Shown here one piece after another: positions 1 through 64,000 of a stretch of 64,000 nucleotides of DNA. The notes under the pieces are model-generated. The model was given only the letters and a program-made list of their open reading frames with translations, had not been told where the DNA came from and did no database searches. The stretch's first letter is position 1. Every line of letters starts with the position of its first letter. Source of the stretch: Fimbriimonas sp. (GTDB lineage: Bacteria; Armatimonadota; Fimbriimonadia; Fimbriimonadales; Fimbriimonadaceae); contig JARXAE010000024.1 in the NCBI GenBank assembly GCA_029866005.1, positions 1 to 64,000 on the forward strand. The letters are read 5' to 3'. The position numbers and the translations under genes were made by a program.

Positions 1-108
1 GGTACGAGCGTTCGAGTTGATTGGACGGGCAACGCCCTCCCGAAACTGAACTTCTCCTGCCATTCCGAGGGTTGGCAGGAGAAGCAGAGGTAAGAATCGC
101 GATCGCAT
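1..108 (-). CDS. N-terminal fragment of a secreted protein (runs off the window)
   Basis: An open minus-strand frame begins at an ATG at 108 and stays open to base 1, so only 36 residues are visible. It starts MRSRFLPLLLLPTLGMAGEV: basic residues, a leucine-rich core and a small-residue site (GMA/GEV), which is a convincing Sec signal peptide. It lies 12 bases downstream of the DinB-like gene on the same strand, so the two may be co-transcribed. No strong ribosome binding site is visible. The alternative is the 3' end of a plus-strand gene stopping at 93, whose 30 residues show nothing recognisable. The function of the mature protein cannot be told. Confidence 0.4.
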   Translation of the reverse strand, partial: MRSRFLPLLLLPTLGMAGEVQFREGVARPINSNART

Positions 109-120
109 TTGCGATGCAGA

Positions 121-573
121 TTACTTGAGATATTGACTAACTTGGTGGACATGATACATATCGTGTCCGACGATGTACATCACGATTTCCAAAACACTCA
201 TTGAACCGTGGGTTGGGTGGGTGATCGTGCTGGACCAATCATCTTCGGCGAGACCACTCAGGTAGGCAACGGTGTCGCGGCGCCGGTTGTCAAAGACTTC
301 CAATTCGTGGTGGATGTCTTTCGCCGAATACTTGTGATCAATCGCCCGTTGATCCTCATCGAAGTTCTCGACTTCCTTTCCTGGGTACTCGACAGCTGAG
401 GTGATCCGGTTGAGCCATGTCTCTTCGAGGTCGGCAAGGTGTGCGATCACTTCACGCAGAGAAAACTTCTCTGGTGTGAGTGAAACATCGAACTGATCTG
501 GACGAATAGCATCGACCATTCTGATCAACGTGTCAGGAGTGTGAGCGATCTGGAAGAAGTAGTTGTTTGCCAT
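121..573 (-). CDS. DinB-family / DUF664-like four-helix protein
   Basis: A 150-residue protein of DinB-superfamily size. The chosen ATG (MANNYFF) has an AGGGA ribosome binding site just upstream; a longer reading from 606 would add 11 unlikely residues. Family-like features are the histidine near the start of the second helix (HLADLEETW) and a C-terminal GHDMYHVHQ segment, which together resemble the three-histidine metal site. Members are thiol transferases or damage-inducible proteins of mostly unknown substrate. It follows the tricorn-type protease gene by 64 bases on the same strand. The fold assignment is fairly safe; the biochemical role is not known. Confidence 0.8.
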   Translation of the reverse strand: MANNYFFQIAHTPDTLIRMVDAIRPDQFDVSLTPEKFSLREVIAHLADLEETWLNRITSAVEYPGKEVENFDEDQRAIDHKYSAKDIHHELEVFDNRRRDTVAYLSGLAEDDWSSTITHPTHGSMSVLEIVMYIVGHDMYHVHQVSQYLK

Positions 574-637
574 GTATTCCCTAGCGTACCGAACCCCGCA
601 TGACAACCGCTGGGGATGTCATGCAGAGTCAGCACAT

Positions 638-3600
638 TCACCCTTTTCTCAGAACCTCGATTGCCTTGGCGAGTTGGGGATCGATTCCGCTCAGATACTG
701 CTCGGGCGAGATTTCGACGATGAAATCGGGCTTCACGCCGAGGTTTTCCATGGGAGTTCCATCAACGCGGAACACACCCGTACCTGGCAGTCGACCCTGA
801 GTTCCATCCACGAGTGGAAGGTTATAGGTGTAGATCACGTAGCCACTGGTGGTCGTACCGACGATCTTGGCGAGTTTGCGGGCTCGCATGGCTTCAGGGA
901 ACATCTCGGCATTCGAGAAGCTCGACTCATCACACATCACAACGATGGGCATGTTAAGAAGAGTTCCGGGTCCGGTGATCACCGATTCGTCGCGTGGCAC
1001 ATAATTCATGTTTATGCGCCGCTCGAGGATGTCGATGATTCGGTCAGCGGTGTTGCCACCTCCATTTCCTCTAACGTCGATGATGACCCCTTTCTTACCT
1101 TGGGCGTACTGCCAGATTTGCTGGTTGAACCTGTCTAATGATCCTCCGTCCATTCCGGCGATCTGGACGTAAGTAAAGTCACCGTTTGAATTCGATTCGA
1201 CCCACTTTCGGTTGGCCTCGAGTTTGTTCTGACGAATGATTCCGCTGTATTCACCAGCCGACAAACCGCGTGATTTCACTTCACGCTCTTTTCCGTCGGC
1301 GCCCTTCACCATCATCGTCAGTTCACGACCGACTTGATCGTTGAGAACGTCTCGGAACAGGGCTTCACTGACGGTGACTTCCTTACCGTTGATCTTTGTG
1401 ATGATATCGCCGGGATTCAGCTTGGTCTTTGCGTAGGTACCCGGAGTGCGCTTTGGAACCTCGAGAACCTTGATTCCGGGGCCGGCATAGGTGTAGTCAA
1501 CCACGAATCCGGGAACAGCGGAGTTTGCAGACTTTGCGCCTCCTGGACCCGGAGAGACTTCGGCATGCGACGCTTCGAGCTCGCCGGTTAGCTGAGCAAG
1601 CAAAGTCGCCATTTCGCGGCGATGTCCAACTGAAGGCAAGAACTTGCGATACTTTTCTCCAATCGCCGCCCAGTCTCTTCCGTGGAAGTTGGGGTCATAG
1701 AACGCGTCATTGTAGGCTCGCCAGAACTGCTGATAGGCCGCGGTGCGAACCTTGGTGAGGTCCCGTGTGAACTCAGCCCGGAACGAGATCGGGGTGGCAG
1801 GGAAACCGGGCGCCTTGGTATTAATGTTGAGGATTCGACCACGTTGGGCGACCGTGAGAGTTCTGCCATCTTCGCTTAACTCGAACCAGTTCGATGCGTC
1901 GGTGACACGTCTAGGGTTTTCGCCGCTGTAGTCGGCTTTGTAGACGGCATCCGGCGCGAGGTAGTAGAACGAGCCATCTTCTTTGTCGAAAGCGATGATT
2001 CCGCCGTTGACATTCCCGAGCCTTCTTGCCCGGGTCTCGATATCCTCAAAGTCGATTTCAACCTTGACGGCATCCTTCGGCTTCTCGTACTTCATCGTCA
2101 ATTCGTTGGGCCGAAGCTCTTCTTGCTTGAGAGGAAGGGCGGTCAGGGCACCTGCGCGGAGGTAGTAGAGGTACTTGCCATCAGGAGTCCAGGCTGGCGA
2201 GTGGTGCTCCACATTCGTCTGAGTAACGTTCGTCTTGACTCCGGTGCTGAGGTCAGTCACGAAGACGTTGTTTCCCGAGTCCCAGGGGTAGAGTCCGCTG
2301 CCGATAAGGGTTTCAACAAAAGCGACGTACTTTCCGTCGGGAGAGAAGCTGAATTCCAGATTTGCTCGTCCAGGACGGGCGACGGCGCGGGTTGGCTTTC
2401 CACCGTCGACAGACACCGTGTAGATTCCGCCCTGGTTTCCGAACTGCTGATAGGCGATTGACTTCTTATCAGGAGTAACTTGAATGTTGTCGACGCTTGC
2501 AGACTCCGTTGAGATCTTTGTTGTCTTTTTGCTGGCGAGATCCAACCGATAGAGCATCGAAGAGCCATCGCGGTCGCTGATGAAAAAGACTCCTTTGCCA
2601 TCCGGGGTGTAGACCGGACCGGTATCAAGACCTTCCCATTCAGACCATCGGGTGGCGTCGTCCTTGTTCGGACCTTCTCCCTTCTTGACTGGGACGGACC
2701 ATATTTCGCTACCTGCCGAGAAAACAGCGGTGGTACCGTCTGGGCTGAGCGTCACGGAATCTGCTCCTTCGGTCAGCACAACCGATTCTTCGGTTGAGAC
2801 TTTATCATCCAGGTTCGCCGTCAGACTGATCTTTGCAGGTTGCCCGCCTGGCTTGAGCGTATAGACAGAGCCATCGTGCTCGAATGCGAGAGTCGAGCCG
2901 TCTCGTGACGCGGCAAGGAACCTCGCTCCATCGCCTACGAAATTTGTCAGTCGCTTTGCCCCACCCTTCGCGTCGATTTTGTACACATTGGGAGTTCCGC
3001 CCGCCGTAAAGGTCACTTTCCCGACGCTTTTTGTGAGCGTGCTCGAACTCGCGACTGGCTCGGTCATGGTGACGGCGTAGATTCCAGACTGCGTGATGCT
3101 CGGCCATAGGTGCTGGTACCCATTGTTGCGAACTTCGTTGCGCTTACCGGTCTTCTTATCAAACAGCCAAAGCTGTGCCGCGCCGGACCCTTGGTAGCGC
3201 GCACGTTGCCACGGGAAACCGAATCGAGCATAAAGAACTTTGTCTCCTTCGGGTGAGGACATCGGGGCCTCGATCGGCATCTGGTCGCTAAAATGGCTCT
3301 TCAAGTCGAGAGTTTCGGTGTTAAGAGACATGACGGTTCGGTAGCCGTTATCGAACGTGCGAATCAGGCTGACTGACTTACCGTCGGCGTCCCATGAGTA
3401 CGGAATGTCGTTGCCGGTGAACCAAGTGACTCGCTTCGGTTTTCCACCATCTGCCCCAACAACGAAGATGTCGAAGTTACCGAATCGATCGCTTTGGAAG
3501 GCGAGCTTGGAACCATCGGGGCTCCAGACTGGACGGTCATCCATTTCGACGTTATCGGTGATCCGAACTGCCTTGCCGCCTAGCGAAGGCGCAACCCAAA

Positions 3601-3742
3601 TGTCGCCCTGGTAGCTGAAGGCTAATCGAGAGCCATCCGGGCTCAAGGAGAGCCAGCGGGCGCCTATCAACTCGTCGGCAAACGCCGCCGAGGAGGCCAC
3701 TAAAGAGAGCGCAACAATACCAAATCTACCGAAAGATTTCAT
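638..3742 (-). CDS. Secreted tricorn-type S41 protease
   Basis: A 1034-residue protein starting with a clear signal peptide (MKSFGRFGIVALSL...AFA/DEL). The N-terminal half carries TolB/WD-like propeller repeats (SPDGSRLAF, SPDGSKLAF, SPDGKYVAF). Then come the tricorn core segment (YDPNFHGRDW, SHAEVSPG with the likely catalytic His), a PDZ domain (NPGDIITKINGKEV) and the S41 domain with the catalytic Ser in SFSNAEMF near residue 943 and a Glu in MENLGVKPD. This matches tricorn core protease homologues, which degrade peptides; here the signal peptide places it outside the cytoplasm. An in-frame start at 3880 is rejected because it lies in the opposite-strand riboswitch and would bury the signal peptide. 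Confidence 0.93.
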   Translation of the reverse strand: MKSFGRFGIVALSLVASSAAFADELIGARWLSLSPDGSRLAFSYQGDIWVAPSLGGKAVRITDNVEMDDRPVWSPDGSKLAFQSDRFGNFDIFVVGADGGKPKRVTWFTGNDIPYSWDADGKSVSLIRTFDNGYRTVMSLNTETLDLKSHFSDQMPIEAPMSSPEGDKVLYARFGFPWQRARYQGSGAAQLWLFDKKTGKRNEVRNNGYQHLWPSITQSGIYAVTMTEPVASSSTLTKSVGKVTFTAGGTPNVYKIDAKGGAKRLTNFVGDGARFLAASRDGSTLAFEHDGSVYTLKPGGQPAKISLTANLDDKVSTEESVVLTEGADSVTLSPDGTTAVFSAGSEIWSVPVKKGEGPNKDDATRWSEWEGLDTGPVYTPDGKGVFFISDRDGSSMLYRLDLASKKTTKISTESASVDNIQVTPDKKSIAYQQFGNQGGIYTVSVDGGKPTRAVARPGRANLEFSFSPDGKYVAFVETLIGSGLYPWDSGNNVFVTDLSTGVKTNVTQTNVEHHSPAWTPDGKYLYYLRAGALTALPLKQEELRPNELTMKYEKPKDAVKVEIDFEDIETRARRLGNVNGGIIAFDKEDGSFYYLAPDAVYKADYSGENPRRVTDASNWFELSEDGRTLTVAQRGRILNINTKAPGFPATPISFRAEFTRDLTKVRTAAYQQFWRAYNDAFYDPNFHGRDWAAIGEKYRKFLPSVGHRREMATLLAQLTGELEASHAEVSPGPGGAKSANSAVPGFVVDYTYAGPGIKVLEVPKRTPGTYAKTKLNPGDIITKINGKEVTVSEALFRDVLNDQVGRELTMMVKGADGKEREVKSRGLSAGEYSGIIRQNKLEANRKWVESNSNGDFTYVQIAGMDGGSLDRFNQQIWQYAQGKKGVIIDVRGNGGGNTADRIIDILERRINMNYVPRDESVITGPGTLLNMPIVVMCDESSFSNAEMFPEAMRARKLAKIVGTTTSGYVIYTYNLPLVDGTQGRLPGTGVFRVDGTPMENLGVKPDFIVEISPEQYLSGIDPQLAKAIEVLRKG

Positions 3743-3806
3743 GTTATTAACCCTACCGCCTGAGCCAGCAAAAGTGTTTGGTTTTGATGTATCATGCTGG
3801 TCACAT

Positions 3807-3922
3807 CTCAGAGGCGATTCCGTCGTGGAATCGCTGAAAGAACGGGGAAAGTCCGGTGAAAGTCCGGCGCTGTGCCGCAACGGTCAAGGCAGAAATGTCT
3901 GAGCCCGAATGCCCGCTCTGAG
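3807..3922 (+). promoter_or_regulatory. Cobalamin (B12) riboswitch aptamer
   Basis: The plus strand holds the conserved cobalamin aptamer core: an ACGGGGAA segment, a CCGG(T)GAAAGTCCGG hairpin, then GCTGTGCCGCAACGGT (B12 box type) and an AGCCCGAATGCC ending. Closing stem P1 is perfect: CTCAGAG at 3807-3813 pairs with CTCTGAG at 3916-3922. A further stem, GCGATTCC (3814-3821) with GGAATCGC (3827-3834), lies inside. Such RNAs bind adenosyl- or methylcobalamin and usually repress B12 synthesis, import or B12-independent isozymes. Here it reads toward the prepilin-like gene at 4025, which is unexpected. The divergent protease gene reads the other way and is not its target. Confidence 0.92.
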
Positions 3923-3962
3923 TGGAAATACGAAGCTGTCGCCAACGAGCATTGGTCGCGCA

Positions 3963-4024
3963 AACACCCCCTCTTGGGGCGTGTTCGGCACCCTCATTAT
4001 CGATGGCCTCAACAAAGAGGCTAT
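3963..4024 (+). promoter_or_regulatory. Riboswitch expression platform: hairpin plus SD-sequestering stem
   Basis: Two hairpins follow the aptamer. The first (3963-3985) pairs AACAC+CCCC with GGGG+GTGTT around a TCTT loop, with one bulged C. The second is an 8-bp stem, ATGGCCTC (4003-4010) with GAGGCTAT (4017-4024), around the loop AACAAA, including one G-U pair. Its 3' arm contains the AGAGG ribosome binding site and ends on the base before the ATG at 4025. This is the layout of a translation-controlling platform: folding hides the ribosome site. Which ligand state favours the stem is inferred, not seen. Confidence 0.75.
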
Positions 4025-4786
4025 ATGAAGAAACAAGCGTTTACGCTCATAGAACTACTCGTCGTTATTGCGATTATCGCAATCCTTGCCGCCATCCTGT
4101 TCCCCGTCTTCGCCCAGGCAAAGGAGGCTGCCAAGAAGACCCAGTCGATCTCGAACCTCAAGCAGATTGGGCTTGCTTGGACGATCTATTCGGGCGATTA
4201 CGACGACACGCTCATGCGCGTCCGCATTGTCGCCTCGCCAACCCTGATCAACTATTGGTGGGGTTCTTTTGACGGAACTCATTTACGCGAGGAAGGTGGC
4301 CTACTCTTCCCTTACACCAAAGGCAAGGGAGTGCAACAAGACCCTTCGTTCCCGAATCGTCTGCGGTCGGTTGTTGGCTTCACCGGTTACGGCTATAACT
4401 ACAGCTATCTCTCTCCATCAAGCTATTCTCCGCCAACTTGGGCTGAGACGGCCGTCGGCGTGAGTGCGACGGCGGTGGGTTCGCCGAGCGAAACGGTGGC
4501 GTTTGCTTCTTGCGCGCGCATCAACAATTGGTCAACAACAATCCCCACGCTCGAAGGAAATACATATTTGGAGCCTCCTTCTTCTGACTTCCCTTCCTTC
4601 CACGCTCGGCACTCAGGAAAAGGAACTGTACTTTGGGTGGACTCTCACGCAAACACGCGCACCCCAAGCTATCGAACAGGTAGTTTTGGTTACGGCTACA
4701 ACTCTCTTGACTTCATCAAAAACACCCTCGGAGACGTCGATAGGGACGGCAACTTTGGGTCCGATGAACTATTCGATCTGGAGTAG
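4025..4786 (+). CDS. Prepilin-type N-terminal methylation domain protein (DUF1559-like)
   Basis: A 253-residue protein with a type IV prepilin leader and helix: [17 protein letters not shown], then [15 protein letters not shown]. It would be cleaved by prepilin peptidase before the Phe and its N-methylated helix inserted in the membrane or packed in a pseudopilus. The C-terminal part has the H-x-DG-like segment of this family ([17 protein letters not shown]) and ends in a calcium-loop-like acidic motif ([12 protein letters not shown]). Such proteins are abundant in Armatimonadota and Planctomycetes; individual roles are unknown. ATG 4025 is chosen because the prepilin leader must be N-terminal and AGAGG precedes it. 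The cobalamin riboswitch just upstream implies B12-dependent expression. Confidence 0.92.
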
Positions 4787-4821
4787 CTGAACCTTCGACA
4801 TCAACGTCCGTTTGAGTTTGC

Positions 4822-5577
4822 ATGCTCAGCACAATCATCGCCCTTGCAGCCGCTCAAGCGGACGGACTTCAAACCGTGACTCTCAACGTTGACGGCGTCG
4901 AACGGACGTTCATCGCCTACGCTCCACTGACCAAAGACGCACGGCCCCGTCCGCTCGTGTTCGCGTTCCACGGGCACGGTGGGAATATGAGGAACTCTGT
5001 CTCAAGGTTTAAGTTCAACAAAACGTGGCCCCAAGCAATCTCCCTCTATCCTCAGGGTCTTCCTACCAAAGGAATGACTGACCCTGAGGGCAAAAAAAAC
5101 GGCTGGCAACAGCGGATCAATACCGAGGGAAACCGGGATGAGAAGTTCTTCGATGCGATGATGGAATGGGTCCGCAAGAATCACCGCCTTGATGAGAAGA
5201 ACATCTTCTCAATGGGGCACTCGAACGGCGGCGCGATGACCATGGTTGCATGGAACTCCCATCCTGATCTATTCAAAGGGGTTGGGGTTTGCTGCGCGGG
5301 GGGACGCGCTCTGCCTGCGAACAAGCCAACAGCGATCTTTTCGGTGGCTGGAAAGAATGACCCGATTGTCAAATTCGCTGGTCAGCAGCTCTCGTTCAAC
5401 ATGGTCAAACGTCACAACGGCGGCACCGGAGACGGAAAGCCGTACGGTCCAAACTCAACGATTTGGGAAGGCAAAGCTCCATCGGTTTGGTATGTCACCG
5501 ACGGGGGTCATGAGCTGCCCGAGGAAGGACTCGAGCAACTCACGAAGTTCTTCAAAGACTTAGCTGCGAAGCCCTGA
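4822..5577 (+). CDS. Secreted LpqC/PHB-depolymerase-type esterase (CE1-like)
   Basis: A 251-residue alpha/beta hydrolase with a short signal peptide (MLSTIIALAAAQA). The nucleophile elbow is GHSNGGAM with Ser near residue 134; an Asp in GKNDPIV and a His in DGGHELPEE complete the likely triad. The FHGHGGN loop supplies the oxyanion hole. Relatives include feruloyl esterases, acetylxylan esterases and polyhydroxybutyrate depolymerases of the LpqC family. Given the hemicellulose enzymes elsewhere in the window, removal of acyl groups from plant polysaccharide is the likelier job. It starts 35 bases after the prepilin-like gene and may share its riboswitch-controlled transcript. Confidence 0.85.
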   Translation: MLSTIIALAAAQADGLQTVTLNVDGVERTFIAYAPLTKDARPRPLVFAFHGHGGNMRNSVSRFKFNKTWPQAISLYPQGLPTKGMTDPEGKKNGWQQRINTEGNRDEKFFDAMMEWVRKNHRLDEKNIFSMGHSNGGAMTMVAWNSHPDLFKGVGVCCAGGRALPANKPTAIFSVAGKNDPIVKFAGQQLSFNMVKRHNGGTGDGKPYGPNSTIWEGKAPSVWYVTDGGHELPEEGLEQLTKFFKDLAAKP

Positions 5578-5640
5578 TTGCGAACAAGCGAACAAATCAG
5601 GATAATAAGAGTTCCTGTCGACGATTTGTAGACAGCGTGT

Positions 5641-5715
5641 GGGCGGTTAGCTCAGTGGTAGAGCACTACAATGACACTGTAGGGGTCACAGGTTCAAGTC
5701 CTGTACCGCCCACCA
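5641..5715 (+). tRNA. tRNA-Val (GAC)
   Basis: A full cloverleaf of 75 bases including an encoded CCA. The acceptor stem is GGGCGGT with ACCGCCC, the D-arm GCTC/GAGC, the anticodon stem CTACA/TGTAG with loop ATGACAC (anticodon GAC), a five-base variable loop, and T-stem ACAGG/CCTGT around TTCAAGT. Confidence 0.97.
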
Positions 5716-5722
5716 TCTTTTC

Positions 5723-6064
5723 TTAGTAGAAGGGTCGCACTTCAACAGAGGCTCGACATGCCTGGGCGGCTTTCCGACCCCAGTGAAGTGCTTCTTCCAT
5801 CGATGGGACCTCAAGAACCCAGAATCCGTCGACGAATTCATCCGAGTTGAGAAAGTGCCCGGCTGACTCGGACAAGGTGCCGTCTGGCTGACGCCTGATT
5901 GACGTACTCCGACTCGGCGGTTGGAGACCTCCGACGAATACCCGCACTCCGGCCAACACCATGGCATCGTTCAGGTCATCGATATCAGCAGCGGCCGAAG
6001 TCTCAGACAAAGTCGATGCATCGTATCCATGCGGACGGTGAATTGCAATTAGGAACCGAGACAT
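5723..6064 (-). CDS. YCII-related (DGPF-type) domain protein
   Basis: A 113-residue single-domain protein resembling the YCII/DGPF family: MSRFLIAIHRPHGYD at the start, a VFVGGLQPP turn after the first helix, a central GFWVLEVPSMEEALHWGRK helix and a final VEVRPFY strand. These ferredoxin-like proteins often accompany ECF sigma factors or act in small-molecule metabolism; here no sigma factor is adjacent. It is convergent with the tRNA-Val gene and divergent from katG. The family call is fairly good; the function is unknown. Confidence 0.8.
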   Translation of the reverse strand: MSRFLIAIHRPHGYDASTLSETSAAADIDDLNDAMVLAGVRVFVGGLQPPSRSTSIRRQPDGTLSESAGHFLNSDEFVDGFWVLEVPSMEEALHWGRKAAQACRASVEVRPFY

Positions 6065-6198
6065 CTGCTACCTAGTTTAACGGACTGCGTCGTGAGTGCG
6101 AAACAAAAAGATGCTGTCGATTGGTTTTCCACATTATTGTCCCTACTCCCTCTTAATGTGATTCTGCATCTGCGTTGGGCGTAGACTTTAGGTGTCAA

Positions 6199-6228
6199 TT
6201 GCTGGCACTGCTCAGTCAGGGCCAGCAA
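6199..6228 (+). promoter_or_regulatory. Hairpin in the katG leader
   Basis: TTGCTGGC (6199-6206) and GCCAGCAA (6221-6228) form a perfect 8-bp stem with an inner CTG/CAG. It ends 17 bases before the katG ATG. It could be an operator palindrome or an mRNA leader structure; no canonical PerR or OxyR site was recognised. Confidence 0.4.
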
Positions 6229-6239
6229 AACTGAATTGA

Positions 6240-8441
<2,202 letters not shown>

Positions 8442-8468
8442 GGTCTGGCGAGGGGGTAAGGTTTCGAC

Positions 8469-9422
8469 ATGATAGCCGCGTCGATCTTTGCCCCCATCTT
8501 GGCCCCTTCGCTCTATGTTTCCGCCTGGGTTGTGGGTTGGAATCCGGCGAGTATCTCCACATTTGAGAAGCAGGCTGCGAAGCTGAGTGAAATCATGCCG
8601 GAGCGGTATGAGGTCAGTGCCGCGGGGACGATTGCTTTGAAGTCCTCTTGGAAAGAGGCCGATTGGAAGCGGGTTCAGGCGGCGGCTCGGAAGCACAAGG
8701 TCAAGGTGCTGGGCATGGTGCATAACTTTGTTCTGCCGGACGGGTTTGATGCGAAGCGGATGAGCTTGTTGTTGAACGATCCGAAGAAGGTGAAGGCGGC
8801 GGTTTCGGATTTGTTGGCGTTTGTGAAGAAGGATTCGCTGGACGGGATTGACTTGGATTTGGAGTCCATGGCGGTTTCGGATCGGAATGCGTTTTCTAGT
8901 TTTGTTACTGCTTTGGCGAAGGCTCTGCACGGGCAGAAGAAGATTTTGTCGGTGACGGTACATCCGAAGGAGTCGGAGCCGGGGAACTGGGATGGGCCCA
9001 AGGCGCACGACTGGAAGGCGATCGGGGCAGTGGCGGATCGGGTGAAGATCATGTGCTACGACGTTCACTGGTCAACTTCGGACGCGGGGGCAATTGCTCC
9101 GACGGATTGGGTGACTCGAGTGGCAAAGTTTGCGATGATTCAGATGCCAGCTTCAAAAGTTGATATTGGGGTCGCTTGGTACGGATATGACTGGCGGCAG
9201 AAGCCGGCTCTCTCTCTGACCTACTCTGATCTGTCGCGGCTGCCGTTTCGGATGGATGCTTCCAGCGGGGAGCTGGTTCAGATGGACAAGGTCTATTTTT
9301 CGGGTCGGGCGGCTTTTGAGCAAAAGGTTGCGGCACTGAAGGCTCTGGGGCTGAACAAGGTGAGCGCTTGGTATGTGGGGTCTGAGGATCCGGATGTTTG
9401 GCGCGTGATTCCTTCGAAGTGA
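8469..9422 (+). CDS. Secreted glycoside hydrolase family 18 protein (YaaH-like)
   Basis: A 317-residue TIM-barrel protein. The family 18 signature DGIDLDLES is intact, with Asp125, Asp128, Asp130 and the catalytic acid Glu132. Later barrel motifs are MCYDVHW and the C-terminal KVSAWYVGSEDPDVW. The N-terminus (MIAASIFAPILAPSLYVSAW) is hydrophobic enough to be a signal or anchor. Substrates could be chitin-like polymers or peptidoglycan, as for spore-cortex YaaH-type enzymes; it lacks LysM or chitin-binding modules. An AAGG ribosome site lies about 8 bases before the ATG. Confidence 0.87.
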   Translation: MIAASIFAPILAPSLYVSAWVVGWNPASISTFEKQAAKLSEIMPERYEVSAAGTIALKSSWKEADWKRVQAAARKHKVKVLGMVHNFVLPDGFDAKRMSLLLNDPKKVKAAVSDLLAFVKKDSLDGIDLDLESMAVSDRNAFSSFVTALAKALHGQKKILSVTVHPKESEPGNWDGPKAHDWKAIGAVADRVKIMCYDVHWSTSDAGAIAPTDWVTRVAKFAMIQMPASKVDIGVAWYGYDWRQKPALSLTYSDLSRLPFRMDASSGELVQMDKVYFSGRAAFEQKVAALKALGLNKVSAWYVGSEDPDVWRVIPSK

Positions 9423-9444
9423 ATGGGGGTTGGGTAAGCGGGGT

Positions 9445-9518
9445 AACTCAGGTTCAAGCGGGTCTCCTTTTTGCTCGAGGGTGGGTAAAGACGGATAATT
9501 CGTTGAACCTGAGTTTTT
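9445..9518 (+). terminator. Possible long-loop terminator after the GH18 gene
   Basis: AACTCAGGTTCAA (9445-9457) and TTGAACCTGAGTT (9503-9515) are perfect 13-base inverted repeats, and the second runs into five T (9514-9518). The 45-base loop is unusually long, so termination is plausible rather than certain. Confidence 0.4.
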
Positions 9519-9956
9519 GCTGATGGGGTAGCAGGGGGTAATTCGACTCGTGGCGGCTTGACGGCGGCCAAAGTGGGGGTCGGTGAATTCGGTGTTTTTG
9601 GATTCAAAGTGGTCGAGCGGCGGCGTTGATTTCGGTGAACTCGGTGCTTTTCGTTGAACCTGGAATGAGGGACATCGGTGCGAGTTGTGTGGCGGTTGGC
9701 GGGCAGTCACGCGGCGGGACGGGGTGTTTCCGAGAGAATTGAACATCTACCTCCTAGGCGAAGTTTCGGGATGTTTGTCAACCTGCTGGGTGGGAGTTTG
9801 GCGAGGGTGGATTTTAAACAAAGCTCTGGCAGCGCCAACTTGGTTCACTGGTAACCTGGCTTGATGAGAGCGTCAATATGCCTTGGGCGCGGTTACCAGC
9901 GCCACCCCAGTTAGTGCTGCTTACCCTGCCCACGCTAGGTGGCTTGTCGATGACTG

Positions 9957-9986
9957 TACGTTTTTAGTGAGAGTGAGTTTCTTGTT
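9957..9986. repeat. 30-bp direct repeat, copy 1
   Basis: TACGTTTTTAGTGAGAGTGA followed by GTTTCTTGTT. It differs at one base from copy 2 at 11134-11163, in the same orientation. The pair brackets the WD40 gene. Confidence 0.85.
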
Positions 9987-9995
9987 AAATCACAT

Positions 9996-10016
9996 GGTCC
10001 ACCTGGTTGGTGGACC
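9996..10016. other. Perfect 8-bp hairpin downstream of the WD40 gene
   Basis: GGTCCACC and GGTGGACC pair around a five-base TGGTT loop. It could end transcription from the minus-strand WD40 gene 100 bases away, but no T-run follows on either strand. Confidence 0.4.
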
Positions 10017-10115
10017 TGAGTTATCGCTGAGGCGGCCAAGGTTTGGTGTCGTTCTGGTTAGCCGCTATGGGAAACAACAGTGAGTCTCAGAAAGAGATCG
10101 CAACAGCCAGAACTG

Positions 10116-11093
10116 TTACCAAGTACGCAGGACCGTCCCCGTGTCCCGGTCCCAGAGTTTCACGGTGCAGTCCTCACTTCCGCTTGCGATGGTCTTACCA
10201 TCTGGAGAGAAGGCGACTGAAATCACCGCTTTTGTATGCCCAGTGAGCGTCTTGAGTTCGGTTCCGCTTCCTACGCTCCAGAGCTTGATGGTGTTGTCAA
10301 AGCTTCCACTTGCGATGTAGCCACCATATGTAGAGAAGGCAACGGAAAAGACCGCCTCTTTATGCCCAGTGAACGTCTTAAGTTCTTTTCCGCTTGCGAC
10401 GTCCCAGAGCTTGACGGTTTTGTCGTAGCCGCCGCCGCTTGCGATGGTCTTACCGTCTGGAGAGAAGGCTACCGAAGAGACATACCCTTTATGCCCAATA
10501 AGCGTCTTCAGTTGTGTTCCGCTCGCGACGTCCCAGATCTTGATGGTTTCGTCCGAGCTTCCGCTTGCGATGGTCTTACCATCTGGGGAGAAGTCAGCGG
10601 ATCGTGTCCCAGATGTATGCCCAAGGAGTATCTTGGGTTCTTGTTCTTTCCCGCGTGCTGCGTCCCAGAGCTTGATGGTTCTGTCAGAGCTTGCACTTGC
10701 GATGGTCTTACCATCTGGAGAGAAAACAACTGAGCGGAGATCTTTTGGAAGCCTTGCCAGCTCCTTGAGTTCATTTCCGCTAGCGACGTCCCAGAGCTTC
10801 ATGATGCCCCCTGAGACACTCGCAATGGTTTTACCATCGGGTGAAAAGGCAGTATATTCAACGCCGTAATCATGCGCCTTAATTGTCGTACGTAACATCC
10901 CGCGAGATGCGTCCCAGAGCTTGATGGTTGTGTCAGAGCTTGCACTTGCGATAGTCTTACCATCTGGAGAGAAGGCAACTGAATTGACCGCTTTTGTATG
11001 CCCAGTTTGCGGGACGAGTCTCAGCTTGTGCGCAAGTGCGGCACCTGCGATGCATGCAAGGAGGAGGATTGTGATGAGCTTTTTCTTGTTCAT
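10116..11093 (-). CDS. Secreted seven-bladed WD40 repeat protein
   Basis: A 325-residue protein: signal peptide MNKKKLITILLLACIAGAALA, then seven WD40 blades, each close to AFSPDGKTIASGS, xDxTIKLWD. Only blades two, five and six diverge (SVSGGIMKLWD, GGGYDKTVKLWD, STYGGYIASGS). It has no catalytic or membrane domain, so it is probably an exported binding scaffold. The blades are nearly identical in DNA as well as protein, implying recent internal duplication or homogenisation. Such proteins are common in Cyanobacteria and Planctomycetes. It stands alone, bracketed by 30-bp direct repeats and spacer-rich DNA, which hints at acquisition or copy-number change. Ligand unknown. An AAAGAG ribosome site lies upstream. 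Confidence 0.9.
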   Translation of the reverse strand: MNKKKLITILLLACIAGAALAHKLRLVPQTGHTKAVNSVAFSPDGKTIASASSDTTIKLWDASRGMLRTTIKAHDYGVEYTAFSPDGKTIASVSGGIMKLWDVASGNELKELARLPKDLRSVVFSPDGKTIASASSDRTIKLWDAARGKEQEPKILLGHTSGTRSADFSPDGKTIASGSSDETIKIWDVASGTQLKTLIGHKGYVSSVAFSPDGKTIASGGGYDKTVKLWDVASGKELKTFTGHKEAVFSVAFSTYGGYIASGSFDNTIKLWSVGSGTELKTLTGHTKAVISVAFSPDGKTIASGSEDCTVKLWDRDTGTVLRTW

Positions 11094-11133
11094 TTGACGA
11101 CTCTTTGTTGGGATGATGGATATTCGCTGATTC

Positions 11134-11163
11134 TACGTTTTTAGTGCGAGTGAGTTTCTTGTT
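11134..11163. repeat. 30-bp direct repeat, copy 2
   Basis: TACGTTTTTAGTGCGAGTGA followed by GTTTCTTGTT, 29 of 30 bases identical to copy 1 at 9957-9986. It lies 41-70 bases upstream of the WD40 start, where a promoter would be expected. Confidence 0.85.
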
Positions 11164-11310
11164 TTTGCGGGGGCTGGTTCCTGGCTACCACAGCCCCACC
11201 GGTTCACTAAAGTTCACCCTCCACTCACGGAGAGCCTTTGGGGCACTCAGTGAGCAGACCCTTCCCCAATTCTGAGGAGTTTTGGTTGGTCAGTGTTCGG
11301 CCTTACCCCT

Positions 11311-11342
11311 AAATCCCCTCTCCACGTGTGGGGAGGGGATTT
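11311..11342. terminator. Long GC-rich hairpin before hisC (dispersed-element type)
   Basis: A 15-base arm (AAATCCCCTCTCCAC, 11311-11325) pairs with 11328-11342 across a two-base spacer; the only non-Watson-Crick pair is a T-G. Flanking AAAT/ATTT makes it bidirectional. The CCCCTCTCC core recurs in the hairpin at 37756-37790. Confidence 0.5.
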
Positions 11343-11369
11343 CGGATGGATGTCTGTCACAATAGAGGG

Positions 11370-12491
11370 GTGTCTGACACTCCGATTCGTCCTGCGATTT
11401 TGAAGATGAGCCCTTATTCTCCGGGGAAGCCGATTGATGAGGTGAAGCGGGAACTTGGGTTGGATCGGGTTGTTAAGCTGGCTTCGAACGAGAACCCTTT
11501 GGGACCATCGCCGCGGGCGGTTGAGGCGGTGAAGGCGGCGGCGGAGACGTTGCACCTTTATCCGGATGCTTCTTGCTTCTCGTTGCGCGAGGCTTTGGCG
11601 GCGAAGTACGGCTTGCCCATGAACCAGATTGTGGTGGGGAACGGGAGCGATGAAATTATTCATCTGCTCGGGCAGATTTTCTTGGAGGACGAGGGAGATG
11701 AGATCATTGTTGGAGATCCTTCGTTTGTGCGGTATGACGCGGCGGCGGGGCTGGCAAATTGCCAGTTGACCAAGGTGCCTTTGACGGCGGATATGCGGCT
11801 GGATATTCCGGCGATGGCGGCTCGGGCTTCGGATCGCACGCGGTTGATCTTTATTGCCAACCCGAATAACCCGACGGGGACGATTGTTTCTCAGGTGGAG
11901 ATTGAGGGGCTTTTGCAGTCGGTTCCTTCGTCGACGGTGGTTGTGCTAGATGAGGCTTACTTCGAGTTTGCACAGAGTGCGCCGGGGATGCCGAATTCGC
12001 TGGATTACTTGTCGCGGTTCCCGAACGTGGTGGGGATGCGGACGATGAGCAAGGCTTACGGATTGGCCGGGCTGCGGGTTGGTTACGCGTTTGTTTCGCC
12101 GGAGATTTCGGATGCGATCGACCGAGCGCGGGAGCCGTTTAACGTAAACATCTTGGCTCAGGCGGCAGCGATTGGGGCTTTGTCGGACGACGAGTATGTG
12201 GCCAGGACAGTTGCGATGAACCAGGCGGGGCTTGATCGGCTGACGGCGTTGTTTAAGGAGACGGGCGGGACGCCTTATGAGAGTCACGCGAACTTTATTC
12301 TTGCGGATATTGGTCAGCCGGCGGAGCCGGTTTTCCAGGCTTTGTTGCGTAAGGGTGTGATTACTCGTTCGGGCCACGTTTTGGGATTGCCGAATTGTTT
12401 ACGAGTTAGCGTGGGAACTCCGGAAGAACTTGACGTTTTTGTTGAGAGTTATCGCGCAGTTTTGGCAGAGAAAAGCCCTGCTCACTCTTAA
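11370..12491 (+). CDS. hisC: Histidinol-phosphate aminotransferase
   Basis: A 373-residue type I/II PLP aminotransferase for the histidinol-phosphate step of histidine synthesis. Markers are MSPYSPGKPIDEVKRELGL, KLASNENPLGPSP, GNGSDEIIHLL, NPNNPTGT, and the PLP lysine in TMSKAYGLAGLRVGY near residue 228. The GTG at 11370 gives the usual family N-terminus (SDTPIRPAILKMSPY) but its AGAGGG site is almost touching; ATG 11346 with GGAGGGG upstream is an alternative adding eight residues. It is an isolated his gene here; a hisN-like phosphatase lies at 32794. A terminator overlaps its stop codon. Confidence 0.95.
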   Translation: MSDTPIRPAILKMSPYSPGKPIDEVKRELGLDRVVKLASNENPLGPSPRAVEAVKAAAETLHLYPDASCFSLREALAAKYGLPMNQIVVGNGSDEIIHLLGQIFLEDEGDEIIVGDPSFVRYDAAAGLANCQLTKVPLTADMRLDIPAMAARASDRTRLIFIANPNNPTGTIVSQVEIEGLLQSVPSSTVVVLDEAYFEFAQSAPGMPNSLDYLSRFPNVVGMRTMSKAYGLAGLRVGYAFVSPEISDAIDRAREPFNVNILAQAAAIGALSDDEYVARTVAMNQAGLDRLTALFKETGGTPYESHANFILADIGQPAEPVFQALLRKGVITRSGHVLGLPNCLRVSVGTPEELDVFVESYRAVLAEKSPAHS

Positions 12492-12505
12492 GAGTTAAGC
12501 AGGGC
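12475..12505. terminator. Bidirectional terminator at the end of hisC
   Basis: GCCCTGCT (12475-12482) pairs with AGCAGGGC (12498-12505), and inside it ACTCTT (12484-12489) pairs with AAGAGT (12490-12495). It overlaps the hisC stop and lies between convergent genes; T-rich DNA follows on the plus strand. Confidence 0.75.
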
Positions 12506-12527
12506 CTCTATTGTTGTTATCTTGCGG

Positions 12528-12902
12528 TTAAGCGGCGATGTTGGTGGTGATTCGGTTGAACGGGATGACTCCGCGAATGATGGTGTCGCGGACTTCCAGA
12601 TCTTCTCCGAGATTATCGGATACCGTTTGGATGGCTTGACTCACCTGATCCATTTCGGCATCGCGGAGTAGGTACACGGCGATATTAGCGTGCTCTTCGG
12701 TGACGTTTACACGTACACCAAGAACTCCTTGTTCCCAGAGACCATCGAACGACTGCTCGATGACCGTCTCAACCTCCTTTTTTGTGATTACACTCTTGGT
12801 GTTCTGCGATTGCATGGTTTCCTTATCCTCTACTTTTAATTGAACGTCTTTGATCGCGGAAGGTTCAGTAGTTCCCTTCTTTAATCGTCGGTAAACCGAC
12901 AT
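12528..12902 (-). CDS. Small conserved-looking protein of unknown function
   Basis: A 124-residue soluble protein without signal peptide or membrane segment. ATG 12902 (MSVYRRLKKG) is preferred because GGAG lies six bases upstream; another ATG at 12914 has no site. The N-terminal 35 residues are basic and polar. The C-terminal part alternates a beta segment (VLGVRVNV, ANIAVYLL), an amphipathic helix (EMDQVSQAIQTVSDNL) and a final strand (VRDTIIRGVIPF), vaguely like an Asp23/Gls24 fold, but I cannot assign it. It is divergent from the Ycf46-like ATPase and convergent with hisC. Confidence 0.65.
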   Translation of the reverse strand: MSVYRRLKKGTTEPSAIKDVQLKVEDKETMQSQNTKSVITKKEVETVIEQSFDGLWEQGVLGVRVNVTEEHANIAVYLLRDAEMDQVSQAIQTVSDNLGEDLEVRDTIIRGVIPFNRITTNIAA

Positions 12903-13039
12903 CAGTTTCTCCATTGGTTCGTGAAGAAATACGGTAAGAAGCCTTTAAAAGGTTCCAATGTCCCACTTTTTCAGGGCATTTCTGCCTACGGCACACAGTT
13001 GCAACGTCGCAAGCGTTTGAAGGGTAGATTCATAGGCAC

Positions 13040-14509
13040 ATGGATTCAAAGCGCGAGATTGAGACTCTGATTCGGTCCAAATATCCGATCCTCTACGTTG
13101 TTTCCTACGAGGAACGACGTGTGGAGTTAGCACTTCAGGGGATTGCGACGACGCTCTCGCGGACATTGCATACGTGGTCGCTGACTCAGGGAATGAAGCC
13201 GGTTCTGGGTTCGGGGGCGAAGAGTACATTGTCTCCGGAGCTGGAGGCTTTGGCTCAGGTCTACGAGGCGCCGGACGGCACGATTGTGATGCTTCGGGAT
13301 TTCCACCACTACATGCGGGACCCTCGGGTTCTGCGGTTGCTACGGGATATTGCGGGGCGATTGCGGGAGAAGAAGACTTCGTTGATTCTTACCGGGTCGC
13401 CGATGGAATTGCACCCGGATATTGAAAAGGACGTCTCGCTGCTGAACTTCCCTTTGCCGGATGGGGAGGAGATTGGGCGGTTGCTTGACACGGCCCATGC
13501 TTCGCTGCCGGAGGAGATTCGGTCGAAGATCGAGATGACTCCGGAGAATCGTGAGCGGATTGCGAAAAGCGCGCAGGGACTGACGATCAACGAGGTTGAG
13601 GCGGTTTTGGCGCGGTCAATTGTGGAGTCGAAGACGTTTGATCCAGCGGTGATTCAGAAGGAGAAGGAGCAGGTAGTTCGGAAATCGGGCGTTTTGCAGT
13701 ATTTCCAACCGGATGCCTCGCTGGCTGATGTCGGCGGAATGAGCATTTTGAAGGACTGGCTGAACCAGCGGACGGGGAACTTTACGGATGCGGCTCGGGA
13801 ATTTGGGATTCCGGCACCGAAGGGGATCTTGATGCTCGGTGTTCAGGGGTGCGGGAAGTCGTTGACTGCGAAGGCGATTGCCTCGCTTTGGAACTTGCCG
13901 ATGCTACGCCTCGATGTTGGCTCAATTTTTGGCCAGTACGTTGGGCAGAGCGAGATGCAGATGCGGAAGGCGCTTGCGACTGCGGAGGCGATTTCGCCCT
14001 GCATATTGTGGGTCGATGAGCTTGAGAAGGCGTTTGCGGGGACTCGGAATTCGGGAGACAGCGGGGCTTCCTCGAGGGTTTTTGCGACGTTCTTGACTTG
14101 GATGCAGGAGAAGAAGTCTCCGGTGTTTATCGTTGCGACCGGGAACGATGTTTCGGCCTTGCCTCCGGAGCTTTTGCGAAAGGGTCGGTTCGATGAGATT
14201 TTCTTCATCGACCTTCCGGAGCAGAAAGAGCGGGAGGATATCTTCCGGATCCATATTGGGAAGCGGAAGCGCGATCCGAAGAAGTTCAAGCTAAAGGTTC
14301 TGGCCGAAGCGAGTGAGGGCTTTAACGGGGCGGAGATTGAGACCTGCGTGGTTGCGGCTTTGCAGCGGGCGTTCTTCCAGAAGCGTGAGTTGACTCAGGC
14401 GGATTTGTCGGCTGAAGTTGAGGCTTGCGTGCCGCTCAGCGTGATGATGGCCGAGGACATTTCGGCTCTGCGTGATTGGGCTTCGATGCGGGCTCGGTCT
14501 GCGGGCTAG
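13040..14509 (+). CDS. Ycf46-like AAA+ ATPase
   Basis: A 489-residue AAA+ protein. The N-terminal 200 residues have the Ycf46-type start (EIETLIRSKYPILYVVSYEERRVE) and a degenerate P-loop-like region ending GSPMELHPDIE. The AAA domain has Walker A GVQGCGKSLTAKA (about residues 266-278), Walker B CILWVDELEKAF (about 320-331), and an arginine-finger region (ELLRKGRFDEIFF). Ycf46 proteins are known from cyanobacteria and plastids, with suggested roles in inorganic carbon or phosphate responses; the function in other bacteria is open. The partner substrate is unknown and no protease gene adjoins it. Family call firm, role uncertain. Confidence 0.88.
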   Translation: MDSKREIETLIRSKYPILYVVSYEERRVELALQGIATTLSRTLHTWSLTQGMKPVLGSGAKSTLSPELEALAQVYEAPDGTIVMLRDFHHYMRDPRVLRLLRDIAGRLREKKTSLILTGSPMELHPDIEKDVSLLNFPLPDGEEIGRLLDTAHASLPEEIRSKIEMTPENRERIAKSAQGLTINEVEAVLARSIVESKTFDPAVIQKEKEQVVRKSGVLQYFQPDASLADVGGMSILKDWLNQRTGNFTDAAREFGIPAPKGILMLGVQGCGKSLTAKAIASLWNLPMLRLDVGSIFGQYVGQSEMQMRKALATAEAISPCILWVDELEKAFAGTRNSGDSGASSRVFATFLTWMQEKKSPVFIVATGNDVSALPPELLRKGRFDEIFFIDLPEQKEREDIFRIHIGKRKRDPKKFKLKVLAEASEGFNGAEIETCVVAALQRAFFQKRELTQADLSAEVEACVPLSVMMAEDISALRDWASMRARSAG

Positions 14510-14962
14510 ACTCGGGACAATTGGGTGCTGCTGAACCGCGCCTCTGCGCTCTGTTTGCCCTATTTGTATCCCTCTTTAGGAAGGGGGCACTCAGCTTCGG
14601 GTTAAGCAGCGTCTTTGTATTGGTACTCGGAGAAACCACCCTCTACCAATTTGAGTGACAGATTTGGTTGGAAAGACTTGTCTTGCTTCCACGCTCGTAG
14701 CCACCTGACGACTTTTGGTTCTCCGTATGATGAGTCATTCTCGTCGTATATAAGTCCCATTGTTGCAAAGGATTCGTATGGATTAAAGAGGTCAAACACA
14801 ATAGGGCTATTTCCATGGTTACCTGTGGCGAATCCTGTCAAGAGCGACAGGTAGTGAGGGACACTTAACAGGGCGTTAATGATCCTATATCGCCCTTATG
14901 ATTTCCTTTGGCGCTGATCCTCGAAATGAGCAGGATTTCGGTGTACCAATTGTGATATACCG
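14510..14962. other. Intergenic interval, possibly holding a gene remnant
   Basis: About 450 bases between the Ycf46-like gene and the sugar isomerase operon. It contains the minus-strand open frame described at 14602-14841 and a small CCCT/AGGG hairpin near 14569-14587. Nothing else was recognised. Confidence 0.5.
14602..14841 (-). pseudogene. Open frame without a good start; possible truncated gene
   Basis: The minus frame is open from 14895 to the stop at 14602. Its composition looks protein-like (SPIVFDLFNPYESFATMGLIYDEND split across strands, and VVRWLRAWKQDKSFQPNLSL), with few arginines and a normal spread of acidic and hydrophobic residues. The only conventional start is a TTG at 14841 with no ribosome site, and sensible sequence (INALLSVPHYLSLL) continues upstream of it, as in a gene that has lost its 5' end. 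No family was recognised. A shadow frame on the plus strand (14615-14854) looks less likely. Confidence 0.3.
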
Positions 14963-15766
14963 ATGTTCTTCATGGGATTTGTGATTAGTGCTTTTGCGGA
15001 TGAGATCGACTCGGATTTGGGAGTGCAGTTTGAGCACTTGGTTGCAGAGGGGATTTCTCTTATTGATCTTAGATCAGCGTTGGGGAAGAACGTCATGTTG
15101 TTGACCGACTCAGAGGTGCTGGAGGTTAAGCGGCTCGCAGAGGCGGCAGGTTTGGGGTTCAACTGCGTGGGTTCGCCGATCAACAAGGTGACAGTGGCCG
15201 AGGGCTCGGCGGATGTGGAATTGGCCAAGTTACGTCGGGCAGGCGAGATTGCGGGAATGTTGGGAATCAATCGGATTCGAATCTTCTCGCCAGAGGGCGA
15301 TGATTGGGGAGTGATTGAACCTTGGATGGCACAGCAGGTGGAGTACGCCGAAGCCAACGATCTCGTGTTGATGCACGAGAATGATGGGAAGTATTACGGT
15401 TCAATTCCAACGCAGGCGAAGCGAATGTTTGAGACCCTTGGATCCCCGAATTTCATGGCGGCTTTTGACTTTGCTAACTCGGTTCAGCACGGGTTTTATG
15501 CGATGAAGGACTGGTTCCCTTGGCTTTTGCCGCACTTAGAGACAGTCCATATCAAGGATGCTCGGGAGGATGGAAAGGTCGTTGCGGCTGGTGAGGGGGT
15601 CGGTCAGGTCCGGGAGACTCTGGCTTGGCTGGTTTCGCAGGGCTGGGAAGGGGTGTTGTCGATCGAGCCACATTTGCAGTTCGCGGGGGACCGAGGAGGG
15701 TTTTCGGGGACGGAATCGTTTGGGATCGCTACCCAGGCAATTAAGGGCATACTGGAGGAACTATGA
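14963..15766 (+). CDS. Sugar phosphate isomerase/epimerase (TIM barrel)
   Basis: A 267-residue xylose-isomerase-like TIM-barrel protein. It opens with FVISAFADEIDSDLGVQ and shows metal-site type residues along the barrel: LMHENDGKYYG, AAFDFANSVQHG, VHIKDAREDGKVV, and a C-terminal GVLSIEPHLQ. Members isomerise or epimerise keto sugars or inosose intermediates. It is the first gene of a three-gene operon, its stop overlapping the dehydrogenase ATG by four bases. ATG 14963 or 14975 (MGFVISA) could be the start; neither has a good ribosome site. Confidence 0.87.
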   Translation: MFFMGFVISAFADEIDSDLGVQFEHLVAEGISLIDLRSALGKNVMLLTDSEVLEVKRLAEAAGLGFNCVGSPINKVTVAEGSADVELAKLRRAGEIAGMLGINRIRIFSPEGDDWGVIEPWMAQQVEYAEANDLVLMHENDGKYYGSIPTQAKRMFETLGSPNFMAAFDFANSVQHGFYAMKDWFPWLLPHLETVHIKDAREDGKVVAAGEGVGQVRETLAWLVSQGWEGVLSIEPHLQFAGDRGGFSGTESFGIATQAIKGILEEL

Positions 15767-16809
15767 GCGTCGTACGGTACGGGGTTTTGGGTTGCGGGAA
15801 CATCTCGAAATCGCACTGTGACGCGGTTCTAAAGGCAACTGGCGCGGAACTGATTGGGGTTTGTGACGAGGTTTCGACTAAGCTCACTGCGCGAGCGGAG
15901 GAGTACTCGGTTCCGGGATTTACGAATTTTGATGCGCTTCTGAAGGAAGTGGATGCGGTTTTGGTTTGCTTACCGAGTGGCAAGCATAGCGACTATACGG
16001 TTCGGGCGGCGGCGGCGGGCAAGCACGTCTTGACGGAGAAGCCGCTAGACATTACGTTAGCAAATGGGTTGCGGATGGTTGAGGCTGCCGAGGCTGCCGG
16101 CGTCAAGCTGGGATGCATTAGTCAGCACCGTTTTGCTCGAGACATTCGGCGACTGCATGACGCTGCACAGAGCGGGGAGCTTGGGACGCTTCTGCAGGGT
16201 GATTCGATTACTAAGTGGTACCGAAGCCAGGGGTACTACGATAGCGCCGGGTGGCGAGGGACCTGGGCGATGGATGGCGGTGGTGCCTTGATGAATCAGA
16301 GCGTTCATTACATCGACATGATCCAGTGGATCATGGGTGGAGTTAAGGCAGTTCAGGCGCAGACCCGGACAGGGATGCACAACATTGAAGTTGAGGATTC
16401 GGCCATGGCGATGGTGGAGTATCACAACGGCGCTGCCGGATTCATTCAGGGGTCAACGTCGTTCTACCCTGGGCTTTCGGAGCGGTTGGAAGTGCATGGG
16501 ACCAAAGGCACAGTCGTGATTGAAGGCGACAGGGCAAAGGTTTGGGTCACGAAAGAGACAAGTGAACACGAGGCGTTTGGACCGTCGGTGACACTTGGCA
16601 AGGATCATGAGCTTGACGAAGATCCGACGGCACCTTTCCATGTTCAGCATGGGTTGCAGATTCAGGACTTTACGGATGCGATTCTTGAGGATCGCGCTCC
16701 ATTTGTGACCGGGCGTGCGGCGTTGGAGCCGTTGAAGGTCATCTTGGCAATTTATGAGAGTTCCCGCCGAGGCGGGGAGCGAGTCGAACTCGCGGAGTTA
16801 ACAGCATGA
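15763..16809 (+). CDS. Gfo/Idh/MocA family oxidoreductase
   Basis: A 348-residue NAD(P)-dependent dehydrogenase acting on a sugar, inositol or similar polyol. The Rossmann fold begins YGVLGCGNISKSH; the catalytic-lysine motif is TEKPLD; the substrate domain has DMGG-type sequence (AMDGGGALMNQSVHYIDM) with the conserved His. ATGA overlap on both sides ties it to TIM-barrel isomerases before and after, so the operon probably oxidises and re-isomerises one sugar. The substrate cannot be read from sequence. Confidence 0.92.
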   Translation: MSVVRYGVLGCGNISKSHCDAVLKATGAELIGVCDEVSTKLTARAEEYSVPGFTNFDALLKEVDAVLVCLPSGKHSDYTVRAAAAGKHVLTEKPLDITLANGLRMVEAAEAAGVKLGCISQHRFARDIRRLHDAAQSGELGTLLQGDSITKWYRSQGYYDSAGWRGTWAMDGGGALMNQSVHYIDMIQWIMGGVKAVQAQTRTGMHNIEVEDSAMAMVEYHNGAAGFIQGSTSFYPGLSERLEVHGTKGTVVIEGDRAKVWVTKETSEHEAFGPSVTLGKDHELDEDPTAPFHVQHGLQIQDFTDAILEDRAPFVTGRAALEPLKVILAIYESSRRGGERVELAELTA

Positions 16810-17579
16810 AATGGGCAGCACAGTTCTACACTTTACGTGAACACGTTAAGACCGCTTCCGGCCTTCGTACGGCACTTCAGCGAGTGCACGAGATGGGTTA
16901 TGAGGGCGTTCAGATTTCTGCCGTTGAGGCGTTTGAAAAGGAAGTTTCTCCAGAACAGTTACGGGACTGGTTGCATGAGTACAACTTGGTTTGCTGTGCG
17001 ACTCACCGGCCCTGGGACAACTTGCTGAATAAGACCGAGGCTGAGATCAAGTTGCATAAGACGATTGGATGTACTCACATCGGCATCGGAATGGGGCCCA
17101 AAAAGTGCTTTGACGGCGGGGCTCCGGCTTGGCGAGAGTGGCTTAAAGAAGCTCAGCACGTGATTGATGCATTTGGTGCGGAGGGCTTGAATTTTTGTTA
17201 TCACAACCACGCGGTTGAGTTTGAGGACAAGGGCGGAAAGAAGGCTTACGATATCATGCTGACCGAGGCGGATCCTCGTTTGCAGTTCATTCTGGATACA
17301 TACTGGATCGTTCATGCTGGGGTCGATTGCGCTGATCAGGTTAGCAAGATGAAGAATCGGGTGAACGTTGTTCACCTGAAGGATAAGGCGGTTGTGAAGG
17401 GCGAGATTCGGATGGCTCCGGTTGGGCGAGGGAACCTGGCGTGGCATAAGATTCTGCCGGCTTTAGACGCTTCAGGAACCCAATGGGGGATCGTAGAGCA
17501 GGATGACTGTTACGGCGAAGACCCCTTTGAGTGCCTCCGGCAGTCGTTGGCTTACCTTCAACAAACAAAGAAGGTCTGA
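16806..17579 (+). CDS. Sugar phosphate isomerase/epimerase (IolE-like)
   Basis: A 257-residue TIM-barrel protein, third gene of the operon, ATGA-coupled to the dehydrogenase. Features: AAQFYTLREHVKTASGL at the start, NFCYHNHAVEFED with likely metal-binding His and Glu, FILDTYWIVHAGVD, NVVHLKDKAV and WGIVEQDDC. These match the AP-endonuclease-2 superfamily of inosose dehydratases and sugar epimerases. It is distinct from the first isomerase, so the pair is not a recent duplication. The stop codon lies inside the terminator stem. Confidence 0.9.
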   Translation: MKWAAQFYTLREHVKTASGLRTALQRVHEMGYEGVQISAVEAFEKEVSPEQLRDWLHEYNLVCCATHRPWDNLLNKTEAEIKLHKTIGCTHIGIGMGPKKCFDGGAPAWREWLKEAQHVIDAFGAEGLNFCYHNHAVEFEDKGGKKAYDIMLTEADPRLQFILDTYWIVHAGVDCADQVSKMKNRVNVVHLKDKAVVKGEIRMAPVGRGNLAWHKILPALDASGTQWGIVEQDDCYGEDPFECLRQSLAYLQQTKKV

Positions 17580-17601
17580 TTCCGATTTGGAATCAGACCT
17601 T
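17571..17601. terminator. Bidirectional terminator, 13-bp perfect stem
   Basis: AAGGTCTGATTCC (17571-17583) and GGAATCAGACCTT (17589-17601) pair around a GATTT loop. It separates convergent transcription units; on the minus strand it is followed by the T-rich CTTTGTTTGTT. Confidence 0.85.
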
Positions 17602-17622
17602 TCCTGTTACTTCGTTCGGGGC

Positions 17623-18564
17623 TTAGAGTCCGAAACCGAAGATATTGCCTAAAGAGTTAAGGATGAACACCGTGTTGACGAGTTGGTTGACTTGTTGGAA
17701 GTCTGGCGTATTCGTCGCAGGGATATAGACCAAATCGCCTGGCAAAAGCTTCACGTTTTGTGCGGAATCGCCCTTGTTAAGGAACTTAACGAGGTCGGCG
17801 TTGATGCGGACGTATTCACCTGGTCGTCCTGGCAACTCCCTCATGACGTATGCCTGCGAGGTGCGAGCTCGGTAAGGTACTTCTCCTCCGGATACTGATA
17901 CTGCGTCCATGAGTCGCATCGTCTCGCGGTAAGGGTAGAGTCCTGGTGAACGAACTTGACCAAGAACCATGATTCGGTTTCGTTGCTCTTCAGGGATGTC
18001 AAGGACATCTCCGTCCAGGAGTTCGTAGTTTTGAGAGTTATCGCCGAAGACGGTCAAAGCGTACAGATCAATAGGGATCAGCTCCCGTGAGCCTTTACGA
18101 CGAAAGGTAGCGCGGCGAGCATCAGCACGTTCAGAGATGTAACCGCCTCCTGCCGAAAGCAGGTTCATAATGGTGTCGCCTTGGCGAAACACGATCTCGC
18201 CTGGTCGATTGACCTGACCGTTTATACTCGCTTTGAGGCGTCGATACTGCGTAATCGTCACCGAGACAATTGGATCTCGAAGAAGAAGCTTCTTCTTGTA
18301 CAGGTCGAAAAGCATTTTTTCGACTTCGGTGACTGTCTTACCCTCAACAAAGAGAACACCTACGAAGGGAGCAGCGATGTTTCCATCATCCCCAACTGGC
18401 ACGTCGGCTGCGATCTGCTGCTGATTGAAAACTTGAATCCGGAGGACGTCTTCGGGTTTGAGCGTGTAGGGGTTTCCGGTTGACGTATTCTGGCCGAGCG
18501 CTGCCGCGACCATGACGAGCATGATTCCTACAACAACTAACAATCTCCTGACCATCATATTCAT
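17623..18564 (-). CDS. Polysaccharide export protein with SLBB domains (Wza-like)
   Basis: A 313-residue exported protein: signal peptide MMVRRLLVVVGIMLVMVAAALG, then the poly-export domain (YTLKPEDVLRIQVF, VPVGDDGNIAAPFVG, TVTEVEKMLFDLYKKKLL, PIVSVTITQYR). Two SLBB beta-grasp domains follow (INGQVNRPGEIVF and VLGQVRSPGLYPY), then a DLVYIPA end. No lipobox cysteine is seen, unlike E. coli Wza. It would form the outer-membrane channel for capsule or exopolysaccharide. No capsule genes adjoin it. ATG 18564 is chosen for its GGGGTG site and the signal peptide; an upstream start at 18612 would add a non-signal leader. Confidence 0.9.
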   Translation of the reverse strand: MNMMVRRLLVVVGIMLVMVAAALGQNTSTGNPYTLKPEDVLRIQVFNQQQIAADVPVGDDGNIAAPFVGVLFVEGKTVTEVEKMLFDLYKKKLLLRDPIVSVTITQYRRLKASINGQVNRPGEIVFRQGDTIMNLLSAGGGYISERADARRATFRRKGSRELIPIDLYALTVFGDNSQNYELLDGDVLDIPEEQRNRIMVLGQVRSPGLYPYRETMRLMDAVSVSGGEVPYRARTSQAYVMRELPGRPGEYVRINADLVKFLNKGDSAQNVKLLPGDLVYIPATNTPDFQQVNQLVNTVFILNSLGNIFGFGL

Positions 18565-18580
18565 TTTACACCCCGAGTTT

Positions 18581-19429
18581 TCACTCAAATTCAAGTTTAG
18601 CATGAACTGCATCCTGCTGGGAACGGCGGTGACCCTCGATCACGATGGTGAACTCACCCTTCCCAGGAACTTCTTCCTCATTAGGAATGATCGGTAGACA
18701 TTCACGGAATACTTGCTGATTCAGCTTTGTTATCTCTCTGCAGATGGCATATCGGCGAAAACCTAGTACTTCTGCGGATACCTCAAGTAGCGTTCTGAAC
18801 CTGTGAGGTGACTCGAACAACACGAGTGTATAAGGTGATTCCACAAACTGCGCCAGCTCCTTTCGCATTGCGCCCTTTGTCCGACCCAGAAATCCCAAGA
18901 AAGCAAATCGCTGAGCGTAGAAGCCTGAGAGCATGATCGCGGTGATCGGGGCGGATGGACCAGGGATCGCGTCAACTTCGATGCCTCTTTCGTGCGCCAA
19001 ATCTGCGAGACGTGAACCGGGGTCGCTCACTCCGGGAGCACCACCATCGGTCAGAAGCGCAGCGGTTCGACCCTCCTCGATCTCGTTCAGTATCTGGTTG
19101 AGCTTGTAGTCGTCGGTGTGGTCATTGGCCACACGCATTGGCTTTTTGACTTCAAGCACATGACCCAGTTTGGAACTGATCCGTGTGTCTTCGACGATCC
19201 AGATATCGGCTTCGGTCAACGCCAAGCGGGTTCTGGAAGAGATATCTCCCAGATTCCCGATTGGTGTCGCGACCAACGTCAGCTTTGGCTTTACTTCTTG
19301 GGAGCCAGCGTCGACGGAGGAGTTGACGGGGCTTTGGGCTGCGCGGCCTTCTGTCTTGCCTCTTCTTCCTTCTGTTGCTTGGCTAGTTCGGCTTCGGTCT
19401 TGTCGTAGTCGGCCTTTGCTTTTTGCCAT
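18581..19429 (-). CDS. rsmI: 16S rRNA 2'-O-methyltransferase (C1402)
   Basis: A SAM-dependent tetrapyrrole-methylase-fold enzyme that methylates C1402 of 16S rRNA. Markers are LVATPIGNLGDIS, DIWIVEDTR, LTDGGAPGVSDPG, DAIPGPSAPITAIMLSGF, FLGRTKGAMR and VLFESPHR. The start is unclear. ATG 19429, with AAGAAG before it, gives a 45-residue basic leader that overlaps the foldase gene by 139 bases in another frame. The conserved domain begins only at about 19291, where no ATG or GTG is available. Translational coupling with the foldase is likely either way. The enzyme identity is firm; the N-terminus is not. Confidence 0.93.
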   Translation of the reverse strand: MAKSKGRLRQDRSRTSQATEGRRGKTEGRAAQSPVNSSVDAGSQEVKPKLTLVATPIGNLGDISSRTRLALTEADIWIVEDTRISSKLGHVLEVKKPMRVANDHTDDYKLNQILNEIEEGRTAALLTDGGAPGVSDPGSRLADLAHERGIEVDAIPGPSAPITAIMLSGFYAQRFAFLGFLGRTKGAMRKELAQFVESPYTLVLFESPHRFRTLLEVSAEVLGFRRYAICREITKLNQQVFRECLPIIPNEEEVPGKGEFTIVIEGHRRSQQDAVHAKLEFE

Positions 19430-20985
19430 TCTTCTTGTCGTCCTCGGAATTCCTTTTCTTGATCTGACTTCACGAGCGCTGAGGTTTGAAGCTCCTTGAA
19501 GCTTGCAGCAATGTCGCTGTAGACTCGTTGACCGTTCGCATCGTACTTGGTGTTCTTGTCCAGTGCAACTAGGAGTTGAGCGTAAGCATCGTCACCTTTC
19601 TTCTGATCTTTCAGGTCTGAGATGACTTCCTTTCGGAGATCCCAGTTATCTTTAAAGTCAAGATACTTGGCGATTGATGCGATTCGCTCTGTCTTGAGCT
19701 TTGCCTTGTCGGCGCCAGGAGCGTCGTAGATCTTTTGAAACGCAGCGAGAGCAACGGTCGCAGCCAACTCAGCACCAGGCTCATCCTTGGCAACGGCCTT
19801 GGCGAGATCGTATGCTTTTTGCACTTCGGGGCTAACCTTGTCGGTTTGATCCATCATGCCCTTGTTAAGGGCATAAGCGGCCTCATATGCCTTGAGTTCG
19901 AACTTCGGCTGAACTGATTTCTTAAGCTCATCGATCTTCTTTTGGAACTGCCCTTGTGACTCGGAGGAGGCCCACTGGTTCATGTAGCGCGCTTTTTCCT
20001 TATCAAAGTCTGGCGGGACGTTCGCCTTAATGGCGATGACTTTGAAGATTGAAATTCCATCGGGAGTCTTGACCGGCTCGGTATAGCCATTTGGCTGAAG
20101 CGATCCGATCGGTTTAAGATCCTCGCTGCGCTGAATTGCGGTTAGCGGCACCGGCATGATCCGGTCACTTTTCTTCTTTCCTGCCTCAGCAACTTCTTCC
20201 GAATACTGATCAATCGCAGCCTCGAAGGTCTTACCCGCTTTGATCTCGTCATAAATCTTTTTGGCTTTATCTTGATCCGTTGCTTTGACAAGGATTCGCT
20301 TGACGTCAAACTGCTTGAAGCTCTCCTTCACAGTCGCCTCGTCCGGCTTGAGACTGTTCTTGATCTGCTCGATGGCAGCCGCGGGTCCAAATTGCGCTTG
20401 CAGCAGAGGCTTCTCGGCTGGATCAGCAAGCTTCTTGGTGAACTCCTCCATCTGCTTTTTGTACAAATCGGCGATGGTTTGTCCTTGGGCGAGTTCTTTT
20501 ACCTTGGCATCTAGCTCAGCATCGGTTGCGTCTGCTTTTAGCTGAGTTCCAAGTTGGTCTCGGATCGACTTGCGGAATTTCGCCTCGGTGATTTCTTTCT
20601 TGATCGATTCTTCGTCGATCTTGATGCCTGACTGGAGAGCAGCTTCTAGCATGTAGCCTTGCTCGATGACTTGACCAACCGCTTGAGTTTGTAGGCTTAC
20701 GGCGAAGGTCGGAGGGAGCTGATCCAGAAGCTGAGTGTTACCGCCCAACTGTTGCTGGATCAACTGCTCTTGGGCTTTATCGACCCAGGCGACGGGGAGT
20801 TCGACTCCACCAACCGTTGCAAAGGTGGCCAACTTTTGACCTTTTGCATCGGTTGCGGCAAATCCGGACGAGCGGCCACACGCGCTGTAGCCCATCGTAA
20901 CGACCATTGCGATGGCGCTGAAAAGCAAAACTGACTTTCCGCATCCACCTTCAAAAAACTTCTCTCTAACAGTGCTGATTGACAA
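19291..20985 (-). CDS. SurA/PrsA-like peptidyl-prolyl isomerase foldase
   Basis: A 564-residue envelope chaperone. After a hydrophobic segment (KSVLLFSAIAMVVTMGYSAC, perhaps a lipoprotein-like signal) comes a helical SurA-N-type domain with ELPVAWVDKAQEQLI and GYMLEAALQSGIKID. A PpiC rotamase domain follows (KRILVKATDQDKAKKIYDEI, FEAAIDQYSEE, GYTEPVKTPDGISIFKV). The last 150 residues are lysine- and alanine-rich helices ending in a PST-rich tail. TTG 20985 is chosen because AGGTG precedes it by seven bases; the frame is open to a TTG at 21021. Expected job: folding of exported or outer-membrane proteins. Divergent from lexA and sharing its control region. Confidence 0.85.
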   Translation of the reverse strand: MSISTVREKFFEGGCGKSVLLFSAIAMVVTMGYSACGRSSGFAATDAKGQKLATFATVGGVELPVAWVDKAQEQLIQQQLGGNTQLLDQLPPTFAVSLQTQAVGQVIEQGYMLEAALQSGIKIDEESIKKEITEAKFRKSIRDQLGTQLKADATDAELDAKVKELAQGQTIADLYKKQMEEFTKKLADPAEKPLLQAQFGPAAAIEQIKNSLKPDEATVKESFKQFDVKRILVKATDQDKAKKIYDEIKAGKTFEAAIDQYSEEVAEAGKKKSDRIMPVPLTAIQRSEDLKPIGSLQPNGYTEPVKTPDGISIFKVIAIKANVPPDFDKEKARYMNQWASSESQGQFQKKIDELKKSVQPKFELKAYEAAYALNKGMMDQTDKVSPEVQKAYDLAKAVAKDEPGAELAATVALAAFQKIYDAPGADKAKLKTERIASIAKYLDFKDNWDLRKEVISDLKDQKKGDDAYAQLLVALDKNTKYDANGQRVYSDIAASFKELQTSALVKSDQEKEFRGRQEEWQKAKADYDKTEAELAKQQKEEEARQKAAQPKAPSTPPSTLAPKK

Positions 20986-21046
20986 GGGAAAACACCTACT
21001 CCTAATTGGGGAAGGTTTCAATTATGACAGCAAATAATTCTCACTT

Positions 21047-21094
21047 ACTTGACAAGTAGACAAACAGGACGTATAATCCGTCTACCTAATAGGT
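21047..21094 (+). promoter_or_regulatory. lexA promoter with two candidate LexA operators
   Basis: The -35 box TTGACA (21049-21054) and -10 box TATAAT (21072-21077) are both perfect, 17 bases apart. Two 11-bp palindromes flank them: ACTTGACAAGT (21047-21057), covering the -35, and ACCTAATAGGT (21084-21094), at the expected start of transcription. Both fit ACYTRAYARGT and are centred 37 bases apart. A GTAGAC...GTCTAC inverted pair (21056-21061, 21080-21085) also spans the -10. Their placement suits autorepression; neither matches the LexA boxes I know from E. coli or Bacillus. Confidence 0.8.
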
Positions 21095-21105
21095 ATAAGG
21101 CACGC

Positions 21106-21738
21106 ATGGCGAAAGGACTCACAAAGCGGCAACAAGACATCCTGGACTTCGTTCTGGAGTATGTGGAAGGCGAAGGTTATCCTCCGTCGATTCGCGAAAT
21201 TGGCACTCGATTCGAAATCGGCTCGCTGAGAGGTGTGACCGTACATCTTGACGCTCTCGAGCGTAAGGGATACATTTCACGCTCGAATACTCCACGTTCA
21301 ATCAAGCTGACTCATCCGAAGTACACACCGGGGAACTCGAAGGTTGCAATGTTACCGTTGGTTGGTTCGATTGCGGCAGGTACACCAGTACTGGCAGATG
21401 AAGATAAGGAAGCGATGATTCCGGTTCCCGCTGACATGGTTCGAAATGTTGATGGGGCGTTCTTGCTTCGCGTCAAAGGCGATTCAATGATGGGAGATGG
21501 CATCATGCCACGCGATTTGGTCGTCATTCGACCTCAAAAGACGTTTCACCAGTCGGATGTGATGGCGGTTCGGGTTGGCGAAGAGGCAACTATCAAGCGG
21601 ATTCATAAGACTGCAGGCAAAGTCTCGTTGGTTTCGAGTAATCCCGCCTATGAGCCATTTGAAGTTGATCCCCGGGAAACCGAAGTCATCGGAAAGGTAA
21701 TTGGGCTTTTCCGTGACTACGAAGGCATGTCCTTCTGA
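21106..21738 (+). CDS. lexA: SOS repressor LexA
   Basis: A 210-residue repressor. The N-terminal winged helix begins MAKGLTKRQQDILDFV and contains PPSIREIGTRFEIGS as the helix-turn-helix. The self-cleavage site is Ala91-Gly92 (SIAAGTP), and the Ser-Lys dyad is Ser127 (KGDSMMGDG) with Lys164 (EEATIKRI), so RecA-stimulated autocleavage should be intact. ATG 21106 with AAGG upstream is chosen; a longer frame from 21049 would translate through the promoter. The recognition helix differs from the E. coli type, consistent with a different operator. No other SOS gene is next to it. Confidence 0.97.
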   Translation: MAKGLTKRQQDILDFVLEYVEGEGYPPSIREIGTRFEIGSLRGVTVHLDALERKGYISRSNTPRSIKLTHPKYTPGNSKVAMLPLVGSIAAGTPVLADEDKEAMIPVPADMVRNVDGAFLLRVKGDSMMGDGIMPRDLVVIRPQKTFHQSDVMAVRVGEEATIKRIHKTAGKVSLVSSNPAYEPFEVDPRETEVIGKVIGLFRDYEGMSF

Positions 21739-21761
21739 CCATCCTAAGTTAGGCACCCCTA

Positions 21762-21796
21762 TCGGGCATCGGTAAACTGAGGTTTCCGATGCCCGA
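21762..21796 (+). promoter_or_regulatory. 15-bp hairpin enclosing the purC start codon
   Basis: TCGGGCATCGG (21762-21772) pairs perfectly with CCGATGCCCGA (21786-21796), and inside it AAAC (21774-21777) pairs with GTTT (21782-21785). The purC ATG (21789-21791) is in the 3' arm, and the only SD-like run, TGAGG, is in the apical loop. No T-run follows, so it looks like a translation-control structure rather than the lexA terminator. Confidence 0.7.
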
Positions 21797-22682
21797 ACTG
21801 CTTCACTCTGCCGTCTTTGGTCTTCCCGCACCTCGAACGGGGAAGGTGAGGGATGTCTACGATCTCGGCGATTCGGTTCTCATCATTGCGACGGACCGGA
21901 TTTCAGCGTTTGACGCTGTCATGGCGAATGGGATTCCGGATAAGGGGCGCATTCTCACTCAGATGAGTTCGTTCTGGTTTTCCCACCTGACAGACGTTTG
22001 CCCGAACCATGTTCTGTCGGCCGATTTCGAGTTCATCCAGTCTAAGCTTGAGAAACCACAGCCGGAGCTCATGGGGCGGTCGATGCTCTGCAAAAAGGCA
22101 AAGACAATTCCGGTGGAGTGCGTTGCTCGCGGGTACATCACTGGATCGTTGCTGAAGGAGTACAACCAAGCTGGCGGTTCTGTTCATGGGCTGGACCTTC
22201 CGAGTGGGTTGATTGATTCCAGCATGTTGCCCGAACCCATTTTCACCCCGGCGACGAAGGCCGAAGAGGGCCATGACGAGAACATCTCCTTTGAAGAGGT
22301 CGTCAACCGACTCGGACGGGAAACCGCCGAGTTGATTCGGGATTGGACACTTGAGCTTTATTCGCGGGCAAGTCAGCACGCGGCAAGTAAAGGAATCATT
22401 CTGGCCGATACGAAGTTTGAGTTTGGCGAGACTGCGGATGGCATCATCTTGATCGACGAGGTTCTGACCCCCGACAGCTCGCGGTATTGGGATGCCGCGA
22501 TGTACGCCCCGGGCAAGAGTCAATCGAGTTTTGACAAGCAGTTTGTCCGCGATTATTTGGAAACGAGCGGTTGGGACAAGAACCCCCCGGGACCCGTTTT
22601 ACCGGCTGAAATCGTTCAAAAGACCCGGGAGAAGTACATTGATGCTTATCGCCGGATTGTAGGGCAAGAGCCTGACTTATGA
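21789..22682 (+). CDS. purC: SAICAR synthase (purine synthesis)
   Basis: A 297-residue phosphoribosylaminoimidazole-succinocarboxamide synthase, joining aspartate to CAIR. Markers: GKVRDVYDLGDSVLIIATDRISAFD, GRSMLCKKAKTIPVECVARGYITGS, TPATKAEEGHDENISFE, ILADTKFEFG, and the C-terminal LIDEVLTPDSSRYWD. The length suits the longer eukaryote/plant-like bacterial type. ATGA overlap couples it to waaA, an unrelated lipid A gene. Its start codon is buried in a long hairpin. Confidence 0.98.
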   Translation: MPELLHSAVFGLPAPRTGKVRDVYDLGDSVLIIATDRISAFDAVMANGIPDKGRILTQMSSFWFSHLTDVCPNHVLSADFEFIQSKLEKPQPELMGRSMLCKKAKTIPVECVARGYITGSLLKEYNQAGGSVHGLDLPSGLIDSSMLPEPIFTPATKAEEGHDENISFEEVVNRLGRETAELIRDWTLELYSRASQHAASKGIILADTKFEFGETADGIILIDEVLTPDSSRYWDAAMYAPGKSQSSFDKQFVRDYLETSGWDKNPPGPVLPAEIVQKTREKYIDAYRRIVGQEPDL

Positions 22683-23938
22683 TGTATCTCATCTACAACT
22701 TCATCCTCACAGGGCTTGCGCCATTGTGGGTGCCTTGGATGTGGTTGCGGACACGGAAGCGGGGCGAGCAGCCGAATTGGGCGGAGCGGCAGGGGAACTA
22801 TGAGAAATCGCTGCCCATCAAGAAGAAGGGCGATAAGCGGATTTGGGTGCATGCAGTCTCGGTTGGCGAGGTCATCGCTGCCAAGCCTTTTTTGGAAGAG
22901 CTTCGCAAACAGGCTCCAAAGGCAGAGATCGTCTTGAGCGTCACGACCAGTAGCGGGCACCAGACCGCTCGTGAGAAACTTGTCGGCCATTTTGACTTCC
23001 TGATTTACTTCCCTATCGACATGGCGCGGTTTCAGCTTCGGGGCATCCAGCGGGTTCGCCCCGATGTGATCGCGGTGATGGAGACTGAGCTTTGGTACAA
23101 CTTCCTGTGGGCGGCGGATGTGTTCGACGTTCCCGCGTTCATGGTGAACGCGCGGAGCAGCGATCGAGCGTTTCGGCGCTCGATGAAGTTCCGCTGGTTC
23201 TTCGCTGAGACGCTGGCGTTGGTCAAGGAAGTTTTGGCACAGAGCGAACAGGACGCGGAGCGATTTCGGACCTTGGGCGCGCCAAGAGTTCGGGTATTGG
23301 GGAACACAAAGTTTGATGAGGCGGCCGGCACCATCGATACCGATGCGGAGGCGTGGCGAAAGGAGTTACAGTTCGATGAGCGCCCGATCGTGGTTGTTGG
23401 CTCCACTCGAAGCGAACAAGAAGTGCTGATCGTGGTTTCTGCGCTCGAGCCTTTTGCGGGTCAGATCCAAGTTGTTCATGCTCCGAGGCATCTGGAGACG
23501 GCCCAGGAAGTTGCCAGCCTGGCGCAGGCGGGAAGGTTCACGGTAGGTTTTCGATCTCGACGGGAAAAGGCCGATTACATTGTTCTGGACACCTACGGTG
23601 AACTTGGATCGGTGTACTCAGTTGCGGACATTGTGATTGTTGGAGGGGGTTTCGATGCACTTGGCGGACAGAACCTGATCCAGCCGCTCGCTCTGGGCAA
23701 GCCAGTTTTGCACGGACCAAACATGTTCAATTTTCGGGAAGTCGCGGCGCAAAGCGTTGAGGCTGGAGCAAGCAGAGTTTGTGCGACCCATGAAGAGCTC
23801 GAGACCGCCATCAGGGAACTGTTGGGGTCGGCGGAACAGCGAGTTGAGATGGGATTGCGGGCGAGCGAACTCGTCCAACGGAATGTCGGCGCGAGTGCTC
23901 GCTACGCGGCAGTGATCACAGAGTCGCTTTCCAGCTAA
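22679..23938 (+). CDS. waaA: 3-deoxy-D-manno-octulosonic acid transferase
   Basis: A 419-residue GT30 glycosyltransferase that adds Kdo to lipid A at the cytoplasmic membrane face. The N-terminal hydrophobic segment (YLIYNFILTGLAPLWVPW) is the usual membrane anchor. The catalytic Glu is in WVHAVSVGEVIAAKP; other family motifs are TTSSGHQTA, IYFPIDMA, METELWYNFLW and a late GGGFDALGGQNLIQPLALGKPV. Its presence implies that the organism makes LPS with Kdo. Start overlaps the purC stop. Confidence 0.95.
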   Translation: MMYLIYNFILTGLAPLWVPWMWLRTRKRGEQPNWAERQGNYEKSLPIKKKGDKRIWVHAVSVGEVIAAKPFLEELRKQAPKAEIVLSVTTSSGHQTAREKLVGHFDFLIYFPIDMARFQLRGIQRVRPDVIAVMETELWYNFLWAADVFDVPAFMVNARSSDRAFRRSMKFRWFFAETLALVKEVLAQSEQDAERFRTLGAPRVRVLGNTKFDEAAGTIDTDAEAWRKELQFDERPIVVVGSTRSEQEVLIVVSALEPFAGQIQVVHAPRHLETAQEVASLAQAGRFTVGFRSRREKADYIVLDTYGELGSVYSVADIVIVGGGFDALGGQNLIQPLALGKPVLHGPNMFNFREVAAQSVEAGASRVCATHEELETAIRELLGSAEQRVEMGLRASELVQRNVGASARYAAVITESLSS

Positions 23939-24001
23939 ATGCTCCCGTCCCCATGTGCATTGGACCCGTGGTGGTGACCAAGGCAAGCTAAACTAGAACC
24001 G

Positions 24002-24481
24002 ATGAAAGTCGGCGTAATCATGGGGAGCAGCAGTGACTGGGAGACGATGCAGGCGGCTGTTTCCGTCCTGAAGGATTTTGGAATCGAGTGCGAGCATGAG
24101 GTTGTGAGCGCTCACCGAACGCCGGAGCGAATGTACGAGTATGCGAAGACGGCTCGTGAGCGTGGCATTGCGGTCATCATTGCGGGCGCGGGGGGCGCAG
24201 CACACCTACCGGGAATGGTCGCAAGCTTGACGACTTTGCCAGTGATTGGGGTTCCCGTACAAACCAAAGCTCTGGGTGGTGTCGACTCGCTTTACTCGAT
24301 CGTACAAATGCCAGCCGGGATTCCGGTGGCGACGGTGGCGATTGGCAATGCCGCCAATGCGGGACTTCTGGCGGCGAGAATCATCGGCGCGGCTGATATT
24401 GCGATTGCGGAGAAACTTGAGGTGTATGCCGAGAGTCTGAAAGATAAGGTCGCTCAGATGAACCTTGAGATCAAATTATGA
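24002..24481 (+). CDS. purE: N5-carboxyaminoimidazole ribonucleotide mutase
   Basis: A 159-residue class I PurE that moves the carboxyl of N5-CAIR to give CAIR, the substrate of PurC encoded 2 kb away. Markers: [38 protein letters not shown], and a [18 protein letters not shown] tail. Full length. The stop overlaps the ATG of the next gene by four bases. No purK was seen in the window. Confidence 0.98.
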
Positions 24482-25524
24482 TAACTGGATTAGTGTTAGC
24501 CACGCTCACATTGCAACGACCGCCCGCAGCGGCGACCAAGTGGGAGACAATCGGACGATTTCAACGGTCTGAGAAGGGTGTGAGCTGCGAGTGGCCAGGA
24601 TCGGCGATTCGGACGAGTATTGCAGCTTCGAAGCTCACGGCTGAATTCACTGCATCGACCGCAAACGACCGATGGCAGGTTGAAATCGATGGAGTTCCGA
24701 CCCAGGTGCTCAAGCTGGGTAAGGGCAATGGACGATATACGATTGATTTACCGAGCGGGAGAATGCACCAGGTTTTGTTGGTAAGACGGAGCGAGGCGTT
24801 TCAGGGATCGACTGAGTTCCGGGGATTTGCGGGAACCGGAGTACGGTATCAGAACCCTTCCGATGACGAATCGCTTTACCGCAATGATCGTCGAATTGAG
24901 ATCATCGGAGACTCGATTAGTGCCGGGTACGGAGTGGACGGTAAGAAAAAAGAAGAGCCTTACAGCCCGGAGACTGCCAACGCTTACTTGACCTACGGTT
25001 GGGTTGCGGCGCGGCAAGTGAAGGCTCTGCCTACGATCGTTGCCTGGTCGGGAAAGAAGATGTGGCCGGACAACACGATTCCTGAGATTTACGACTATGT
25101 CTTTCCGAGCAGAAAAACAGGGGCATGGTCGCCAGACTCCACACCCAAGCCACAGGCGGTCGTGATCAACCTTGCAACAAATGACTTCGGGCGCGGGATT
25201 CCTGACGAAAAGGGATGGAAGGGCGGTTATTCGGCCTTCTTGAAGAAAGTCCGGAAGAACTACCCTTCGGCCTATATCTATCTTGCCACCGGCTCCATGA
25301 TGTCAGACTCGTGGCCGGTTGGGGCGAGGCACCTTTCGACTCTCAAGTCGTGGTTGGATTCGATCCAAACAGAGATGAGCGATCCAAAGATCAAGCGTCT
25401 TGACTTTCCGGTTCAGCAGGAATCAGACGGGATTGGATCCTCTTGGCACCCGAATGCGGTCACGCAGGCAAAGATGGGACGACTCCTAGCGGTCGCCCTG
25501 AAGGGCGACCTCGGCTGGAAGTAG
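24478..25524 (+). CDS. Secreted CE2-like SGNH carbohydrate esterase
   Basis: A 348-residue exported protein with two parts: an N-terminal beta-sandwich (residues about 20-125, typical of family 2 carbohydrate esterases) and an SGNH hydrolase domain. The nucleophile is in [14 protein letters not shown], the Asn block in [10 protein letters not shown], and the catalytic His in SSWHPN near the C-terminus. Relatives deacetylate xylan or glucomannan. The signal peptide is short ([13 protein letters not shown]). ATGA coupling to purE is probably accidental in function; the role fits the other hemicellulose enzymes in the window. Confidence 0.86.
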
Positions 25525-25525
25525 C

Positions 25526-26908
25526 TTAGGCGCTCGCCCCGGGGTGCAAGGTCCGCAGGAGGTCCTTCACTTCGCTGTGCAACTCTTTGTCATAGTGCAT
25601 TTGCTCGTTGATCTTCTGGTAACCGTGCATGATTGAGGTGTGATCTCGATTGCCAAACTGAGAGCCAATGTGCTTCCAGGAGTCGCCAGTGATTCTTCGA
25701 GTCAAGAAGATTGCGACGTGACGGGCGTGGACGATGGGGCCTTTGCGTGACTGCCCTTTCATGTCTTCGACAGAAATCTTGTATTGCCGAGCGACAAGCT
25801 CGAGAATCTGGGCTGATCCGGGCTTGCTGAAGACGCCTTGGTAGTACTTCTCCACCATCTCGCGGGCGAAGTCAACGGTGATTTCGGCTTGCTCGAGACT
25901 TGCTAACGTGGCAAGCTTGGTGATTGCACCTTCCAGGGTTCGCACATTGCCGGGGACAGTCTCCGCGAGGAACATTGCTGCGTCTTTGGATAAGTCGATG
26001 CTCATCGCGGCTGCCTTGCTGTTGATGATCGCGCAGCGAGTCTCTGTGTCGGGCAGCTGCACATCGGCAACGAGACCGCTTTCGAAGCGGGAACGAAGTC
26101 GCTCATCCATGAGGAAGAGGTCCTTGGGCGGGCGGTCGGAGGTCAGAACGATTTGCTTTCCAAGCGAATACAGATAGTTGAAGGTATGGAAGATCTCCTC
26201 TTGAGTCTTGTCCTTGTTGGCGATGAATTGGATGTCGTCAACAAGCCAGACATGCACGTGGCGGTGCATTCGGCGGAAATGCTCAACGCGGTTGGCCTGA
26301 AGAGCGTTGATAAAGTCTTCGGCAAACTGCTGCGCGGTCACATAAGCGATGTTGACCTTTGGATCCGTTTCCAAAAGCTGACCGGCGATAGCATGGAGCA
26401 GGTGGGTCTTTCCGAGACCACTATTTCCGTAGATGAACAGAGGGTTGAATTTGACTCCTGGCTCCTGAGCAACAGCCATTGAGCCAGCGAGAGCGAGCCG
26501 GTTAGATTGACCTCTGATAAACGTGTCGAACCGATACTTGTCGTTAGGAACGAATTTCTGGATCGGGGTTGTGAGCGCGGGTTGGGAGATCGCTACCGAG
26601 GTCTCAACCATTTCTTTCTTCTCTCGCGGAGAAGCGACGATTTGGAGTTCGACGGACTTGCCAAGTTCGTCACTGAGGCAGCTTTGGAGCAGCCCAGAGA
26701 AACGATCACGTACCCACTGCTGAATAAACTGACCAGGAGCTGCCAGCCGGACCACGTTTCCCTCGATGGAGACGGGCTCAAGCGGGCGGATGAAACGCAC
26801 CATGATTGGCTCTTTGACCTCTCCAGACATCCGCTGCAAGACTCCTTGCCAGGCTGCGCTCAGCACGATGGCGGATTCAGAATCTTCGAAGGAGAATTGT
26901 CGTTTCAT
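25526..26908 (-). CDS. dnaA: Chromosomal replication initiator DnaA
   Basis: A 460-residue initiator. Domain I is short and somewhat unusual (MKRQFSFEDSESAIVLSAAWQGVL). Domain III has Walker A GNSGLGKTHLLHA, Walker B VWLVDDIQF, and the sensor region SDRPPKDL and LRSRFESGLVADV. Domain IV carries the signature GNRDHTSIMHGYQKI, a variant of GGRDHTT. The neighbours are not the usual rpmH or dnaN; instead a CE2-like esterase converges on it. The upstream DNA is AT-rich and may be the origin. Confidence 0.98.
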   Translation of the reverse strand: MKRQFSFEDSESAIVLSAAWQGVLQRMSGEVKEPIMVRFIRPLEPVSIEGNVVRLAAPGQFIQQWVRDRFSGLLQSCLSDELGKSVELQIVASPREKKEMVETSVAISQPALTTPIQKFVPNDKYRFDTFIRGQSNRLALAGSMAVAQEPGVKFNPLFIYGNSGLGKTHLLHAIAGQLLETDPKVNIAYVTAQQFAEDFINALQANRVEHFRRMHRHVHVWLVDDIQFIANKDKTQEEIFHTFNYLYSLGKQIVLTSDRPPKDLFLMDERLRSRFESGLVADVQLPDTETRCAIINSKAAAMSIDLSKDAAMFLAETVPGNVRTLEGAITKLATLASLEQAEITVDFAREMVEKYYQGVFSKPGSAQILELVARQYKISVEDMKGQSRKGPIVHARHVAIFLTRRITGDSWKHIGSQFGNRDHTSIMHGYQKINEQMHYDKELHSEVKDLLRTLHPGASA

Positions 26909-27181
26909 TGCCGGAGAGATGAAGTGCTTGCTGGGGTGCCGTTCTTCGATCTAGGCGTCGGAGTATACAAGGGTTTACAAACTAAGCCACAAAAGAAAAT
27001 CAAGATTATCGATACTTTTCGTCACTCTCAATCGTCTAGGGCTATCCAGCGAATTTTTCCTCTCCTAATCGGCATTTTAAAGCGTATTTTCGTCTCTTTT
27101 CGACTGTTTTCGCATTTTGATTGCACAGACTTCTACTGTTAAATTTTCCAGGTCGAACCTGGATGTGTAGACTGTTCATTC
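26909..27181. other. AT-rich dnaA upstream region; possible oriC
   Basis: The 273 bases before dnaA are AT-rich and contain three TTTTCG hexamers spaced exactly 10 bases apart (27087, 27097, 27107) plus a fourth at 27016. The best DnaA-box-like match is TTATCGATA at 27006-27014, 7 of 9 to TTATCCACA; no perfect box was found. It must also hold the divergent promoters of dnaA and the thiamine gene. Origin status is a guess from position and composition. Confidence 0.3.
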
Positions 27182-27823
27182 GTGCAAAGTTCTCGAGTTT
27201 TGATTGTGCTAGGAGGGAGTAGTTTGGACACCGAGCGGATGACCTTGTGGGCGGAATCTGCAACCCATCTCTTTGCGGTCGATGCAGGATTTCACCACCT
27301 CGAATCTATTCGAATGTTGCCGCACGTGATCGCCGGAGACTTCGATTCCGCGGACCTGGACCGGGTGCCGCCGAGTGTGAAACGGGTGTACCTGCCGGAT
27401 CAGAACTTCACTGACTTTGAGAAGGTTCTTCAGTGGTGTTTTGACCAAGGTTACGCCTCGGTTCACGTTGCTTGCGCTGAGGGAGATTTGCCGGATCATC
27501 AGTTGCAGAACTTCTTTTCGGCTGCGTCATCGCTTGTCGATGTTTGGTTCGTTTTCAGGCGGGGTATGGGCAGACTCGTTCGGGCCGAGAGTGGTGAAAT
27601 CAAAGTATCCACGAACGTCGATGCACGGGTGTCGGTGATTCCGTTGACGGCGTGTGACTGGGTTACTCTACGGGGCGTACGTTGGCCTCTCACTCGGGAA
27701 AGCCTCGTACCGTTGGGGGCATCCAGCGTATCGAATAGATCTGTCGATACCGAGATCGCGGTTGGGTTGGAACGAGGAGTAGCACTACTTTTCTGGGAAA
27801 CAAATGAGCTCATTTGGGAATAA
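27182..27823 (+). CDS. Thiamine pyrophosphokinase-like protein
   Basis: A 213-residue protein that resembles thiamine diphosphokinase, which makes thiamine pyrophosphate from thiamine and ATP. Family motifs are LFAVDAGFHHL, VIAGDFDSADL, FTDFEKVLQW and DLPDHQLQNF (normally GGRxDH, here GDLPDH), and a C-terminal SNRSVDTEIAVGLERGVALLF. The altered glycine motif leaves some doubt about activity. The start is GTG 27182 without a clear ribosome site. Confidence 0.83.
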   Translation: MQSSRVLIVLGGSSLDTERMTLWAESATHLFAVDAGFHHLESIRMLPHVIAGDFDSADLDRVPPSVKRVYLPDQNFTDFEKVLQWCFDQGYASVHVACAEGDLPDHQLQNFFSAASSLVDVWFVFRRGMGRLVRAESGEIKVSTNVDARVSVIPLTACDWVTLRGVRWPLTRESLVPLGASSVSNRSVDTEIAVGLERGVALLFWETNELIWE

Positions 27824-27881
27824 TCCTCTCAAACCCTAGTAGATTTTCGGGGATTTCGCCCGATAATAGGTAGCAACTCTT

Positions 27882-28295
27882 ATGAACGAAGAAGCCACCC
27901 TCGCCGAAGAAACCGCTGACACCGTCACGGAAACTACTGGTCAGCCTGTTGAGGAGCTCTCCACGCCTGCCCTTACCGCCACCTTGGTAGTGAAGCGCAA
28001 CGGTGCCGAAACTGACGAAGTCTTCCCGGTGCACAGCCCATGCGTCATCGGTCGCTTTGATCCGGCAGTTGGACCAATTGACATTGACTTGGCTTCGCTT
28101 CCCGAAGGCGTCTACGTCAGTCGCAAGCACGCAAAGTTTATTGAGGAAGATGGAGTTTGGAAGGTCGTGGACTTGGGATCCTCAAACGGTACGTTTGTTC
28201 TCGGGGATGACTTCGAGAAGGTTGACGAGAAAGAACTGACCGACGGAACCGAGATTGCTCTTGGCAATGCTCGATTCGTCTTCCACTTGAGCTGA
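27882..28295 (+). CDS. FHA-domain protein
   Basis: A 137-residue cytoplasmic protein: an acidic Thr/Glu-rich N-terminal 30 residues (EEATLAEETADTVTETTGQ), then one forkhead-associated domain. The phosphothreonine pocket residues are present: CVIGRFD, VSRKHAKF and LGSSNGTFV. Such proteins bind phosphothreonine on kinase targets, and the Thr-rich tail may itself be the phosphorylation site (as in GarA/Odhl-type regulators). No Ser/Thr kinase lies nearby. It is convergent with purM, leaving a one-base gap between stops. Confidence 0.92.
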   Translation: MNEEATLAEETADTVTETTGQPVEELSTPALTATLVVKRNGAETDEVFPVHSPCVIGRFDPAVGPIDIDLASLPEGVYVSRKHAKFIEEDGVWKVVDLGSSNGTFVLGDDFEKVDEKELTDGTEIALGNARFVFHLS

Positions 28296-28296
28296 T

Positions 28297-29331
28297 TTAA
28301 GCTAACTGAACGTCAGTTGAACCGGCGAGAACTTCCCCAATTACGGCGGCGTTCTCGCCGTTTTCGCGCATGTGGGTCAGGATTTGGTCAACGTAAAACC
28401 GGTCGACTACCAGAACCATACCGATTCCCATGTTGAACGTCCGGTACATCTCGGTTTCGCCGATGTTGCCCATTTGCTGGATCAGATCGAAGATTGGGAG
28501 CGGAGTCCAGGACCGCTTCTCAATCATTACCCGCGTATTGGGTCCGAGAACTCGGGGGATGTTGTCGAAGAACCCGCCACCGGTGAGATGCGCCATTGCG
28601 TGGAGCGGACTGTTTTCGACAAGCCATGGCTTCAGGGCATTGTAGTAGCAGCGATGAGGAGCGAGGAGGGCGTCGGCGATGGTTTGCTCAGTGTCGGGGA
28701 CTAGATCCCTCACGCTGAGTCCGCCAACCTCGAAAAGGGCACGTCGGGCGAGGCTGAATCCGTTCGTGTGGAGCCCGTTGCTGGCAAGACCGATGATTGC
28801 GTCTCCGGCGGAAACGGATCTTGGGAATTTTAGGGCATCGTCTACGACGCCAACAATGGTACCGACGATGTCGACTTCTTCATCGTGGTAGACACCGGGC
28901 ATTTCAGCGGTCTCGCCACCGATCAAGGCGCAGCCAATGTCGCCACAACTCGCGGCCATCCCGTTGACTACCGCTTCAAAAGTTTCGCTCGACAACTGGC
29001 TACAGCCGTAGTAGTCGAGAAAGAAAAGTGGGTGTGCACCTTGGCAAAGAATGTCGTTGACACAGTGGTTAACGATGTCTCGTCCGAGGTTTGAATAGTC
29101 GCCCGCCATCGCGGCGACCTTCGTTTTTGTACCAACACCGTCGATCGAACTGACCAAAAGCGGGTTCTCCATATCGGGGAAAAGGCCCTTAAAGAGGGCT
29201 CCAAATCCACCGATTCCGCCAACGACTCTTTCGCCTTGGGTCGCCCGAATGTTTCCGACGACTCCTCGCAGAGCGCGCTGAGCTTCGTCAATGTTGACGC
29301 CGGCGGATGCATAAGTCAGTTCCTCTGCCAT
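28297..29331 (-). CDS. purM: Phosphoribosylformylglycinamidine cyclo-ligase
   Basis: A 344-residue AIR synthetase of the purine pathway. Markers: ATP-binding segment SSIDGVGTKTKVA, DIVNHCVNDILCQGAHPLFFLDYYG, LIGGETAEMPGVYHDEEVDIVGT, GLASNGLHTNGFSLAR, and HLTGGGFFDNIPRVL. Full length and all blocks present. With purC and purE it makes three purine genes in 8 kb, but in different transcription units. Confidence 0.98.
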   Translation of the reverse strand: MAEELTYASAGVNIDEAQRALRGVVGNIRATQGERVVGGIGGFGALFKGLFPDMENPLLVSSIDGVGTKTKVAAMAGDYSNLGRDIVNHCVNDILCQGAHPLFFLDYYGCSQLSSETFEAVVNGMAASCGDIGCALIGGETAEMPGVYHDEEVDIVGTIVGVVDDALKFPRSVSAGDAIIGLASNGLHTNGFSLARRALFEVGGLSVRDLVPDTEQTIADALLAPHRCYYNALKPWLVENSPLHAMAHLTGGGFFDNIPRVLGPNTRVMIEKRSWTPLPIFDLIQQMGNIGETEMYRTFNMGIGMVLVVDRFYVDQILTHMRENGENAAVIGEVLAGSTDVQLA

Positions 29332-29385
29332 CTAGCTAAGGCTACCCGTTGGGCGGGTATCATAGTTCCTCTCCCGAATCCTTGG

Positions 29386-29460
29386 GGGTCTGTAGCTCAG
29401 CGGTAGAGCAGTGGCCTTTTAAGCCATTGGTCGAGGGTTCGAATCCCTCCGGACCCACCA
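29386..29460 (+). tRNA. tRNA-Lys (TTT)
   Basis: A 75-base cloverleaf with encoded CCA. Acceptor GGGTCTG pairs with CGGACCC (one G-U), D-arm GCTC/GAGC, anticodon stem GTGGC/GCCAT with loop CTTTTAA (anticodon TTT), T-stem GAGGG/CCCTC around TTCGAAT. Confidence 0.97.
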
Positions 29461-29546
29461 CCTGGAAATCTTAACTCCCTGCACCTTAGCGTTCATTTGG
29501 AGCTTCTCCAAATGATTCTCAAACATTTTCAGGGCTTCGCTCGCCG

Positions 29547-29552
29547 TATAAT
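29547..29552 (+). promoter_or_regulatory. -10 box of the response regulator gene
   Basis: A perfect TATAAT. No good -35 box is seen 16-18 bases upstream. Transcription would start near 29559-29560, two or three bases before the TTG start at 29562, so the mRNA may be almost leaderless. Confidence 0.45.
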
Positions 29553-29561
29553 CGCCTTGAA

Positions 29562-30227
29562 TTGCGCATTTTGGTGATTGAGGACGACGAGGTGATCGGC
29601 GAGCGTCTGCGGAAGACGCTGGCGAAGGAAGGATACGTCGTCGATCTGGCCAGTGACGGGGAGGCGGGACTTCAGCAGGCTCAACGAGAGTCTTATTCGC
29701 TCATCATCTGCGACGTTATGATGCCCAAGCGCGACGGTTGGTCTGTCGTCCAGAAGCTCAGGGCAGACCGGGCGAAGACGCCGATTTTGATGTTGACTGC
29801 GAGGGATGCAGTCGAAGATCGCGTTCGAGGGCTGGACATCGGTGCAGATGACTATTTGGTCAAGCCATTTGACTTTAACGAGCTACTTGCTCGCGTTCGA
29901 GCGTTGCTGAGACGAGACAAGCCAACGAAGTCGTCTCGGATGACTTTTGATGATCTCGAGATTGACTCTGCCGGAAAGACGGTTCGTCGAAATGGAGAAG
30001 TATTGAAACTCACGCCAAGGGAGTACTCGTTGTTGGAGGCTCTTGTCCGAAATCGTGGTCGTGTGCTTTCCAGAGAGGTCATTATTGACCGAATCTGGAA
30101 CGACGATGAATCCATGTCGAACACAGTCAACTTCCACGTTACAGCCCTGCGCAAGAAAATTGACTCTGGGCGTGAGAAGAGCCTAATTGAGACCGTGCAT
30201 GGTTTTGGTTATCGGATTGGAGATTGA
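29562..30227 (+). CDS. OmpR/PhoB-family response regulator
   Basis: A 221-residue regulator. The receiver domain begins RILVIEDDEVIGERL and has the phospho-acceptor Asp51 in IICDVMMPKRDG, the Thr in MLTARD and the Lys in YLVKPFDF. A PhoB-type winged-helix DNA-binding domain follows (LKLTPREYSLLEALVRN, SMSNTVNFHVTALRKKID, TVHGFGYRIG). The start is TTG 29562. Its TGA overlaps the ATG of the sensor kinase by one base, so the two form a classic two-component pair. Confidence 0.95.
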   Translation: MRILVIEDDEVIGERLRKTLAKEGYVVDLASDGEAGLQQAQRESYSLIICDVMMPKRDGWSVVQKLRADRAKTPILMLTARDAVEDRVRGLDIGADDYLVKPFDFNELLARVRALLRRDKPTKSSRMTFDDLEIDSAGKTVRRNGEVLKLTPREYSLLEALVRNRGRVLSREVIIDRIWNDDESMSNTVNFHVTALRKKIDSGREKSLIETVHGFGYRIGD

Positions 30228-31714
30228 TGTCTTTTCGAACCCGCCTCATTCTGATCAATTCCCTTGCGGTGTTTTTACTGCTTGGACTAGGGATGGGATT
30301 CTTGGTGATTCGGACTCAGAAGGTTTTTCTCGAATCGATTGACCGAGATTTGTCGAACCGAGCCACGAAGATGGGTCGCGGGGGCGGGCCAGGACCTCAG
30401 GGTCCTGATGGACCTCTGGGACGCAATGGACCGCCAGGTTCTATAGGGGGAGGAAATCCGATGCGGAATCCTCCGGGGGGATTCAACGATGTTGAGCGTC
30501 CGATTATCCTAGCATCGGACGGTAGTCCACGAACGCCTAATTCAAGGGTGCTCGATCCGCTTGGCGTTAAACGAGTCCGTGGCGGTCGTCCCTATTTCTC
30601 AGATGTCCAAGTTGATGGGGAACTGGTGCGAGTTCTGACGCAACAGTTTAGACGGCCGTTCAATGGTGTTGATGAGGAGCCAGAAGAGAATTTTGTCCAG
30701 ATTGGGCACTCTTTAAGAGATTTCGACCGCATGAAGGAGACTCAGGCGGGAGTAGTTCTGATCCTGCTACCTGTTGGAGTTTTGCTTTCGGCGCTCATCG
30801 GCGCATTTTTGGCCGAGCGAGCGTTGTTACCCGTTCGCAGGTTAGCCGGAGCTGCGGCAACCATTACTGGAGAGAACATGGATGTCCGTCTCGATGCATC
30901 TTCAGGTGACGAGATTGGGCAACTCTCGGCGACGTTTAACTCGATGCTCGATCGCTTGCAGGGGTCTTTTCGAGATAGAGATAGGGCGAATCAAAAGCTC
31001 GAAGCCAGCTTGGAGGCACAGAAGCAGTTTGTTGCGGATGCCTCGCATGAGCTTCGCACCCCCCTAGCAAGGCTGAGGCTGACCACGAGTGGAGCGTTAC
31101 AGCAGGATTCTGACCCAGCGGAGTTAAGAGAGGCATTGCAGATTGCTGATCGAGCAGGGGTGTCGATGACGCGTCTTGTCGATCAGCTCCTTGCACTGGC
31201 TCGGCTTGATCAGAAATCAGATCTGAGCACTGATAGCTGCTTTGTGCGGGAATTCTTGGAAGAAGCGAAGGGGATTTTGAAGCCACTCACGCCTGGACTT
31301 GAAGTTAGCATCCAATCAAACGCGAGGGTTCGGGGGTCTTCAAGTGATCTTGCCCGGGCGGTAATCAACTTAGTTGATAACGCTCGACGCCATTCCCCGC
31401 CGGAAGCCCCGATCCGGGTCAGTACTTCGCTTAATGGGGATTCCGCGATTGTGTCGGTACGAGATTCCGGAGAAGGAATCGAACAAGAGCACCTCCAGCG
31501 GCTGGGCGAGCGGTTCTATCGGGCGGATGAGCACCGGAGCCGAAAGGACGGTGGAGCAGGGCTCGGGCTGTCGATCACGAAAGCAATTGTTGAACGATCG
31601 GGTGGAACGTTGCGCATCGAGAGCGTCGTTGGCTCAGGCACAACGGTTGAACTCATCCTGCCCATTTTTTCACAACTCGACGAATCAAATAAATCCCAAA
31701 CATCTGTTTCGTAA
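30227..31714 (+). CDS. Membrane sensor histidine kinase with collagen-like periplasmic insert
   Basis: A 495-residue HisKA kinase. Two membrane segments (about residues 7-25 and 175-197, VVLILLPVGVLLSALIGAFL) bracket a periplasmic domain. That domain starts with a Gly/Pro-rich stretch around residues 48-88 (GPGPQGPDGPLGRNGPPG), which resembles collagen Gly-X-Y triplets. HAMP follows, then the phosphorylated His274 in ADASHELRTPLAR, and ATP-binding motifs NLVDNARRHSP, RDSGEGIEQEH and GGAGLGLSI. It is translated with the preceding regulator. The next gene encodes a glycine-rich secreted protein that may be its target or its signal. Confidence 0.94.
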   Translation: MSFRTRLILINSLAVFLLLGLGMGFLVIRTQKVFLESIDRDLSNRATKMGRGGGPGPQGPDGPLGRNGPPGSIGGGNPMRNPPGGFNDVERPIILASDGSPRTPNSRVLDPLGVKRVRGGRPYFSDVQVDGELVRVLTQQFRRPFNGVDEEPEENFVQIGHSLRDFDRMKETQAGVVLILLPVGVLLSALIGAFLAERALLPVRRLAGAAATITGENMDVRLDASSGDEIGQLSATFNSMLDRLQGSFRDRDRANQKLEASLEAQKQFVADASHELRTPLARLRLTTSGALQQDSDPAELREALQIADRAGVSMTRLVDQLLALARLDQKSDLSTDSCFVREFLEEAKGILKPLTPGLEVSIQSNARVRGSSSDLARAVINLVDNARRHSPPEAPIRVSTSLNGDSAIVSVRDSGEGIEQEHLQRLGERFYRADEHRSRKDGGAGLGLSITKAIVERSGGTLRIESVVGSGTTVELILPIFSQLDESNKSQTSVS

Positions 31715-31753
31715 AGTAACCAATGTAAAGGAAAACCTTTGGAGGAAACTCAA

Positions 31754-32701
31754 ATGGAACGAACTCAACGAACAATTACTCGACTCTTCGCAATCACCGC
31801 TCTGGTGGCAGCTTTCGCAACCTCGTTCGGACAAGGCGGCTTTGGCGGCCCTCCACAAGGCGGACCAGGAGGTCCCGGTGGTCCTGGTCAAGGCGGTCGG
31901 CAAGGCGGACCTGGTGGACCTGGCCAGCAGTTTAGAATGCCACGCGGCCCACAGTTACTGCGACATCCAGACGTTCAGAAAGAGCTGAAGCTTAGCGATG
32001 CTCAGATGAAAGCTATCGACCAAGCATTCCCACAAATGGGCGGTGGTCAAGGCGGTCGAGGTGGCCAAGGCGGACCTGGCGGACCTGGTGGCGCACAAGG
32101 TGGTCGCGGTGGCCAAGGCGGTCAAGTCGGCGGTCAGGGTGGTCGCGGCGGCCAAGGCGGCGGACAAGGTGGTCCTGGTGGTCCTGGCGGACAGCAAGGT
32201 GGCCCAGGTGGTCAACGAGGCGGTGGACAAGGTGGACCAAATCCTCAGAACGACGCAAAGATCAAGGAGATTTTGAGTCCAAAGCAGTACACACGCTTCA
32301 AGCAGATCGAGATCCAAGTCGTTGGACCACAGGCGTTCATGATGCCCGACGTCGCAGAGCGGCTCCAGATTAGCGAAGATCAGCACGAAGCAATCCGCGA
32401 CATCATGGAAGAGGCTCGACCGGAACCCGGCCAACCAGGGCAGCAACCGCCCGATCCATCGAAGTTCATGAAGGCGGTTATGTCCAAGGTTCTTGCGGTT
32501 CTCTCTGAAAAGCAACGATCTCAGTACAAGGCGATGGTTGGACGAGAATTCTATCTGACCACGAAGCCGCCAATGAACGGCCCAGGCGGCCCGGGAGGCC
32601 CAGGTGGCCCAGGTGGCCCGGGAGGATCTGGAGGACCTGGCGGACGTCGGGGCGGCCAAGGCGGACCTGGAGGAACTCCTCCTCCGTCCAACGCCAAATA
32701 A
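31754..32701 (+). CDS. Secreted Gly-rich protein with LTxxQ (Spy/CpxP-like) motifs
   Basis: A 315-residue exported protein: signal peptide ending AAFATSFG, then alternating GGPGG/GGQGG tracts and helical segments. The helices carry four (L/I)SxxQ motifs: LSDAQMKAID, LSPKQYTRFKQ, ISEDQHEAIRD and LSEKQRSQYKA. This is the hallmark of the Spy/CpxP periplasmic family that senses misfolded envelope protein, although here glycine-rich tracts separate the motifs. ATG 31754 has an ideal GGAGG site (31741-31745). It follows the two-component pair by 39 bases, with an AAAGG/CCTTT mini-hairpin between, and is followed by a terminator. I infer a Cpx-like circuit. Confidence 0.82.
   Translation: MERTQRTITRLFAITALVAAFATSFGQGGFGGPPQGGPGGPGGPGQGGRQGGPGGPGQQFRMPRGPQLLRHPDVQKELKLSDAQMKAIDQAFPQMGGGQGGRGGQGGPGGPGGAQGGRGGQGGQVGGQGGRGGQGGGQGGPGGPGGQQGGPGGQRGGGQGGPNPQNDAKIKEILSPKQYTRFKQIEIQVVGPQAFMMPDVAERLQISEDQHEAIRDIMEEARPEPGQPGQQPPDPSKFMKAVMSKVLAVLSEKQRSQYKAMVGREFYLTTKPPMNGPGGPGGPGGPGGPGGSGGPGGRRGGQGGPGGTPPPSNAK
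32041..32234 (+). repeat. Glycine-codon repeat tract
   Basis: Imperfect GGTGGCCAAGGCGG-type units encode runs of GGQGG, GGPGG and GGRGG in the LTxxQ protein. A second tract lies near 32578-32660. Length variation by slippage between strains is likely. Confidence 0.8.
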
Positions 32702-32734
32702 GGATTCGGTCAACTCTCTCAGACCGATATCGAG

Positions 32735-32760
32735 CGGGTCGGGTCTTCGGACTCGGCCCG
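32735..32760 (+). terminator. Terminator with TTCG tetraloop
   Basis: CGGGTCGGGTC (32735-32745) pairs with GACTCGGCCCG (32750-32760), two pairs being G-U type, around a stable TTCG loop; TCTTGATTTG follows. It closes the two-component/LTxxQ unit. Confidence 0.75.
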
Positions 32761-32793
32761 TCTTGATTTGAATATCGAATAAACTGTTTGCTT

Positions 32794-33561
32794 ATGAGTC
32801 CCCGGCTAAAATTTGCCCTTGACGCCGCCCGGAAAGCTGGAGATTCGACTTTAGTTCATTTTCGTAACCGGGTTGGATGGGAGTTGAAAGGGGACTCTTC
32901 GCCGGTCACGGTTGCAGACAAGGAAGCCGAACAAATTTTGCGAGATGCGCTTGCGCTTGCCTATCCGGGTGAGACGATTTTGGGAGAGGAGCAGGGACTG
33001 ACGGGCTCAGGCTCGACTCGATGGATCATCGATCCGATCGATGGAACGAAGTCGTTTGTATCAGGAGTACCGCTTTACGCAACTCTGTTGGCCTATGAAG
33101 TCGATGGGGTGCCCGAGTTGGGAGTTTGCTATTTTCCCGCGCTCGGGGAGATGGTTTACGCTTCTCGAGGCGAGGGGGCATTCTTCAACGGTTTACCCTG
33201 CCAAGTGTCATCACGCGAGACAGTGGCAGGTTCGATCTTGGCATGCGGAGGTCCACTTTCGATGCAGAAGTACGGTCGCTGGGATGGATTTGCCAGACTA
33301 TCAGAGTCGGCTCTAACCTCGCGCACGTGGAGCGATGCCTATGGCCACGCGTTGGTTGCAACCGGGCGGGTCGATGCGATGATCGACCCCGTGGTGAGCC
33401 GGTGGGACTTGTCCGCTATTCGCGTTATTGTCGAGGAGGCCGGTGGGAAGTTTACGGACTTTTCCGGTGGAGACCCGTTCGATCGCGGAGATTTTGGATT
33501 AGAAGCGATCAGTTCCAACGGACTTGTCCACGATGAGATTTTGGGGGCTTACCGCTCTTGA
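32794..33561 (+). CDS. Inositol monophosphatase-family phosphatase (HisN-like)
   Basis: A 255-residue Mg-dependent phosphatase. The metal and phosphate motifs are LGEEQG, WIIDPIDGTKSFVSG and SRWDLSA. The spacing and the GTKSF variant are most like bacterial histidinol-phosphatases of the IMPase type, which would supply the step after HisC; inositol monophosphatase is the alternative. ATG 32794 is used although an in-frame TTG lies six bases earlier. It starts a tightly packed run of six genes and overlaps ruvX by four bases. Confidence 0.87.
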   Translation: MSPRLKFALDAARKAGDSTLVHFRNRVGWELKGDSSPVTVADKEAEQILRDALALAYPGETILGEEQGLTGSGSTRWIIDPIDGTKSFVSGVPLYATLLAYEVDGVPELGVCYFPALGEMVYASRGEGAFFNGLPCQVSSRETVAGSILACGGPLSMQKYGRWDGFARLSESALTSRTWSDAYGHALVATGRVDAMIDPVVSRWDLSAIRVIVEEAGGKFTDFSGGDPFDRGDFGLEAISSNGLVHDEILGAYRS

Positions 33562-33971
33562 GAGCACTCGGTGTTGACTTTGGAGGAAAGCGCATCGGTA
33601 TTGCAGTGGCCGAGGTCGAGGCTCGAGTGGCTTCGCCACGGGCGGCAATTGCGGCTAGTGGGGCATTGCGGCGTGACGCGGCGGCGATCAGTGAGATTTT
33701 CAACAAAGAACAAGCAACGATTATCGTTGTTGGCGAGCCGCTCGGGGCCGAAGGCGAGCCTACCAAAATGTCTAAGATTTGTCGCAAATTAGGGGAAGAG
33801 ATTTCCCTCTTGGGACATGAAGTTCGATTCGTGGATGAGTCTATGACGAGCGTTGCCGCGACGGCGGACATGCGGGCGATGGATTGGACAGCGGCTCAAC
33901 GCCGACGACACATTGATAGTGAAGCGGCCTGCCGCATCTTGGAGAGGTTTTTTGATGCTTCGGAAAGCTAA
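33558..33971 (+). CDS. ruvX: Holliday junction resolvase-like RuvX/YqgF
   Basis: A 137-residue RNase H-fold protein implicated in 16S rRNA 5'-end processing and once proposed as a resolvase. It starts RALGVDFGGKRIGIAVAE, with VVGEPLGAEGEPT in place of the usual VGLP block, then FVDESMTSVAA and a final IDSEAACRILERFF. The start is TTG 33558, overlapping the stop of the phosphatase gene (TTGA). Its 3' end overlaps mltG by 17 bases; ruvX and mltG are neighbours in many bacteria. Confidence 0.9.
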   Translation: MRALGVDFGGKRIGIAVAEVEARVASPRAAIAASGALRRDAAAISEIFNKEQATIIVVGEPLGAEGEPTKMSKICRKLGEEISLLGHEVRFVDESMTSVAATADMRAMDWTAAQRRRHIDSEAACRILERFFDASES

Positions 33972-34956
33972 GCGTCGTGTTGCTCAAGTGGTCGTACTCG
34001 GGGTTGTTGTGGGTTTTGGCTTTGTCTTCTCTGCCTTGATCGCTCCGATGCCGTCTGGACCGAAGAAGAGGTTCGTCATGGTTAAGCCTCGTAAGCTGAG
34101 CGAGCAACTTGCGATCATGTCGGAAAAGGGGGTCATTCGGAGCGCATTTGCCACGAACTTGTATGGAATGGTCTTGGGCTTTCGTGGGAATCGACTGATT
34201 GCTCCAGGAGTATATGAGGTCCATCCAGGGCAGTCGGCTGGAGAAGTTTTGAAGTCACTCGTCACTCCACTGAGGCAGCTGGTTCGGCTTCGGGAGGGTC
34301 GATGGGCCGCAAGGACGGCAAAGGCTCTTGCCGAGAAAGAGGTTTGTTCTTCTGAGGAGTACACTGCCCTGGTTGGCAAGCCGGAGATGTTCAAGACTCC
34401 GGGTGTGCCAATCGTCGGCGAGACATTAGAGGGTTACCTTTATCCCGATACTTACAATTTCCCTCCCGAGCTCGGCGCAGAACTTGTCATCCGTCGACAA
34501 CTGATGAACTTTGCTAAGAAGACCAAGGGGCTTGGACTCACGGAGCAGAATGTGCACCGAACTCTGATCATCGCCTCTATGCTGGAACTCGAGTCGGCAA
34601 AGCTCGATGAGAAAAAGCTCATTGCGGGCGTCATTGAGAATCGACTAAAGAAAGGCATGCGACTGCAGATTGACGCGACGGTGAACTATGGGATGCAGTT
34701 ATGGAGACCCCTTTTTTACAAGGATTACACTGCAGTGAAGTCGCCCTACAACACTTATCTTACAAAGGGACTCCCGCCAGGTCCGATTTGTTCACCAACA
34801 ATTGACAGTATCAAAGCTGCTCTCTCCCCAGCCCAACACAATGATCTTTTTTACATTTCCTTGCCGGACGGCCGTACCCTTTTCACACCTACCTATGAGG
34901 CTCATTTGAAGAATGTTCAGTTACGGGATAAGATCAAGGCAGCGGTGAAGAATTGA
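33955..34956 (+). CDS. mltG: Endolytic murein transglycosylase MltG
   Basis: A 333-residue inner-membrane lytic transglycosylase thought to terminate nascent glycan strands. One N-terminal membrane helix (VAQVVVLGVVVGFGFVFSAL), a LysM-like region (LSEQLAIMSEKGVIRS), then the YceG core: LEGYLYPDTYNFP, IIASMLELESAKLDEKK with the likely catalytic Glu, RLQIDATVNYGM, SPYNTYLTKGLPPGPICSP. ATG 33955 has GGAGAGG seven bases upstream. Confidence 0.94.
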   Translation: MLRKAKRRVAQVVVLGVVVGFGFVFSALIAPMPSGPKKRFVMVKPRKLSEQLAIMSEKGVIRSAFATNLYGMVLGFRGNRLIAPGVYEVHPGQSAGEVLKSLVTPLRQLVRLREGRWAARTAKALAEKEVCSSEEYTALVGKPEMFKTPGVPIVGETLEGYLYPDTYNFPPELGAELVIRRQLMNFAKKTKGLGLTEQNVHRTLIIASMLELESAKLDEKKLIAGVIENRLKKGMRLQIDATVNYGMQLWRPLFYKDYTAVKSPYNTYLTKGLPPGPICSPTIDSIKAALSPAQHNDLFYISLPDGRTLFTPTYEAHLKNVQLRDKIKAAVKN

Positions 34957-36038
34957 GCTTTCGAGTGGGGAAGTTTGAACAGGACAAAGCGGGAGCACTC
35001 AGGCGTTACTGCCCGTCTCGTGCAGCGCATAGACTCCAGGATGTTTCGCTTGAGGAGCTTTGGCAGTCTGGAAAGCGGTTGATCCTTCTCGATGTGGATC
35101 ACACAATCGTGAAGTGGGGAGAGGAGGAGTTTTCGGCTGAGGTGCTTGATTGGGTAGCGTCGGCCAAGGCGATGGGGTTCCAACTGAGAATTCTCAGCAA
35201 CACTCGTCATCCGAAGAGATTAGCAAGGCTTTCGGACAAAATTGACATTCCGACCAAGAATGGCAAGTTCAAACCGTCCCCAGAAATGTACATGGAGGCG
35301 TTGGCTGAGACCGGCTTTGCGCCAGAGCAAGCAGTCATGATCGGTGACCAGATCATGACGGATATTCTCGGGGCTAATCGGAGCGGAATTGACAGCATCT
35401 GGCTTCAGAAAATGGAAGGGCCTGAGTTCGCGGGGACAAAAATAAACCGTGTGATCGAACGTTTGGTCATGTCTTTGCTGTATCGTTCAACCGTGAGTGT
35501 CGAGTCTGAAGTTGCTGTTGGTCGTACTACGCTTCTAGAAAAGCCAATCGTAAGGCAGTTTCTCAAATTCCTATTTGTAGGGGTAATCTCTTTCGTGATC
35601 GACACCACGATTCGAGTCATTTTAATGCGATTCATCCACATTGATGGAAAGTTGGCATCCGATCAATGGGGTCAGGGGTTAAGAGATGCCTACCCGGCGG
35701 TCTTCAATTTTGCCACCAAACCATCTCAGGCGTTTTTCCCAATTGCGTGCGTGATTGGTTCGTTTGTGGCGACCTTCAATTCCTACATCATGAACCGGGC
35801 ATTGACGTTTAAGATCAAGGACAAGGTCGACGCTGGAAAACAGTTACTCAGAGTATTCATCGTGAACTACACTGGTTTGGCGATCAATGTGCTGGTCTCA
35901 AGCATCTTCTTCCGCGTCATTCCCGGGCATCCGACTCAATCAGCTATCGTCGCAAGCATGGCGGGAGCTGGGGTCGCCGCAATCTGGAATTTCGTGGGTC
36001 AGCGGTACTTTGCCTTCAGGGTTCATAAGCGCATATGA
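34953..36038 (+). CDS. Fusion of YqeG-like HAD phosphatase and GtrA-like membrane domain
   Basis: A 361-residue two-domain protein. Residues 1-170 are a HAD-IIIA phosphatase like YqeG: nucleophile motif LLDVDHTIVKW, motif II LSNTRH, KPSPEMYM lysine, and GDQIMTDILGANR. Residues from about 203 form a GtrA-type four-helix membrane domain (QFLKFLFVGVISFVIDTTIR, CVIGSFVATFNSYIMNR, FIVNYTGLAINVLVSSI, AGVAAIWNFVGQRYFAF). GtrA proteins are thought to move polyprenyl-linked sugars; YqeG substrates are lipid or nucleotide phosphates. The fusion suggests dephosphorylation at the membrane of a lipid carrier. Start is TTG 34953, overlapping the mltG stop; ends overlapping aroE. Confidence 0.88.
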   Translation: MSFRVGKFEQDKAGALRRYCPSRAAHRLQDVSLEELWQSGKRLILLDVDHTIVKWGEEEFSAEVLDWVASAKAMGFQLRILSNTRHPKRLARLSDKIDIPTKNGKFKPSPEMYMEALAETGFAPEQAVMIGDQIMTDILGANRSGIDSIWLQKMEGPEFAGTKINRVIERLVMSLLYRSTVSVESEVAVGRTTLLEKPIVRQFLKFLFVGVISFVIDTTIRVILMRFIHIDGKLASDQWGQGLRDAYPAVFNFATKPSQAFFPIACVIGSFVATFNSYIMNRALTFKIKDKVDAGKQLLRVFIVNYTGLAINVLVSSIFFRVIPGHPTQSAIVASMAGAGVAAIWNFVGQRYFAFRVHKRI

Positions 36039-36832
36039 CGTTCTATTCTTGGAGGGAGGCTCCGGTAGCGGACTACGCCGTCGTAGGGTTTCCGGTCAAG
36101 CATAGCCTCTCGCCAAGAATGCATCAGGCGGCCTATTCGGCTTTGGGGATTCAGGCGTCTTACGTGGCGATCGAGATTGCCCCTGAGGAGTTTGTCGAGG
36201 GGGTTGAGCATCTTGCCGCAATCGGCTTCCGAGGAATCAATATCACCATTCCTCACAAGGAATCAGCATTTCGATGGGCTGCCTCAACTTGTGAGATATC
36301 AAAAAAACTACAAGTCTGCAATACGCTGAGATTCTCGGATCGGTCAGGAGTGAACACTGACGTGCCGGGCTTTCTGAGATCCCTTCCCGGGCATTCTCCG
36401 AGTGCGTTAGTCCTCGGAGCTGGGGGATCGGCGAGGGCGGTGGCATACGCCTTAGCAAGGCAAGGGACAGAGGTCTCAGTTTGGAATCGCACAAGGAGCC
36501 GGGCAGAGGAGTTAGTCGAGCAGGTCGGACTGGGTTGCCGAGTTGCTTTGGAGGCTAGTATCAAAGGATTTGGATTGATCGTCAATACAACCTCGACCGG
36601 ACTTTCGGGTGAGAGTCTGCCGATTGACTGGTCAGGCGTCGATGCAGATTCGCAATTAGCCTACGATCTGGCATACTCTGATGCCCCCACACCATTTCTC
36701 ACCGACGCCGCGTTGCACGGCTTGACAGGAATCGACGGGAGGAGAATGCTGATGGAACAGGGTGCTTTTGCTTTTGAATACTGGTTTGACCGCCCTGCGC
36801 CGCGAGAGGCGATGTGGGAGGCGATTCAATGA
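36035..36832 (+). CDS. aroE: Shikimate dehydrogenase
   Basis: A 265-residue NADPH enzyme reducing 3-dehydroshikimate. Markers: VVGFPVKHSLSPRMHQ, the catalytic Lys in NITIPHKESA, GVNTDVPGFLRSL, LGAGGSARAVAYAL, NRTRSRAEELV and INTTSTGLS-like VNTTSTGLSGE. ATGA overlaps on both sides link it to the HAD-GtrA gene and tsaC. It is the only shikimate gene in the window. Confidence 0.96.
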   Translation: MTFYSWREAPVADYAVVGFPVKHSLSPRMHQAAYSALGIQASYVAIEIAPEEFVEGVEHLAAIGFRGINITIPHKESAFRWAASTCEISKKLQVCNTLRFSDRSGVNTDVPGFLRSLPGHSPSALVLGAGGSARAVAYALARQGTEVSVWNRTRSRAEELVEQVGLGCRVALEASIKGFGLIVNTTSTGLSGESLPIDWSGVDADSQLAYDLAYSDAPTPFLTDAALHGLTGIDGRRMLMEQGAFAFEYWFDRPAPREAMWEAIQ

Positions 36833-37752
36833 GACCACTGCGACCCGTTGAGCCGAACTTGCGCAGGGCAGCTAATGCACTTTTGGCCGGTGAGTTGGTT
36901 GTATTGCCGACCGAAACCGTTTACGGCTTGGCGGCAGATGCCGCTAATCCCGAGGCGGTCGCAAAGATTTTTGAGGCGAAGGGGCGGCCATCGGATAATC
37001 CGCTCATTGTTCATGTTGCGCAAATGGAGGCGGTGGAGCTTTGGTCGGATCACATGCCCAAAGGGATGCTGAAACTGGCGCGTGCGTTTTGGCCCGGGCC
37101 ACTCACTGTCGTGGTTCCGAAAAACCCTCGAGTACCAAGCATTGTAACTGCTGGTTTAGACACCGTGGCGATTCGAATTCCTTCGCATTCATTGGCACTT
37201 GCAGTGCTAGAAATGACAGGGATGGGCCTAGCGATGCCGAGCGCGAATCCGTTTATGGGGCTCTCACCGACTCGCGCAGATCGTATTGATCCGAGTGTGG
37301 CAGCTCATGTGGCTTGCATCATTGACGGTGGGCCCTGTCGGGTTGGGATTGAGTCAACGGTGTTGGATCTCAGTGATGGGACGCCGAAAATTCTGCGTCC
37401 AGGAACGATTACTGCGGAGGAGATTGAGGCAGTGATTGGAACCGTCGAAGTTGTGGATAGCGCGGAGCGGAAGGCACCTGGAATGTACAAGCGACATTAT
37501 GCTCCCGCCGTTCCAGCCCTGTTAGTCAAGAAGGCGGCCGATGGGGACGCAGGACTGGTTTTTGGATATACGACAAACGAAACCCAGATTCAGATGCCCA
37601 GCGATCCGGTCAATTACGCTAAAAAACTCTACGTTGCCCTTTCCGACCTCGAAGGGCGTGGAGTTGAGAGGATTATGATTGAGGAACCGCCGACTGGCAC
37701 TGAGTGGGCGGGAGTTTGGGATCGGGTCAGCAAGGCAACCGCGGCGTTGTGA
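36829..37752 (+). CDS. tsaC: L-threonylcarbamoyladenylate synthase (Sua5/TsaC)
   Basis: A 307-residue enzyme that makes threonylcarbamoyl-AMP for the t6A modification of ANN-decoding tRNAs such as tRNA-Lys. The YrdC domain shows VLPTETVYGLAADA, KGRPSDNPLIVHV, FWPGPLTVVV, AMPSANPFMG and ESTVLDLSDG. A C-terminal Sua5 domain follows (APGMYKRHYAPAVPALLV), so it is the long Sua5 form. The ATG overlaps the aroE stop; a hairpin follows the stop. Confidence 0.95.
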   Translation: MRPLRPVEPNLRRAANALLAGELVVLPTETVYGLAADAANPEAVAKIFEAKGRPSDNPLIVHVAQMEAVELWSDHMPKGMLKLARAFWPGPLTVVVPKNPRVPSIVTAGLDTVAIRIPSHSLALAVLEMTGMGLAMPSANPFMGLSPTRADRIDPSVAAHVACIIDGGPCRVGIESTVLDLSDGTPKILRPGTITAEEIEAVIGTVEVVDSAERKAPGMYKRHYAPAVPALLVKKAADGDAGLVFGYTTNETQIQMPSDPVNYAKKLYVALSDLEGRGVERIMIEEPPTGTEWAGVWDRVSKATAAL

Positions 37753-37755
37753 AGC

Positions 37756-37790
37756 CACCCCTCTCCCACCAAAGCGGTTGGTGAGGGGTG
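37756..37790. terminator. Bidirectional hairpin terminator between tsaC and nagA
   Basis: CACCCCTC (37756-37763) pairs with GAGGGGTG (37783-37790); inside, ACCAA pairs with TTGGT around AGCGG, leaving TCCC bulged. It serves two convergent genes. The CCCCTCTCC core is shared with the hairpin at 11311-11342. Confidence 0.7.
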
Positions 37791-37796
37791 AATTGT

Positions 37797-38852
37797 TCAA
37801 TCAACCAAGTAGGTTTCGATGAGCTCGCCAGATTCCTCGCTCACCAGGTTCCAAACCTCTGGGTGGTCGGTGATTCCGAGGGCTTCGCGCGGAGTGTAGC
37901 AGCATAGGTTCGCGGCAACTTCGACGCCAAAGTCTTGGGTGAGGTTTGCGAAGACGTTTCGAAGGGTGACTGCAGATCCGGCTAGGGTACCGCCATCTAC
38001 TAGCCTGACATCGCCTTCACCAACGATGCAGTCTAGGTTCCACATCTTAAGCTTCGTTCCGGGTTCGAGACCGGAGGCCATTGTTGAATCACTGACAGCA
38101 ATCACATCGCCATCAACAAGTCGGGTTTGAATGAGCACCAGAGCGGCTTCGGGGGAGACGTGGACACGGTCATAGATCAGCTCGGCTCGGAAGGGAGTGA
38201 GCGTCATGGCCGCACCAATTGCTCCGGCTTCACGGTGATGGAAAGCTCTCATCGCATTAAATGTGTGGGTGCTGTGTAGCAGTCCGACATCGTGGGCGGC
38301 GAGCGCTTCGGCGTAGGTTGCGTTGGTGTGCCCCATTGAGCAGATCACTTTGCGCTTGGTGAGTCGATCAATAAGGTCAATTGCACCGGGCAACTCAGGG
38401 GCAAGGGTAATGATTTTCAGACGCTTGTCGTTGAAAATCTCATCCCACTCAGAATCTCCCTGGGGAGGATTTTGGATGAACTCTTTGGGTTGAGCTCCGG
38501 GAAACTCAGGAGAAATGAATGGGCCTTCCAGGTGGAAGCCACCGATCAGTCGGTGATCAGGCAGGTTGGAAATCGCTCTCTTGACGTCTGCCGCAGGGGC
38601 GGTAACGGTGGTGGGCAGGAACCGCTCGTAACCATCTTGGGCCAGCGTGTTGCAGAGCTCCTTCATTTCGGCCTTAGTGGCGGTCATGAAGTCGATCCCG
38701 AAAGCGCCGTGAAAGTGGATATCGATCCAGCCGGGGACGAGGACACCTTGTGGTTCGCCCTTTTTGATATCGTTCATTTCGCCGGACTTGGTGTCGAACC
38801 TGACGAGATCGAGGCCGTCTTCGCCGGGGGTGAGGGCTATTATTTGACTCAT
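37797..38852 (-). CDS. nagA: N-acetylglucosamine-6-phosphate deacetylase
   Basis: A 351-residue amidohydrolase that deacetylates GlcNAc-6-P in amino sugar and peptidoglycan recycling. Metal motifs: PGWIDIHFHGAFG, GGFHLEGPFISPEFPGA with the Glu ligand, MGHTNATYAEA, and STHTFNAMRAFHHREAG; the catalytic Asp is in AVSDSTMASG. Its ATG overlaps the dprA stop, so it is the last gene of a propeller-dprA-nagA unit. No nagB or transporter is adjacent. Confidence 0.94.
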   Translation of the reverse strand: MSQIIALTPGEDGLDLVRFDTKSGEMNDIKKGEPQGVLVPGWIDIHFHGAFGIDFMTATKAEMKELCNTLAQDGYERFLPTTVTAPAADVKRAISNLPDHRLIGGFHLEGPFISPEFPGAQPKEFIQNPPQGDSEWDEIFNDKRLKIITLAPELPGAIDLIDRLTKRKVICSMGHTNATYAEALAAHDVGLLHSTHTFNAMRAFHHREAGAIGAAMTLTPFRAELIYDRVHVSPEAALVLIQTRLVDGDVIAVSDSTMASGLEPGTKLKMWNLDCIVGEGDVRLVDGGTLAGSAVTLRNVFANLTQDFGVEVAANLCCYTPREALGITDHPEVWNLVSEESGELIETYLVD

Positions 38853-39886
38853 AGGGCTTTTGAAAATCCTCCTGGGTCGCGCAAGACGTTGCCATCAAGC
38901 TCGAGGAGTGTGAGTTCAGAGAGTACTTCACTGGTGGTGAGTCCGGTGAGTTCAACGATCTTTTCTACAGGTTTCGCCTGCGAATCGAGGACAGCAAGGA
39001 TTTCCGCCGCAATGCCGGTTGACGGAGCCTGGGACGTTGTTTGAAAGTCGACACCGAGTTGCTCCAGTACCTGCATTGGGTGATCGACGAGGGTTGCGCC
39101 ATCCCGGATTAGAGAGTGAGAGCCTTGGAAGCCAAACTGGTCAATGGGGCCTGGTACCACGAACACTTCCCTCCCCATCTCGGCGGCGAAGCCCGCAGTT
39201 CGGATAGCACCAGACTTGAGCGGAGCCTGAATGACAACAATTGCATGGCAGAGGGCAGCGATGAGCTGGTTTCTAAGAATGAACTTGTAGTCCGCGGGTT
39301 TGGTACCGAGGGCAAACTGACTGATGAGGCAACCGTTGCCCTTGATTCTTTCGAAAAGAGCGGCGTTGGCGGATGGGTAGATGTGGTCCACTCCGTTGGC
39401 AAGGACCGCGACAGTTTTTCCACCCGCATCTAACGCACTCGCATGAACTTCGGCATCAATGCCCACGGCTCCACCGCTTACGACAGTGACTCCGTGCCTT
39501 GCGAACTCTTCGGCAAACTTTCTCGCACAGACTCTGCCGTAGCTTGTTGCTGATCTTGTGCCAACGATTCCGATACAGAGGCCCCGCAAGCAGGCCGAAT
39601 CCCCGGCTACGGCGATTGCTGCCGGGGCAGACCCGGAGTGCACCATCGTTTCTGGGTACGAGTCCTCTCCCAAGAAAAGTGTGGAGTCTAGCGACGGAGG
39701 CGAGACATATGCTCGAAGCCTGCGCAACTCTGCTTCAGTTAGCATTCCTGACTGAAGAAGATCCTGAGCCCAATCTGAAGAAAGGTCGAGAGATTTTGCA
39801 ACCTCTCGACCTTTTGTGAGCGACATCTCTGCAGCGAGCAGGAAGTTGTAGTTTCTCTGGAGACTAGCCACCCTTTCCGCCGCCAT
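38849..39886 (-). CDS. dprA: DNA processing protein DprA
   Basis: A 345-residue Rossmann-fold protein that binds incoming single-stranded DNA and loads RecA during transformation. Markers: GIVGTRSATSYGR, VVSGGAVGIDAEVHASALDAGGKTVAVLANGVDHIYPS, SQFALGTKP, FILRNQLIAALCHAIVVIQAPLKSGAIRTAGFA, and a C-terminal winged helix (ILAVLDSQAKPVEKIVELTGL). The start is uncertain: ATG 39886 overlaps the upstream gene by 23 bases, and GTG 39871 is also possible. Together with the prepilin-like gene it hints at natural competence, which is only a suggestion. Confidence 0.93.
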   Translation of the reverse strand: MAAERVASLQRNYNFLLAAEMSLTKGREVAKSLDLSSDWAQDLLQSGMLTEAELRRLRAYVSPPSLDSTLFLGEDSYPETMVHSGSAPAAIAVAGDSACLRGLCIGIVGTRSATSYGRVCARKFAEEFARHGVTVVSGGAVGIDAEVHASALDAGGKTVAVLANGVDHIYPSANAALFERIKGNGCLISQFALGTKPADYKFILRNQLIAALCHAIVVIQAPLKSGAIRTAGFAAEMGREVFVVPGPIDQFGFQGSHSLIRDGATLVDHPMQVLEQLGVDFQTTSQAPSTGIAAEILAVLDSQAKPVEKIVELTGLTTSEVLSELTLLELDGNVLRDPGGFSKAL

Positions 39887-41543
39887 CGCCGCCGCCAAAT
39901 CCGCCGGGCCCACCTGGACCATTTGGATTTGCTGGTTTGTTCCTTGGAACAAGCGGTAGCGAGTTGTCCACTTTCAAACTGATCGTATGGACGGTTTTGT
40001 TTCCGAGCCAGTCAGAAACGGTTACGACCATTTCCTGCCTTCCGCTCGGGATCGTTGCATTCTTCTTCGCCTGGGAGACTCGAACTGCCAAGATGCCATC
40101 CTTGCCAAAATCGAATGCGTACGGCTTACCTCCAATGGTGACCGAAATTCCTTTTTCATCAACTCCAGAGGTGTCGTCGTCGATCTGGAAAAGGAACTCC
40201 TGTCCAGTCGTTCCGGCGATGAGGTCTCCGCTGAGAGGCCACAGAGTCTTGACGACAGGTGACATCAGGTCAACACCAATTGATTTATCAAATGCGAGGA
40301 TGCTGGAGTCTCCCGCTGCAACTAGGAGTGTCGAGCCTGCAAGGACGATCTGGGTCGCAATTGGAACAGTTACAACCGGAGGTGGAGGGTTATTCCCTTG
40401 AGCACCGCCCAATCCGCCAGGGGCTCCGCCTCCGCCACCGGGGAAACCGGCGCCACCTCCGCCACCCAGGCCACCGGGTGCACCTGCACCACCACCTTTG
40501 CCTGATCCACCTGCACCTCCAGGATTCGACCCAGAGTTGAGAGCGGCTTTTGCGGCTTCGTTCATTGGACGAACATAATATTGCCAGTCCACTGCGCCAG
40601 TTGCGGCGTCAATGAGTGTGAATGAGCCGTTGGTGAGGGCGAAGGCGATCTTCTTTCCGAGAACCGTCGGCTTCGTCAGAGGCACGGAACCGAGAGCAAT
40701 CGGCTTTCGGGTCTTCAAAGCCCCTGAATCTGAATAGATATAGGCATTGCCACTTCTTGAAACGGCGATGATGGAGCCTCCCGAGACTTCTGGCGAGAAG
40801 ATCATCGGTTCGCTTACGGGGACTTGCCACTTGGGTGACCCTGTGCTCTCATTCATACAGACGAGAAAGTTCGATGAGTATGTATAGACGAACCCGCCTG
40901 CACTTTCAACCGTGCCGTCGGTTGGTCGTATCGAGAACGGGACGGTCCAGTTTGAGCGCCTAGAAGAGACATTGATGGACTGGAGTTTGTTTCGGTTATC
41001 GAAGAACATAACCGAGTCACGACCGTTCCCGGTGAGAGGACCAGCGATTCCATCCAATGAACGATATGGGCTGTCATAAACGCTCAATCCGGTCGTCGCA
41101 TCGAGGGCCGTGAACGAGCCCCCTTCAAGAGGGAACGCAACAAACTTGCCAAGACCGATTGGCTGACCTGTGATCGCGGATGGCGATTCGTATACCCACT
41201 TCATTTCGCCAGTGGCTGGATTGACGCCATACACCTTTTTATCGGTGCCAGCAGCAACCAGTACTCCAGAAGTGAGGACAGGTGATCGTCGGAAGGTGCC
41301 CTCAATTGGCTGAACATTGGGGAACTTCCAATTGGTGTTTCCCGATTCGCGATCAATCGAGTAGACCCGATTACCGAGATTCAGATAAATGTTGTTGCCG
41401 TCAACAAGAGGCGCACCGTTCGGGGCTAATGGCGATGACTGTTGCCAGCGCCAAGCCAGCGGAGCAGGCCCTTCAAATTGGGCTACAGCTACCGCAGATA
41501 CAAGCGTAAGCGTCGCGAGGACAAAACTTCGATTCCCAAGCAT
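39864..41543 (-). CDS. Secreted PQQ-like beta-propeller protein with Gly-rich linker
   Basis: A 559-residue exported protein: signal peptide MLGNRSFVLATLTLVSAVAVAQ, then PQQ/pyrrolo-quinoline-like propeller repeats (VYSIDRESGNTNWKF, VYGVNPATGEMKWVY, FTALDATTGLSVYD, LVCMNESTGSPKWQV, TLIDAATGAVDWQY). A glycine-rich linker of about 50 residues near position 345 interrupts the propeller, and a C-terminal Ig-like segment with a Gly-rich tail closes it. No dehydrogenase catalytic Asp or cofactor pocket is apparent; it may be a BamB-like scaffold or binding protein. ATG 41543 is preferred for the signal peptide; AGGAG is 14 bases away. Confidence 0.84.
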   Translation of the reverse strand: MLGNRSFVLATLTLVSAVAVAQFEGPAPLAWRWQQSSPLAPNGAPLVDGNNIYLNLGNRVYSIDRESGNTNWKFPNVQPIEGTFRRSPVLTSGVLVAAGTDKKVYGVNPATGEMKWVYESPSAITGQPIGLGKFVAFPLEGGSFTALDATTGLSVYDSPYRSLDGIAGPLTGNGRDSVMFFDNRNKLQSINVSSRRSNWTVPFSIRPTDGTVESAGGFVYTYSSNFLVCMNESTGSPKWQVPVSEPMIFSPEVSGGSIIAVSRSGNAYIYSDSGALKTRKPIALGSVPLTKPTVLGKKIAFALTNGSFTLIDAATGAVDWQYYVRPMNEAAKAALNSGSNPGGAGGSGKGGGAGAPGGLGGGGGAGFPGGGGGAPGGLGGAQGNNPPPPVVTVPIATQIVLAGSTLLVAAGDSSILAFDKSIGVDLMSPVVKTLWPLSGDLIAGTTGQEFLFQIDDDTSGVDEKGISVTIGGKPYAFDFGKDGILAVRVSQAKKNATIPSGRQEMVVTVSDWLGNKTVHTISLKVDNSLPLVPRNKPANPNGPGGPGGFGGGDGGGKGG

Positions 41544-41673
41544 AGTAAGACGACTTCTCCTAGACCGCATTGCGACCTATGAAGGACATTGTAGTCGTGT
41601 GAGGGCTACTTTGTCCAGCAAAAACCACAGCTATCGGTTGGACGTATCAAATAAACTCTTCGATACAACTATT

Positions 41674-42348
41674 TTGAAAACCGTCATTCTGTGTTATCAC
41701 AAGGTCGGAACCGAAGCGGAAGAAGGGCGATGGCTCAACTGCGCTCCTGAAACGCTCGCGTCTCACGCGCGATTTTTCCAGAGATTTGGGTGGCCCGGCA
41801 TCCTGCCCCGACAGTTTATGGCGTCTCGACCGAAAGGGATTTGCTTTACCTTTGATGATGCCTATGTCTCAGCAGTATCCCACGCGCCCGAAGTTCTAGA
41901 GGCAAGCGGATATCGAGGGGCGTTTTTCGCAGTGCCATCTCTGGTGGGCCAAGTATCTTCTTGGGACGGAGATATGGCTCGTCCGTTGGCAACCTGGGGT
42001 GAGTTGCTAGGACTGGTGGGACGCGGGCACGAAGTGGGAAACCATACGTTTACGCACCGCCGCTTGGCTGACCTCTCGCTGGATGAACAGATTCGAGAGC
42101 TGAGTGAGGCACAGAAGATGCTTTCTGACAGGGGTATTCGTGCAGAGACGGTTTGTCATCCTTACGGGTCATTCAATGGCGATACTTTACGAGCGATGAA
42201 ATCAGTCGGGCTCTCGGTGGGATTGAGACTTGCGAAATCGCCAGTTTATAGCGAGTCTACAATGGAGCTCAACCGAATCGTGGTGGCCTTTTCGGATGCA
42301 CTGCCGAAGTTGCTTTACAAAATCTATGTCCGGCCAAAGTTGCCTTAG
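41674..42348 (+). CDS. Polysaccharide deacetylase (NodB-type, CE4)
   Basis: A 224-residue metal-dependent deacetylase domain. It opens KTVILCYHKVGTEAEEG and has the catalytic Asp pair in CFTFDDAYVSA, the metal histidines in GNHTFTHRRLADLS, a TVCHPYGSFNG block and a C-terminal LNRIVVAFSD. The start is unclear: TTG 41674 is chosen because the conserved domain begins there, with TTG 41638 as alternative; neither has a ribosome site. No signal peptide is visible, so substrates may be cytoplasmic. Divergent from the propeller gene and overlapping the next convergent gene by four bases. Confidence 0.85.
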   Translation: MKTVILCYHKVGTEAEEGRWLNCAPETLASHARFFQRFGWPGILPRQFMASRPKGICFTFDDAYVSAVSHAPEVLEASGYRGAFFAVPSLVGQVSSWDGDMARPLATWGELLGLVGRGHEVGNHTFTHRRLADLSLDEQIRELSEAQKMLSDRGIRAETVCHPYGSFNGDTLRAMKSVGLSVGLRLAKSPVYSESTMELNRIVVAFSDALPKLLYKIYVRPKLP

Positions 42349-43607
42349 ACGCCCTTGGCGTGTTTGATGGCGTTTTTGACCCGAGTAATGAGTTTCGTCT
42401 CATCAATGCCAATCTTTCGAAGATAGGCACCTGCACGGTCAATCTGATCGAGTTGAGGAATCTTCCGGATGGTTCGCCCGGTGGTCTTAATGTCGTTCAG
42501 AAGCAGCCAAAGATTCAGGCGGAAACTTTGTGCGGCGTAGGACCGGAATCGATTCCTGTCTTCCACCTTCTTGGGTTCCCATCCGGCAATGTTCTCGCTC
42601 GTCAGCAGGAACGAGTACTGGAACTCGAAGGGCACCTTGCCGAGCTTCTGCTCGGCGAGCTTGCGAGTCAGCATGAACAGAGCGTGGGCAGGGAGCTTGG
42701 CGTCTTGGAGCAGAGAGAGAACAAAATAGTCGGCTCTGATGGTGTCCTTGCTCGGCCCGGAGTGTGTGAGCGAGGGATCGAACAGCCACCCGATCCAGAA
42801 CCAGCTGAGTCGGAGGTCTCGCATCTGCTCAGCTGGAGCAGGGCCACCGGAGTTTTCGGCGATAAGCTGGGGAGACATTCCCAGGCTTTGAAAGTCAGCT
42901 TCAGCGTAGAGGCGGCCGAAGTCACCAACCTTCCACATTGGATTCCCTTCGGGAACCCAAGGCTTTCCAAACTTGAGGAGGAACTGGTAGGCGAGGAGTG
43001 ATCGATACTTGTTCTGCGCAAGCATCTCAATGGGAGAATTGACGGGTCGTGTAGCAACCGCTTGGTCGTGGCTAACGAAGTCGGCTTCCGTCACCAGACG
43101 CACAGGGAGTCCGTCGGTGGCGGGGACATCTGGGATCCAGTCCGCGATCGTTGCTTCTCGAACGTCGTTGAACTTATCTTGCGAGAGCGGATTCAGGCGA
43201 AACGAGACCGGAATCTGAAAGAGCGGGATGCTGAGAACCTTCCGTTGGTAGTTCAGAGCCGCTTGAATGGAGGTGAGCTCATCGCCAAGGACCCACTTTT
43301 CCTCTGTAACGCTGTTGAGAAATTCTTGGTCCCGATCTGCGCGCCAGCCGTTCGTCTGGAACGGCGGAAACACGCCCTCAAACGGGTGGCCGACTTTGAA
43401 TCCTTTGGCGAGGAGTTCGGCTCTAGCATCGGGAAGGTGTCGCTTTGCGCGCCGCAGCATCGCGCCTGGCGCTAAGTTTCGGAGCTCAAACCCAGTTGGC
43501 GAGTGGCAAGAGGCACAATTCTGACCTTTTGAATCACGCAGAAACCACTCCGGAGGGAGTTCCTGAGTGGTTTGGAGTGCGACCGCCGTGAGCAGAGAGA
43601 GGATCAC
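42345..43607 (-). CDS. Exported one-heme protein of unknown function
   Basis: A 420-residue protein with a short signal peptide (MILSLLTAVALQ) and a single c-type heme motif, NCASCHSPTGFEL, near residue 30. No other CxxCH is present and no obvious distal Met follows, so the heme site would be atypical. The rest is helical, Trp- and Leu-rich (DLRLSWFWIGWLFDPSL, FEFQYSFLLTSENIAGWEP) and matches nothing I recognise. It is ATGA-coupled to the PQQ-like propeller gene, suggesting that the two act together, perhaps as a redox or binding pair in the periplasm. Confidence 0.75.
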   Translation of the reverse strand: MILSLLTAVALQTTQELPPEWFLRDSKGQNCASCHSPTGFELRNLAPGAMLRRAKRHLPDARAELLAKGFKVGHPFEGVFPPFQTNGWRADRDQEFLNSVTEEKWVLGDELTSIQAALNYQRKVLSIPLFQIPVSFRLNPLSQDKFNDVREATIADWIPDVPATDGLPVRLVTEADFVSHDQAVATRPVNSPIEMLAQNKYRSLLAYQFLLKFGKPWVPEGNPMWKVGDFGRLYAEADFQSLGMSPQLIAENSGGPAPAEQMRDLRLSWFWIGWLFDPSLTHSGPSKDTIRADYFVLSLLQDAKLPAHALFMLTRKLAEQKLGKVPFEFQYSFLLTSENIAGWEPKKVEDRNRFRSYAAQSFRLNLWLLLNDIKTTGRTIRKIPQLDQIDRAGAYLRKIGIDETKLITRVKNAIKHAKGV

Positions 43608-45124
43608 TTTCCGACTGCGTAGAGAACGGCGTTGGCGATCGCGATGATGGTTCCATCGGCGGCAACTGCGGTTGGGGTGTACGCCTCGCCGATTCCTGGC
43701 GTCAGTTGGAGGCTTTGGCTGAACTTATTCGTTGGCAAACTCCACCGGTACAGGATGCCATCTTCGCCCGTGACCAGGATGCTCTGCTTCTGAACATCGA
43801 CGACAGCGGAGTTAACACACCACTCGCGCACAGCGCTGGGATAGGTTCCACTGTACTCATGATCGCTGGTCGGGTTGAGAATCGAGCGAATGACCTTCAT
43901 CGTCATCTGACCCGATCGGGCGTCAATCTCTGCGTTTTGCGGGTCGATGACCGCCAGGCGATTGAGGCCCTGTCCGCCGCCAACTGCGTAGTTGTTGTAC
44001 TTAACAAACAGGAGATACGGCGAGCCACCGGTATAGTCAGGAACCATGAAACTGGGGACAAGCGAGGGGGTGTCGTCCCAGCCAAATGCACCGGAAGTTT
44101 TCTGGACGGTTAGGTCCTTGTTGAAGTGAAGAAGCCAGCCTCGATACCCGTTGTGGGGGAAGGGGTTTTCGAGAACACCGATGTAGACATCGCCATCAGT
44201 TCCTATGGTGGGCGATGCGGTTCCGCTGGAATCGATCGCAGCATCGTTCCCTGTTTTGGGATCCTTAAGAGCAACTCGACCGGTTACGGCGTAGTTGCTC
44301 AGGTTTGCCCGAACCAGTATGCCTCGACCAAAGTTTGCGGTGTGAACGGTGATGTAGAACGATGAGCCATCGGCAGTAATCGCCGGTGCACAGTTAGTTT
44401 TGACTTGGGCAACCGCACTATCGCCCGAAAGAGTGGCCGCTGAGACCCAGGATCCAGTTCCGTCTGCTTTGACTCGAGCAACTCCGCTGCTCAGATTTGC
44501 AGCATTGGTTCCGAGGACTATGTAGCCGAAGAGAACTGATCCATCAGGACATGCCGTCAGAGGTGTGCAGATTTTGACGTTGCTCCTCATGTTCGCGGCA
44601 TTCGCGTTGTAAATCGCGTCGCCATAAAAGGCACGAGTGGTGACCGTTGCTGTTTTCGCGTGGGCGGCTCGGAACGAGACTCGTCCACCACCCGCCTGGA
44701 AGGCGACTCCGGGATCAAACACGTTTGAGCGCTGTGACAAAAGCGTCGGCGACATGCTAGGCAGCCAACTGGATGGAGGAAGCGAATAGTCAGTATCGGC
44801 AGTCCAGACCGGCTCGCCATTAAAAGCATTAAATGCGCGAACCTTGAATCCGTCGGTCAGCGTCTGCTTGACGGGGGTGATGAGGATGTTGCCTCGAGTA
44901 ATGATGGGGACGCCGTAGTGGGTCAGCAAGCTGTTACCGCTGTAGCGAGGGACTAGATCTACGGGAGTTGACCAGTGCTTTTTCACGATGTCTTGGGACG
45001 CCATAAAGCTGACTCCGGTATGTTGGGGGTCGCCGCTGTGACCCGCCCAAACGTTGTTGCCTCGCAACTGTGCCGATAATCCCGATCCCGCCAGAATGGC
45101 CGTTAGTGCCAATGAACCAAACAT
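43604..45124 (-). CDS. Secreted PQQ-like beta-propeller protein
   Basis: A 506-residue exported propeller. It starts MFGSLALTAILAGSGLSAQLRG and then WAGHSGDPQHTGVS, a typical opening for quinoprotein-like propellers. Blade-like strands include VRAFNAFNGEPVWTAD, GVARVKADGTGSWVS, VYIGVLENPF, ILVTGEDGILYRWSL and TPTAVAADGTIIAIAN. No quinone-site residues could be confirmed, so enzymatic activity is doubtful. The stop overlaps the start of the heme-protein gene. It lies 48 bases beyond the end of the GH127 gene on the same strand. Confidence 0.8.
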   Translation of the reverse strand: MFGSLALTAILAGSGLSAQLRGNNVWAGHSGDPQHTGVSFMASQDIVKKHWSTPVDLVPRYSGNSLLTHYGVPIITRGNILITPVKQTLTDGFKVRAFNAFNGEPVWTADTDYSLPPSSWLPSMSPTLLSQRSNVFDPGVAFQAGGGRVSFRAAHAKTATVTTRAFYGDAIYNANAANMRSNVKICTPLTACPDGSVLFGYIVLGTNAANLSSGVARVKADGTGSWVSAATLSGDSAVAQVKTNCAPAITADGSSFYITVHTANFGRGILVRANLSNYAVTGRVALKDPKTGNDAAIDSSGTASPTIGTDGDVYIGVLENPFPHNGYRGWLLHFNKDLTVQKTSGAFGWDDTPSLVPSFMVPDYTGGSPYLLFVKYNNYAVGGGQGLNRLAVIDPQNAEIDARSGQMTMKVIRSILNPTSDHEYSGTYPSAVREWCVNSAVVDVQKQSILVTGEDGILYRWSLPTNKFSQSLQLTPGIGEAYTPTAVAADGTIIAIANAVLYAVGK

Positions 45125-45172
45125 AGTGGGCAGTTTAGTCCTTTACACCTTGGTTTGCAAGTAATGCCGTCA

Positions 45173-47524
45173 CTAATCTGCTCCAAAAACTTGCCACTCA
45201 TGGATTCCACTAGCAAAGTTGGGCTGTTGCGTGAGAGTCAGGCGCAACGCTGTCGTTGTTACCGGGGCAAAATGCACCTCGTTCCACACGTCCAAGGAGA
45301 CTCCGTATTTCTCGCCTGTATTGAGCTTCAGAGGGGTCCAAGTTCCATTGACAAGGGCTTCCACTTGCCACTTGGAAGGAATACGACATGCTCCCCGACC
45401 CGTGTCATCGAACCAAAAGAGCCTCATGCTGGCGACCTTTGTTGCTTTCGGGAAGTCATAGCGAACCCACTCCTGCCCGCCCAAGTGGCTCCAGAAATGG
45501 AGTTGCTTCGGGGAATTCGGGTTACTCGTGGTGGGCGTATAGCCGTCATTTACGCCTTCAATCTTGGAGATAGCGTTTGCGTAGCTGACGGAGACCTTTG
45601 CGGCGGTCTCCAGTCCTCTCAATGGCGTTGGAGCAGGGTTTGGCGAGAGCCAGACACGCATGTTGCCTGGCTTGCGGTTATCCCACATGAAGTAGGGAAC
45701 GGCTCGAAGTTTGACCTTTAGAGGCGTGCCAACAGCTTGGAATAGTCTTCCTGCCCAAGATCCTTCGCTCGTGAAGAATCCGGTTCCTTCGAGGACAGTC
45801 GTTTTGTTGAACAACTTGGGATCGACGACAGGCAGAAAGTCGTTGGATAGCGGCACTCCAACCCGGTCCATATCAATGGGGTTGTCAACTTCCTCCAGAC
45901 AGTAAACCAGCGGACCACGCTTCAGGGCGAACATCCCGGCGGTGTCTTTCACGGACGGGTGAGAAACCACTTTGCGCACCGGCATCGGGATTTCTAGCTC
46001 GACGACATCGCCTTCCTTCCAGGTGCGTCGCAAAGACACGTAGCCATCTTTCACGTTGTATTTGACTGCCTGCTTGTTAACCGTCAATCCGCCGATGACT
46101 CCCCATCCGGGCTGGCGAAGCGCGATTCCGAAACTGCGCGTTGAGCCAGGATGAACGGTGAGTTGCACCTTGCCATCCCATGGATAGTTTGTTTTGACGT
46201 CAAGCTTTACGTTGCTACCCGCGACCTTGGTGGATACGCTTCCGCCAACGTACATCATCACGAAGAGTTGGTCTTCCTTGGTGCCGTAGGTCAGTCCACC
46301 GAGTTGACCGATCATTCGAGCCAAGTTCGGCGGGCAGCAGGCACAGCCGAACCAATCCTGCCGGTGGTGTCCCCCCGTGCTGGCAAGTGGATTGACATAG
46401 TAGTACTTGTCACCCGCCATGTTGATCCCAGCGAGGGCACCATTATAGATGGCTTGTTCCATCACATCTGCATACTTCCCTTCGCCATTGAGCAGTGCTA
46501 AACGGTAGTTCCACAGGGCGTTGGCGATGCTAGCGCAGGATTCTTGGTAAGCAGTGTGAGTTGGCAGATCGTAATCAACGGTAAAGCCTTCATTGGATCC
46601 CGAAGGGCCGATTCCGCCAGTGATAAACATTCGTTTGAGCGCGGTTGATTTCCAAACTCGATCGAGCATCGCCTTGAGCTCTTGATCATGGGTTTCGTGA
46701 GCGAGGTCGGTAACTCCGCTAAACAAGTAGGCAGCTCGCACCGCGTGGCCCACGATGCTTGAGTGCTCTCGAATCGGCACATTATCGCTCCAATACGTTC
46801 CGTCGTAGTCCTTTTCAGGCGTTTTGTGCTCGGCTGCAAAGAAATGAGTTCCTCGCTTTTCGATAAAGAACTGGGAAAGTCGGAAGTAGCGCTGCTCACC
46901 AGTGGCTCTCCAGAGTTTCATCAGTGCTAACTCGGCTTCCGGGTGGCCGGGATAGCCCATGCGCTTGCCCTCGCCAAATCTAGCTTCGATATGATCCGCA
47001 AGTTTTGTCGCGATCTTGAGGAAATTGGTTTTCCCAGTCGCTTCGTAGTGCGCGGATGCGGCTTCGAACAGATGCCCCGCGCAGTAGAGTTCGTGATCGT
47101 CGCGGAGGTTCGTCCACTTTTTGTCCGGCTTATCCAGCTGATAGGCAGTGTTGAGATAACCGTCGGCGAGTTGGGCACGACCTATCAAGTCGATCCAACC
47201 GTCGACTTCCTGATCCAGCCATGCAATTTTGTTCTTCCCGAGCACGTAGCTGGCGGCCTCGAGAACCTTGTAGACATCGGAGTCGTTGAAAACGTATCCA
47301 ACGTACCCACCTGTCTGCCGCGCGGCGGCTCGCTCAAAATTTTGCTTGTATTTCTTTGCGACGAGTTCATCCAGTTGTTGGCGCATTGTGACAGATGCCA
47401 ACGATTTCTGCCTTGGGGACCAGAATTCGTCGTTAATGTTCACATTCTTCCAGCTGACTGGCTGAATCTGACTCAGCGCGCTTCCGGCGGCGGCGAGAAC
47501 CAAGAGACTTGAAAAATGACGCAT
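45173..47524 (-). CDS. Secreted GH127 beta-L-arabinofuranosidase-like enzyme
   Basis: A 783-residue exported glycoside hydrolase of the DUF1680 type. Signal peptide MRHFSSLLVLAAAGSALS, then an alpha/alpha barrel: QTGGYVGYVFNDSDVYKVLEA, DGYLNTAYQL, ELYCAGHLFEAASAHYEATG, GPSGSNEGFTVDYDLPTHTAYQESCASIANA (written here across the conserved Glu and Cys). The zinc cysteines are in WFGCACCPPNLARM. A beta-sandwich region and a discoidin-like C-terminal domain (ATKVASMRLFWFDD, WHV-type end HEWQVFGAD) follow. It should release L-arabinofuranose from plant cell-wall glycans. It is divergent from the GH5-like gene, 75 bases away. Confidence 0.92.
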   Translation of the reverse strand: MRHFSSLLVLAAAGSALSQIQPVSWKNVNINDEFWSPRQKSLASVTMRQQLDELVAKKYKQNFERAAARQTGGYVGYVFNDSDVYKVLEAASYVLGKNKIAWLDQEVDGWIDLIGRAQLADGYLNTAYQLDKPDKKWTNLRDDHELYCAGHLFEAASAHYEATGKTNFLKIATKLADHIEARFGEGKRMGYPGHPEAELALMKLWRATGEQRYFRLSQFFIEKRGTHFFAAEHKTPEKDYDGTYWSDNVPIREHSSIVGHAVRAAYLFSGVTDLAHETHDQELKAMLDRVWKSTALKRMFITGGIGPSGSNEGFTVDYDLPTHTAYQESCASIANALWNYRLALLNGEGKYADVMEQAIYNGALAGINMAGDKYYYVNPLASTGGHHRQDWFGCACCPPNLARMIGQLGGLTYGTKEDQLFVMMYVGGSVSTKVAGSNVKLDVKTNYPWDGKVQLTVHPGSTRSFGIALRQPGWGVIGGLTVNKQAVKYNVKDGYVSLRRTWKEGDVVELEIPMPVRKVVSHPSVKDTAGMFALKRGPLVYCLEEVDNPIDMDRVGVPLSNDFLPVVDPKLFNKTTVLEGTGFFTSEGSWAGRLFQAVGTPLKVKLRAVPYFMWDNRKPGNMRVWLSPNPAPTPLRGLETAAKVSVSYANAISKIEGVNDGYTPTTSNPNSPKQLHFWSHLGGQEWVRYDFPKATKVASMRLFWFDDTGRGACRIPSKWQVEALVNGTWTPLKLNTGEKYGVSLDVWNEVHFAPVTTTALRLTLTQQPNFASGIHEWQVFGAD

Positions 47525-47599
47525 CTTAGAGCGGATTATGCACCGCAACTGAACGACATTGCGTCGTAGAAGTTAATCGGGTCTATAGTTGATAGGACG

Positions 47600-49831
47600 A
47601 TGACGTTGATTGCATTGCTTGGGATGAATCTCGCGCTGAGGGGACCGGTTATCACTCCCTACCGGAGCACGGAGAAATTGATGGCTCGGACCATCGTGGG
47701 GTCAAAGACCTCGGCCTTTGTCTACGAAGCAATTGATTTTCAAATCTCGGCCGCGGCCACATTCGAAAACCCGTTTGACAGCCAAGACGTTTCCATCCGA
47801 GTGACTGTGGAAGAACCAGGCGGAACCACGTATGAAGTTCCTGGCTATTTTTCTTTCGATTGCGAGCGAAAGCTCGAGGGCGATAAGGAGGTCATTTCCA
47901 AAGTCGGGAAGCCGCTTTGGAAGGCCCGAGTCAGCTTTCGCAAACCGGGAAAGCATAGTGTGACGGCGATCGTAAAGGATCGAACCGGTACGTCTCTGAC
48001 TGACGCTTTCGCGGTTGACGTCTCTGCGGGAGATCTTTCTGGATTCGTCAAAAAATCAGAGCGAGATCACCGATTCTTTGAGACTTCGAATGGAGCGAGT
48101 TTCTTTCCTCTGGGTTCAAACGTATGCTGGGCAGGTTCAAAGGGAACCTTCGATTACGACACTTGGATTCCCAAGTACGGTGAGCAGGGAGTTAATTTCA
48201 TCCGCGTCTGGCTCGCTCCTGGGTTCTTTACTTTTGGGCTTGAACAGAAGGGTCTGAGCAAAGAAGGTAAGGGTTTAGGCGTTTTTTCCCTTGAGAGCCT
48301 CTGGCGACTAGACTACGTCGTTGCTCTTGCCAGAAAACATGGCATTAGAGTTAAGTTCTGCGTTGAATCGTTCAACATTTTGCGAGAAAAAGACGGCTAC
48401 AACGCATTTGAGGAAGGACCACATACAATTGCGAACGGTGGCATCTTGCACACTCCTGCTGAGTTTTGGGAGAACGCGGAGATGGATCGCATTTTCCTTA
48501 ACAAGATGCGCTACCTCATTGCGCGCTACGCCGCAGACCCGACCGTCTTCGCGTGGGAGTTATGGAACGAAGTCGACCTCACAACTGGATTTCAGGCCGA
48601 CAAGGTGAAGGATTGGCACCAGCGGATGGCGAGAGAGATCCGGAAGATGGATCCCTACGAACATCTGATCACGACCAGCTTTGCCGATTCGATGGGAACC
48701 AAGGAAATCGACATGTTGGATGAGATGGATTTTATCCAGACGCACAACTACTCTTCCCCCGATGTCATTGGGCAGATTGCGAATCAACAATCACGCAAAG
48801 GGAGTTGGGGCAAACCTCATTACGTGGGTGAAATTGGGGCAGACTGGGCGGGACCGAGGGCTGAGGAAGACCCACAAGCTCTGCAGATCCACGATCCGCT
48901 ATGGATCAGCACGGCGATGGGTTCCAGTGGAGCTGCGATGCCGTGGTGGTGGGACAACTTAATTGAACCCAAAAATGCGTACCCACTTTTTGGTGCAGTC
49001 GCACGTTTCGTTAAAGGCGTTGACTGGCCGAGAGAGGATTTCCGGCAAACTCAACCAAAGCTCGACTGGATAACAAGGCCAAATCCATTACCACGACGAA
49101 ATCTGAACATCGCTTCGAGTCAACCGGAGTGGGCAGAATCAACCTTCAACAAGCCTCGGGTTGTAAAGGTGAGCGAGACAGGGGCAACCGGACAGCTACC
49201 GATCGCTGGAATCGCACATGGTCGCACGAATCACCCCACTTGGCACAACCCGGTTACGTTCACAACTCAGTTCACGCGCCCGACGACACTCGACGTAGTT
49301 GTCGACAGTGTTTCGGGTTGGGGAGGAGCGAAGCTAGCCATTGAGCTGAACGGGGCGGCTTATCTCACCCGAGACTTTCCGCAGATTTCACCGGATAACC
49401 ACGACACGATCCATAAATACGATGGAACCTATTCAGTGACGATTCCTGCTGGCAAGCAAACAGTGACGGTGAAGAACATCGGAGCAGATTGGATGACGTA
49501 CTCGATCCGTTTCAAAGACGCCTTGGTCAGGACAAACCCTCCCGTTATTAGTTGGGCGACGGTTGGCAACTCGGTGGCTTTGGCGTGGATGCGCGTTGAA
49601 GATCGCTCATGGCGCAGGCTCATCGTTCTGAAAGAGCAGGTCGCTCCGGCGCCTCCAACCAGTTTCTTGCTGAACGGATTGGCGAGCGGGGCATGGAAAG
49701 TGGAACTTTGGGATACCTGGAAGGGTGAGGTCATCGCGACTGAGAACGTCAAGGTCGGAATAGATGGGAATCTGAAGTTAAACCTCCCGCAGATCGATAC
49801 CGATGTCGCACTCAAGGCATTGAAGCAATGA
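47600..49831 (+). CDS. DUF5060/GH5-like glycoside hydrolase
   Basis: A 743-residue enzyme: an N-terminal beta-sandwich of DUF5060 type (residues about 25-145, VEEPGGTTYEVPGYF), then a (beta/alpha)8 glycosidase domain. The acid/base Glu is in FAWELWNEVDL near residue 323 and the nucleophile in HYVGEIGADW near residue 410, both as in clan GH-A enzymes. FIRVWLAPGFF and MDFIQTHNYSS are barrel strands. Two beta-rich C-terminal domains follow. Mannanase, glucanase or arabinanase-like activity is plausible; the specificity cannot be read. The N-terminus is only weakly signal-like. Its stop overlaps the nadB ATG. Confidence 0.85.
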   Translation: MTLIALLGMNLALRGPVITPYRSTEKLMARTIVGSKTSAFVYEAIDFQISAAATFENPFDSQDVSIRVTVEEPGGTTYEVPGYFSFDCERKLEGDKEVISKVGKPLWKARVSFRKPGKHSVTAIVKDRTGTSLTDAFAVDVSAGDLSGFVKKSERDHRFFETSNGASFFPLGSNVCWAGSKGTFDYDTWIPKYGEQGVNFIRVWLAPGFFTFGLEQKGLSKEGKGLGVFSLESLWRLDYVVALARKHGIRVKFCVESFNILREKDGYNAFEEGPHTIANGGILHTPAEFWENAEMDRIFLNKMRYLIARYAADPTVFAWELWNEVDLTTGFQADKVKDWHQRMAREIRKMDPYEHLITTSFADSMGTKEIDMLDEMDFIQTHNYSSPDVIGQIANQQSRKGSWGKPHYVGEIGADWAGPRAEEDPQALQIHDPLWISTAMGSSGAAMPWWWDNLIEPKNAYPLFGAVARFVKGVDWPREDFRQTQPKLDWITRPNPLPRRNLNIASSQPEWAESTFNKPRVVKVSETGATGQLPIAGIAHGRTNHPTWHNPVTFTTQFTRPTTLDVVVDSVSGWGGAKLAIELNGAAYLTRDFPQISPDNHDTIHKYDGTYSVTIPAGKQTVTVKNIGADWMTYSIRFKDALVRTNPPVISWATVGNSVALAWMRVEDRSWRRLIVLKEQVAPAPPTSFLLNGLASGAWKVELWDTWKGEVIATENVKVGIDGNLKLNLPQIDTDVALKALKQ

Positions 49832-51333
49832 CATTGCCCCTCGAAGAGTTCGACTTTATTGTCATCGGCAGCGGGCTGGCGGGGCTAAGCTTTGCCGCCT
49901 CGGTGGCACAGCATGGTCGAGTCGCCGTCCTTACTAAGGCCGAGATTTCTGAATCAAACACCCAGTGGGCCCAAGGTGGGATTGCAGCGGCGGTGGGTGA
50001 AGCTGACAAATGGGAACTCCACGAAAAAGACACCATGGTTGCGGGTGGGGGAATCAATGACCCCGATGCGGTTCGCTATCTAGTGCAGCATGCCGCAGAG
50101 TCAATCGACTGGTTGTTGTCGCTTGGCGCAAACTTCGATCGAGAGGACGGAGAACTTGCGCTTGGAATGGAAGGTGGGCACAGCCACCACAGAATTGTTA
50201 AGCATGCTGACCGAACTGGATGGGAGGTTGAGAGGACAGTTGTGCAAGCGGTTCGCTCGAATCCTGCGATTACCGTTTTTGAGCGAGCCTATGTCACTCA
50301 ATTATTGGTAGAGGACGGGCGTTGCATTGGCGCGGTTGCGGAGATTGATCTCTTGGGGACTCGAGCTTTTAGAGCGAAAGCTGTTCTATTGGCAACTGGC
50401 GGTTGTGGGAGGATGTATCAACATACGACCAACCCCCGGGTGGCGACGGGTGACGGTATTGGTCTGGCTCATGATATCGGGGCCAAGATTTCCGAGATGG
50501 AGTTCATGCAGTTCCACCCAACAACCCTTTATCACAATCAGCTTCGGAGCTTTCTGATCACGGAAGCGGTTCGGGGAGTGGGAGGCACGCTTCGCAATCA
50601 TAACGGTCGACGCTTCATGTATGACTACGACTCTCGCCTTGAGCTATCTCCTCGCGATGTGGTAGCACGAGCCATCGAAGCTGAGATGAAGAAGCTTGAG
50701 ACCTGGTGTGTTTATCTCGACACGACTCATTTATCGCCGGAGTTGTTGAAGCACGAGTTTCCGACAATTTGGGAGAAGTTGGAGTCGATCGATATTCAGA
50801 TGGACCGAGACTGGATCCCGGTTGTGCCAGCCCAGCACTACTCTTGTGGGGGCGTCAACACAGATATTTACGGTCGGACCTCTATCCCAGGTCTTTACGC
50901 GGCTGGAGAAGTCGCCAGAACAGGCGTGCATGGCGCAAATCGACTCGCGAGTAACTCTCTCTTGGAAGCGATGGTTTTTGCAAGGTCTGCCTCTTTGGCG
51001 GCGGTCAAGGAACTTCAGCCTAAAGTGACCCAATGTCAAGTAGGGCAAGTGAAGTCGATCTCTGAGGCGGATGCTGTTCGAATACGGCGCGTTCTTCAAC
51101 ACCAAATGACGAAAGGCGCCGGAATTGTAAGGACAAACGATGGCCTCAGCGAAACCGAGACGGTGATTTCCAAACTGATCAAAGAGTACGAACGCCTGCC
51201 TGAGGCGCCCTTCTCGGCCTATGCGCTTGAGACTCGCAACTTGATCATCGCGGCCCAGTACGTGGTGAAGGGAGCGCTCCAGAGGCACACCAACGTGGGT
51301 TTACATTACAACGAGGACTTGGTCACAGTCTAG
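49828..51333 (+). CDS. nadB: L-aspartate oxidase (NAD synthesis)
   Basis: A 501-residue flavoprotein that oxidises aspartate to iminoaspartate, the first step of de novo NAD synthesis. FAD-binding GSGLAGLSFAASVAQHG, SNTQWAQGGIAAAVGEAD, EGGHSHHRIVKHADRTG, ATGGCGRMYQHTTNP, EFMQFHPTTLY, AQHYSCGGVNTDIYGRT and GVHGANRLASNSLLEAMVF all match NadB rather than the fumarate reductase flavoprotein. ATGA overlap with the glycosidase gene is probably fortuitous. nadA and nadC are not in the window. Convergent overlap of 11 bases with the next gene. Confidence 0.97.
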   Translation: MTLPLEEFDFIVIGSGLAGLSFAASVAQHGRVAVLTKAEISESNTQWAQGGIAAAVGEADKWELHEKDTMVAGGGINDPDAVRYLVQHAAESIDWLLSLGANFDREDGELALGMEGGHSHHRIVKHADRTGWEVERTVVQAVRSNPAITVFERAYVTQLLVEDGRCIGAVAEIDLLGTRAFRAKAVLLATGGCGRMYQHTTNPRVATGDGIGLAHDIGAKISEMEFMQFHPTTLYHNQLRSFLITEAVRGVGGTLRNHNGRRFMYDYDSRLELSPRDVVARAIEAEMKKLETWCVYLDTTHLSPELLKHEFPTIWEKLESIDIQMDRDWIPVVPAQHYSCGGVNTDIYGRTSIPGLYAAGEVARTGVHGANRLASNSLLEAMVFARSASLAAVKELQPKVTQCQVGQVKSISEADAVRIRRVLQHQMTKGAGIVRTNDGLSETETVISKLIKEYERLPEAPFSAYALETRNLIIAAQYVVKGALQRHTNVGLHYNEDLVTV

Positions 51334-53137
51334 ACTCGCTATAGCTAGGTGGCAGTGCGGTGAGGGGCATTGGATCGGCAAACTCAGGGAGACGTAACAC
51401 CGCAGCGCATTGTCCATCTCGCTGTGCTTCGTACCGGAGACGAAGTGAGCCTACTCCGGGGGTGAGGAAGAGTCCGGCAACGTTTCGTCTCGAGCTAATT
51501 TGAATTTGATATGGCAAGTTGAGGTTGATTTCCTCAAACTTTGTCCCCAGTCCCTCCCAGCACATCTCCAAACCAGGATTGAGTGGATTCAGCCAAACCG
51601 GAGTTGAGCTAAAAACTCTTAGGTCTGAGAACCAATTCGAGACGATTGGATCAGTTCGAACTTCTGCGCTAAGAGAGAAGAGGCCCTTCCTGATCGGTAA
51701 CAACGGCTCCAAATGCTGCGTGAATGGGCGAATGACTCCTTGCTTTCGGAGCCATATCTCTTTGCCTCGTTCGGCACTGAGAGCGGCCTCCATCATCGCC
51801 GCCTTAAGGCGGAGTTCTGGATCGGTAGCAAAGGCACCTGCGACCGCGGCGATCGCCAAGATCCGGCGCTGATCATCCTCATCAAGACCAAGAGATCCGG
51901 TGTAAGGATCTTGTCGCCAACTGAGACTAATAAACTGGGGATCATCGGCGGGACTTTCGCGCTGACCGATGTTGGCAGACTGTGTAAGAAGGCTATGGAC
52001 GGCGGCGGCGAGCATGCCGTTGCCTTTGTCGTCATAAAACACATTTAGCTTGGTGTTCGGCTCTTTTACTGGTGTACTGGCCTCGTAGTAATCGGCCAAA
52101 AGCTTCTTGACCATTGGGCTTACAGTCCTCGCTCGGTTGGCGAGAGTGTTCGTTAGCGCCACTGTGACAAGCTCGGTCGGAGACTTCCAGTTTTGCTCGG
52201 GATTTTCGAAGGGTAGCAACTCTCCTAGGCTCAGGCCTCTGCCGTTGGGAACTCTGCGAACGGGGAACCGGACTCTGAGTTCAGGTTCGGCAGAAACCAA
52301 AATTGGTTCACCTCCGATTCGAGATGGATAGGTCGTAAACAGACTTTGGATTTTTACGGGGTAGGAGCCGTACTGAGCAAAGAACAAAAGGTTTGGCAGA
52401 ATCGTCTTCTGTCGAGGGAGTTTCCACGAGACATCCAAACCGAGTGCGTCTTCTGTGATCGTAGGTTCGGGTAGGTCCGCCAGAGGACCGTACCAAAGGA
52501 GTTCTTGTTCGACACATCGCTCCGACAGGCGCCCAACGGCCCGGGCAGTTGTGGCTTGATAGGGCTCTGTTCCGAACGGGAGACATACTCTGACCCAGCC
52601 TTTGTATCGCGGATTGGACTTGATTGTCCAGGCACCGGGCTCACCCGTTACTTTGAGACCTGTCTTGTCTTCGGGAAATCCGAAGACCAATGCCGGCTGC
52701 CGGTCTTGGAACGAGATGCCCACCCAGTCAGCATCGGGCGTTGGAACCTCTGGTCCCGAGGTTCCCTCTTTCCATGTGAGGTAGGGAGCTGCGGTTGAAT
52801 TGACCTTTAGCTCTACGCCCTGAGCGAAATACATGCTGAACCCGAAGTCAGCCAGATCAAAGCGGAGTTTCGATGGCTTCCCCGGTCCACCTTCTGTGAG
52901 TGCCACAAGTCGATACGAGTTAATCGCAACTTTGTTAAGCGTTTTGATTGGCGACGAGAACCGGATACGATCTGAGCCGGAATGTTTGGTCTTAAAGCCG
53001 TCATCGTTGAATTCGAACCCGGGCACATCAGGGTAACGGGTGTAGCCAAACCTCCCGAATCCTTGTTGGGAGAGACCGCTAGCGCAGACCGTTAAGAATA
53101 ACAAAACCGATGCGGTTCGTTTCTTTCGAGTACGCAA
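51323..53137 (-). CDS. Exported protein of unknown function, last gene of the envelope cluster
   Basis: About 604 residues. The likely start is TTG 53137, giving a signal peptide (LRTRKKRTASVLLFLTVCASGLSQ) and overlapping the beta-barrel gene by 59 bases in another frame; an ATG at 53212 would place 25 residues before it. The mature part has beta-rich segments first (VAINSYRLVALTEGG, YKGWVRVCLPFGTEPY), then a helical region with DDQRRILAIAAVAGAFATDPELRLKA split over 470-500 and a final beta domain (AGLFLTPGVGSLRLRYEA). It may be a glycan-binding or hydrolase-like protein, since the late helical part faintly resembles an alpha/alpha toroid, but I cannot name a family. Position suggests a role with the barrel protein upstream. 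Confidence 0.72.
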   Translation of the reverse strand: MRTRKKRTASVLLFLTVCASGLSQQGFGRFGYTRYPDVPGFEFNDDGFKTKHSGSDRIRFSSPIKTLNKVAINSYRLVALTEGGPGKPSKLRFDLADFGFSMYFAQGVELKVNSTAAPYLTWKEGTSGPEVPTPDADWVGISFQDRQPALVFGFPEDKTGLKVTGEPGAWTIKSNPRYKGWVRVCLPFGTEPYQATTARAVGRLSERCVEQELLWYGPLADLPEPTITEDALGLDVSWKLPRQKTILPNLLFFAQYGSYPVKIQSLFTTYPSRIGGEPILVSAEPELRVRFPVRRVPNGRGLSLGELLPFENPEQNWKSPTELVTVALTNTLANRARTVSPMVKKLLADYYEASTPVKEPNTKLNVFYDDKGNGMLAAAVHSLLTQSANIGQRESPADDPQFISLSWRQDPYTGSLGLDEDDQRRILAIAAVAGAFATDPELRLKAAMMEAALSAERGKEIWLRKQGVIRPFTQHLEPLLPIRKGLFSLSAEVRTDPIVSNWFSDLRVFSSTPVWLNPLNPGLEMCWEGLGTKFEEINLNLPYQIQISSRRNVAGLFLTPGVGSLRLRYEAQRDGQCAAVLRLPEFADPMPLTALPPSYSESRL

Positions 53138-55163
53138 GCCCAAAGAACGGCTTATCCTGAGCAATTCTGTAAGCAAGGATGAGATTGTAGTCCACGAAGG
53201 TGTCGTTGGCATAGCGGTTCAGCGTATATGTCAGGCCGGTTTTCCATAAGGAAGCGAATTGGTAGTCGAACTGACCGAACAGACTCAGTCTGTCGGCATC
53301 AAGGCTTTTCTGAGTAAGCAAGCTTAGGTCGAGTCTTCCTCGTCGGTAGAATAGGTTGTTGGACATCCTATGGGCGCCGAGAGACTGTTCGGTTTGTCCA
53401 TCTTTGTTGTACTCATAAAACCAAGTCGTATTGAAGGAGTTCTTCATGGACTTGCTGAACGAAATATTGAAGTTCGTGTTGACCTGAGTACCTGCCGATC
53501 CGCTGAACTGCCCCAGTGTGAGACCAGACGCGAGGGTGGAGCTGTTGTTGATCCGAATGGGATCAGATTGAAATCTGAGTCGTCCGCCAACTCCTGTGGT
53601 CGATGTGCTGTCCGTATCGGTCTTTGATTCGCCGTAGGCGGCGTTGATCCCATAGAACATCTGGATCGGTAGCTTTCTGATCTTGATAGGATTTCGCTCC
53701 GCGATCATGAGATAGTCTGTTCGATCACTTTTAGGACCCGTAAACGTTCGTTGCTGGCTAGAGATGAGGCTCAGTTGGAAGTCCGATTGTTGGCGACTGA
53801 GTGAGACATTATTGATCATGGACTTCAGCTGTGGAGAGTCCAAGGAAATGTTTGCGGTCGTTTGGTTGTCAAGTCTCAGAGTCTGCCGAAGTCCGATGTT
53901 GTAGTCGTCGCGTCCGACGCCGCTTAGTACCAAGTTACCGACAGAATTATCACGACGGTTCCAGTTCGATTCGTAGTCGAAGAAGACACCCCGGTTAACG
54001 TTGAACCCTCGACCGTAGGACTGTCCGGTACGGAATCGAATTGCAGAAGTACTCTCCCTGCCAAGATTGAGGAAGAAGGGATAGTTCACGCCGAACTGGC
54101 TGTCCGTGATCGTGAAGTATTGCTGCATGGGATATTGCCCTTGGAATCCCCCAGCAGAAAAGGACATCAGGGCTTGGCTCCAGACCTTTTGTTCTCCTTG
54201 ATACACCTGAACGTTTTGGAACTGAAGTTCTCGTCTTAGAACGATGCTAAAGCGCGTTGCCGTGAGATATCCCGTCTGGAGATCGTTGGGGTCTTCAAGC
54301 TTGAGTTCTTCCTTGGTAGTGGCGATATTCGTCTTACGTGTCTTTTTGAAGTCGAATGTTTCGGGTGAGACGGCTACTGTAACAGGGCGGATTCCGGTCG
54401 GACTGATCTCGACGACAGCAATTCTCTTTCGCGGCTTGCTTCGCTCGTAGCCCGACTCTTCATCACCCATGTAGGCAGTAATCAGACCGTGAGAATAGGT
54501 CAGTTTGGAGATCGGAAGGTAGTCAATTGGGGTGACTCCGTAACCTCGTCCCGTTTTTATATCGAGGTAGAGCTCCGAGAAGTTGTAAGTTTTGTCCTTG
54601 ATCTTGAAGGTTGCGTTTTTGGCCCTCAACTCACCTGAGTCTTGAAGCAACTGAACATCATCACATTTGAAATTTGTTTCTCGAAAGATTCCGGTAATGT
54701 TCTGCTTCGAGCCGGCCCCGGTGATGATTCTCGTCTCGAAGTGGTATTCAAAGCGGTTCGGGACGTTGATTTCGATGTAGTCGCTGGATGAGGACAGTTT
54801 TTCTCGGCTGGAAACAAACTCAACTTCAATCGTAGAAGGGTTACTCTGGTTGTTCAGCTCGCTGGCGGTGATTTTCGCCGTTCCGGGAATGTTTCCGGCG
54901 ATCAGGATTGCTTGGGCACGTCCGCCGGTCACCGAGACGATCTGCTCTCGGAAGGTTCCAAGAGTTGTTGTGAGCAGTATCTTGGTTCCGTCGGCAACGA
55001 CAGAACCATCGTTGTTTCTCGCCTCGATTGATATGCTGATTGAAGAACGACTGTCCGCAACGACTTCGTAGGGATAAGCCTGAAGTCGGATGTTGATCGC
55101 GGCGGATGAGACTGCAGCCATCACAAGAAGCGCGAGGGATGCAATCGTCTTGCTTCTAGGCAT
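53079..55163 (-). CDS. Ig-like domain plus outer-membrane beta-barrel protein
   Basis: A 694-residue protein with signal peptide MPRSKTIASLALLVMAAVSSA. Residues 25-115 form a bacterial Ig-like (Big_1/invasin type) domain: SISIEARNNDGSVVADGTKILLTTTLGTF split at 20, GGRAQAILIAGNIPGTAKITA. Residues about 125-230 resemble an OstA/LptA-LptD jelly-roll (ITGIFRETNFKCDDVQLLQ, ELRAKNATFKIKDK). From about 330 on, alternating polar/aromatic strands (NVNRGVFFDYESNWNRR, RGRLDLSLLTQKSL, FFGLAYSKETNRIGFVIL) indicate a barrel. An LptD-like transporter with an added Ig domain is one reading; a surface adhesin barrel is another. Confidence 0.72.
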   Translation of the reverse strand: MPRSKTIASLALLVMAAVSSAAINIRLQAYPYEVVADSRSSISISIEARNNDGSVVADGTKILLTTTLGTFREQIVSVTGGRAQAILIAGNIPGTAKITASELNNQSNPSTIEVEFVSSREKLSSSSDYIEINVPNRFEYHFETRIITGAGSKQNITGIFRETNFKCDDVQLLQDSGELRAKNATFKIKDKTYNFSELYLDIKTGRGYGVTPIDYLPISKLTYSHGLITAYMGDEESGYERSKPRKRIAVVEISPTGIRPVTVAVSPETFDFKKTRKTNIATTKEELKLEDPNDLQTGYLTATRFSIVLRRELQFQNVQVYQGEQKVWSQALMSFSAGGFQGQYPMQQYFTITDSQFGVNYPFFLNLGRESTSAIRFRTGQSYGRGFNVNRGVFFDYESNWNRRDNSVGNLVLSGVGRDDYNIGLRQTLRLDNQTTANISLDSPQLKSMINNVSLSRQQSDFQLSLISSQQRTFTGPKSDRTDYLMIAERNPIKIRKLPIQMFYGINAAYGESKTDTDSTSTTGVGGRLRFQSDPIRINNSSTLASGLTLGQFSGSAGTQVNTNFNISFSKSMKNSFNTTWFYEYNKDGQTEQSLGAHRMSNNLFYRRGRLDLSLLTQKSLDADRLSLFGQFDYQFASLWKTGLTYTLNRYANDTFVDYNLILAYRIAQDKPFFGLAYSKETNRIGFVILNGLR

Positions 55164-55183
55164 TCAGGTAATTGTAATAGAAA

Positions 55184-55211
55184 AGAGCCAAACCCTAACG
55201 GATTTGGCTCT
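55184..55211 (-). terminator. Terminator after the FlgD-like gene
   Basis: AGAGCCAAA (55184-55192) and TTTGGCTCT (55203-55211) form a perfect 9-bp stem with a ten-base loop. Read on the minus strand the stem is followed by TTTTCTATT, a good Rho-independent signal that separates the large gene from the barrel gene. Confidence 0.85.
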
Positions 55212-55230
55212 AGTTTTCGCTTCTTTTCGA

Positions 55231-58005
55231 TTAGCGGCTGATGACAATTGGAACGATCTTTCGGACTCGTTCGCCATCCTGTCCTTCTGCGACGATTTCA
55301 GCTCGGTATGTTCCGGGAGGCTGAGCGCGATTCGCTTGGTCCATGAGGTTCCAGACCGCTTCGTTCTGACCAGCCTTGTCGGCTCGGCCACGGGTGATCG
55401 TCATGACTTCCGAACCATTGGCCTTGAGAATGCGAACCGTAGTGGTTGCATCCGTTGCCAAGCTGTACGTGAGTCGGATCGAAGAATCTCCACCGGTGCC
55501 TCGGCTGTTTCGTGTGACCACGACGTTTCCGATGACGGCTCGGCTGACGGTTCCTGTTTCTACTTGGATCTTGAATTCGCGAGTGCTGGCACTTGCGGCA
55601 TCGAATCGGTAGCCGGAGACCTTTCTCAGATCACGCGTTTCACCAGTAGCGGTGTCGACGAGACGCACTCGAATGTTCTTCGGAATGGTGCTCAGGTTAG
55701 GCCAGGTGACCGAGACAGAGCCAGCGTCTTTTGCGAAGACGGAGACTTTGAACTCTTGTCGTCCGGTTTTTTCGGAAAGGGCTTGGGCTAGGCGTGTTGC
55801 CTGTCCATTAACGTCCTTCTCGATTGCCATGCTGATTGCTCCGTCAAGAGGTGCGATCGGCGGCTCTTGGATGACCGTGCTCTTTGCTACCGCAGACGAA
55901 CCAGCAATTCCGATGAAGTTGTAGTCGTCAGCTGAAGCATTCGTTCGTGCTGCGAGCTGGAGTCTCCATTGCTTATCGGACTGGGTCCAAGCGGGTTCGG
56001 AGGTAGCTCGAGCAAATGGGGTGAAGACCGCTGGGTATCGGATGACTACATTCTGAGATGAGTAGACATAGATCCAATATCCTCGCTGAGGCTCCATTGA
56101 GTCGGATGCTTTCTGGATGAACTTGTACGTTGCCGTATCCTGATCCCAGAAAGCGAGCGAGCCAGAAATGATTCCCTGCTGGACGAGATCTGCAAAAGCG
56201 AACGAACGAGTGGGGTTTGCCGCTGCTACTCCTACGATCTGTCCGAGTTGGATGGACGTTTGGTAAGGGTTACCCACCAAGTTCCAGCCTGGTTGAAGCG
56301 TGATCAAGGGAGCCCCACCTGTACCGTCGGATTGCGGCGCACCATCGGTCGGAGCCGTTGGAGTGCCACCAAGGGTAATCGCTTGCTCCTGGTTCATGAT
56401 CAGCCATGTACCCTTTCCGCGATCCGGACCGGTCGAAACAACGTATCTCCTTTGAGCTGGCTCGTAGTTGAACGCCCGAAAATCGGCGTCTGGTGCGAGC
56501 CCAAGGATCGTTTCCCAAGTTGGGGATGCAAAACTCCATGGCGAAGTAACCAGGTTGGCGTTCTGCCTTAGCTGCATTCTTGGCTGGGATACGACCTTTA
56601 TCTGACCAGTAATGGTCTTAACAGGACCCGGCGTAGGAGTTACCCTCACTTGGTATGTCAAGTCGCCAGCGGCAAAGTCGTCAACTCTAACCTGGAAGTC
56701 AACCGGGGCCATACGCCTTCCTTCGATTCTTGGAATCGTCCTCGTTGCAGGTCCAACCGCAGTCAATCCAGTGGGAAGGAGGAGTTGAACACCCACATTT
56801 TGGAGAGGTATCTCTTCGCCGACTTTCGAAAAACCTCTAGTGTTATCGACCCAAACTCTGATGGTGAACGGATTTGCATCAAATGCGTTTGCGTTGGTTG
56901 GGTCAAGGTTAACCACCTTGGGTGGGTCTACAACGACTGAATATGGGCGACCATAAGAAGAATCACTCCACGTGTTCCGATAGAACGAAACAATTCGTCG
57001 TTGACCTCCGACCTGGATGGGCTGAGGAATCCACGTTTGGATAAACGCCGGCTGTCGGACTGCAATTTCGTCAGAAATGGGCTCTTGGCCAATTCCGTTT
57101 GGCATGGTGTCCAAACCGTCTGCGGCCGTGCCACCTAGCAAGCGGTCTGGTCTACCCAGCACAAAACCATCAGCTGGGGTTTGGCTACCACTTGGGTCAG
57201 TAACATCTTTCGTGGCATCGCTTTCAGAGTTGTCGACCCTGAGTCCGTAGGCTTGGGTTCGACTAAATCCGAAGTTGACTTCCGAAGGGAAACCAGTTGG
57301 ATCAGTTGCCCGCGTCCAGCGCTGCTCAACCCGTGGGGGCTTGATCCCTGGCACCGTCACGTAGTACTCGGGAGCTGGCCTTTGAGAAAGGCTGTCAGTA
57401 AGCAGACCCATCGCCTGCCCAAACATCAACCCCACCGAGTGGGTGTTGGCGACATCTACGTTGGTTAACGTCCAATCGAGACGTGCGGCATCACCAATGA
57501 GGTCTACTCGCAGCGAGATTTGAGTATTACCGTTTGTGGTTGTAGCAGTGAAGTAATTGTCGGAGGCACCATTGAAGGTCGTCGAGAATCCGTTGGTACC
57601 AAAGCGGGTGCTTGTCAAATCCTCTTGAACTGTTGCGTAGCCGAAGCGACCAAACACTGAACCGACGCCGTGGCCAAAGCTCAGGGTTATTGACATCAAG
57701 TCGTCGAATGGAGTGCGGACAGTACCTTGTGCACCAACGCCGAAGCCGATTCTACCAGCGAGGCTTCCAGTGATGTCGGTAGGGCCATAGCATCCGGCAG
57801 CCCAGGCACTGGTGCCCGATAAACCCATTGAAACGGCAAATAGCGGGTTGGCAATTGCATGCCAAGAAGCATCATCAGAGAACGGAGCTCCGGGTGGTGT
57901 TCCAGGAGGTGGGCAAATCTCACGCCAGTCTGCCTGTGCTACAGACACACCAAGGGCGCCAAGAATATAAACGGAGAGAAAACGACTGTTGCGAAACTTG
58001 CTCAT
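55231..58005 (-). CDS. Large exported protein with FlgD-like C-terminal domain
   Basis: A 924-residue protein. Signal peptide SRFLSVYILGALGVSVAQA, then Gly/Ser/Thr-rich beta structure with surface-protein character (GRIGFGVGAQGTVRTPFDD, TTTNGNTQISLRVDLIG). A middle part has CARDB/Ig-like segments (IRVWVDNTRGFSKVGEEIPL, LLLPTGLTAVGP) and a WNLVGNPYQTSI element typical of secreted multi-domain proteins. The last 70 residues are a FlgD-type Ig domain (TVRILKANGSEVMTI, EAVWNLMDQANRAQPPGTYRAEI). Such C-termini sit on large secreted proteins in several phyla and may serve in sorting. Function unknown; likely a surface-layer or matrix component. Confidence 0.78.
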   Translation of the reverse strand: MSKFRNSRFLSVYILGALGVSVAQADWREICPPPGTPPGAPFSDDASWHAIANPLFAVSMGLSGTSAWAAGCYGPTDITGSLAGRIGFGVGAQGTVRTPFDDLMSITLSFGHGVGSVFGRFGYATVQEDLTSTRFGTNGFSTTFNGASDNYFTATTTNGNTQISLRVDLIGDAARLDWTLTNVDVANTHSVGLMFGQAMGLLTDSLSQRPAPEYYVTVPGIKPPRVEQRWTRATDPTGFPSEVNFGFSRTQAYGLRVDNSESDATKDVTDPSGSQTPADGFVLGRPDRLLGGTAADGLDTMPNGIGQEPISDEIAVRQPAFIQTWIPQPIQVGGQRRIVSFYRNTWSDSSYGRPYSVVVDPPKVVNLDPTNANAFDANPFTIRVWVDNTRGFSKVGEEIPLQNVGVQLLLPTGLTAVGPATRTIPRIEGRRMAPVDFQVRVDDFAAGDLTYQVRVTPTPGPVKTITGQIKVVSQPRMQLRQNANLVTSPWSFASPTWETILGLAPDADFRAFNYEPAQRRYVVSTGPDRGKGTWLIMNQEQAITLGGTPTAPTDGAPQSDGTGGAPLITLQPGWNLVGNPYQTSIQLGQIVGVAAANPTRSFAFADLVQQGIISGSLAFWDQDTATYKFIQKASDSMEPQRGYWIYVYSSQNVVIRYPAVFTPFARATSEPAWTQSDKQWRLQLAARTNASADDYNFIGIAGSSAVAKSTVIQEPPIAPLDGAISMAIEKDVNGQATRLAQALSEKTGRQEFKVSVFAKDAGSVSVTWPNLSTIPKNIRVRLVDTATGETRDLRKVSGYRFDAASASTREFKIQVETGTVSRAVIGNVVVTRNSRGTGGDSSIRLTYSLATDATTTVRILKANGSEVMTITRGRADKAGQNEAVWNLMDQANRAQPPGTYRAEIVAEGQDGERVRKIVPIVISR

Positions 58006-58031
58006 TTTAGCCTAGTTCGATTAGAAAGGGT

Positions 58032-58059
58032 TCCTGGGGGAAATGTTCCCCCCAGGAAG
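58032..58059 (-). terminator. GC-rich hairpin between two envelope genes
   Basis: TTCCTGGGGG (58032-58041) pairs with CCCCCAGGAA (58050-58059) around an eight-base loop. Only a weak T-rich stretch (CCCTTTCT) follows on the minus strand, so it may attenuate rather than fully stop transcription. Confidence 0.55.
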
Positions 58060-58066
58060 AGGGATT

Positions 58067-60052
58067 TTAGTTGGATGGGGGAGGAGGAGGCGATCCAGGT
58101 CTGGTTAGCTGATTGATAACGCTAAAGATGTATCTCTGTCGCGTGAAGTCATCAGGAACCGGTCCAGGACTGTCGATGACGTTCTTCGCCCCGATTCTCC
58201 AGTAGAGGGTCGTTGCCGTCAGCACGTTTGCTGGCAGGCTCGGATCGTTCAGGTCGATTGCAGGGGTCGCAAGTGTTCCCGTATCACGTCGCTGGAATAC
58301 CGTCCGTTGGATGTAAGTATTCGGCGCGAAGTTCAACGTGCTTGAGACCTGGATGACGTACTCCACAGTGACGTCATACAGCGGGTTTGCAACGCTGAGG
58401 AACGTGAACTGTTGAGGGTTTTGCAACGTCGCATTCGACGAAGGAGCTACAAGCCCCGGTCGGTTGAGCGGAGTTGCATAGCCGCCAGCAACTGTCCGTG
58501 GTGAGAGATAGAAGCAGCTTCCGTTTCCACCACCAGTAGCACCACCGGTCGTTGCAGCCGTCGATGAAGTCGTAGCTCCAGTTGTCGTGCCGCCAGTGGC
58601 TGTTGTTCCGCCTGCAGTTGCACCCGTCGTTGCACCCGTCGTTCCACCCGTCGTTCCACCGGTTGTTCCACCGGCAGTTGCTCCACCCGTAGTTCCGCCT
58701 GCTGTTACGCCGCCACCAGTACCACCGCCAGATGATCCTCCAGGAAGATCACTTTGCGACATTGAGAACACAAGTGATACTGCGTACTGGTATGGCCGTC
58801 CAGGGATTACCCCGGACAAGTTGGTCGCCGTGGTTGTTGAATTGCCCCGACAGACATTAAAGTCTGGAGGACTCGTAAGCGTCGAATAGGTTACCGATCC
58901 GACTGGCGTTGTGTTGTCCAGGGCATCAGTGCTTCCACTGATCGCGATTCGGACAGGCACATCGAAGAAGTCGTTTCGGAAGATCTGCCAGAACTGTCGC
59001 ATCTGGTTGCCTTTTGCGAAAGCATTAGGCTGCCATGAAATTTTGACAGAAGGACCGTTGGTTGGATCCGTGTAGGCCTCAGAAGTGACGCTCTGAAGAA
59101 CTTCACCACCTCGTCCACCCGAACCGCCGACCAAGAAGGCGACAAGACCAAGCACCAAGAGAGTCGTAACGAGGTTACTGCTCACACCTTTCGATTTTGG
59201 TCGAGCAACCGACGGGGTTCCGTCAGCATTCCACTTTGGCGTGATATCCGGAACTTGGAAGATAGCGCGGACGCGGTCTCCAGGCTGAATACCCTTAAAG
59301 CTTCTCTTAACTCGGATGTAAGACTTGTCAGCACTAAGATCGAAGACGACACCTGAAGCCACTTGCTCTCGCCCCCGCGAGATGATGACTTCTTGTCCTT
59401 CTTTGAACCCAGTTCGAGAACCTTGGTTCATCAAGGCAATGTCAGTGTTGGTGTTCAACAGAGTTCCGGTTGGAAGTGACTGCTGATTGATCTTATCAAC
59501 CGCCAAGCTGGCTGCTTGTGCGATTGCGTCGTTAATCAGAACATCAGTCGAGACATCTTTACCGCGAACCGTTGAGAAAGCAGCGACGGCAGCACCATTG
59601 ACAGGCTCTTGAGCCGCAACGTCGTATGCCACGACCTTCATCGAGATCCGAGCTTGCTTACCGGCTGGACTCTCGTCAACGCGATAGTCAATGATTTCGC
59701 CGCTGACGATCGTCGAGACTTTAAGTTCTCGACCAACTGCCATGAGGTTGGTGCGACCATCAAGAGGTTGGGATAAACCAAGCCCCTCTGCAACTCGCGC
59801 AACCGTCTCTTGCGGCTGGACATCGTACTTGCCAGTCTTTCCAAGGCTGTTGGCAACTGCTTTGGCTGCCTCTGCCCCATAGACTGTCTTTCCCTTTCTA
59901 TCGACGAAGTCGGCGACGGCCCAGCTCGGGAGTTGCTTGATTTGAGCAACACTCCTCGTGGCTAGTCCGAGCGCGACGTACGGCACCATAAGTGCCGTGA
60001 TTACGACGTGACTGAGCACCTTGCCGGGCAGAGATGCAATGAAACGCCTCAT
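58067..60052 (-). CDS. FlgT/CsgG-like envelope protein with TG-rich linker
   Basis: A 661-residue protein, first gene of the cluster, with GGAGG ten bases before its ATG. After a signal peptide (VVITALMVPYVALGLATRSVAQ) comes a CsgG/TolB-N-like domain (WAVADFVDRKG, VGRELKVSTIVSGEI, VVAYDVAAQEPVNGAAV) and a FlgT-C-like beta domain (LLNTNTDIALMNQGSRTGFKEGQEV with GIQPGDRVRAIF). A membrane helix (NLVTTLLVLGLVAFLVGG, about 302-320), a fibronectin III-like domain, a Gly/Thr repeat linker and a beta-rich end with PPPPP follow. It may anchor or assemble an outer-surface structure. Signal peptide plus internal helix would give a bitopic protein. Confidence 0.75.
   Translation of the reverse strand: MRRFIASLPGKVLSHVVITALMVPYVALGLATRSVAQIKQLPSWAVADFVDRKGKTVYGAEAAKAVANSLGKTGKYDVQPQETVARVAEGLGLSQPLDGRTNLMAVGRELKVSTIVSGEIIDYRVDESPAGKQARISMKVVAYDVAAQEPVNGAAVAAFSTVRGKDVSTDVLINDAIAQAASLAVDKINQQSLPTGTLLNTNTDIALMNQGSRTGFKEGQEVIISRGREQVASGVVFDLSADKSYIRVKRSFKGIQPGDRVRAIFQVPDITPKWNADGTPSVARPKSKGVSSNLVTTLLVLGLVAFLVGGSGGRGGEVLQSVTSEAYTDPTNGPSVKISWQPNAFAKGNQMRQFWQIFRNDFFDVPVRIAISGSTDALDNTTPVGSVTYSTLTSPPDFNVCRGNSTTTATNLSGVIPGRPYQYAVSLVFSMSQSDLPGGSSGGGTGGGVTAGGTTGGATAGGTTGGTTGGTTGATTGATAGGTTATGGTTTGATTSSTAATTGGATGGGNGSCFYLSPRTVAGGYATPLNRPGLVAPSSNATLQNPQQFTFLSVANPLYDVTVEYVIQVSSTLNFAPNTYIQRTVFQRRDTGTLATPAIDLNDPSLPANVLTATTLYWRIGAKNVIDSPGPVPDDFTRQRYIFSVINQLTRPGSPPPPPSN
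58617..58703. repeat. Tandem 12-bp minisatellite encoding a TG-rich linker
   Basis: Seven units of GTTSCACCCGTC-like sequence (58617, 58629, 58641, 58653, 58665, then a 15-base unit at 58677, and 58692). The first two are identical. They encode Thr/Gly/Ala repeats in the FlgT/CsgG-like protein on the minus strand; unit number is likely to vary between strains. Confidence 0.85.
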
Positions 60053-60244
60053 TTTGACGTGTCCTCCATAGTTGAACTGAACATGTGGTTTGATCGCATA
60101 TTGGTTCCGTTTTCAGTATAAGCCGAAACTGCTTGGACTTTTGACATCTCCAATCGTATCAACCTTAATCCCTCTTTAAGTTTCCCGCCCGAGACACGCG
60201 CATAATTGCCCATTCCTCGTACAGGTCGGTGGAGTATAGCACGA

Positions 60245-60805
60245 TCACTCCGCCGAAACAACAAGGGAAAAGCCGTAACTTTTCACCTCTTTTTTCAATT
60301 GTTCTGCGGTCTCGGCAATTGATGCGTCGGTCTCGAACACACAGTCTGCAAATGCGAGCCTTGCTTCAGATTCAAATTGAACCTGAAACATCTGATTACT
60401 GGGTTCTTTAATACCACGTTCTGCGAGACGGGCAAGCTTCGTATCAGGCTGACATTTTGCGATCCAAACAGCGTCAAATCTTGATTGAAGACATGTTTCG
60501 ATGAGCAAGGGGACTTCAAAAAATGTCGCGTTTTGTCGCAAGAGCAGATTAATTATCTGCGGATGAAGGAGCAGGTTAATCTCTCGGCGGAGGTGATGAT
60601 CTTCGGCGATCATTGACCGGAGAAGGGCCGGGGAGACTTCTCCCTGAATACTGAGCAGTTGAGCCAGATCTGCCTGTACGGTGGGATCGAAGAAAATGTC
60701 ACGCGCTGCGGCGTCAGCGCTGGCGCACTGAAATCCCATCCCAGCAAGCAGCTTCAACAGCGTCGACTTGCCTTCGGCAATTCCCCCGGTGACCGCGATT
60801 CGCAT
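60245..60805 (-). CDS. coaE: Dephospho-CoA kinase
   Basis: A 186-residue P-loop kinase catalysing the last step of coenzyme A synthesis. Walker A is GGIAEGKSTLLKLL (family usual GGIGSGKST), then SADAAARDIFFD in place of the normal DADxIAR, EINLLLHPQIINLL, and the core FFEVPLLIETCLQSRFD. C-terminal SIAETAEQLKKEV is the lid/helix end. It follows rpsA but a strong terminator separates the two. About 190 bases without a gene lie beyond it. Confidence 0.93.
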   Translation of the reverse strand: MRIAVTGGIAEGKSTLLKLLAGMGFQCASADAAARDIFFDPTVQADLAQLLSIQGEVSPALLRSMIAEDHHLRREINLLLHPQIINLLLRQNATFFEVPLLIETCLQSRFDAVWIAKCQPDTKLARLAERGIKEPSNQMFQVQFESEARLAFADCVFETDASIAETAEQLKKEVKSYGFSLVVSAE

Positions 60806-60829
60806 CGTTTCCTGACTATATCTGAAAAC

Positions 60830-60858
60830 AAAACGGGGAGCAAGATGCTCCCCGTTTT
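60830..60858 (-). terminator. Strong Rho-independent terminator of rpsA
   Basis: AAAACGGGGAGC (60830-60841) and GCTCCCCGTTTT (60847-60858) form a perfect 12-bp stem with a five-base loop. On the minus strand it is followed by GTTTTCAGA. It ends the rpsA transcript 18 bases after the stop codon. Confidence 0.93.
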
Positions 60859-60876
60859 CTAACTAACTTGAACAAG

Positions 60877-62523
60877 TCAATCTTTCGATTCAGCAGACTC
60901 ATCGCCTGACTTAAGAAGACCCTTGAGCATTCCGAGTCGTTCGCCGATTGTTGCGCCGCCAGTGGCAATTCCACGTCTGGAATCATCATCACCGCCGCCA
61001 CGTCCTCCACGACCGCCGCCTCGAGGACCACCAGGTCCGCCGCCAGTACGCGGCTTGCGATACTCTTCATCCATACCAGCGCCACCAGCACCGGGGCGAA
61101 GCTCGCTTCCACCGCCAAGGGCACGCATCGAGAGCACCATTCGTCGCTCGTCGGCTCGTAAGTCGATGACCTGAACCTCGACTTCCTGATTGTCTTCTAC
61201 GACGTCTTGTGGTCGCTTCAGGCGCCGATAGCTCATTTCGCTGAGCGGCAAGAATGCCTCAGCACCCTCTTCAAGCTTGACGAATGCACCGCTAGTTACT
61301 AGGCGACCGACGTTTACCTTGAGGGTTTGACCGATCTTATAGTTCTGCTTGATCAGCTGCCAAGGATCTGGGAGCACCTGTCGGTGACCGAGTGAGATCT
61401 TTCCGACACCTTGATCGAGACGAAGAACCATAACCTTAATGTCCTGGCCCTCCTTGAACATCTCTTTCGGGTGACTGATTCGCGCCCAGCTCATTTCTGA
61501 GATGTGCAGCAGACCATCAACACCGCCGAGATCAACGAAAGCGCCGTAGTCAGCGAGCCGCCGAACGGTTCCGTCGAGGATGTCGCCAACCTTAATGTTT
61601 TTGAATACCTCTTCTTTTGCCGCACCCTTGGTTTCTTCTTCGGCGAGACGGTTGGATAGAACAACTTTCTTGCGCTCTCGCTCAAGCTCGATCACCTTCA
61701 GCTTCATTGGCTGACCGACGTACTTGTCGATGTTGCGCAGCTTGCCGTTGCCGACGTGGGTCGCAGGAACGAATCCTCTGACTCCGATGTCAACCACAAG
61801 TCCACCCTTGACTCGGTCAATGACCGGAGCCTCAATGGTCGTGCCTTCTTCGTGAGCCTGGATAATCTTTGCCCATTGCTCTTCGAAGACTGCTCGCTTT
61901 CGCGATACGGTTGGGTTTCCGTCGGAACCGGTTGGGTTCAGAACGACAACTAGAAGCTTGTCGTCCACGTTAACATATCCAACGGCAGACGAAAGGTTTT
62001 GCTCGGCCAGCTCGGCGAGAGGGATTACACCCTCGGCTTTGGTGCCTAGGTTGACAAAAACGCGGTCGTTATCAACTTGGATAACGGTTGCTTCAATGAG
62101 ATCACCCTTGCTGAGTCGCTTATAAGTCGAATCGCCAGCTGATTCCGATTCTCCGGAATCGAGCGCATTCATGTACTGCTCGAACAAATCAGAATCGTTC
62201 TTGGTCGTCACACCCTCGGTTGTCGGTGCAACTTCGGCGGCAACCGGCGCCGGAGTTTCGGCGACAACGGGAGCAGCCTCTGGTTCTGCGACGGGGGCGG
62301 ATGCTTCTACAACTTCTGTTGCAGTTGGTTCAGATTCAACAACGGGCTCGCTCGGAGCAGCTGCCTCGACGGCAGGCTCCACAACCTCAGTTGCAGCTGG
62401 TTCAGCTTCGGTAGGTGCGACTTCGGCAGTCGCGGGCTCGGTCAGGGACGCTTCAACAACGGCTTCTACCGGGGCGGTTGCCTCGGACTCAGCGGCTGGC
62501 GTCAAATTCTCATCGACAGTCAT
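60877..62523 (-). CDS. rpsA: Ribosomal protein S1, with unusual tails
   Basis: A 548-residue S1 protein, the mRNA-binding protein of the 30S subunit. Four S1/OB domains are seen: about 138-205 (GDLIEATVIQVDNDRVFVNLG), 225-292 (KGGLVVDIGVRGFVPATHV), 312-380 (GTVRRLADYGAFVDLGGVDG) and 397-465 (NVGRLVTSGAFVKLEEG). An acidic Ala/Glu/Pro/Val-rich region of about 108 residues precedes them, and a GGPRGGGRGGRGGGDDD tail follows, which is RGG-like. E. coli has six domains and neither tail. ATG 62523 is chosen; an ATG at 62553 would read through a leader hairpin. Confidence 0.95.
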   Translation of the reverse strand: MTVDENLTPAAESEATAPVEAVVEASLTEPATAEVAPTEAEPAATEVVEPAVEAAAPSEPVVESEPTATEVVEASAPVAEPEAAPVVAETPAPVAAEVAPTTEGVTTKNDSDLFEQYMNALDSGESESAGDSTYKRLSKGDLIEATVIQVDNDRVFVNLGTKAEGVIPLAELAEQNLSSAVGYVNVDDKLLVVVLNPTGSDGNPTVSRKRAVFEEQWAKIIQAHEEGTTIEAPVIDRVKGGLVVDIGVRGFVPATHVGNGKLRNIDKYVGQPMKLKVIELERERKKVVLSNRLAEEETKGAAKEEVFKNIKVGDILDGTVRRLADYGAFVDLGGVDGLLHISEMSWARISHPKEMFKEGQDIKVMVLRLDQGVGKISLGHRQVLPDPWQLIKQNYKIGQTLKVNVGRLVTSGAFVKLEEGAEAFLPLSEMSYRRLKRPQDVVEDNQEVEVQVIDLRADERRMVLSMRALGGGSELRPGAGGAGMDEEYRKPRTGGGPGGPRGGGRGGRGGGDDDSRRGIATGGATIGERLGMLKGLLKSGDESAESKD

Positions 62524-62537
62524 GGGTTTCTCAGAAA

Positions 62538-62554
62538 CGTGCGCAGGACGCACG
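62538..62554 (-). promoter_or_regulatory. Hairpin in the rpsA leader
   Basis: CGTGCG (62538-62543) pairs with CGCACG (62549-62554) around CAGGA on the plus-strand reading, 15-31 bases upstream of the rpsA start. S1 represses its own translation in E. coli through leader structure, so this is a candidate site. A TATATT box on the minus strand (62562-62567) may be its promoter. Confidence 0.4.
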
Positions 62555-62591
62555 GACTAAGAATATACCCCACAGGTTCTATGGAAGTAGG

Positions 62592-64000
62592 CTACGCGGT
62601 ATGATTCCAGTGTTTTACTGCCGGGTACAACACCGTGTATCTGCCAAAAGCAACCGAGTAATCCGTTCCGGTTGGCAAAATCTTGTCGACAACCTTAACA
62701 ACTTCTTTACAAGCTGATTGGACGTTTGGCCAAACTCCAATTCCCACGCCCGCAAGAATCGCTGCGCCCATTGCAGGGCCCTCATCAACTTCTAGACGAA
62801 CGCAAGGGGCTCCGAAGCAGTCCGCTAGCATTTGAACCCAGAAGTCGCTCTTACTGCCTCCGCTTGTCACGCGGATTTCAGCGGCACTTGCGCCCAACCC
62901 CCGAAGCAGATTGAACGCACCAAGAAGACCGAAGCTGAGTCCTTCGAATACGGCGCGGTCGAAGTCGGATCGGGTCGTTTCGAGTCCAAATCCGGCAAAA
63001 CTTGCTCTCGCGGCCGGGTCGATGTTAGGGCAACGTTCCCCGGTGAGGTAGGGCAAAAACGTCATACCCGAGCCAGGTACGGCGGTTGCCGCGCTTGCCG
63101 AGATTTCGTCGTAGCTTCTCCCCCCTCCGAGTGTGTCGCGGTACCAGCGCAGTGCCCCACCACAACTCAGCATAACTCCCATCGCGTGCCATCCCCGATT
63201 GGCGTGGCAAAAGGTGTGGGCGGCTCCTGAAGGGTCGTGTTCATTGCCCGGCAGAGAGGTGAACACAACACCACTTGTTCCTAGGCTCACGGAGATGATC
63301 CCCGGCTCTACCGCTCCGGTGCCAACGGCAGCAGCAGCTTGGTCACCACCTCCACCAACCACGGGGATTCCCGCATTGAGATGGTCATGCAATGTCGTAT
63401 GTCCGGTGACTTCATCTGATTCGTAGACCTTTGGGAACAGTCCTAGGCTGATTCCGAGAGCCTCGGCAACGGGCTGAGACCATTTGCGATTTTTGACATC
63501 AAAAATTCCCGTTCCGCTTGCATCGCTCACTTCAGCGCCATAATCACCAGTCAGTTTGAACCGGATGTAGTCCTTTGGGAGCAATACTTGGCGGACCTGC
63601 TGAAAGTTCTGAGGCTCGTTGTTCCTTAGCCAGAGGAGCTTGGGGAGCTGAAAACCAGTCAGCGCGGGGTTGCAGGTTAGTTCTTTGAGGCGCTCACTGC
63701 CAATTGTCGTCTCAATTTGCTCACACTCGGCAACGGTTCTTTGATCGTTCCAGAGTAGTGCCGGACGGATAACTTTTCCTTGTGCATCAAGGAAGACCGA
63801 TCCATGCATTTGGCCAGTCACGCCGATGGCATCCGGACTCTTTTCATCAATTTCGGCGAGGCAACTCTCGACTCCTGCCCACCAGTCATCAGGATTTTGC
63901 TCGGTCCAACCAGGCTTGGGGACGCTGATCGGATATTCGGCAGAAGCTTGCTTCAGGACCGTTCCCTTTTCGTCAATTAGAAGAACTTTACAGCCAGATG
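62592..64000 (-). CDS. xylB: Xylulokinase, 5' end beyond the window
   Basis: A FGGY-family kinase phosphorylating D-xylulose, visible for 469 residues; the frame is open to base 64000, so a short N-terminal piece with the first phosphate motif is missing. Seen: VLLIDEKGTVL, VPKPGWTEQNPDDWW, IGVTGQMHGSVFLD, LLWNDQRTVAECEQI, VSDASGTGIFDVKNRKW, GGGDQAAAAVGTG, SVSLGTSGVVF, YLTGERCPNIDP, FEGLSFGLL and VTSGGSKSDFWVQML with DEGPAMGAAILAG. The GQMHG and WNDQRT blocks point to xylulokinase rather than glycerol kinase. It supports pentose use from arabinoxylan. It ends 68 bases before the rpsA start. Confidence 0.93.
   Translation of the reverse strand, partial: SGCKVLLIDEKGTVLKQASAEYPISVPKPGWTEQNPDDWWAGVESCLAEIDEKSPDAIGVTGQMHGSVFLDAQGKVIRPALLWNDQRTVAECEQIETTIGSERLKELTCNPALTGFQLPKLLWLRNNEPQNFQQVRQVLLPKDYIRFKLTGDYGAEVSDASGTGIFDVKNRKWSQPVAEALGISLGLFPKVYESDEVTGHTTLHDHLNAGIPVVGGGGDQAAAAVGTGAVEPGIISVSLGTSGVVFTSLPGNEHDPSGAAHTFCHANRGWHAMGVMLSCGGALRWYRDTLGGGRSYDEISASAATAVPGSGMTFLPYLTGERCPNIDPAARASFAGFGLETTRSDFDRAVFEGLSFGLLGAFNLLRGLGASAAEIRVTSGGSKSDFWVQMLADCFGAPCVRLEVDEGPAMGAAILAGVGIGVWPNVQSACKEVVKVVDKILPTGTDYSVAFGRYTVLYPAVKHWNHTA

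Follow-up and report, generated by a model that had tools for sequence, protein, structure and literature searches.

A Cobalamin Riboswitch Paired with a Dedicated Prepilin-like Gene in Fimbriimonadia Suggests an Undescribed Way of B12 Capture

Introduction

What does a cobalamin riboswitch control when the next gene encodes a prepilin-like protein? The question is raised by a locus of Fimbriimonas sp. (phylum Armatimonadota, class Fimbriimonadia). The window, i.e., the whole stretch of DNA that was analysed, comprises 64,000 nucleotides of contig JARXAE010000024.1. The aptamer belongs to a known riboswitch family, and the regulated unit is new among B12 acquisition systems within the literature searched. 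The reading that we prefer, and regard as probable, is that the riboswitch governs a dedicated prepilin-like protein of the cell surface, which is repressed by B12 and serves to capture B12 or take it up. The features of the locus are as follows.

3807..3922, + strand: AdoCbl-II (class II cobalamin) riboswitch aptamer (RF01689, 39.3 bits; stems from sequence)
3870..3883, + strand: L5 segment CUGUGCCGCAACGG, with the same letters in 67 of 98 class sites
3942..3955, + strand: candidate L13 kissing-loop hairpin, CCAA-CGAGCA-UUGG, directly 3' of the aptamer
3986..3991, + strand: CGGCAC, exact complement of GUGCCG of L5 (3872-3877), found by eye in the window and two relatives (L090, L102) only
4003..4024, + strand: expression-platform hairpin (4003-4010 with 4017-4024) over the Shine-Dalgarno GAGG (4017-4020)
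4025..4786, + strand: riboswitch-linked prepilin-like gene, 253 aa, of a dedicated ortholog family by sequence, predicted type IV pilin-like fold
4733..4768, + strand: putative EF-hand-like loop near the prepilin C-terminus (alignment; DxDxDGxxxxDE in many members)
4822..5577, + strand: PHB-depolymerase-like esterase, 35 nt 3' of the prepilin gene; model matches below curated cut-offs

Divergently upstream of the riboswitch (638-3742, - strand) lies a gene for a tricorn-type S41 protease with TolB-like repeats.

Riboswitch Aptamer

The Rfam covariance model for AdoCbl-II (RF01689) matches positions 3832-3922 of the + strand with 39.3 bits against a cut-off of 36.5, and this is the sole cobalamin riboswitch that Rfam reports in the window. 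The general model RF00174 covers 3794-3934 with 31.4 bits, which is 0.1 bit below its cut-off of 31.5. The first-pass annotation had called a cobalamin aptamer with a perfect P1 and had named RF00174 as the model with which to check it; the call is borne out by RF01689 and by P1 itself, and the general model falls just short. As read from the sequence, P1 is a perfect 7-bp stem between CTCAGAG (3807-3813) and CTCTGAG (3916-3922), inside which GCGATTCC and GGAATCGC form an 8-bp hairpin (3814-3821 with 3827-3834). Elsewhere in the source genome (2.8 Mb, 97% complete), no match found attains the cut-off of RF01689 or that of RF00174.

A kissing loop between L5 and L13 of cobalamin riboswitches is described in PMC9600662. 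By analogy, the hairpin with the CGAGC(A) loop at 3942-3955 is a candidate L13 partner of L5. In relatives, its loop is near-invariant and its stem positions change in step. Of 98 class sites, 76 show the loop pattern 0-45 nt past the end of the aptamer and 82 show it within 120 nt, counts that carry no shuffled control. By eye, L5 and this loop can form just 3-4 bp (UGC against GCA), and little variation is seen in either loop. A strong alternative pairing of L5 with CGGCAC at 3986-3991 was dropped as a mechanism because it was noticed in only two relatives, L090 and L102.

Expression Platform and Probable Translational Control

The hairpin that the first-pass annotation had set against the start codon was recovered in full: ATGGCCTC (4003-4010) pairs with GAGGCTAT (4017-4024) through 8 bp, including one G-U, and the last base of the hairpin is the one before ATG 4025. 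When the leader 5' of the Shine-Dalgarno (SD) sequence was dinucleotide-shuffled, with the sequence from the SD onward kept, none of the 40 shuffles reached an equal strength of SD pairing. Taken as a whole, the 118-nt stretch exceeds its shuffled versions only moderately in stability (z -1.8, with 12 of 200 doing as well), and the case therefore rests on conservation rather than on energy. The platform hairpin is found again in the near relatives L090 and L102. Among class sites with a GAGG-type SD, a hiding stem of at least 7 bp is present in 18 of 44, compared with a mean of 4.2 (maximum 9) when the upstream 100 nt were shuffled base by base in 50 rounds; one pair of these stems varies, with A-U, G-U and G-C all occurring. 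A recognised SD could be placed in 58 of the 73 riboswitch-prepilin sites, and it is paired with a probability over 0.8 in just 28 of these 58 (mean 0.80 vs 0.70 for shuffled sequences), a point against the preferred reading. The SD-hiding device is thus common in the class, not universal.

No intrinsic-terminator-like site was found on the + strand of the leader, and terminator-type control was therefore rejected; together with the hairpin at the start codon, this favours translational control. Cobalamin riboswitches usually act as OFF switches upon ligand binding. By analogy, the bound ligand, presumably a corrinoid, would also turn the riboswitch of the window OFF.

The Prepilin-like Protein

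The gene begins at ATG 4025, as had been claimed from the sequence alone. Its product matches N_methyl (3.4e-08) and TIGR02532 (31.5 bits), both above cut-off, and its N-terminal processing motif has E at position +5. The match to DUF1559 (PF07596; 2.8e-06, 28 bits against a gathering cut-off of 23.3) is short and covers profile positions 2-31 of 268 only. An AlphaFold model predicts a pilin-like protein (pLDDT 94, pTM 0.88) with a long N-terminal helix from 8 to 58. In comparison with solved folds, each of the nine matches listed is a type IV pilin or a pseudopilin, with a best Z of 5.7, and no Foldseek E falls below 0.001. A B12-binding fold was rejected for the protein, with only pilin-type folds among the matches listed, a result that does not by itself exclude binding. 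A search of PDB sequences with the prepilin-domain profile gave nothing meaningful. The absence of a detected B12-binding domain, with weak matches to type IV pilins only, counts against the preferred reading.

The soluble domain contains the conserved features TGYGYN, PPS and WxDGH, in many members also DxDxDGxxxxDE, and an acidic tail; from the DxDxDGxxxxDE motif we take the loop at 4733-4768 to be EF-hand-like. Mean column identity over the soluble domain is 56% in an alignment of 26 hand-chosen members and 50% over 64 members, and 26 of 64 family members have a match to the H-X9-DG model (E up to 0.01). With the C-terminal part of the window prepilin as query, 60 of 70 other riboswitch-linked class prepilins score above the best paralog of its own genome (39.7 bits). 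A tree was built from 71 of 73 class prepilins (two were left out because they were too short or contained unknown residues), 53 of 54 phylum prepilins (one was too long) and 41 of the 60 prepilin matches of the window's genome, for which 50 loci were fetched and 150-420 aa kept from those of at least 200 aa. One clade with a support of 0.991 holds 123 of 124 riboswitch-linked prepilins and 0 of 41 paralogs, the paralogs being drawn from the window's genome only. By this sequence evidence, the riboswitch-linked prepilins are a single dedicated family.

Similarity of the prepilin to models of ComGC, GspG and PilA is below cut-offs and confined to the N-terminal helix. Such similarity is expected for any prepilin; it is what speaks for the alternative that B12 regulates competence, or DNA uptake, by way of a minor pilin; DNA uptake had been raised by the first-pass annotation. 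Its confinement to the helix argues against that alternative, as does the lack of a competence gene recognised by eye in 26 neighbour clusters, a minority of which were run against family models, and we consider it very improbable.

Distribution of the Riboswitch-Prepilin Pairing

In 113 class genomes searched at E up to 0.01, RF01689 matches 69 and RF00174 matches 89, giving 98 distinct cobalamin-riboswitch sites in 90 genomes. Four sites run off a contig end (L014, L040, L041, L046), which leaves 94 testable. Gene calls in the censuses are open reading frames rather than the output of a trained gene finder, and a site was scored as positive when an open frame with the prepilin motif lay no more than 450 nt away (the median being 139 nt past the aptamer). 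A prepilin is the next gene at 73 of 94 sites (72 genomes), or 77 of 94 on adding four sites that show the motif and were missed through the start-codon rule (L083, L123, L132, L142). By the same ORF rule, 41 of 113 class genomes are without the pairing, which tells against the preferred reading.

RF00174 at E up to 1e-5 is present in 228 of 291 phylum genomes, the class included. Outside the class, a prepilin lies within 600 nt at 54 of 84 testable high-scoring sites among the matches listed. This census is a non-random sample of 90 loci from the top of the score-ranked matches listed (30 returned and 60 hand-picked), from which sites close to contig ends and second sites were often omitted; six loci (L313, L321, L322, L325, L371, L391) were dropped, their downstream sequence being too short or unplaced. 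A prepilin lies farther than 600 nt away at three sites (L327, L352, L389), and L348 resembles a broken prepilin. Of the 30 sites with no prepilin in 600 nt, roughly 20 look by eye like genes for B12 transport or synthesis or other B12-linked genes, the targets being TonB receptors, BtuF-like proteins, ABC proteins, adenosyltransferases, CobU/CobT-type proteins and ribonucleotide reductase. The aptamer-prepilin order had been named as something to look for in relatives, and both censuses strongly uphold it.

The window's genome has 60 N_methyl matches in 2.8 Mb, so that, with randomly drawn genes, a prepilin would be expected at about 2% of sites. This abundance raises the odds of a prepilin adjoining any element, and a coincidental pairing or a relic riboswitch was weighed for that reason. 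The frequencies of 73 of 94 in the class and 54 of 84 among the matches listed outside it, set against about 2%, speak against this alternative, as do the single prepilin clade and the cobalamin riboswitches in 228 of 291 phylum genomes; as a general explanation it is refuted by the censuses. We give it next to no probability. Binomial values, calculated for about 2600 genes with the sites taken as independent, are descriptive only, because the sites share descent.

A prepilin-profile search of named genomes yielded 80 loci, and Rfam scans covered 39 of 83 prepilin-search loci. RF00174 was found upstream of non-class orthologs in 10 of 15 sources (L235, L236, L241, L244, L245, L247, L251-L254, of which L244 and L245 look alike) and, in a further scan, at 7 of 11 bacterial loci (L264, L266, L267, L271, L272, L275, L282). 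The linkage is thus seen under two families, RF01689 and RF00174, with 33-112 bits upstream of orthologs elsewhere; L237 has a weak RF00174 match of 22.6 bits. In the Rfam scans, a gathering-score riboswitch was absent from L242, L259, L260, L261, L263, L269, L277 and L281. Five of these are Chthonomonadales ortholog loci (L242 and L263 of one genome, L259, L260 and L261), a further point against the preferred reading. Rfam found no riboswitch at L278, L279, L280, L287, L288 and L289, which are distant loci from Verrucomicrobia and Phycisphaerales.

Several loci deserve mention in their own right. Tandem cobalamin riboswitches precede the prepilin gene in L272 (492-621 and 792-982) and L353. 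A Fimbriimonadia-type prepilin locus occurs in L219, a record titled Methanoregulaceae archaeon; the title looks wrong. In L291:4211-5654, from a phage-like IMG/VR contig of 479 kb, an AdoCbl-II riboswitch precedes a single open frame in which a DUF6580 membrane protein (4.8e-29) and the B12-linked prepilin are united, as a fusion or an overlap. L290:2208-7105, from an IMG/VR contig of 379 kb, carries two prepilins, one of the B12-linked family, adjoined by a chaperonin gene, tmRNA and four tRNAs, with no gathering-score riboswitch.

Partner Proteins and Neighboring Genes

Secreted partners, clustered by single-linkage BLAST, are found at 26 of 98 class sites, 16 of those with a prepilin by the ORF rule. 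Cluster c16, which follows the prepilin at 3 sites, is a DUF4465 cluster: the one member tested matches PF14717 at 8e-53, and matches to solved DUF4465 structures start from 5.6e-28. PMC13398666 describes B12 binding by eight distant DUF4465 members and an NTPAY loop. This loop occurs in the two c16 members inspected.

Cluster c0 is present at 15 class sites. It has no Pfam family except PEP-CTERM (5 of 9 members tested) and one weak match; a further weak match is to the SCO2322 family (7.9e-06, below cut-off). The predicted model is of moderate quality (pLDDT 74.5). Its first 14 Foldseek matches are the beta domains of transcobalamin and intrinsic factor (E 0.0016-0.066), and structural comparison gives Z 12.1 for haptocorrin and intrinsic factor and 11.5 for transcobalamin, with a range of 10.7-12.1 over these proteins; the next-best match is the bacterial protein 3u7z at Z 10.4, and unrelated folds follow from 6.3. 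On the strength of this model, c0 would be a bacterial relative, in fold, of the animal B12 carriers and may bind B12. An example is the secreted PEP-CTERM protein L270:6282-6848, which with its relatives has the predicted transcobalamin-beta-like fold.

Searches of PDB sequences gave nothing meaningful with the c0 and c4 profiles, no convincing match for the c8 propeller and none for c10. Relatives of c4 lie behind the prepilin at six of the named loci (L270-L276, L269 not included). In two Phycisphaerales loci (L283:1915-5681 and L284:2132-5675), an RF00174 riboswitch, a c4-type surface protein, a PQQ-type propeller and a distant prepilin relative are consecutive. Other riboswitch targets include a FecCD permease, identified by family model behind a second riboswitch in G027 and G030, the small chain of a class I ribonucleotide reductase in L068, and, on a single strand in L352, a PduO-type adenosyltransferase (by eye) that is followed by a prepilin.

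These partners could also be read in another way, in which the prepilin is a secretion-pseudopilus subunit that exports or displays B12-binding PEP-CTERM or DUF4465 proteins and so has an indirect role in acquisition. The secreted partners at 26 of 98 sites, 16 with a prepilin, and a secretin in 110 of 113 class genomes are consistent with such a role. At 57 of 73 riboswitch-prepilin sites, however, no secreted partner lies within 2.5 kb on the same strand, which also counts against the preferred reading, and we hold a pseudopilus subunit to be quite unlikely. At many class sites the gene after the prepilin lies on the opposite strand, and the prepilin therefore appears to stand alone.

The esterase had been proposed as a possible co-target. 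The gene is real and begins 35 nt after the prepilin gene; as a class-wide second gene it was rejected, since tblastn places it downstream at 5 of 98 class sites, all of the window's genus (L157, L090, L102, L094, L095). The gap is 35 nt in the window and its nearest relative (G031) and 328 nt or more in the other three; cotranscription with the prepilin is possible in the window and the nearest relative.

B12 Physiology

None of the 113 class genomes matches the CbiC model, which matches 7 of 14 controls; bacteria with the riboswitch-prepilin pairing are apparently unable to make B12. The MetH activation domain is found in 83 of 113 class genomes, FecCD in 104, a secretin in 110 and a TonB receptor in 40. 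In 48 of the 72 riboswitch-prepilin genomes a TonB receptor was not detected; the 24 that have one weigh against the preferred reading. The window's genome has no match to the TonB receptor family PF00593 and none to the MetH domain, the latter being likewise unfavourable to that reading. Its only B12-binding domain match, G000:C27:85485-85805 (L298, L301:4901-5872), lies on a regulator that is ArsR-like by eye, which does not favour that reading either. Its only FecCD permease match is at G000:C30:29524-30468, and by eye no transporter partner adjoins it.

Proposed Function

In the mechanism that we propose, the hairpin at 4003-4024 would cover the Shine-Dalgarno sequence when the corrinoid cofactor is plentiful, and less prepilin would be translated. 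When B12 is scarce, the prepilin would be translated, cut by prepilin peptidase and presumably assembled, at the outer membrane or outside it, by a machinery like that of type IV pili or type II secretion; there it may aid capture or inward passage of B12, alone or with secreted B12-binding partners, the candidates being the transcobalamin-beta-like c0 and the DUF4465 cluster c16. The setting would be bacteria that apparently lack B12 synthesis and often have no detected TonB-dependent receptor.

The first-pass annotation had suggested that B12 status may switch attachment or DNA uptake, a proposal that found no support. The partners and the other riboswitch targets point to B12 acquisition instead: DUF4465 and FecCD by family model, the transcobalamin-beta-like proteins by fold, and TonB receptors, BtuF-like proteins and adenosyltransferases by eye. 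A B12 shortage might still induce a pilus-like adhesin by which the cell holds on to particles or to organisms that produce B12, with the prepilin itself not handling B12. The prepilin class, the type IV pilin-like fold and the many class sites at which the prepilin seems to be alone would suit an adhesin; the recognised partners, in contrast, are B12 binders by family or fold rather than adhesins, and the soluble domain is well conserved, which we would not expect of an adhesin tip. On balance, an adhesin seems unlikely.

A role of the prepilin in B12 acquisition, which we infer from this evidence, could take a bolder form. A dedicated pilin-like fibre induced by B12 shortage might bind B12 or a B12-loaded carrier and move it over the outer membrane through a secretin, replacing the TonB-dependent receptor BtuB, and such a vitamin-uptake pilus would hold for Armatimonadota and some Phycisphaerales. 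We offer this version tentatively and consider it doubtful.

Relation to Known Systems

The riboswitch shares the aptamer, P1, L5, the candidate L13 hairpin and the SD-hiding platform with known AdoCbl-II (RF01689) and Cobalamin (RF00174) riboswitches, and differs from them in its target, a prepilin-like gene. In the searches made of open-licence PMC papers, neither a prepilin-like or DUF1559 target of cobalamin riboswitches nor an armatimonad cobalamin riboswitch was found.

Surface capture of B12 under riboswitch control, as proposed here, is a feature of the Bacteroides loci (BtuB with the surface proteins BtuG, BtuH and BtuJ), and DUF4465 links the partner at the prepilin sites to Bacteroides BtuJ1/J2 (PMC13398666). 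Unlike in Bacteroides, the most frequent target here is a prepilin rather than a TonB receptor, and several partners carry PEP-CTERM motifs, whereas those of Bacteroides are lipoproteins. A BtuB-type locus is marked by a riboswitch-controlled TonB receptor; the riboswitch of the window precedes a prepilin, in a genome with no PF00593 match. In its predicted fold, c0 agrees with the beta domains of haptocorrin, intrinsic factor and transcobalamin, and it differs from these animal carriers in being bacterial, short (189 aa) and secreted, with 10-12% identity and no alpha domain. With the DUF1559 (SBP_bac_10) prepilin-like proteins of Planctomycetes and Armatimonadota, the prepilin shares the N-terminal methylation helix and the short DUF1559 match, and part of its family shares the H-X9-DG match. 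It differs from them in belonging to a single dedicated clade that B12 riboswitches precede and whose members have an acidic C-terminal tail and a soluble domain that is conserved.

The pairing of riboswitch and prepilin, at times beside B12-binding surface proteins, suggests an undescribed way of B12 capture. In these phylum censuses a prepilin is the commonest gene behind B12 sensors, which provides a lead to the function of a branch of the large, uncharacterised group of DUF1559-type prepilins. How B12-dependent bacteria with no detected TonB receptor take up B12 becomes a testable question, and transcobalamin-like bacterial surface proteins may join the possible tools of B12 competition.

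Follow-up and report, generated by a model that had tools for sequence, protein, structure and literature searches.

The three genes considered here lie within a stretch of 64,000 nucleotides of Fimbriimonas DNA, referred to below as the window, and encode an OmpR-type response regulator, a sensor histidine kinase and an exported protein which we call the partner (Table 1); a tRNA-Lys gene (29386-29460) sits 5' of the regulator gene. In domain content the regulator and kinase make up an ordinary OmpR-type two-component set (receiver and Trans_reg_C; HAMP-HisKA-HATPase), and the translational linkage of the two genes proposed in an earlier note on this DNA was borne out by TGATG at 30225-30229, in which the TGA stop of the regulator gene overlaps the ATG of the kinase gene. 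A domain search of the window's own genome (2.8 Mb in 38 contigs) identified only five HisKA kinases.

Table 1. Genes, low-complexity tracts and predicted regulatory sequences at the locus (positions in the window).
Feature	Position	Strand	Remarks
OmpR-type response regulator	29562..30227	+	TTG start; Pfam Response_reg 4.1e-32, Trans_reg_C 1.7e-25
Sensor histidine kinase	30227..31714	+	HAMP 194-245, HisKA 264-329, HATPase_c 372-479 (Pfam)
Sensor Gly/Pro-rich tract	30374..30478	+	About residues 50-84, directly after TM1 helix; pLDDT <50 at residues 53-84
Exported tandem Spy/CpxP-type protein with Gly-rich tracts (partner)	31754..32701	+	Family profile Spy 2.1e-7 (PDB); helical core pLDDT >90
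Main Gly-rich tract of partner	32045..32233	+	Residues 98-160, between motifs 1 and 2; relatives carry helices there
Direct-repeat box CAAATGATTCTCAAACA, predicted operator of response regulator	29509..29525	+	Upstream of regulator gene
Predicted -10 TATAAT	29547..29552	+	9 nt before TTG start; invariant in window, G001, G018
Direct-repeat box CAAATAAATCCCAAACA, predicted partner-gene operator	31686..31702	+	Inside tail of kinase gene
Predicted weak -10 TAAAGT	31712..31717	+	9 nt after box; overlaps kinase stop codon

The earlier note had also assigned the pair to a Cpx-like system, and here the model scores ruled Cpx membership out, as the kinase reached 127.9 bits against a cut-off of 486 for the CpxA model (NCBIfam). 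Heavy-metal models came nearer: the best-scoring NCBIfam models for both kinase and regulator were of the heavy-metal CopR/CopS type (CusRS/CopRS), although both fell below their cut-offs (TIGR01387 and TIGR01386, 249.1 vs 279.2 and 208.1 vs 292.55, respectively). The AlphaFold model of the kinase consists of a TM1 helix (residues 3-50), a disordered tract (residues 53-84), a small alpha/beta external domain and TM2, and a Foldseek search with the full kinase as query gave, among the matches listed, kinase-core matches only.

Named relatives of the locus come from Armatimonadetes and from uncultured Fimbriimonas assemblies. The gene-order survey that the earlier note had called for upheld the association of partner and kinase pair within the family, where the two adjoin in about 25 of 37 genomes (an approximate count, based on the loci fetched); in other families the partner is mostly alone. 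The usual order is regulator-kinase-partner, and a more distantly related armatimonadete (L164) has the same gene order as the window; the order is partner-regulator-kinase in L046 and L054, the latter from another family, and divergent in L064, L070 and L146.

The exported partner and the Gly/Pro-rich tracts

The description of the third gene product as an exported protein with four (L/I)SxxQ motifs was accurate, exactly four being counted (LSDAQ at residue 80, LSPKQ at 174, ISEDQ at 206 and LSEKQ at 250). A profile search had been set beforehand as the refutation test of the proposed Spy/CpxP relationship, and similarity exists: the profile of 20 partner relatives returned Spy (2.1e-7) and CpxP (0.0018) among its top matches in the PDB, and 15 of 20 relatives matched PF07813 at E 0.01 or better (best E 2e-8). 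The top structural matches of the partner model were Spy, STV and CpxP over about residues 189-270, at Z 5.4-6.8, where a Z near 6 is modest for helical proteins; CnrX was present in the match list at Z about 4, and Foldseek with the partner model gave no match at E below 1. Because the window protein alone was under the gathering cut-off of PF07813 (19.7 vs 24.3 bits, E 0.0015), its sequence is best described as that of a distant relative of Spy/CpxP and not of a certified member.

Two units can be told apart in the alignment of the partner family, and both have V.KEL.L[ST]..Q as N-terminal motif and IL...Q as C-terminal motif. Spy, which functions as a dimer, carries one such motif pair per chain, and the partner therefore reads as two tandem Spy units. 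Judged by sequence, it looks like a tandem in which a Gly tract takes the place of helices: 40 of the 63 residues of the main tract are Gly, this tract is predicted to be disordered, and the helices flanking it have pLDDT mostly >85. Helix-like sequence is kept between motifs 1 and 2 in L163 (Planctomycetota) and L068 (another family of the same order), both of which exceed the Pfam LTXXQ cut-off of 24.3 bits, with 33.9 and 30.6 bits, respectively. Since the helices that the tract replaces build the cradle in Spy, the chaperone activity of the partner may, by analogy, be reduced. His, Cys and Met residues are few in the partner, and no metal-site residues were recognised in it. Additionally, Verrucomicrobial proteins (L165-L168) have a partner-related LTxxQ-like region fused to an AhpC/TSA thioredoxin-like domain.

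The Gly+Pro fraction of the window kinase reaches 0.67 in 30 residues, compared to 0.13-0.30 in 14 other kinases. Across the linked loci, the richest 30 residues held 43-80% Gly+Pro in 25 kinases and 13-30% in 14 other kinases of the sampled genomes (p 1.5e-7, to be read with the relatedness of the linked kinases in mind, as they are not 25 independent cases). The position of the tract is kept among linked kinases, and the tract is special to these and their close relatives. The earlier note had described Gly-Pro-X-rich triplets at the start of a collagen-like sensor domain. The triplets were confirmed, with nine in-register G-X-Y triplets opening the external part (residues 50-76, nt 30374-30454), where the chance of at least seven at the composition of the tract is 0.0074; however, just 5 and 4 triplets are present in two kinase orthologues of 78% identity, and for this lack of conservation the collagen-like description was rejected.

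The Gly fraction of the kinase tract covaries with that of the linked partner (Spearman 0.66, n=24), and the relationship persisted in independent contrasts as a phylogenetic correction (r=0.55, permutation p 0.0021). The partial correlation on GC was 0.58, so GC is not the explanation. Between the kinase tract and an unlinked paralogue of the same genomes the correlation was -0.09 (n=9); for these nine genomes the value with the linked partner was 0.57, which is not significant. This covariation supports functional coupling of the kinase and partner tracts, as distinct from contact. It backs, indirectly, the suggestion of the earlier note that the two tracts may interact. It is possible, though doubtful, that both tracts are instead neutral low-complexity expansions which drift together via local replication slippage or composition. 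The lengths and sequences of both do vary widely between relatives, some members have little of either, and the partner of L164 is without the internal Gly tract; yet the tract of the kinase family keeps its place, the covariation is left unexplained by GC and is absent for unlinked paralogues, and DNA coding for GGPGGPGG does not occur in the 2.8-Mb genome outside the partner gene. We regard as improbable the stronger proposal that kinase and partner recognise each other through these two co-evolving Gly/Pro tracts, for example by polyglycine-II-like bundling, such that a contact between disordered tracts, and not a folded interface, sets the gain of the sensor.

Direct-repeat boxes and the genes behind them

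The strongest new evidence is a shared predicted operator together with its target set. The sequence CAAATN6CAAACA has two exact matches in the window, one before the regulator gene and the other before the partner gene, against 0.01 expected; the same predicted operator in front of both genes agrees with the feedback-type arrangement which the earlier note had put forward. The aligned promoters show CAAAYA-N5-CAAAYA, followed at the partner gene by 9 nt and then the weak -10, and this spacing is kept in L039, L040, L044, L047, L049, L072 and L164; the window regulator gene has 21 nt instead of 9 between box and TATAAT. The regulator-gene box is conserved in G001 and is one base off in G018. 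With either half-site form counted, boxes were found upstream of 16 of the 25 partner genes and 15 of the 28 regulator genes of linked loci (0.08 and 0.11 expected from shuffles, respectively), and none was found in the linked loci L051, L054, L064, L070, L144, L146 and L157. As the box pattern was seen before testing, the genomes of relatives and a reversed-pattern control are the independent tests. In G033 the partner gene and the kinase pair are on separate contigs, and the partner gene is still preceded by a box, which is consistent with trans control by the regulator, although the binding protein is not thereby proved.

A palindrome near 29494-29514, CATTTGGAG-CTT-CTCCAAATG, was also considered as an operator and rejected, being conserved in neither G001 nor G018. 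In one clade (L041, L042, L050, L052 and L065) the half-sites are CTCAY instead of CAAAY, a possible case of regulator-operator co-evolution. In several box promoters, including that at 29547-29564, the start codon follows the -10 after only 7-9 nt, which suggests leaderless transcripts, and for the regulator gene at 29562 the distance from -10 to TTG makes a leaderless transcript probable. Two further LTxxQ-type proteins are encoded in the same genome away from the kinase pair (L002:1435-2160 on G000:C31, and G000:C15:90866-91366); no box lies upstream of the L002 gene.

Other targets were sought with a 32-nt pattern of the box plus -10, allowing at most one mismatch, with the reversed pattern as control. 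This resulted in 5 sites in the own genome and 28 in six relatives, compared to 0 and 4 for the control, and most sites sit directly 5' of genes for exported proteins. Directly behind the five sites of the own genome are genes for the partner, a multicopper oxidase-AhpC fusion, an exported protein of 226 aa, a YHYH protein and a protein with weak similarity to thioredoxin, and further exact boxes were found before a di-haem oxidoreductase lipoprotein gene and before a metallophosphoesterase gene followed by a YHYH/EF-hand gene. The families recurring behind boxes in relatives are YHYH, DHOR, metallophosphoesterase and the 226-aa family, with HupE/UreJ behind the box in one relative; 3 of the 28 sites in relatives (L225, L230 and L235) are without a fitting target. 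None of the box-bearing genes was seen to encode a metal exporter. The exported oxidoreductases in this set suggest envelope redox or metal stress as a candidate signal.

One exact box, at G000:C27:88499, was rejected as a target, since it falls within a gene of the opposite strand and was taken as chance. The fusion of a multicopper oxidase with an AhpC/TSA-type domain (L204:1790-3799 on G000:C10) begins directly behind its predicted box, and its transcript is probably leaderless. The 226-aa exported protein (L205:1399-2076; orthologues L226 and L232) is conserved, has no Pfam match and carries the box in three genomes.

A candidate envelope-sensing circuit

We consider it reasonably probable that the kinase, the regulator, the tandem Spy/CpxP-type partner and the box-bearing exported targets form an autoregulated envelope-sensing circuit, as supported at the level of sequence by gene architecture, Spy/CpxP homology, the shared operator, the recurrent target set and tract covariation. 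Phosphotransfer, binding of the box by the 29562-30227 regulator, direct contact, its inhibitory sign and the signal are parts that we infer. The kinase would sense the extracytoplasmic state and phosphorylate the regulator, which would then bind the direct repeat of 11-bp period and raise expression of its own operon, of the partner from a promoter inside the kinase tail, and of a group of redox- or metal-related exported proteins. The partner would most likely bind the external domain of the sensor, with the Gly/Pro tract either contributing to the contact or acting as a flexible tether; the bound partner would damp the sensor until titrated off by damaged or unfolded clients, or by a ligand.

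Exported proteins of the Spy superfamily modulate an adjoining regulatory system in ZraP-ZraSR and CnrX-CnrYH, systems that rely on an NtrC-type regulator (ZraR) and an ECF sigma factor (Cnr), respectively. The window likewise places such a protein beside a regulatory system, but its regulator is OmpR-type and its partner is without recognised metal-site residues. Regulator and kinase resemble CusRS/CopRS in their best-scoring models while remaining under both cut-offs, and we know of no LTxxQ partner in CusRS. The alternative of a copper or metal-stress system of this type, in which the partner would be a metal-binding sensor like ZraP or CnrX, appears rather unlikely. Both nearest models are of heavy-metal subfamilies, and boxes precede the multicopper oxidase, His-rich YHYH proteins and, in one relative, HupE/UreJ; against this stand the sub-cut-off scores, the lack of a metal exporter among box-bearing genes and a partner poor in His, Cys and Met. 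This alternative concerns the signal and is compatible with the autoregulated circuit.

With Spy (PF07813) the partner shares LTxxQ-type motifs and a predicted helical hairpin (family profile E 2e-7), but it consists of two fused units, the long helices of unit 1 being replaced by Gly-rich sequence. It is unlikely that the circuit only produces the partner, as a holdase or scavenger for the periplasm that is induced when needed (as Spy is by Cpx/Bae), and receives no feedback from it at the kinase: the predicted operator does indicate gene regulation rather than feedback, the exported enzymes encoded by the other targets would not be expected to act on the kinase, and in G033 the partner gene retains its box away from the kinase, yet the partner, unlike the other targets, is closely linked to the kinase, Gly covariation is limited to the linked partner, and the sensor tract is a peculiarity of linked kinases and close relatives.

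CpxP of E. coli binds CpxA, from which stress displaces it (PMC4160245). The autoregulated circuit proposed here resembles CpxRA-CpxP in its OmpR-type regulator, HAMP/HisKA kinase, adjoining exported partner related to Spy and apparently shared regulator box. It differs in that the partner has two Spy-type units per chain, split by a Gly-rich tract, the kinase has a Gly/Pro tract and scores far below the CpxA cut-off, and the box and exported targets are others; its logic is probably Cpx-like and its component parts not Cpx. Most of the periplasmic accessory proteins known to tune sensor kinases come from enterobacteria and their relatives, and we found no relevant paper on LTXXQ/Spy proteins with two-component systems, or on CpxP in these phyla. 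Fimbriimonadia (Armatimonadota), a little-studied lineage, would contribute a conserved example, distantly related to these, together with a predicted operator and target set, both of which are testable in a culturable relative, and the paired Gly/Pro tracts offer a natural test of whether low-complexity segments carry sensor-partner specificity. Furthermore, the circuit supplies a regulatory context for YHYH-family proteins, on which, alone or with multicopper oxidase, no relevant paper was found in the literature. One YHYH protein behind a box in a relative (L220:1541-2794 on G018:C3) has a C-terminal GGPGG tract and LTxxQ-like motifs of its own, with a Pfam value of only 0.38.
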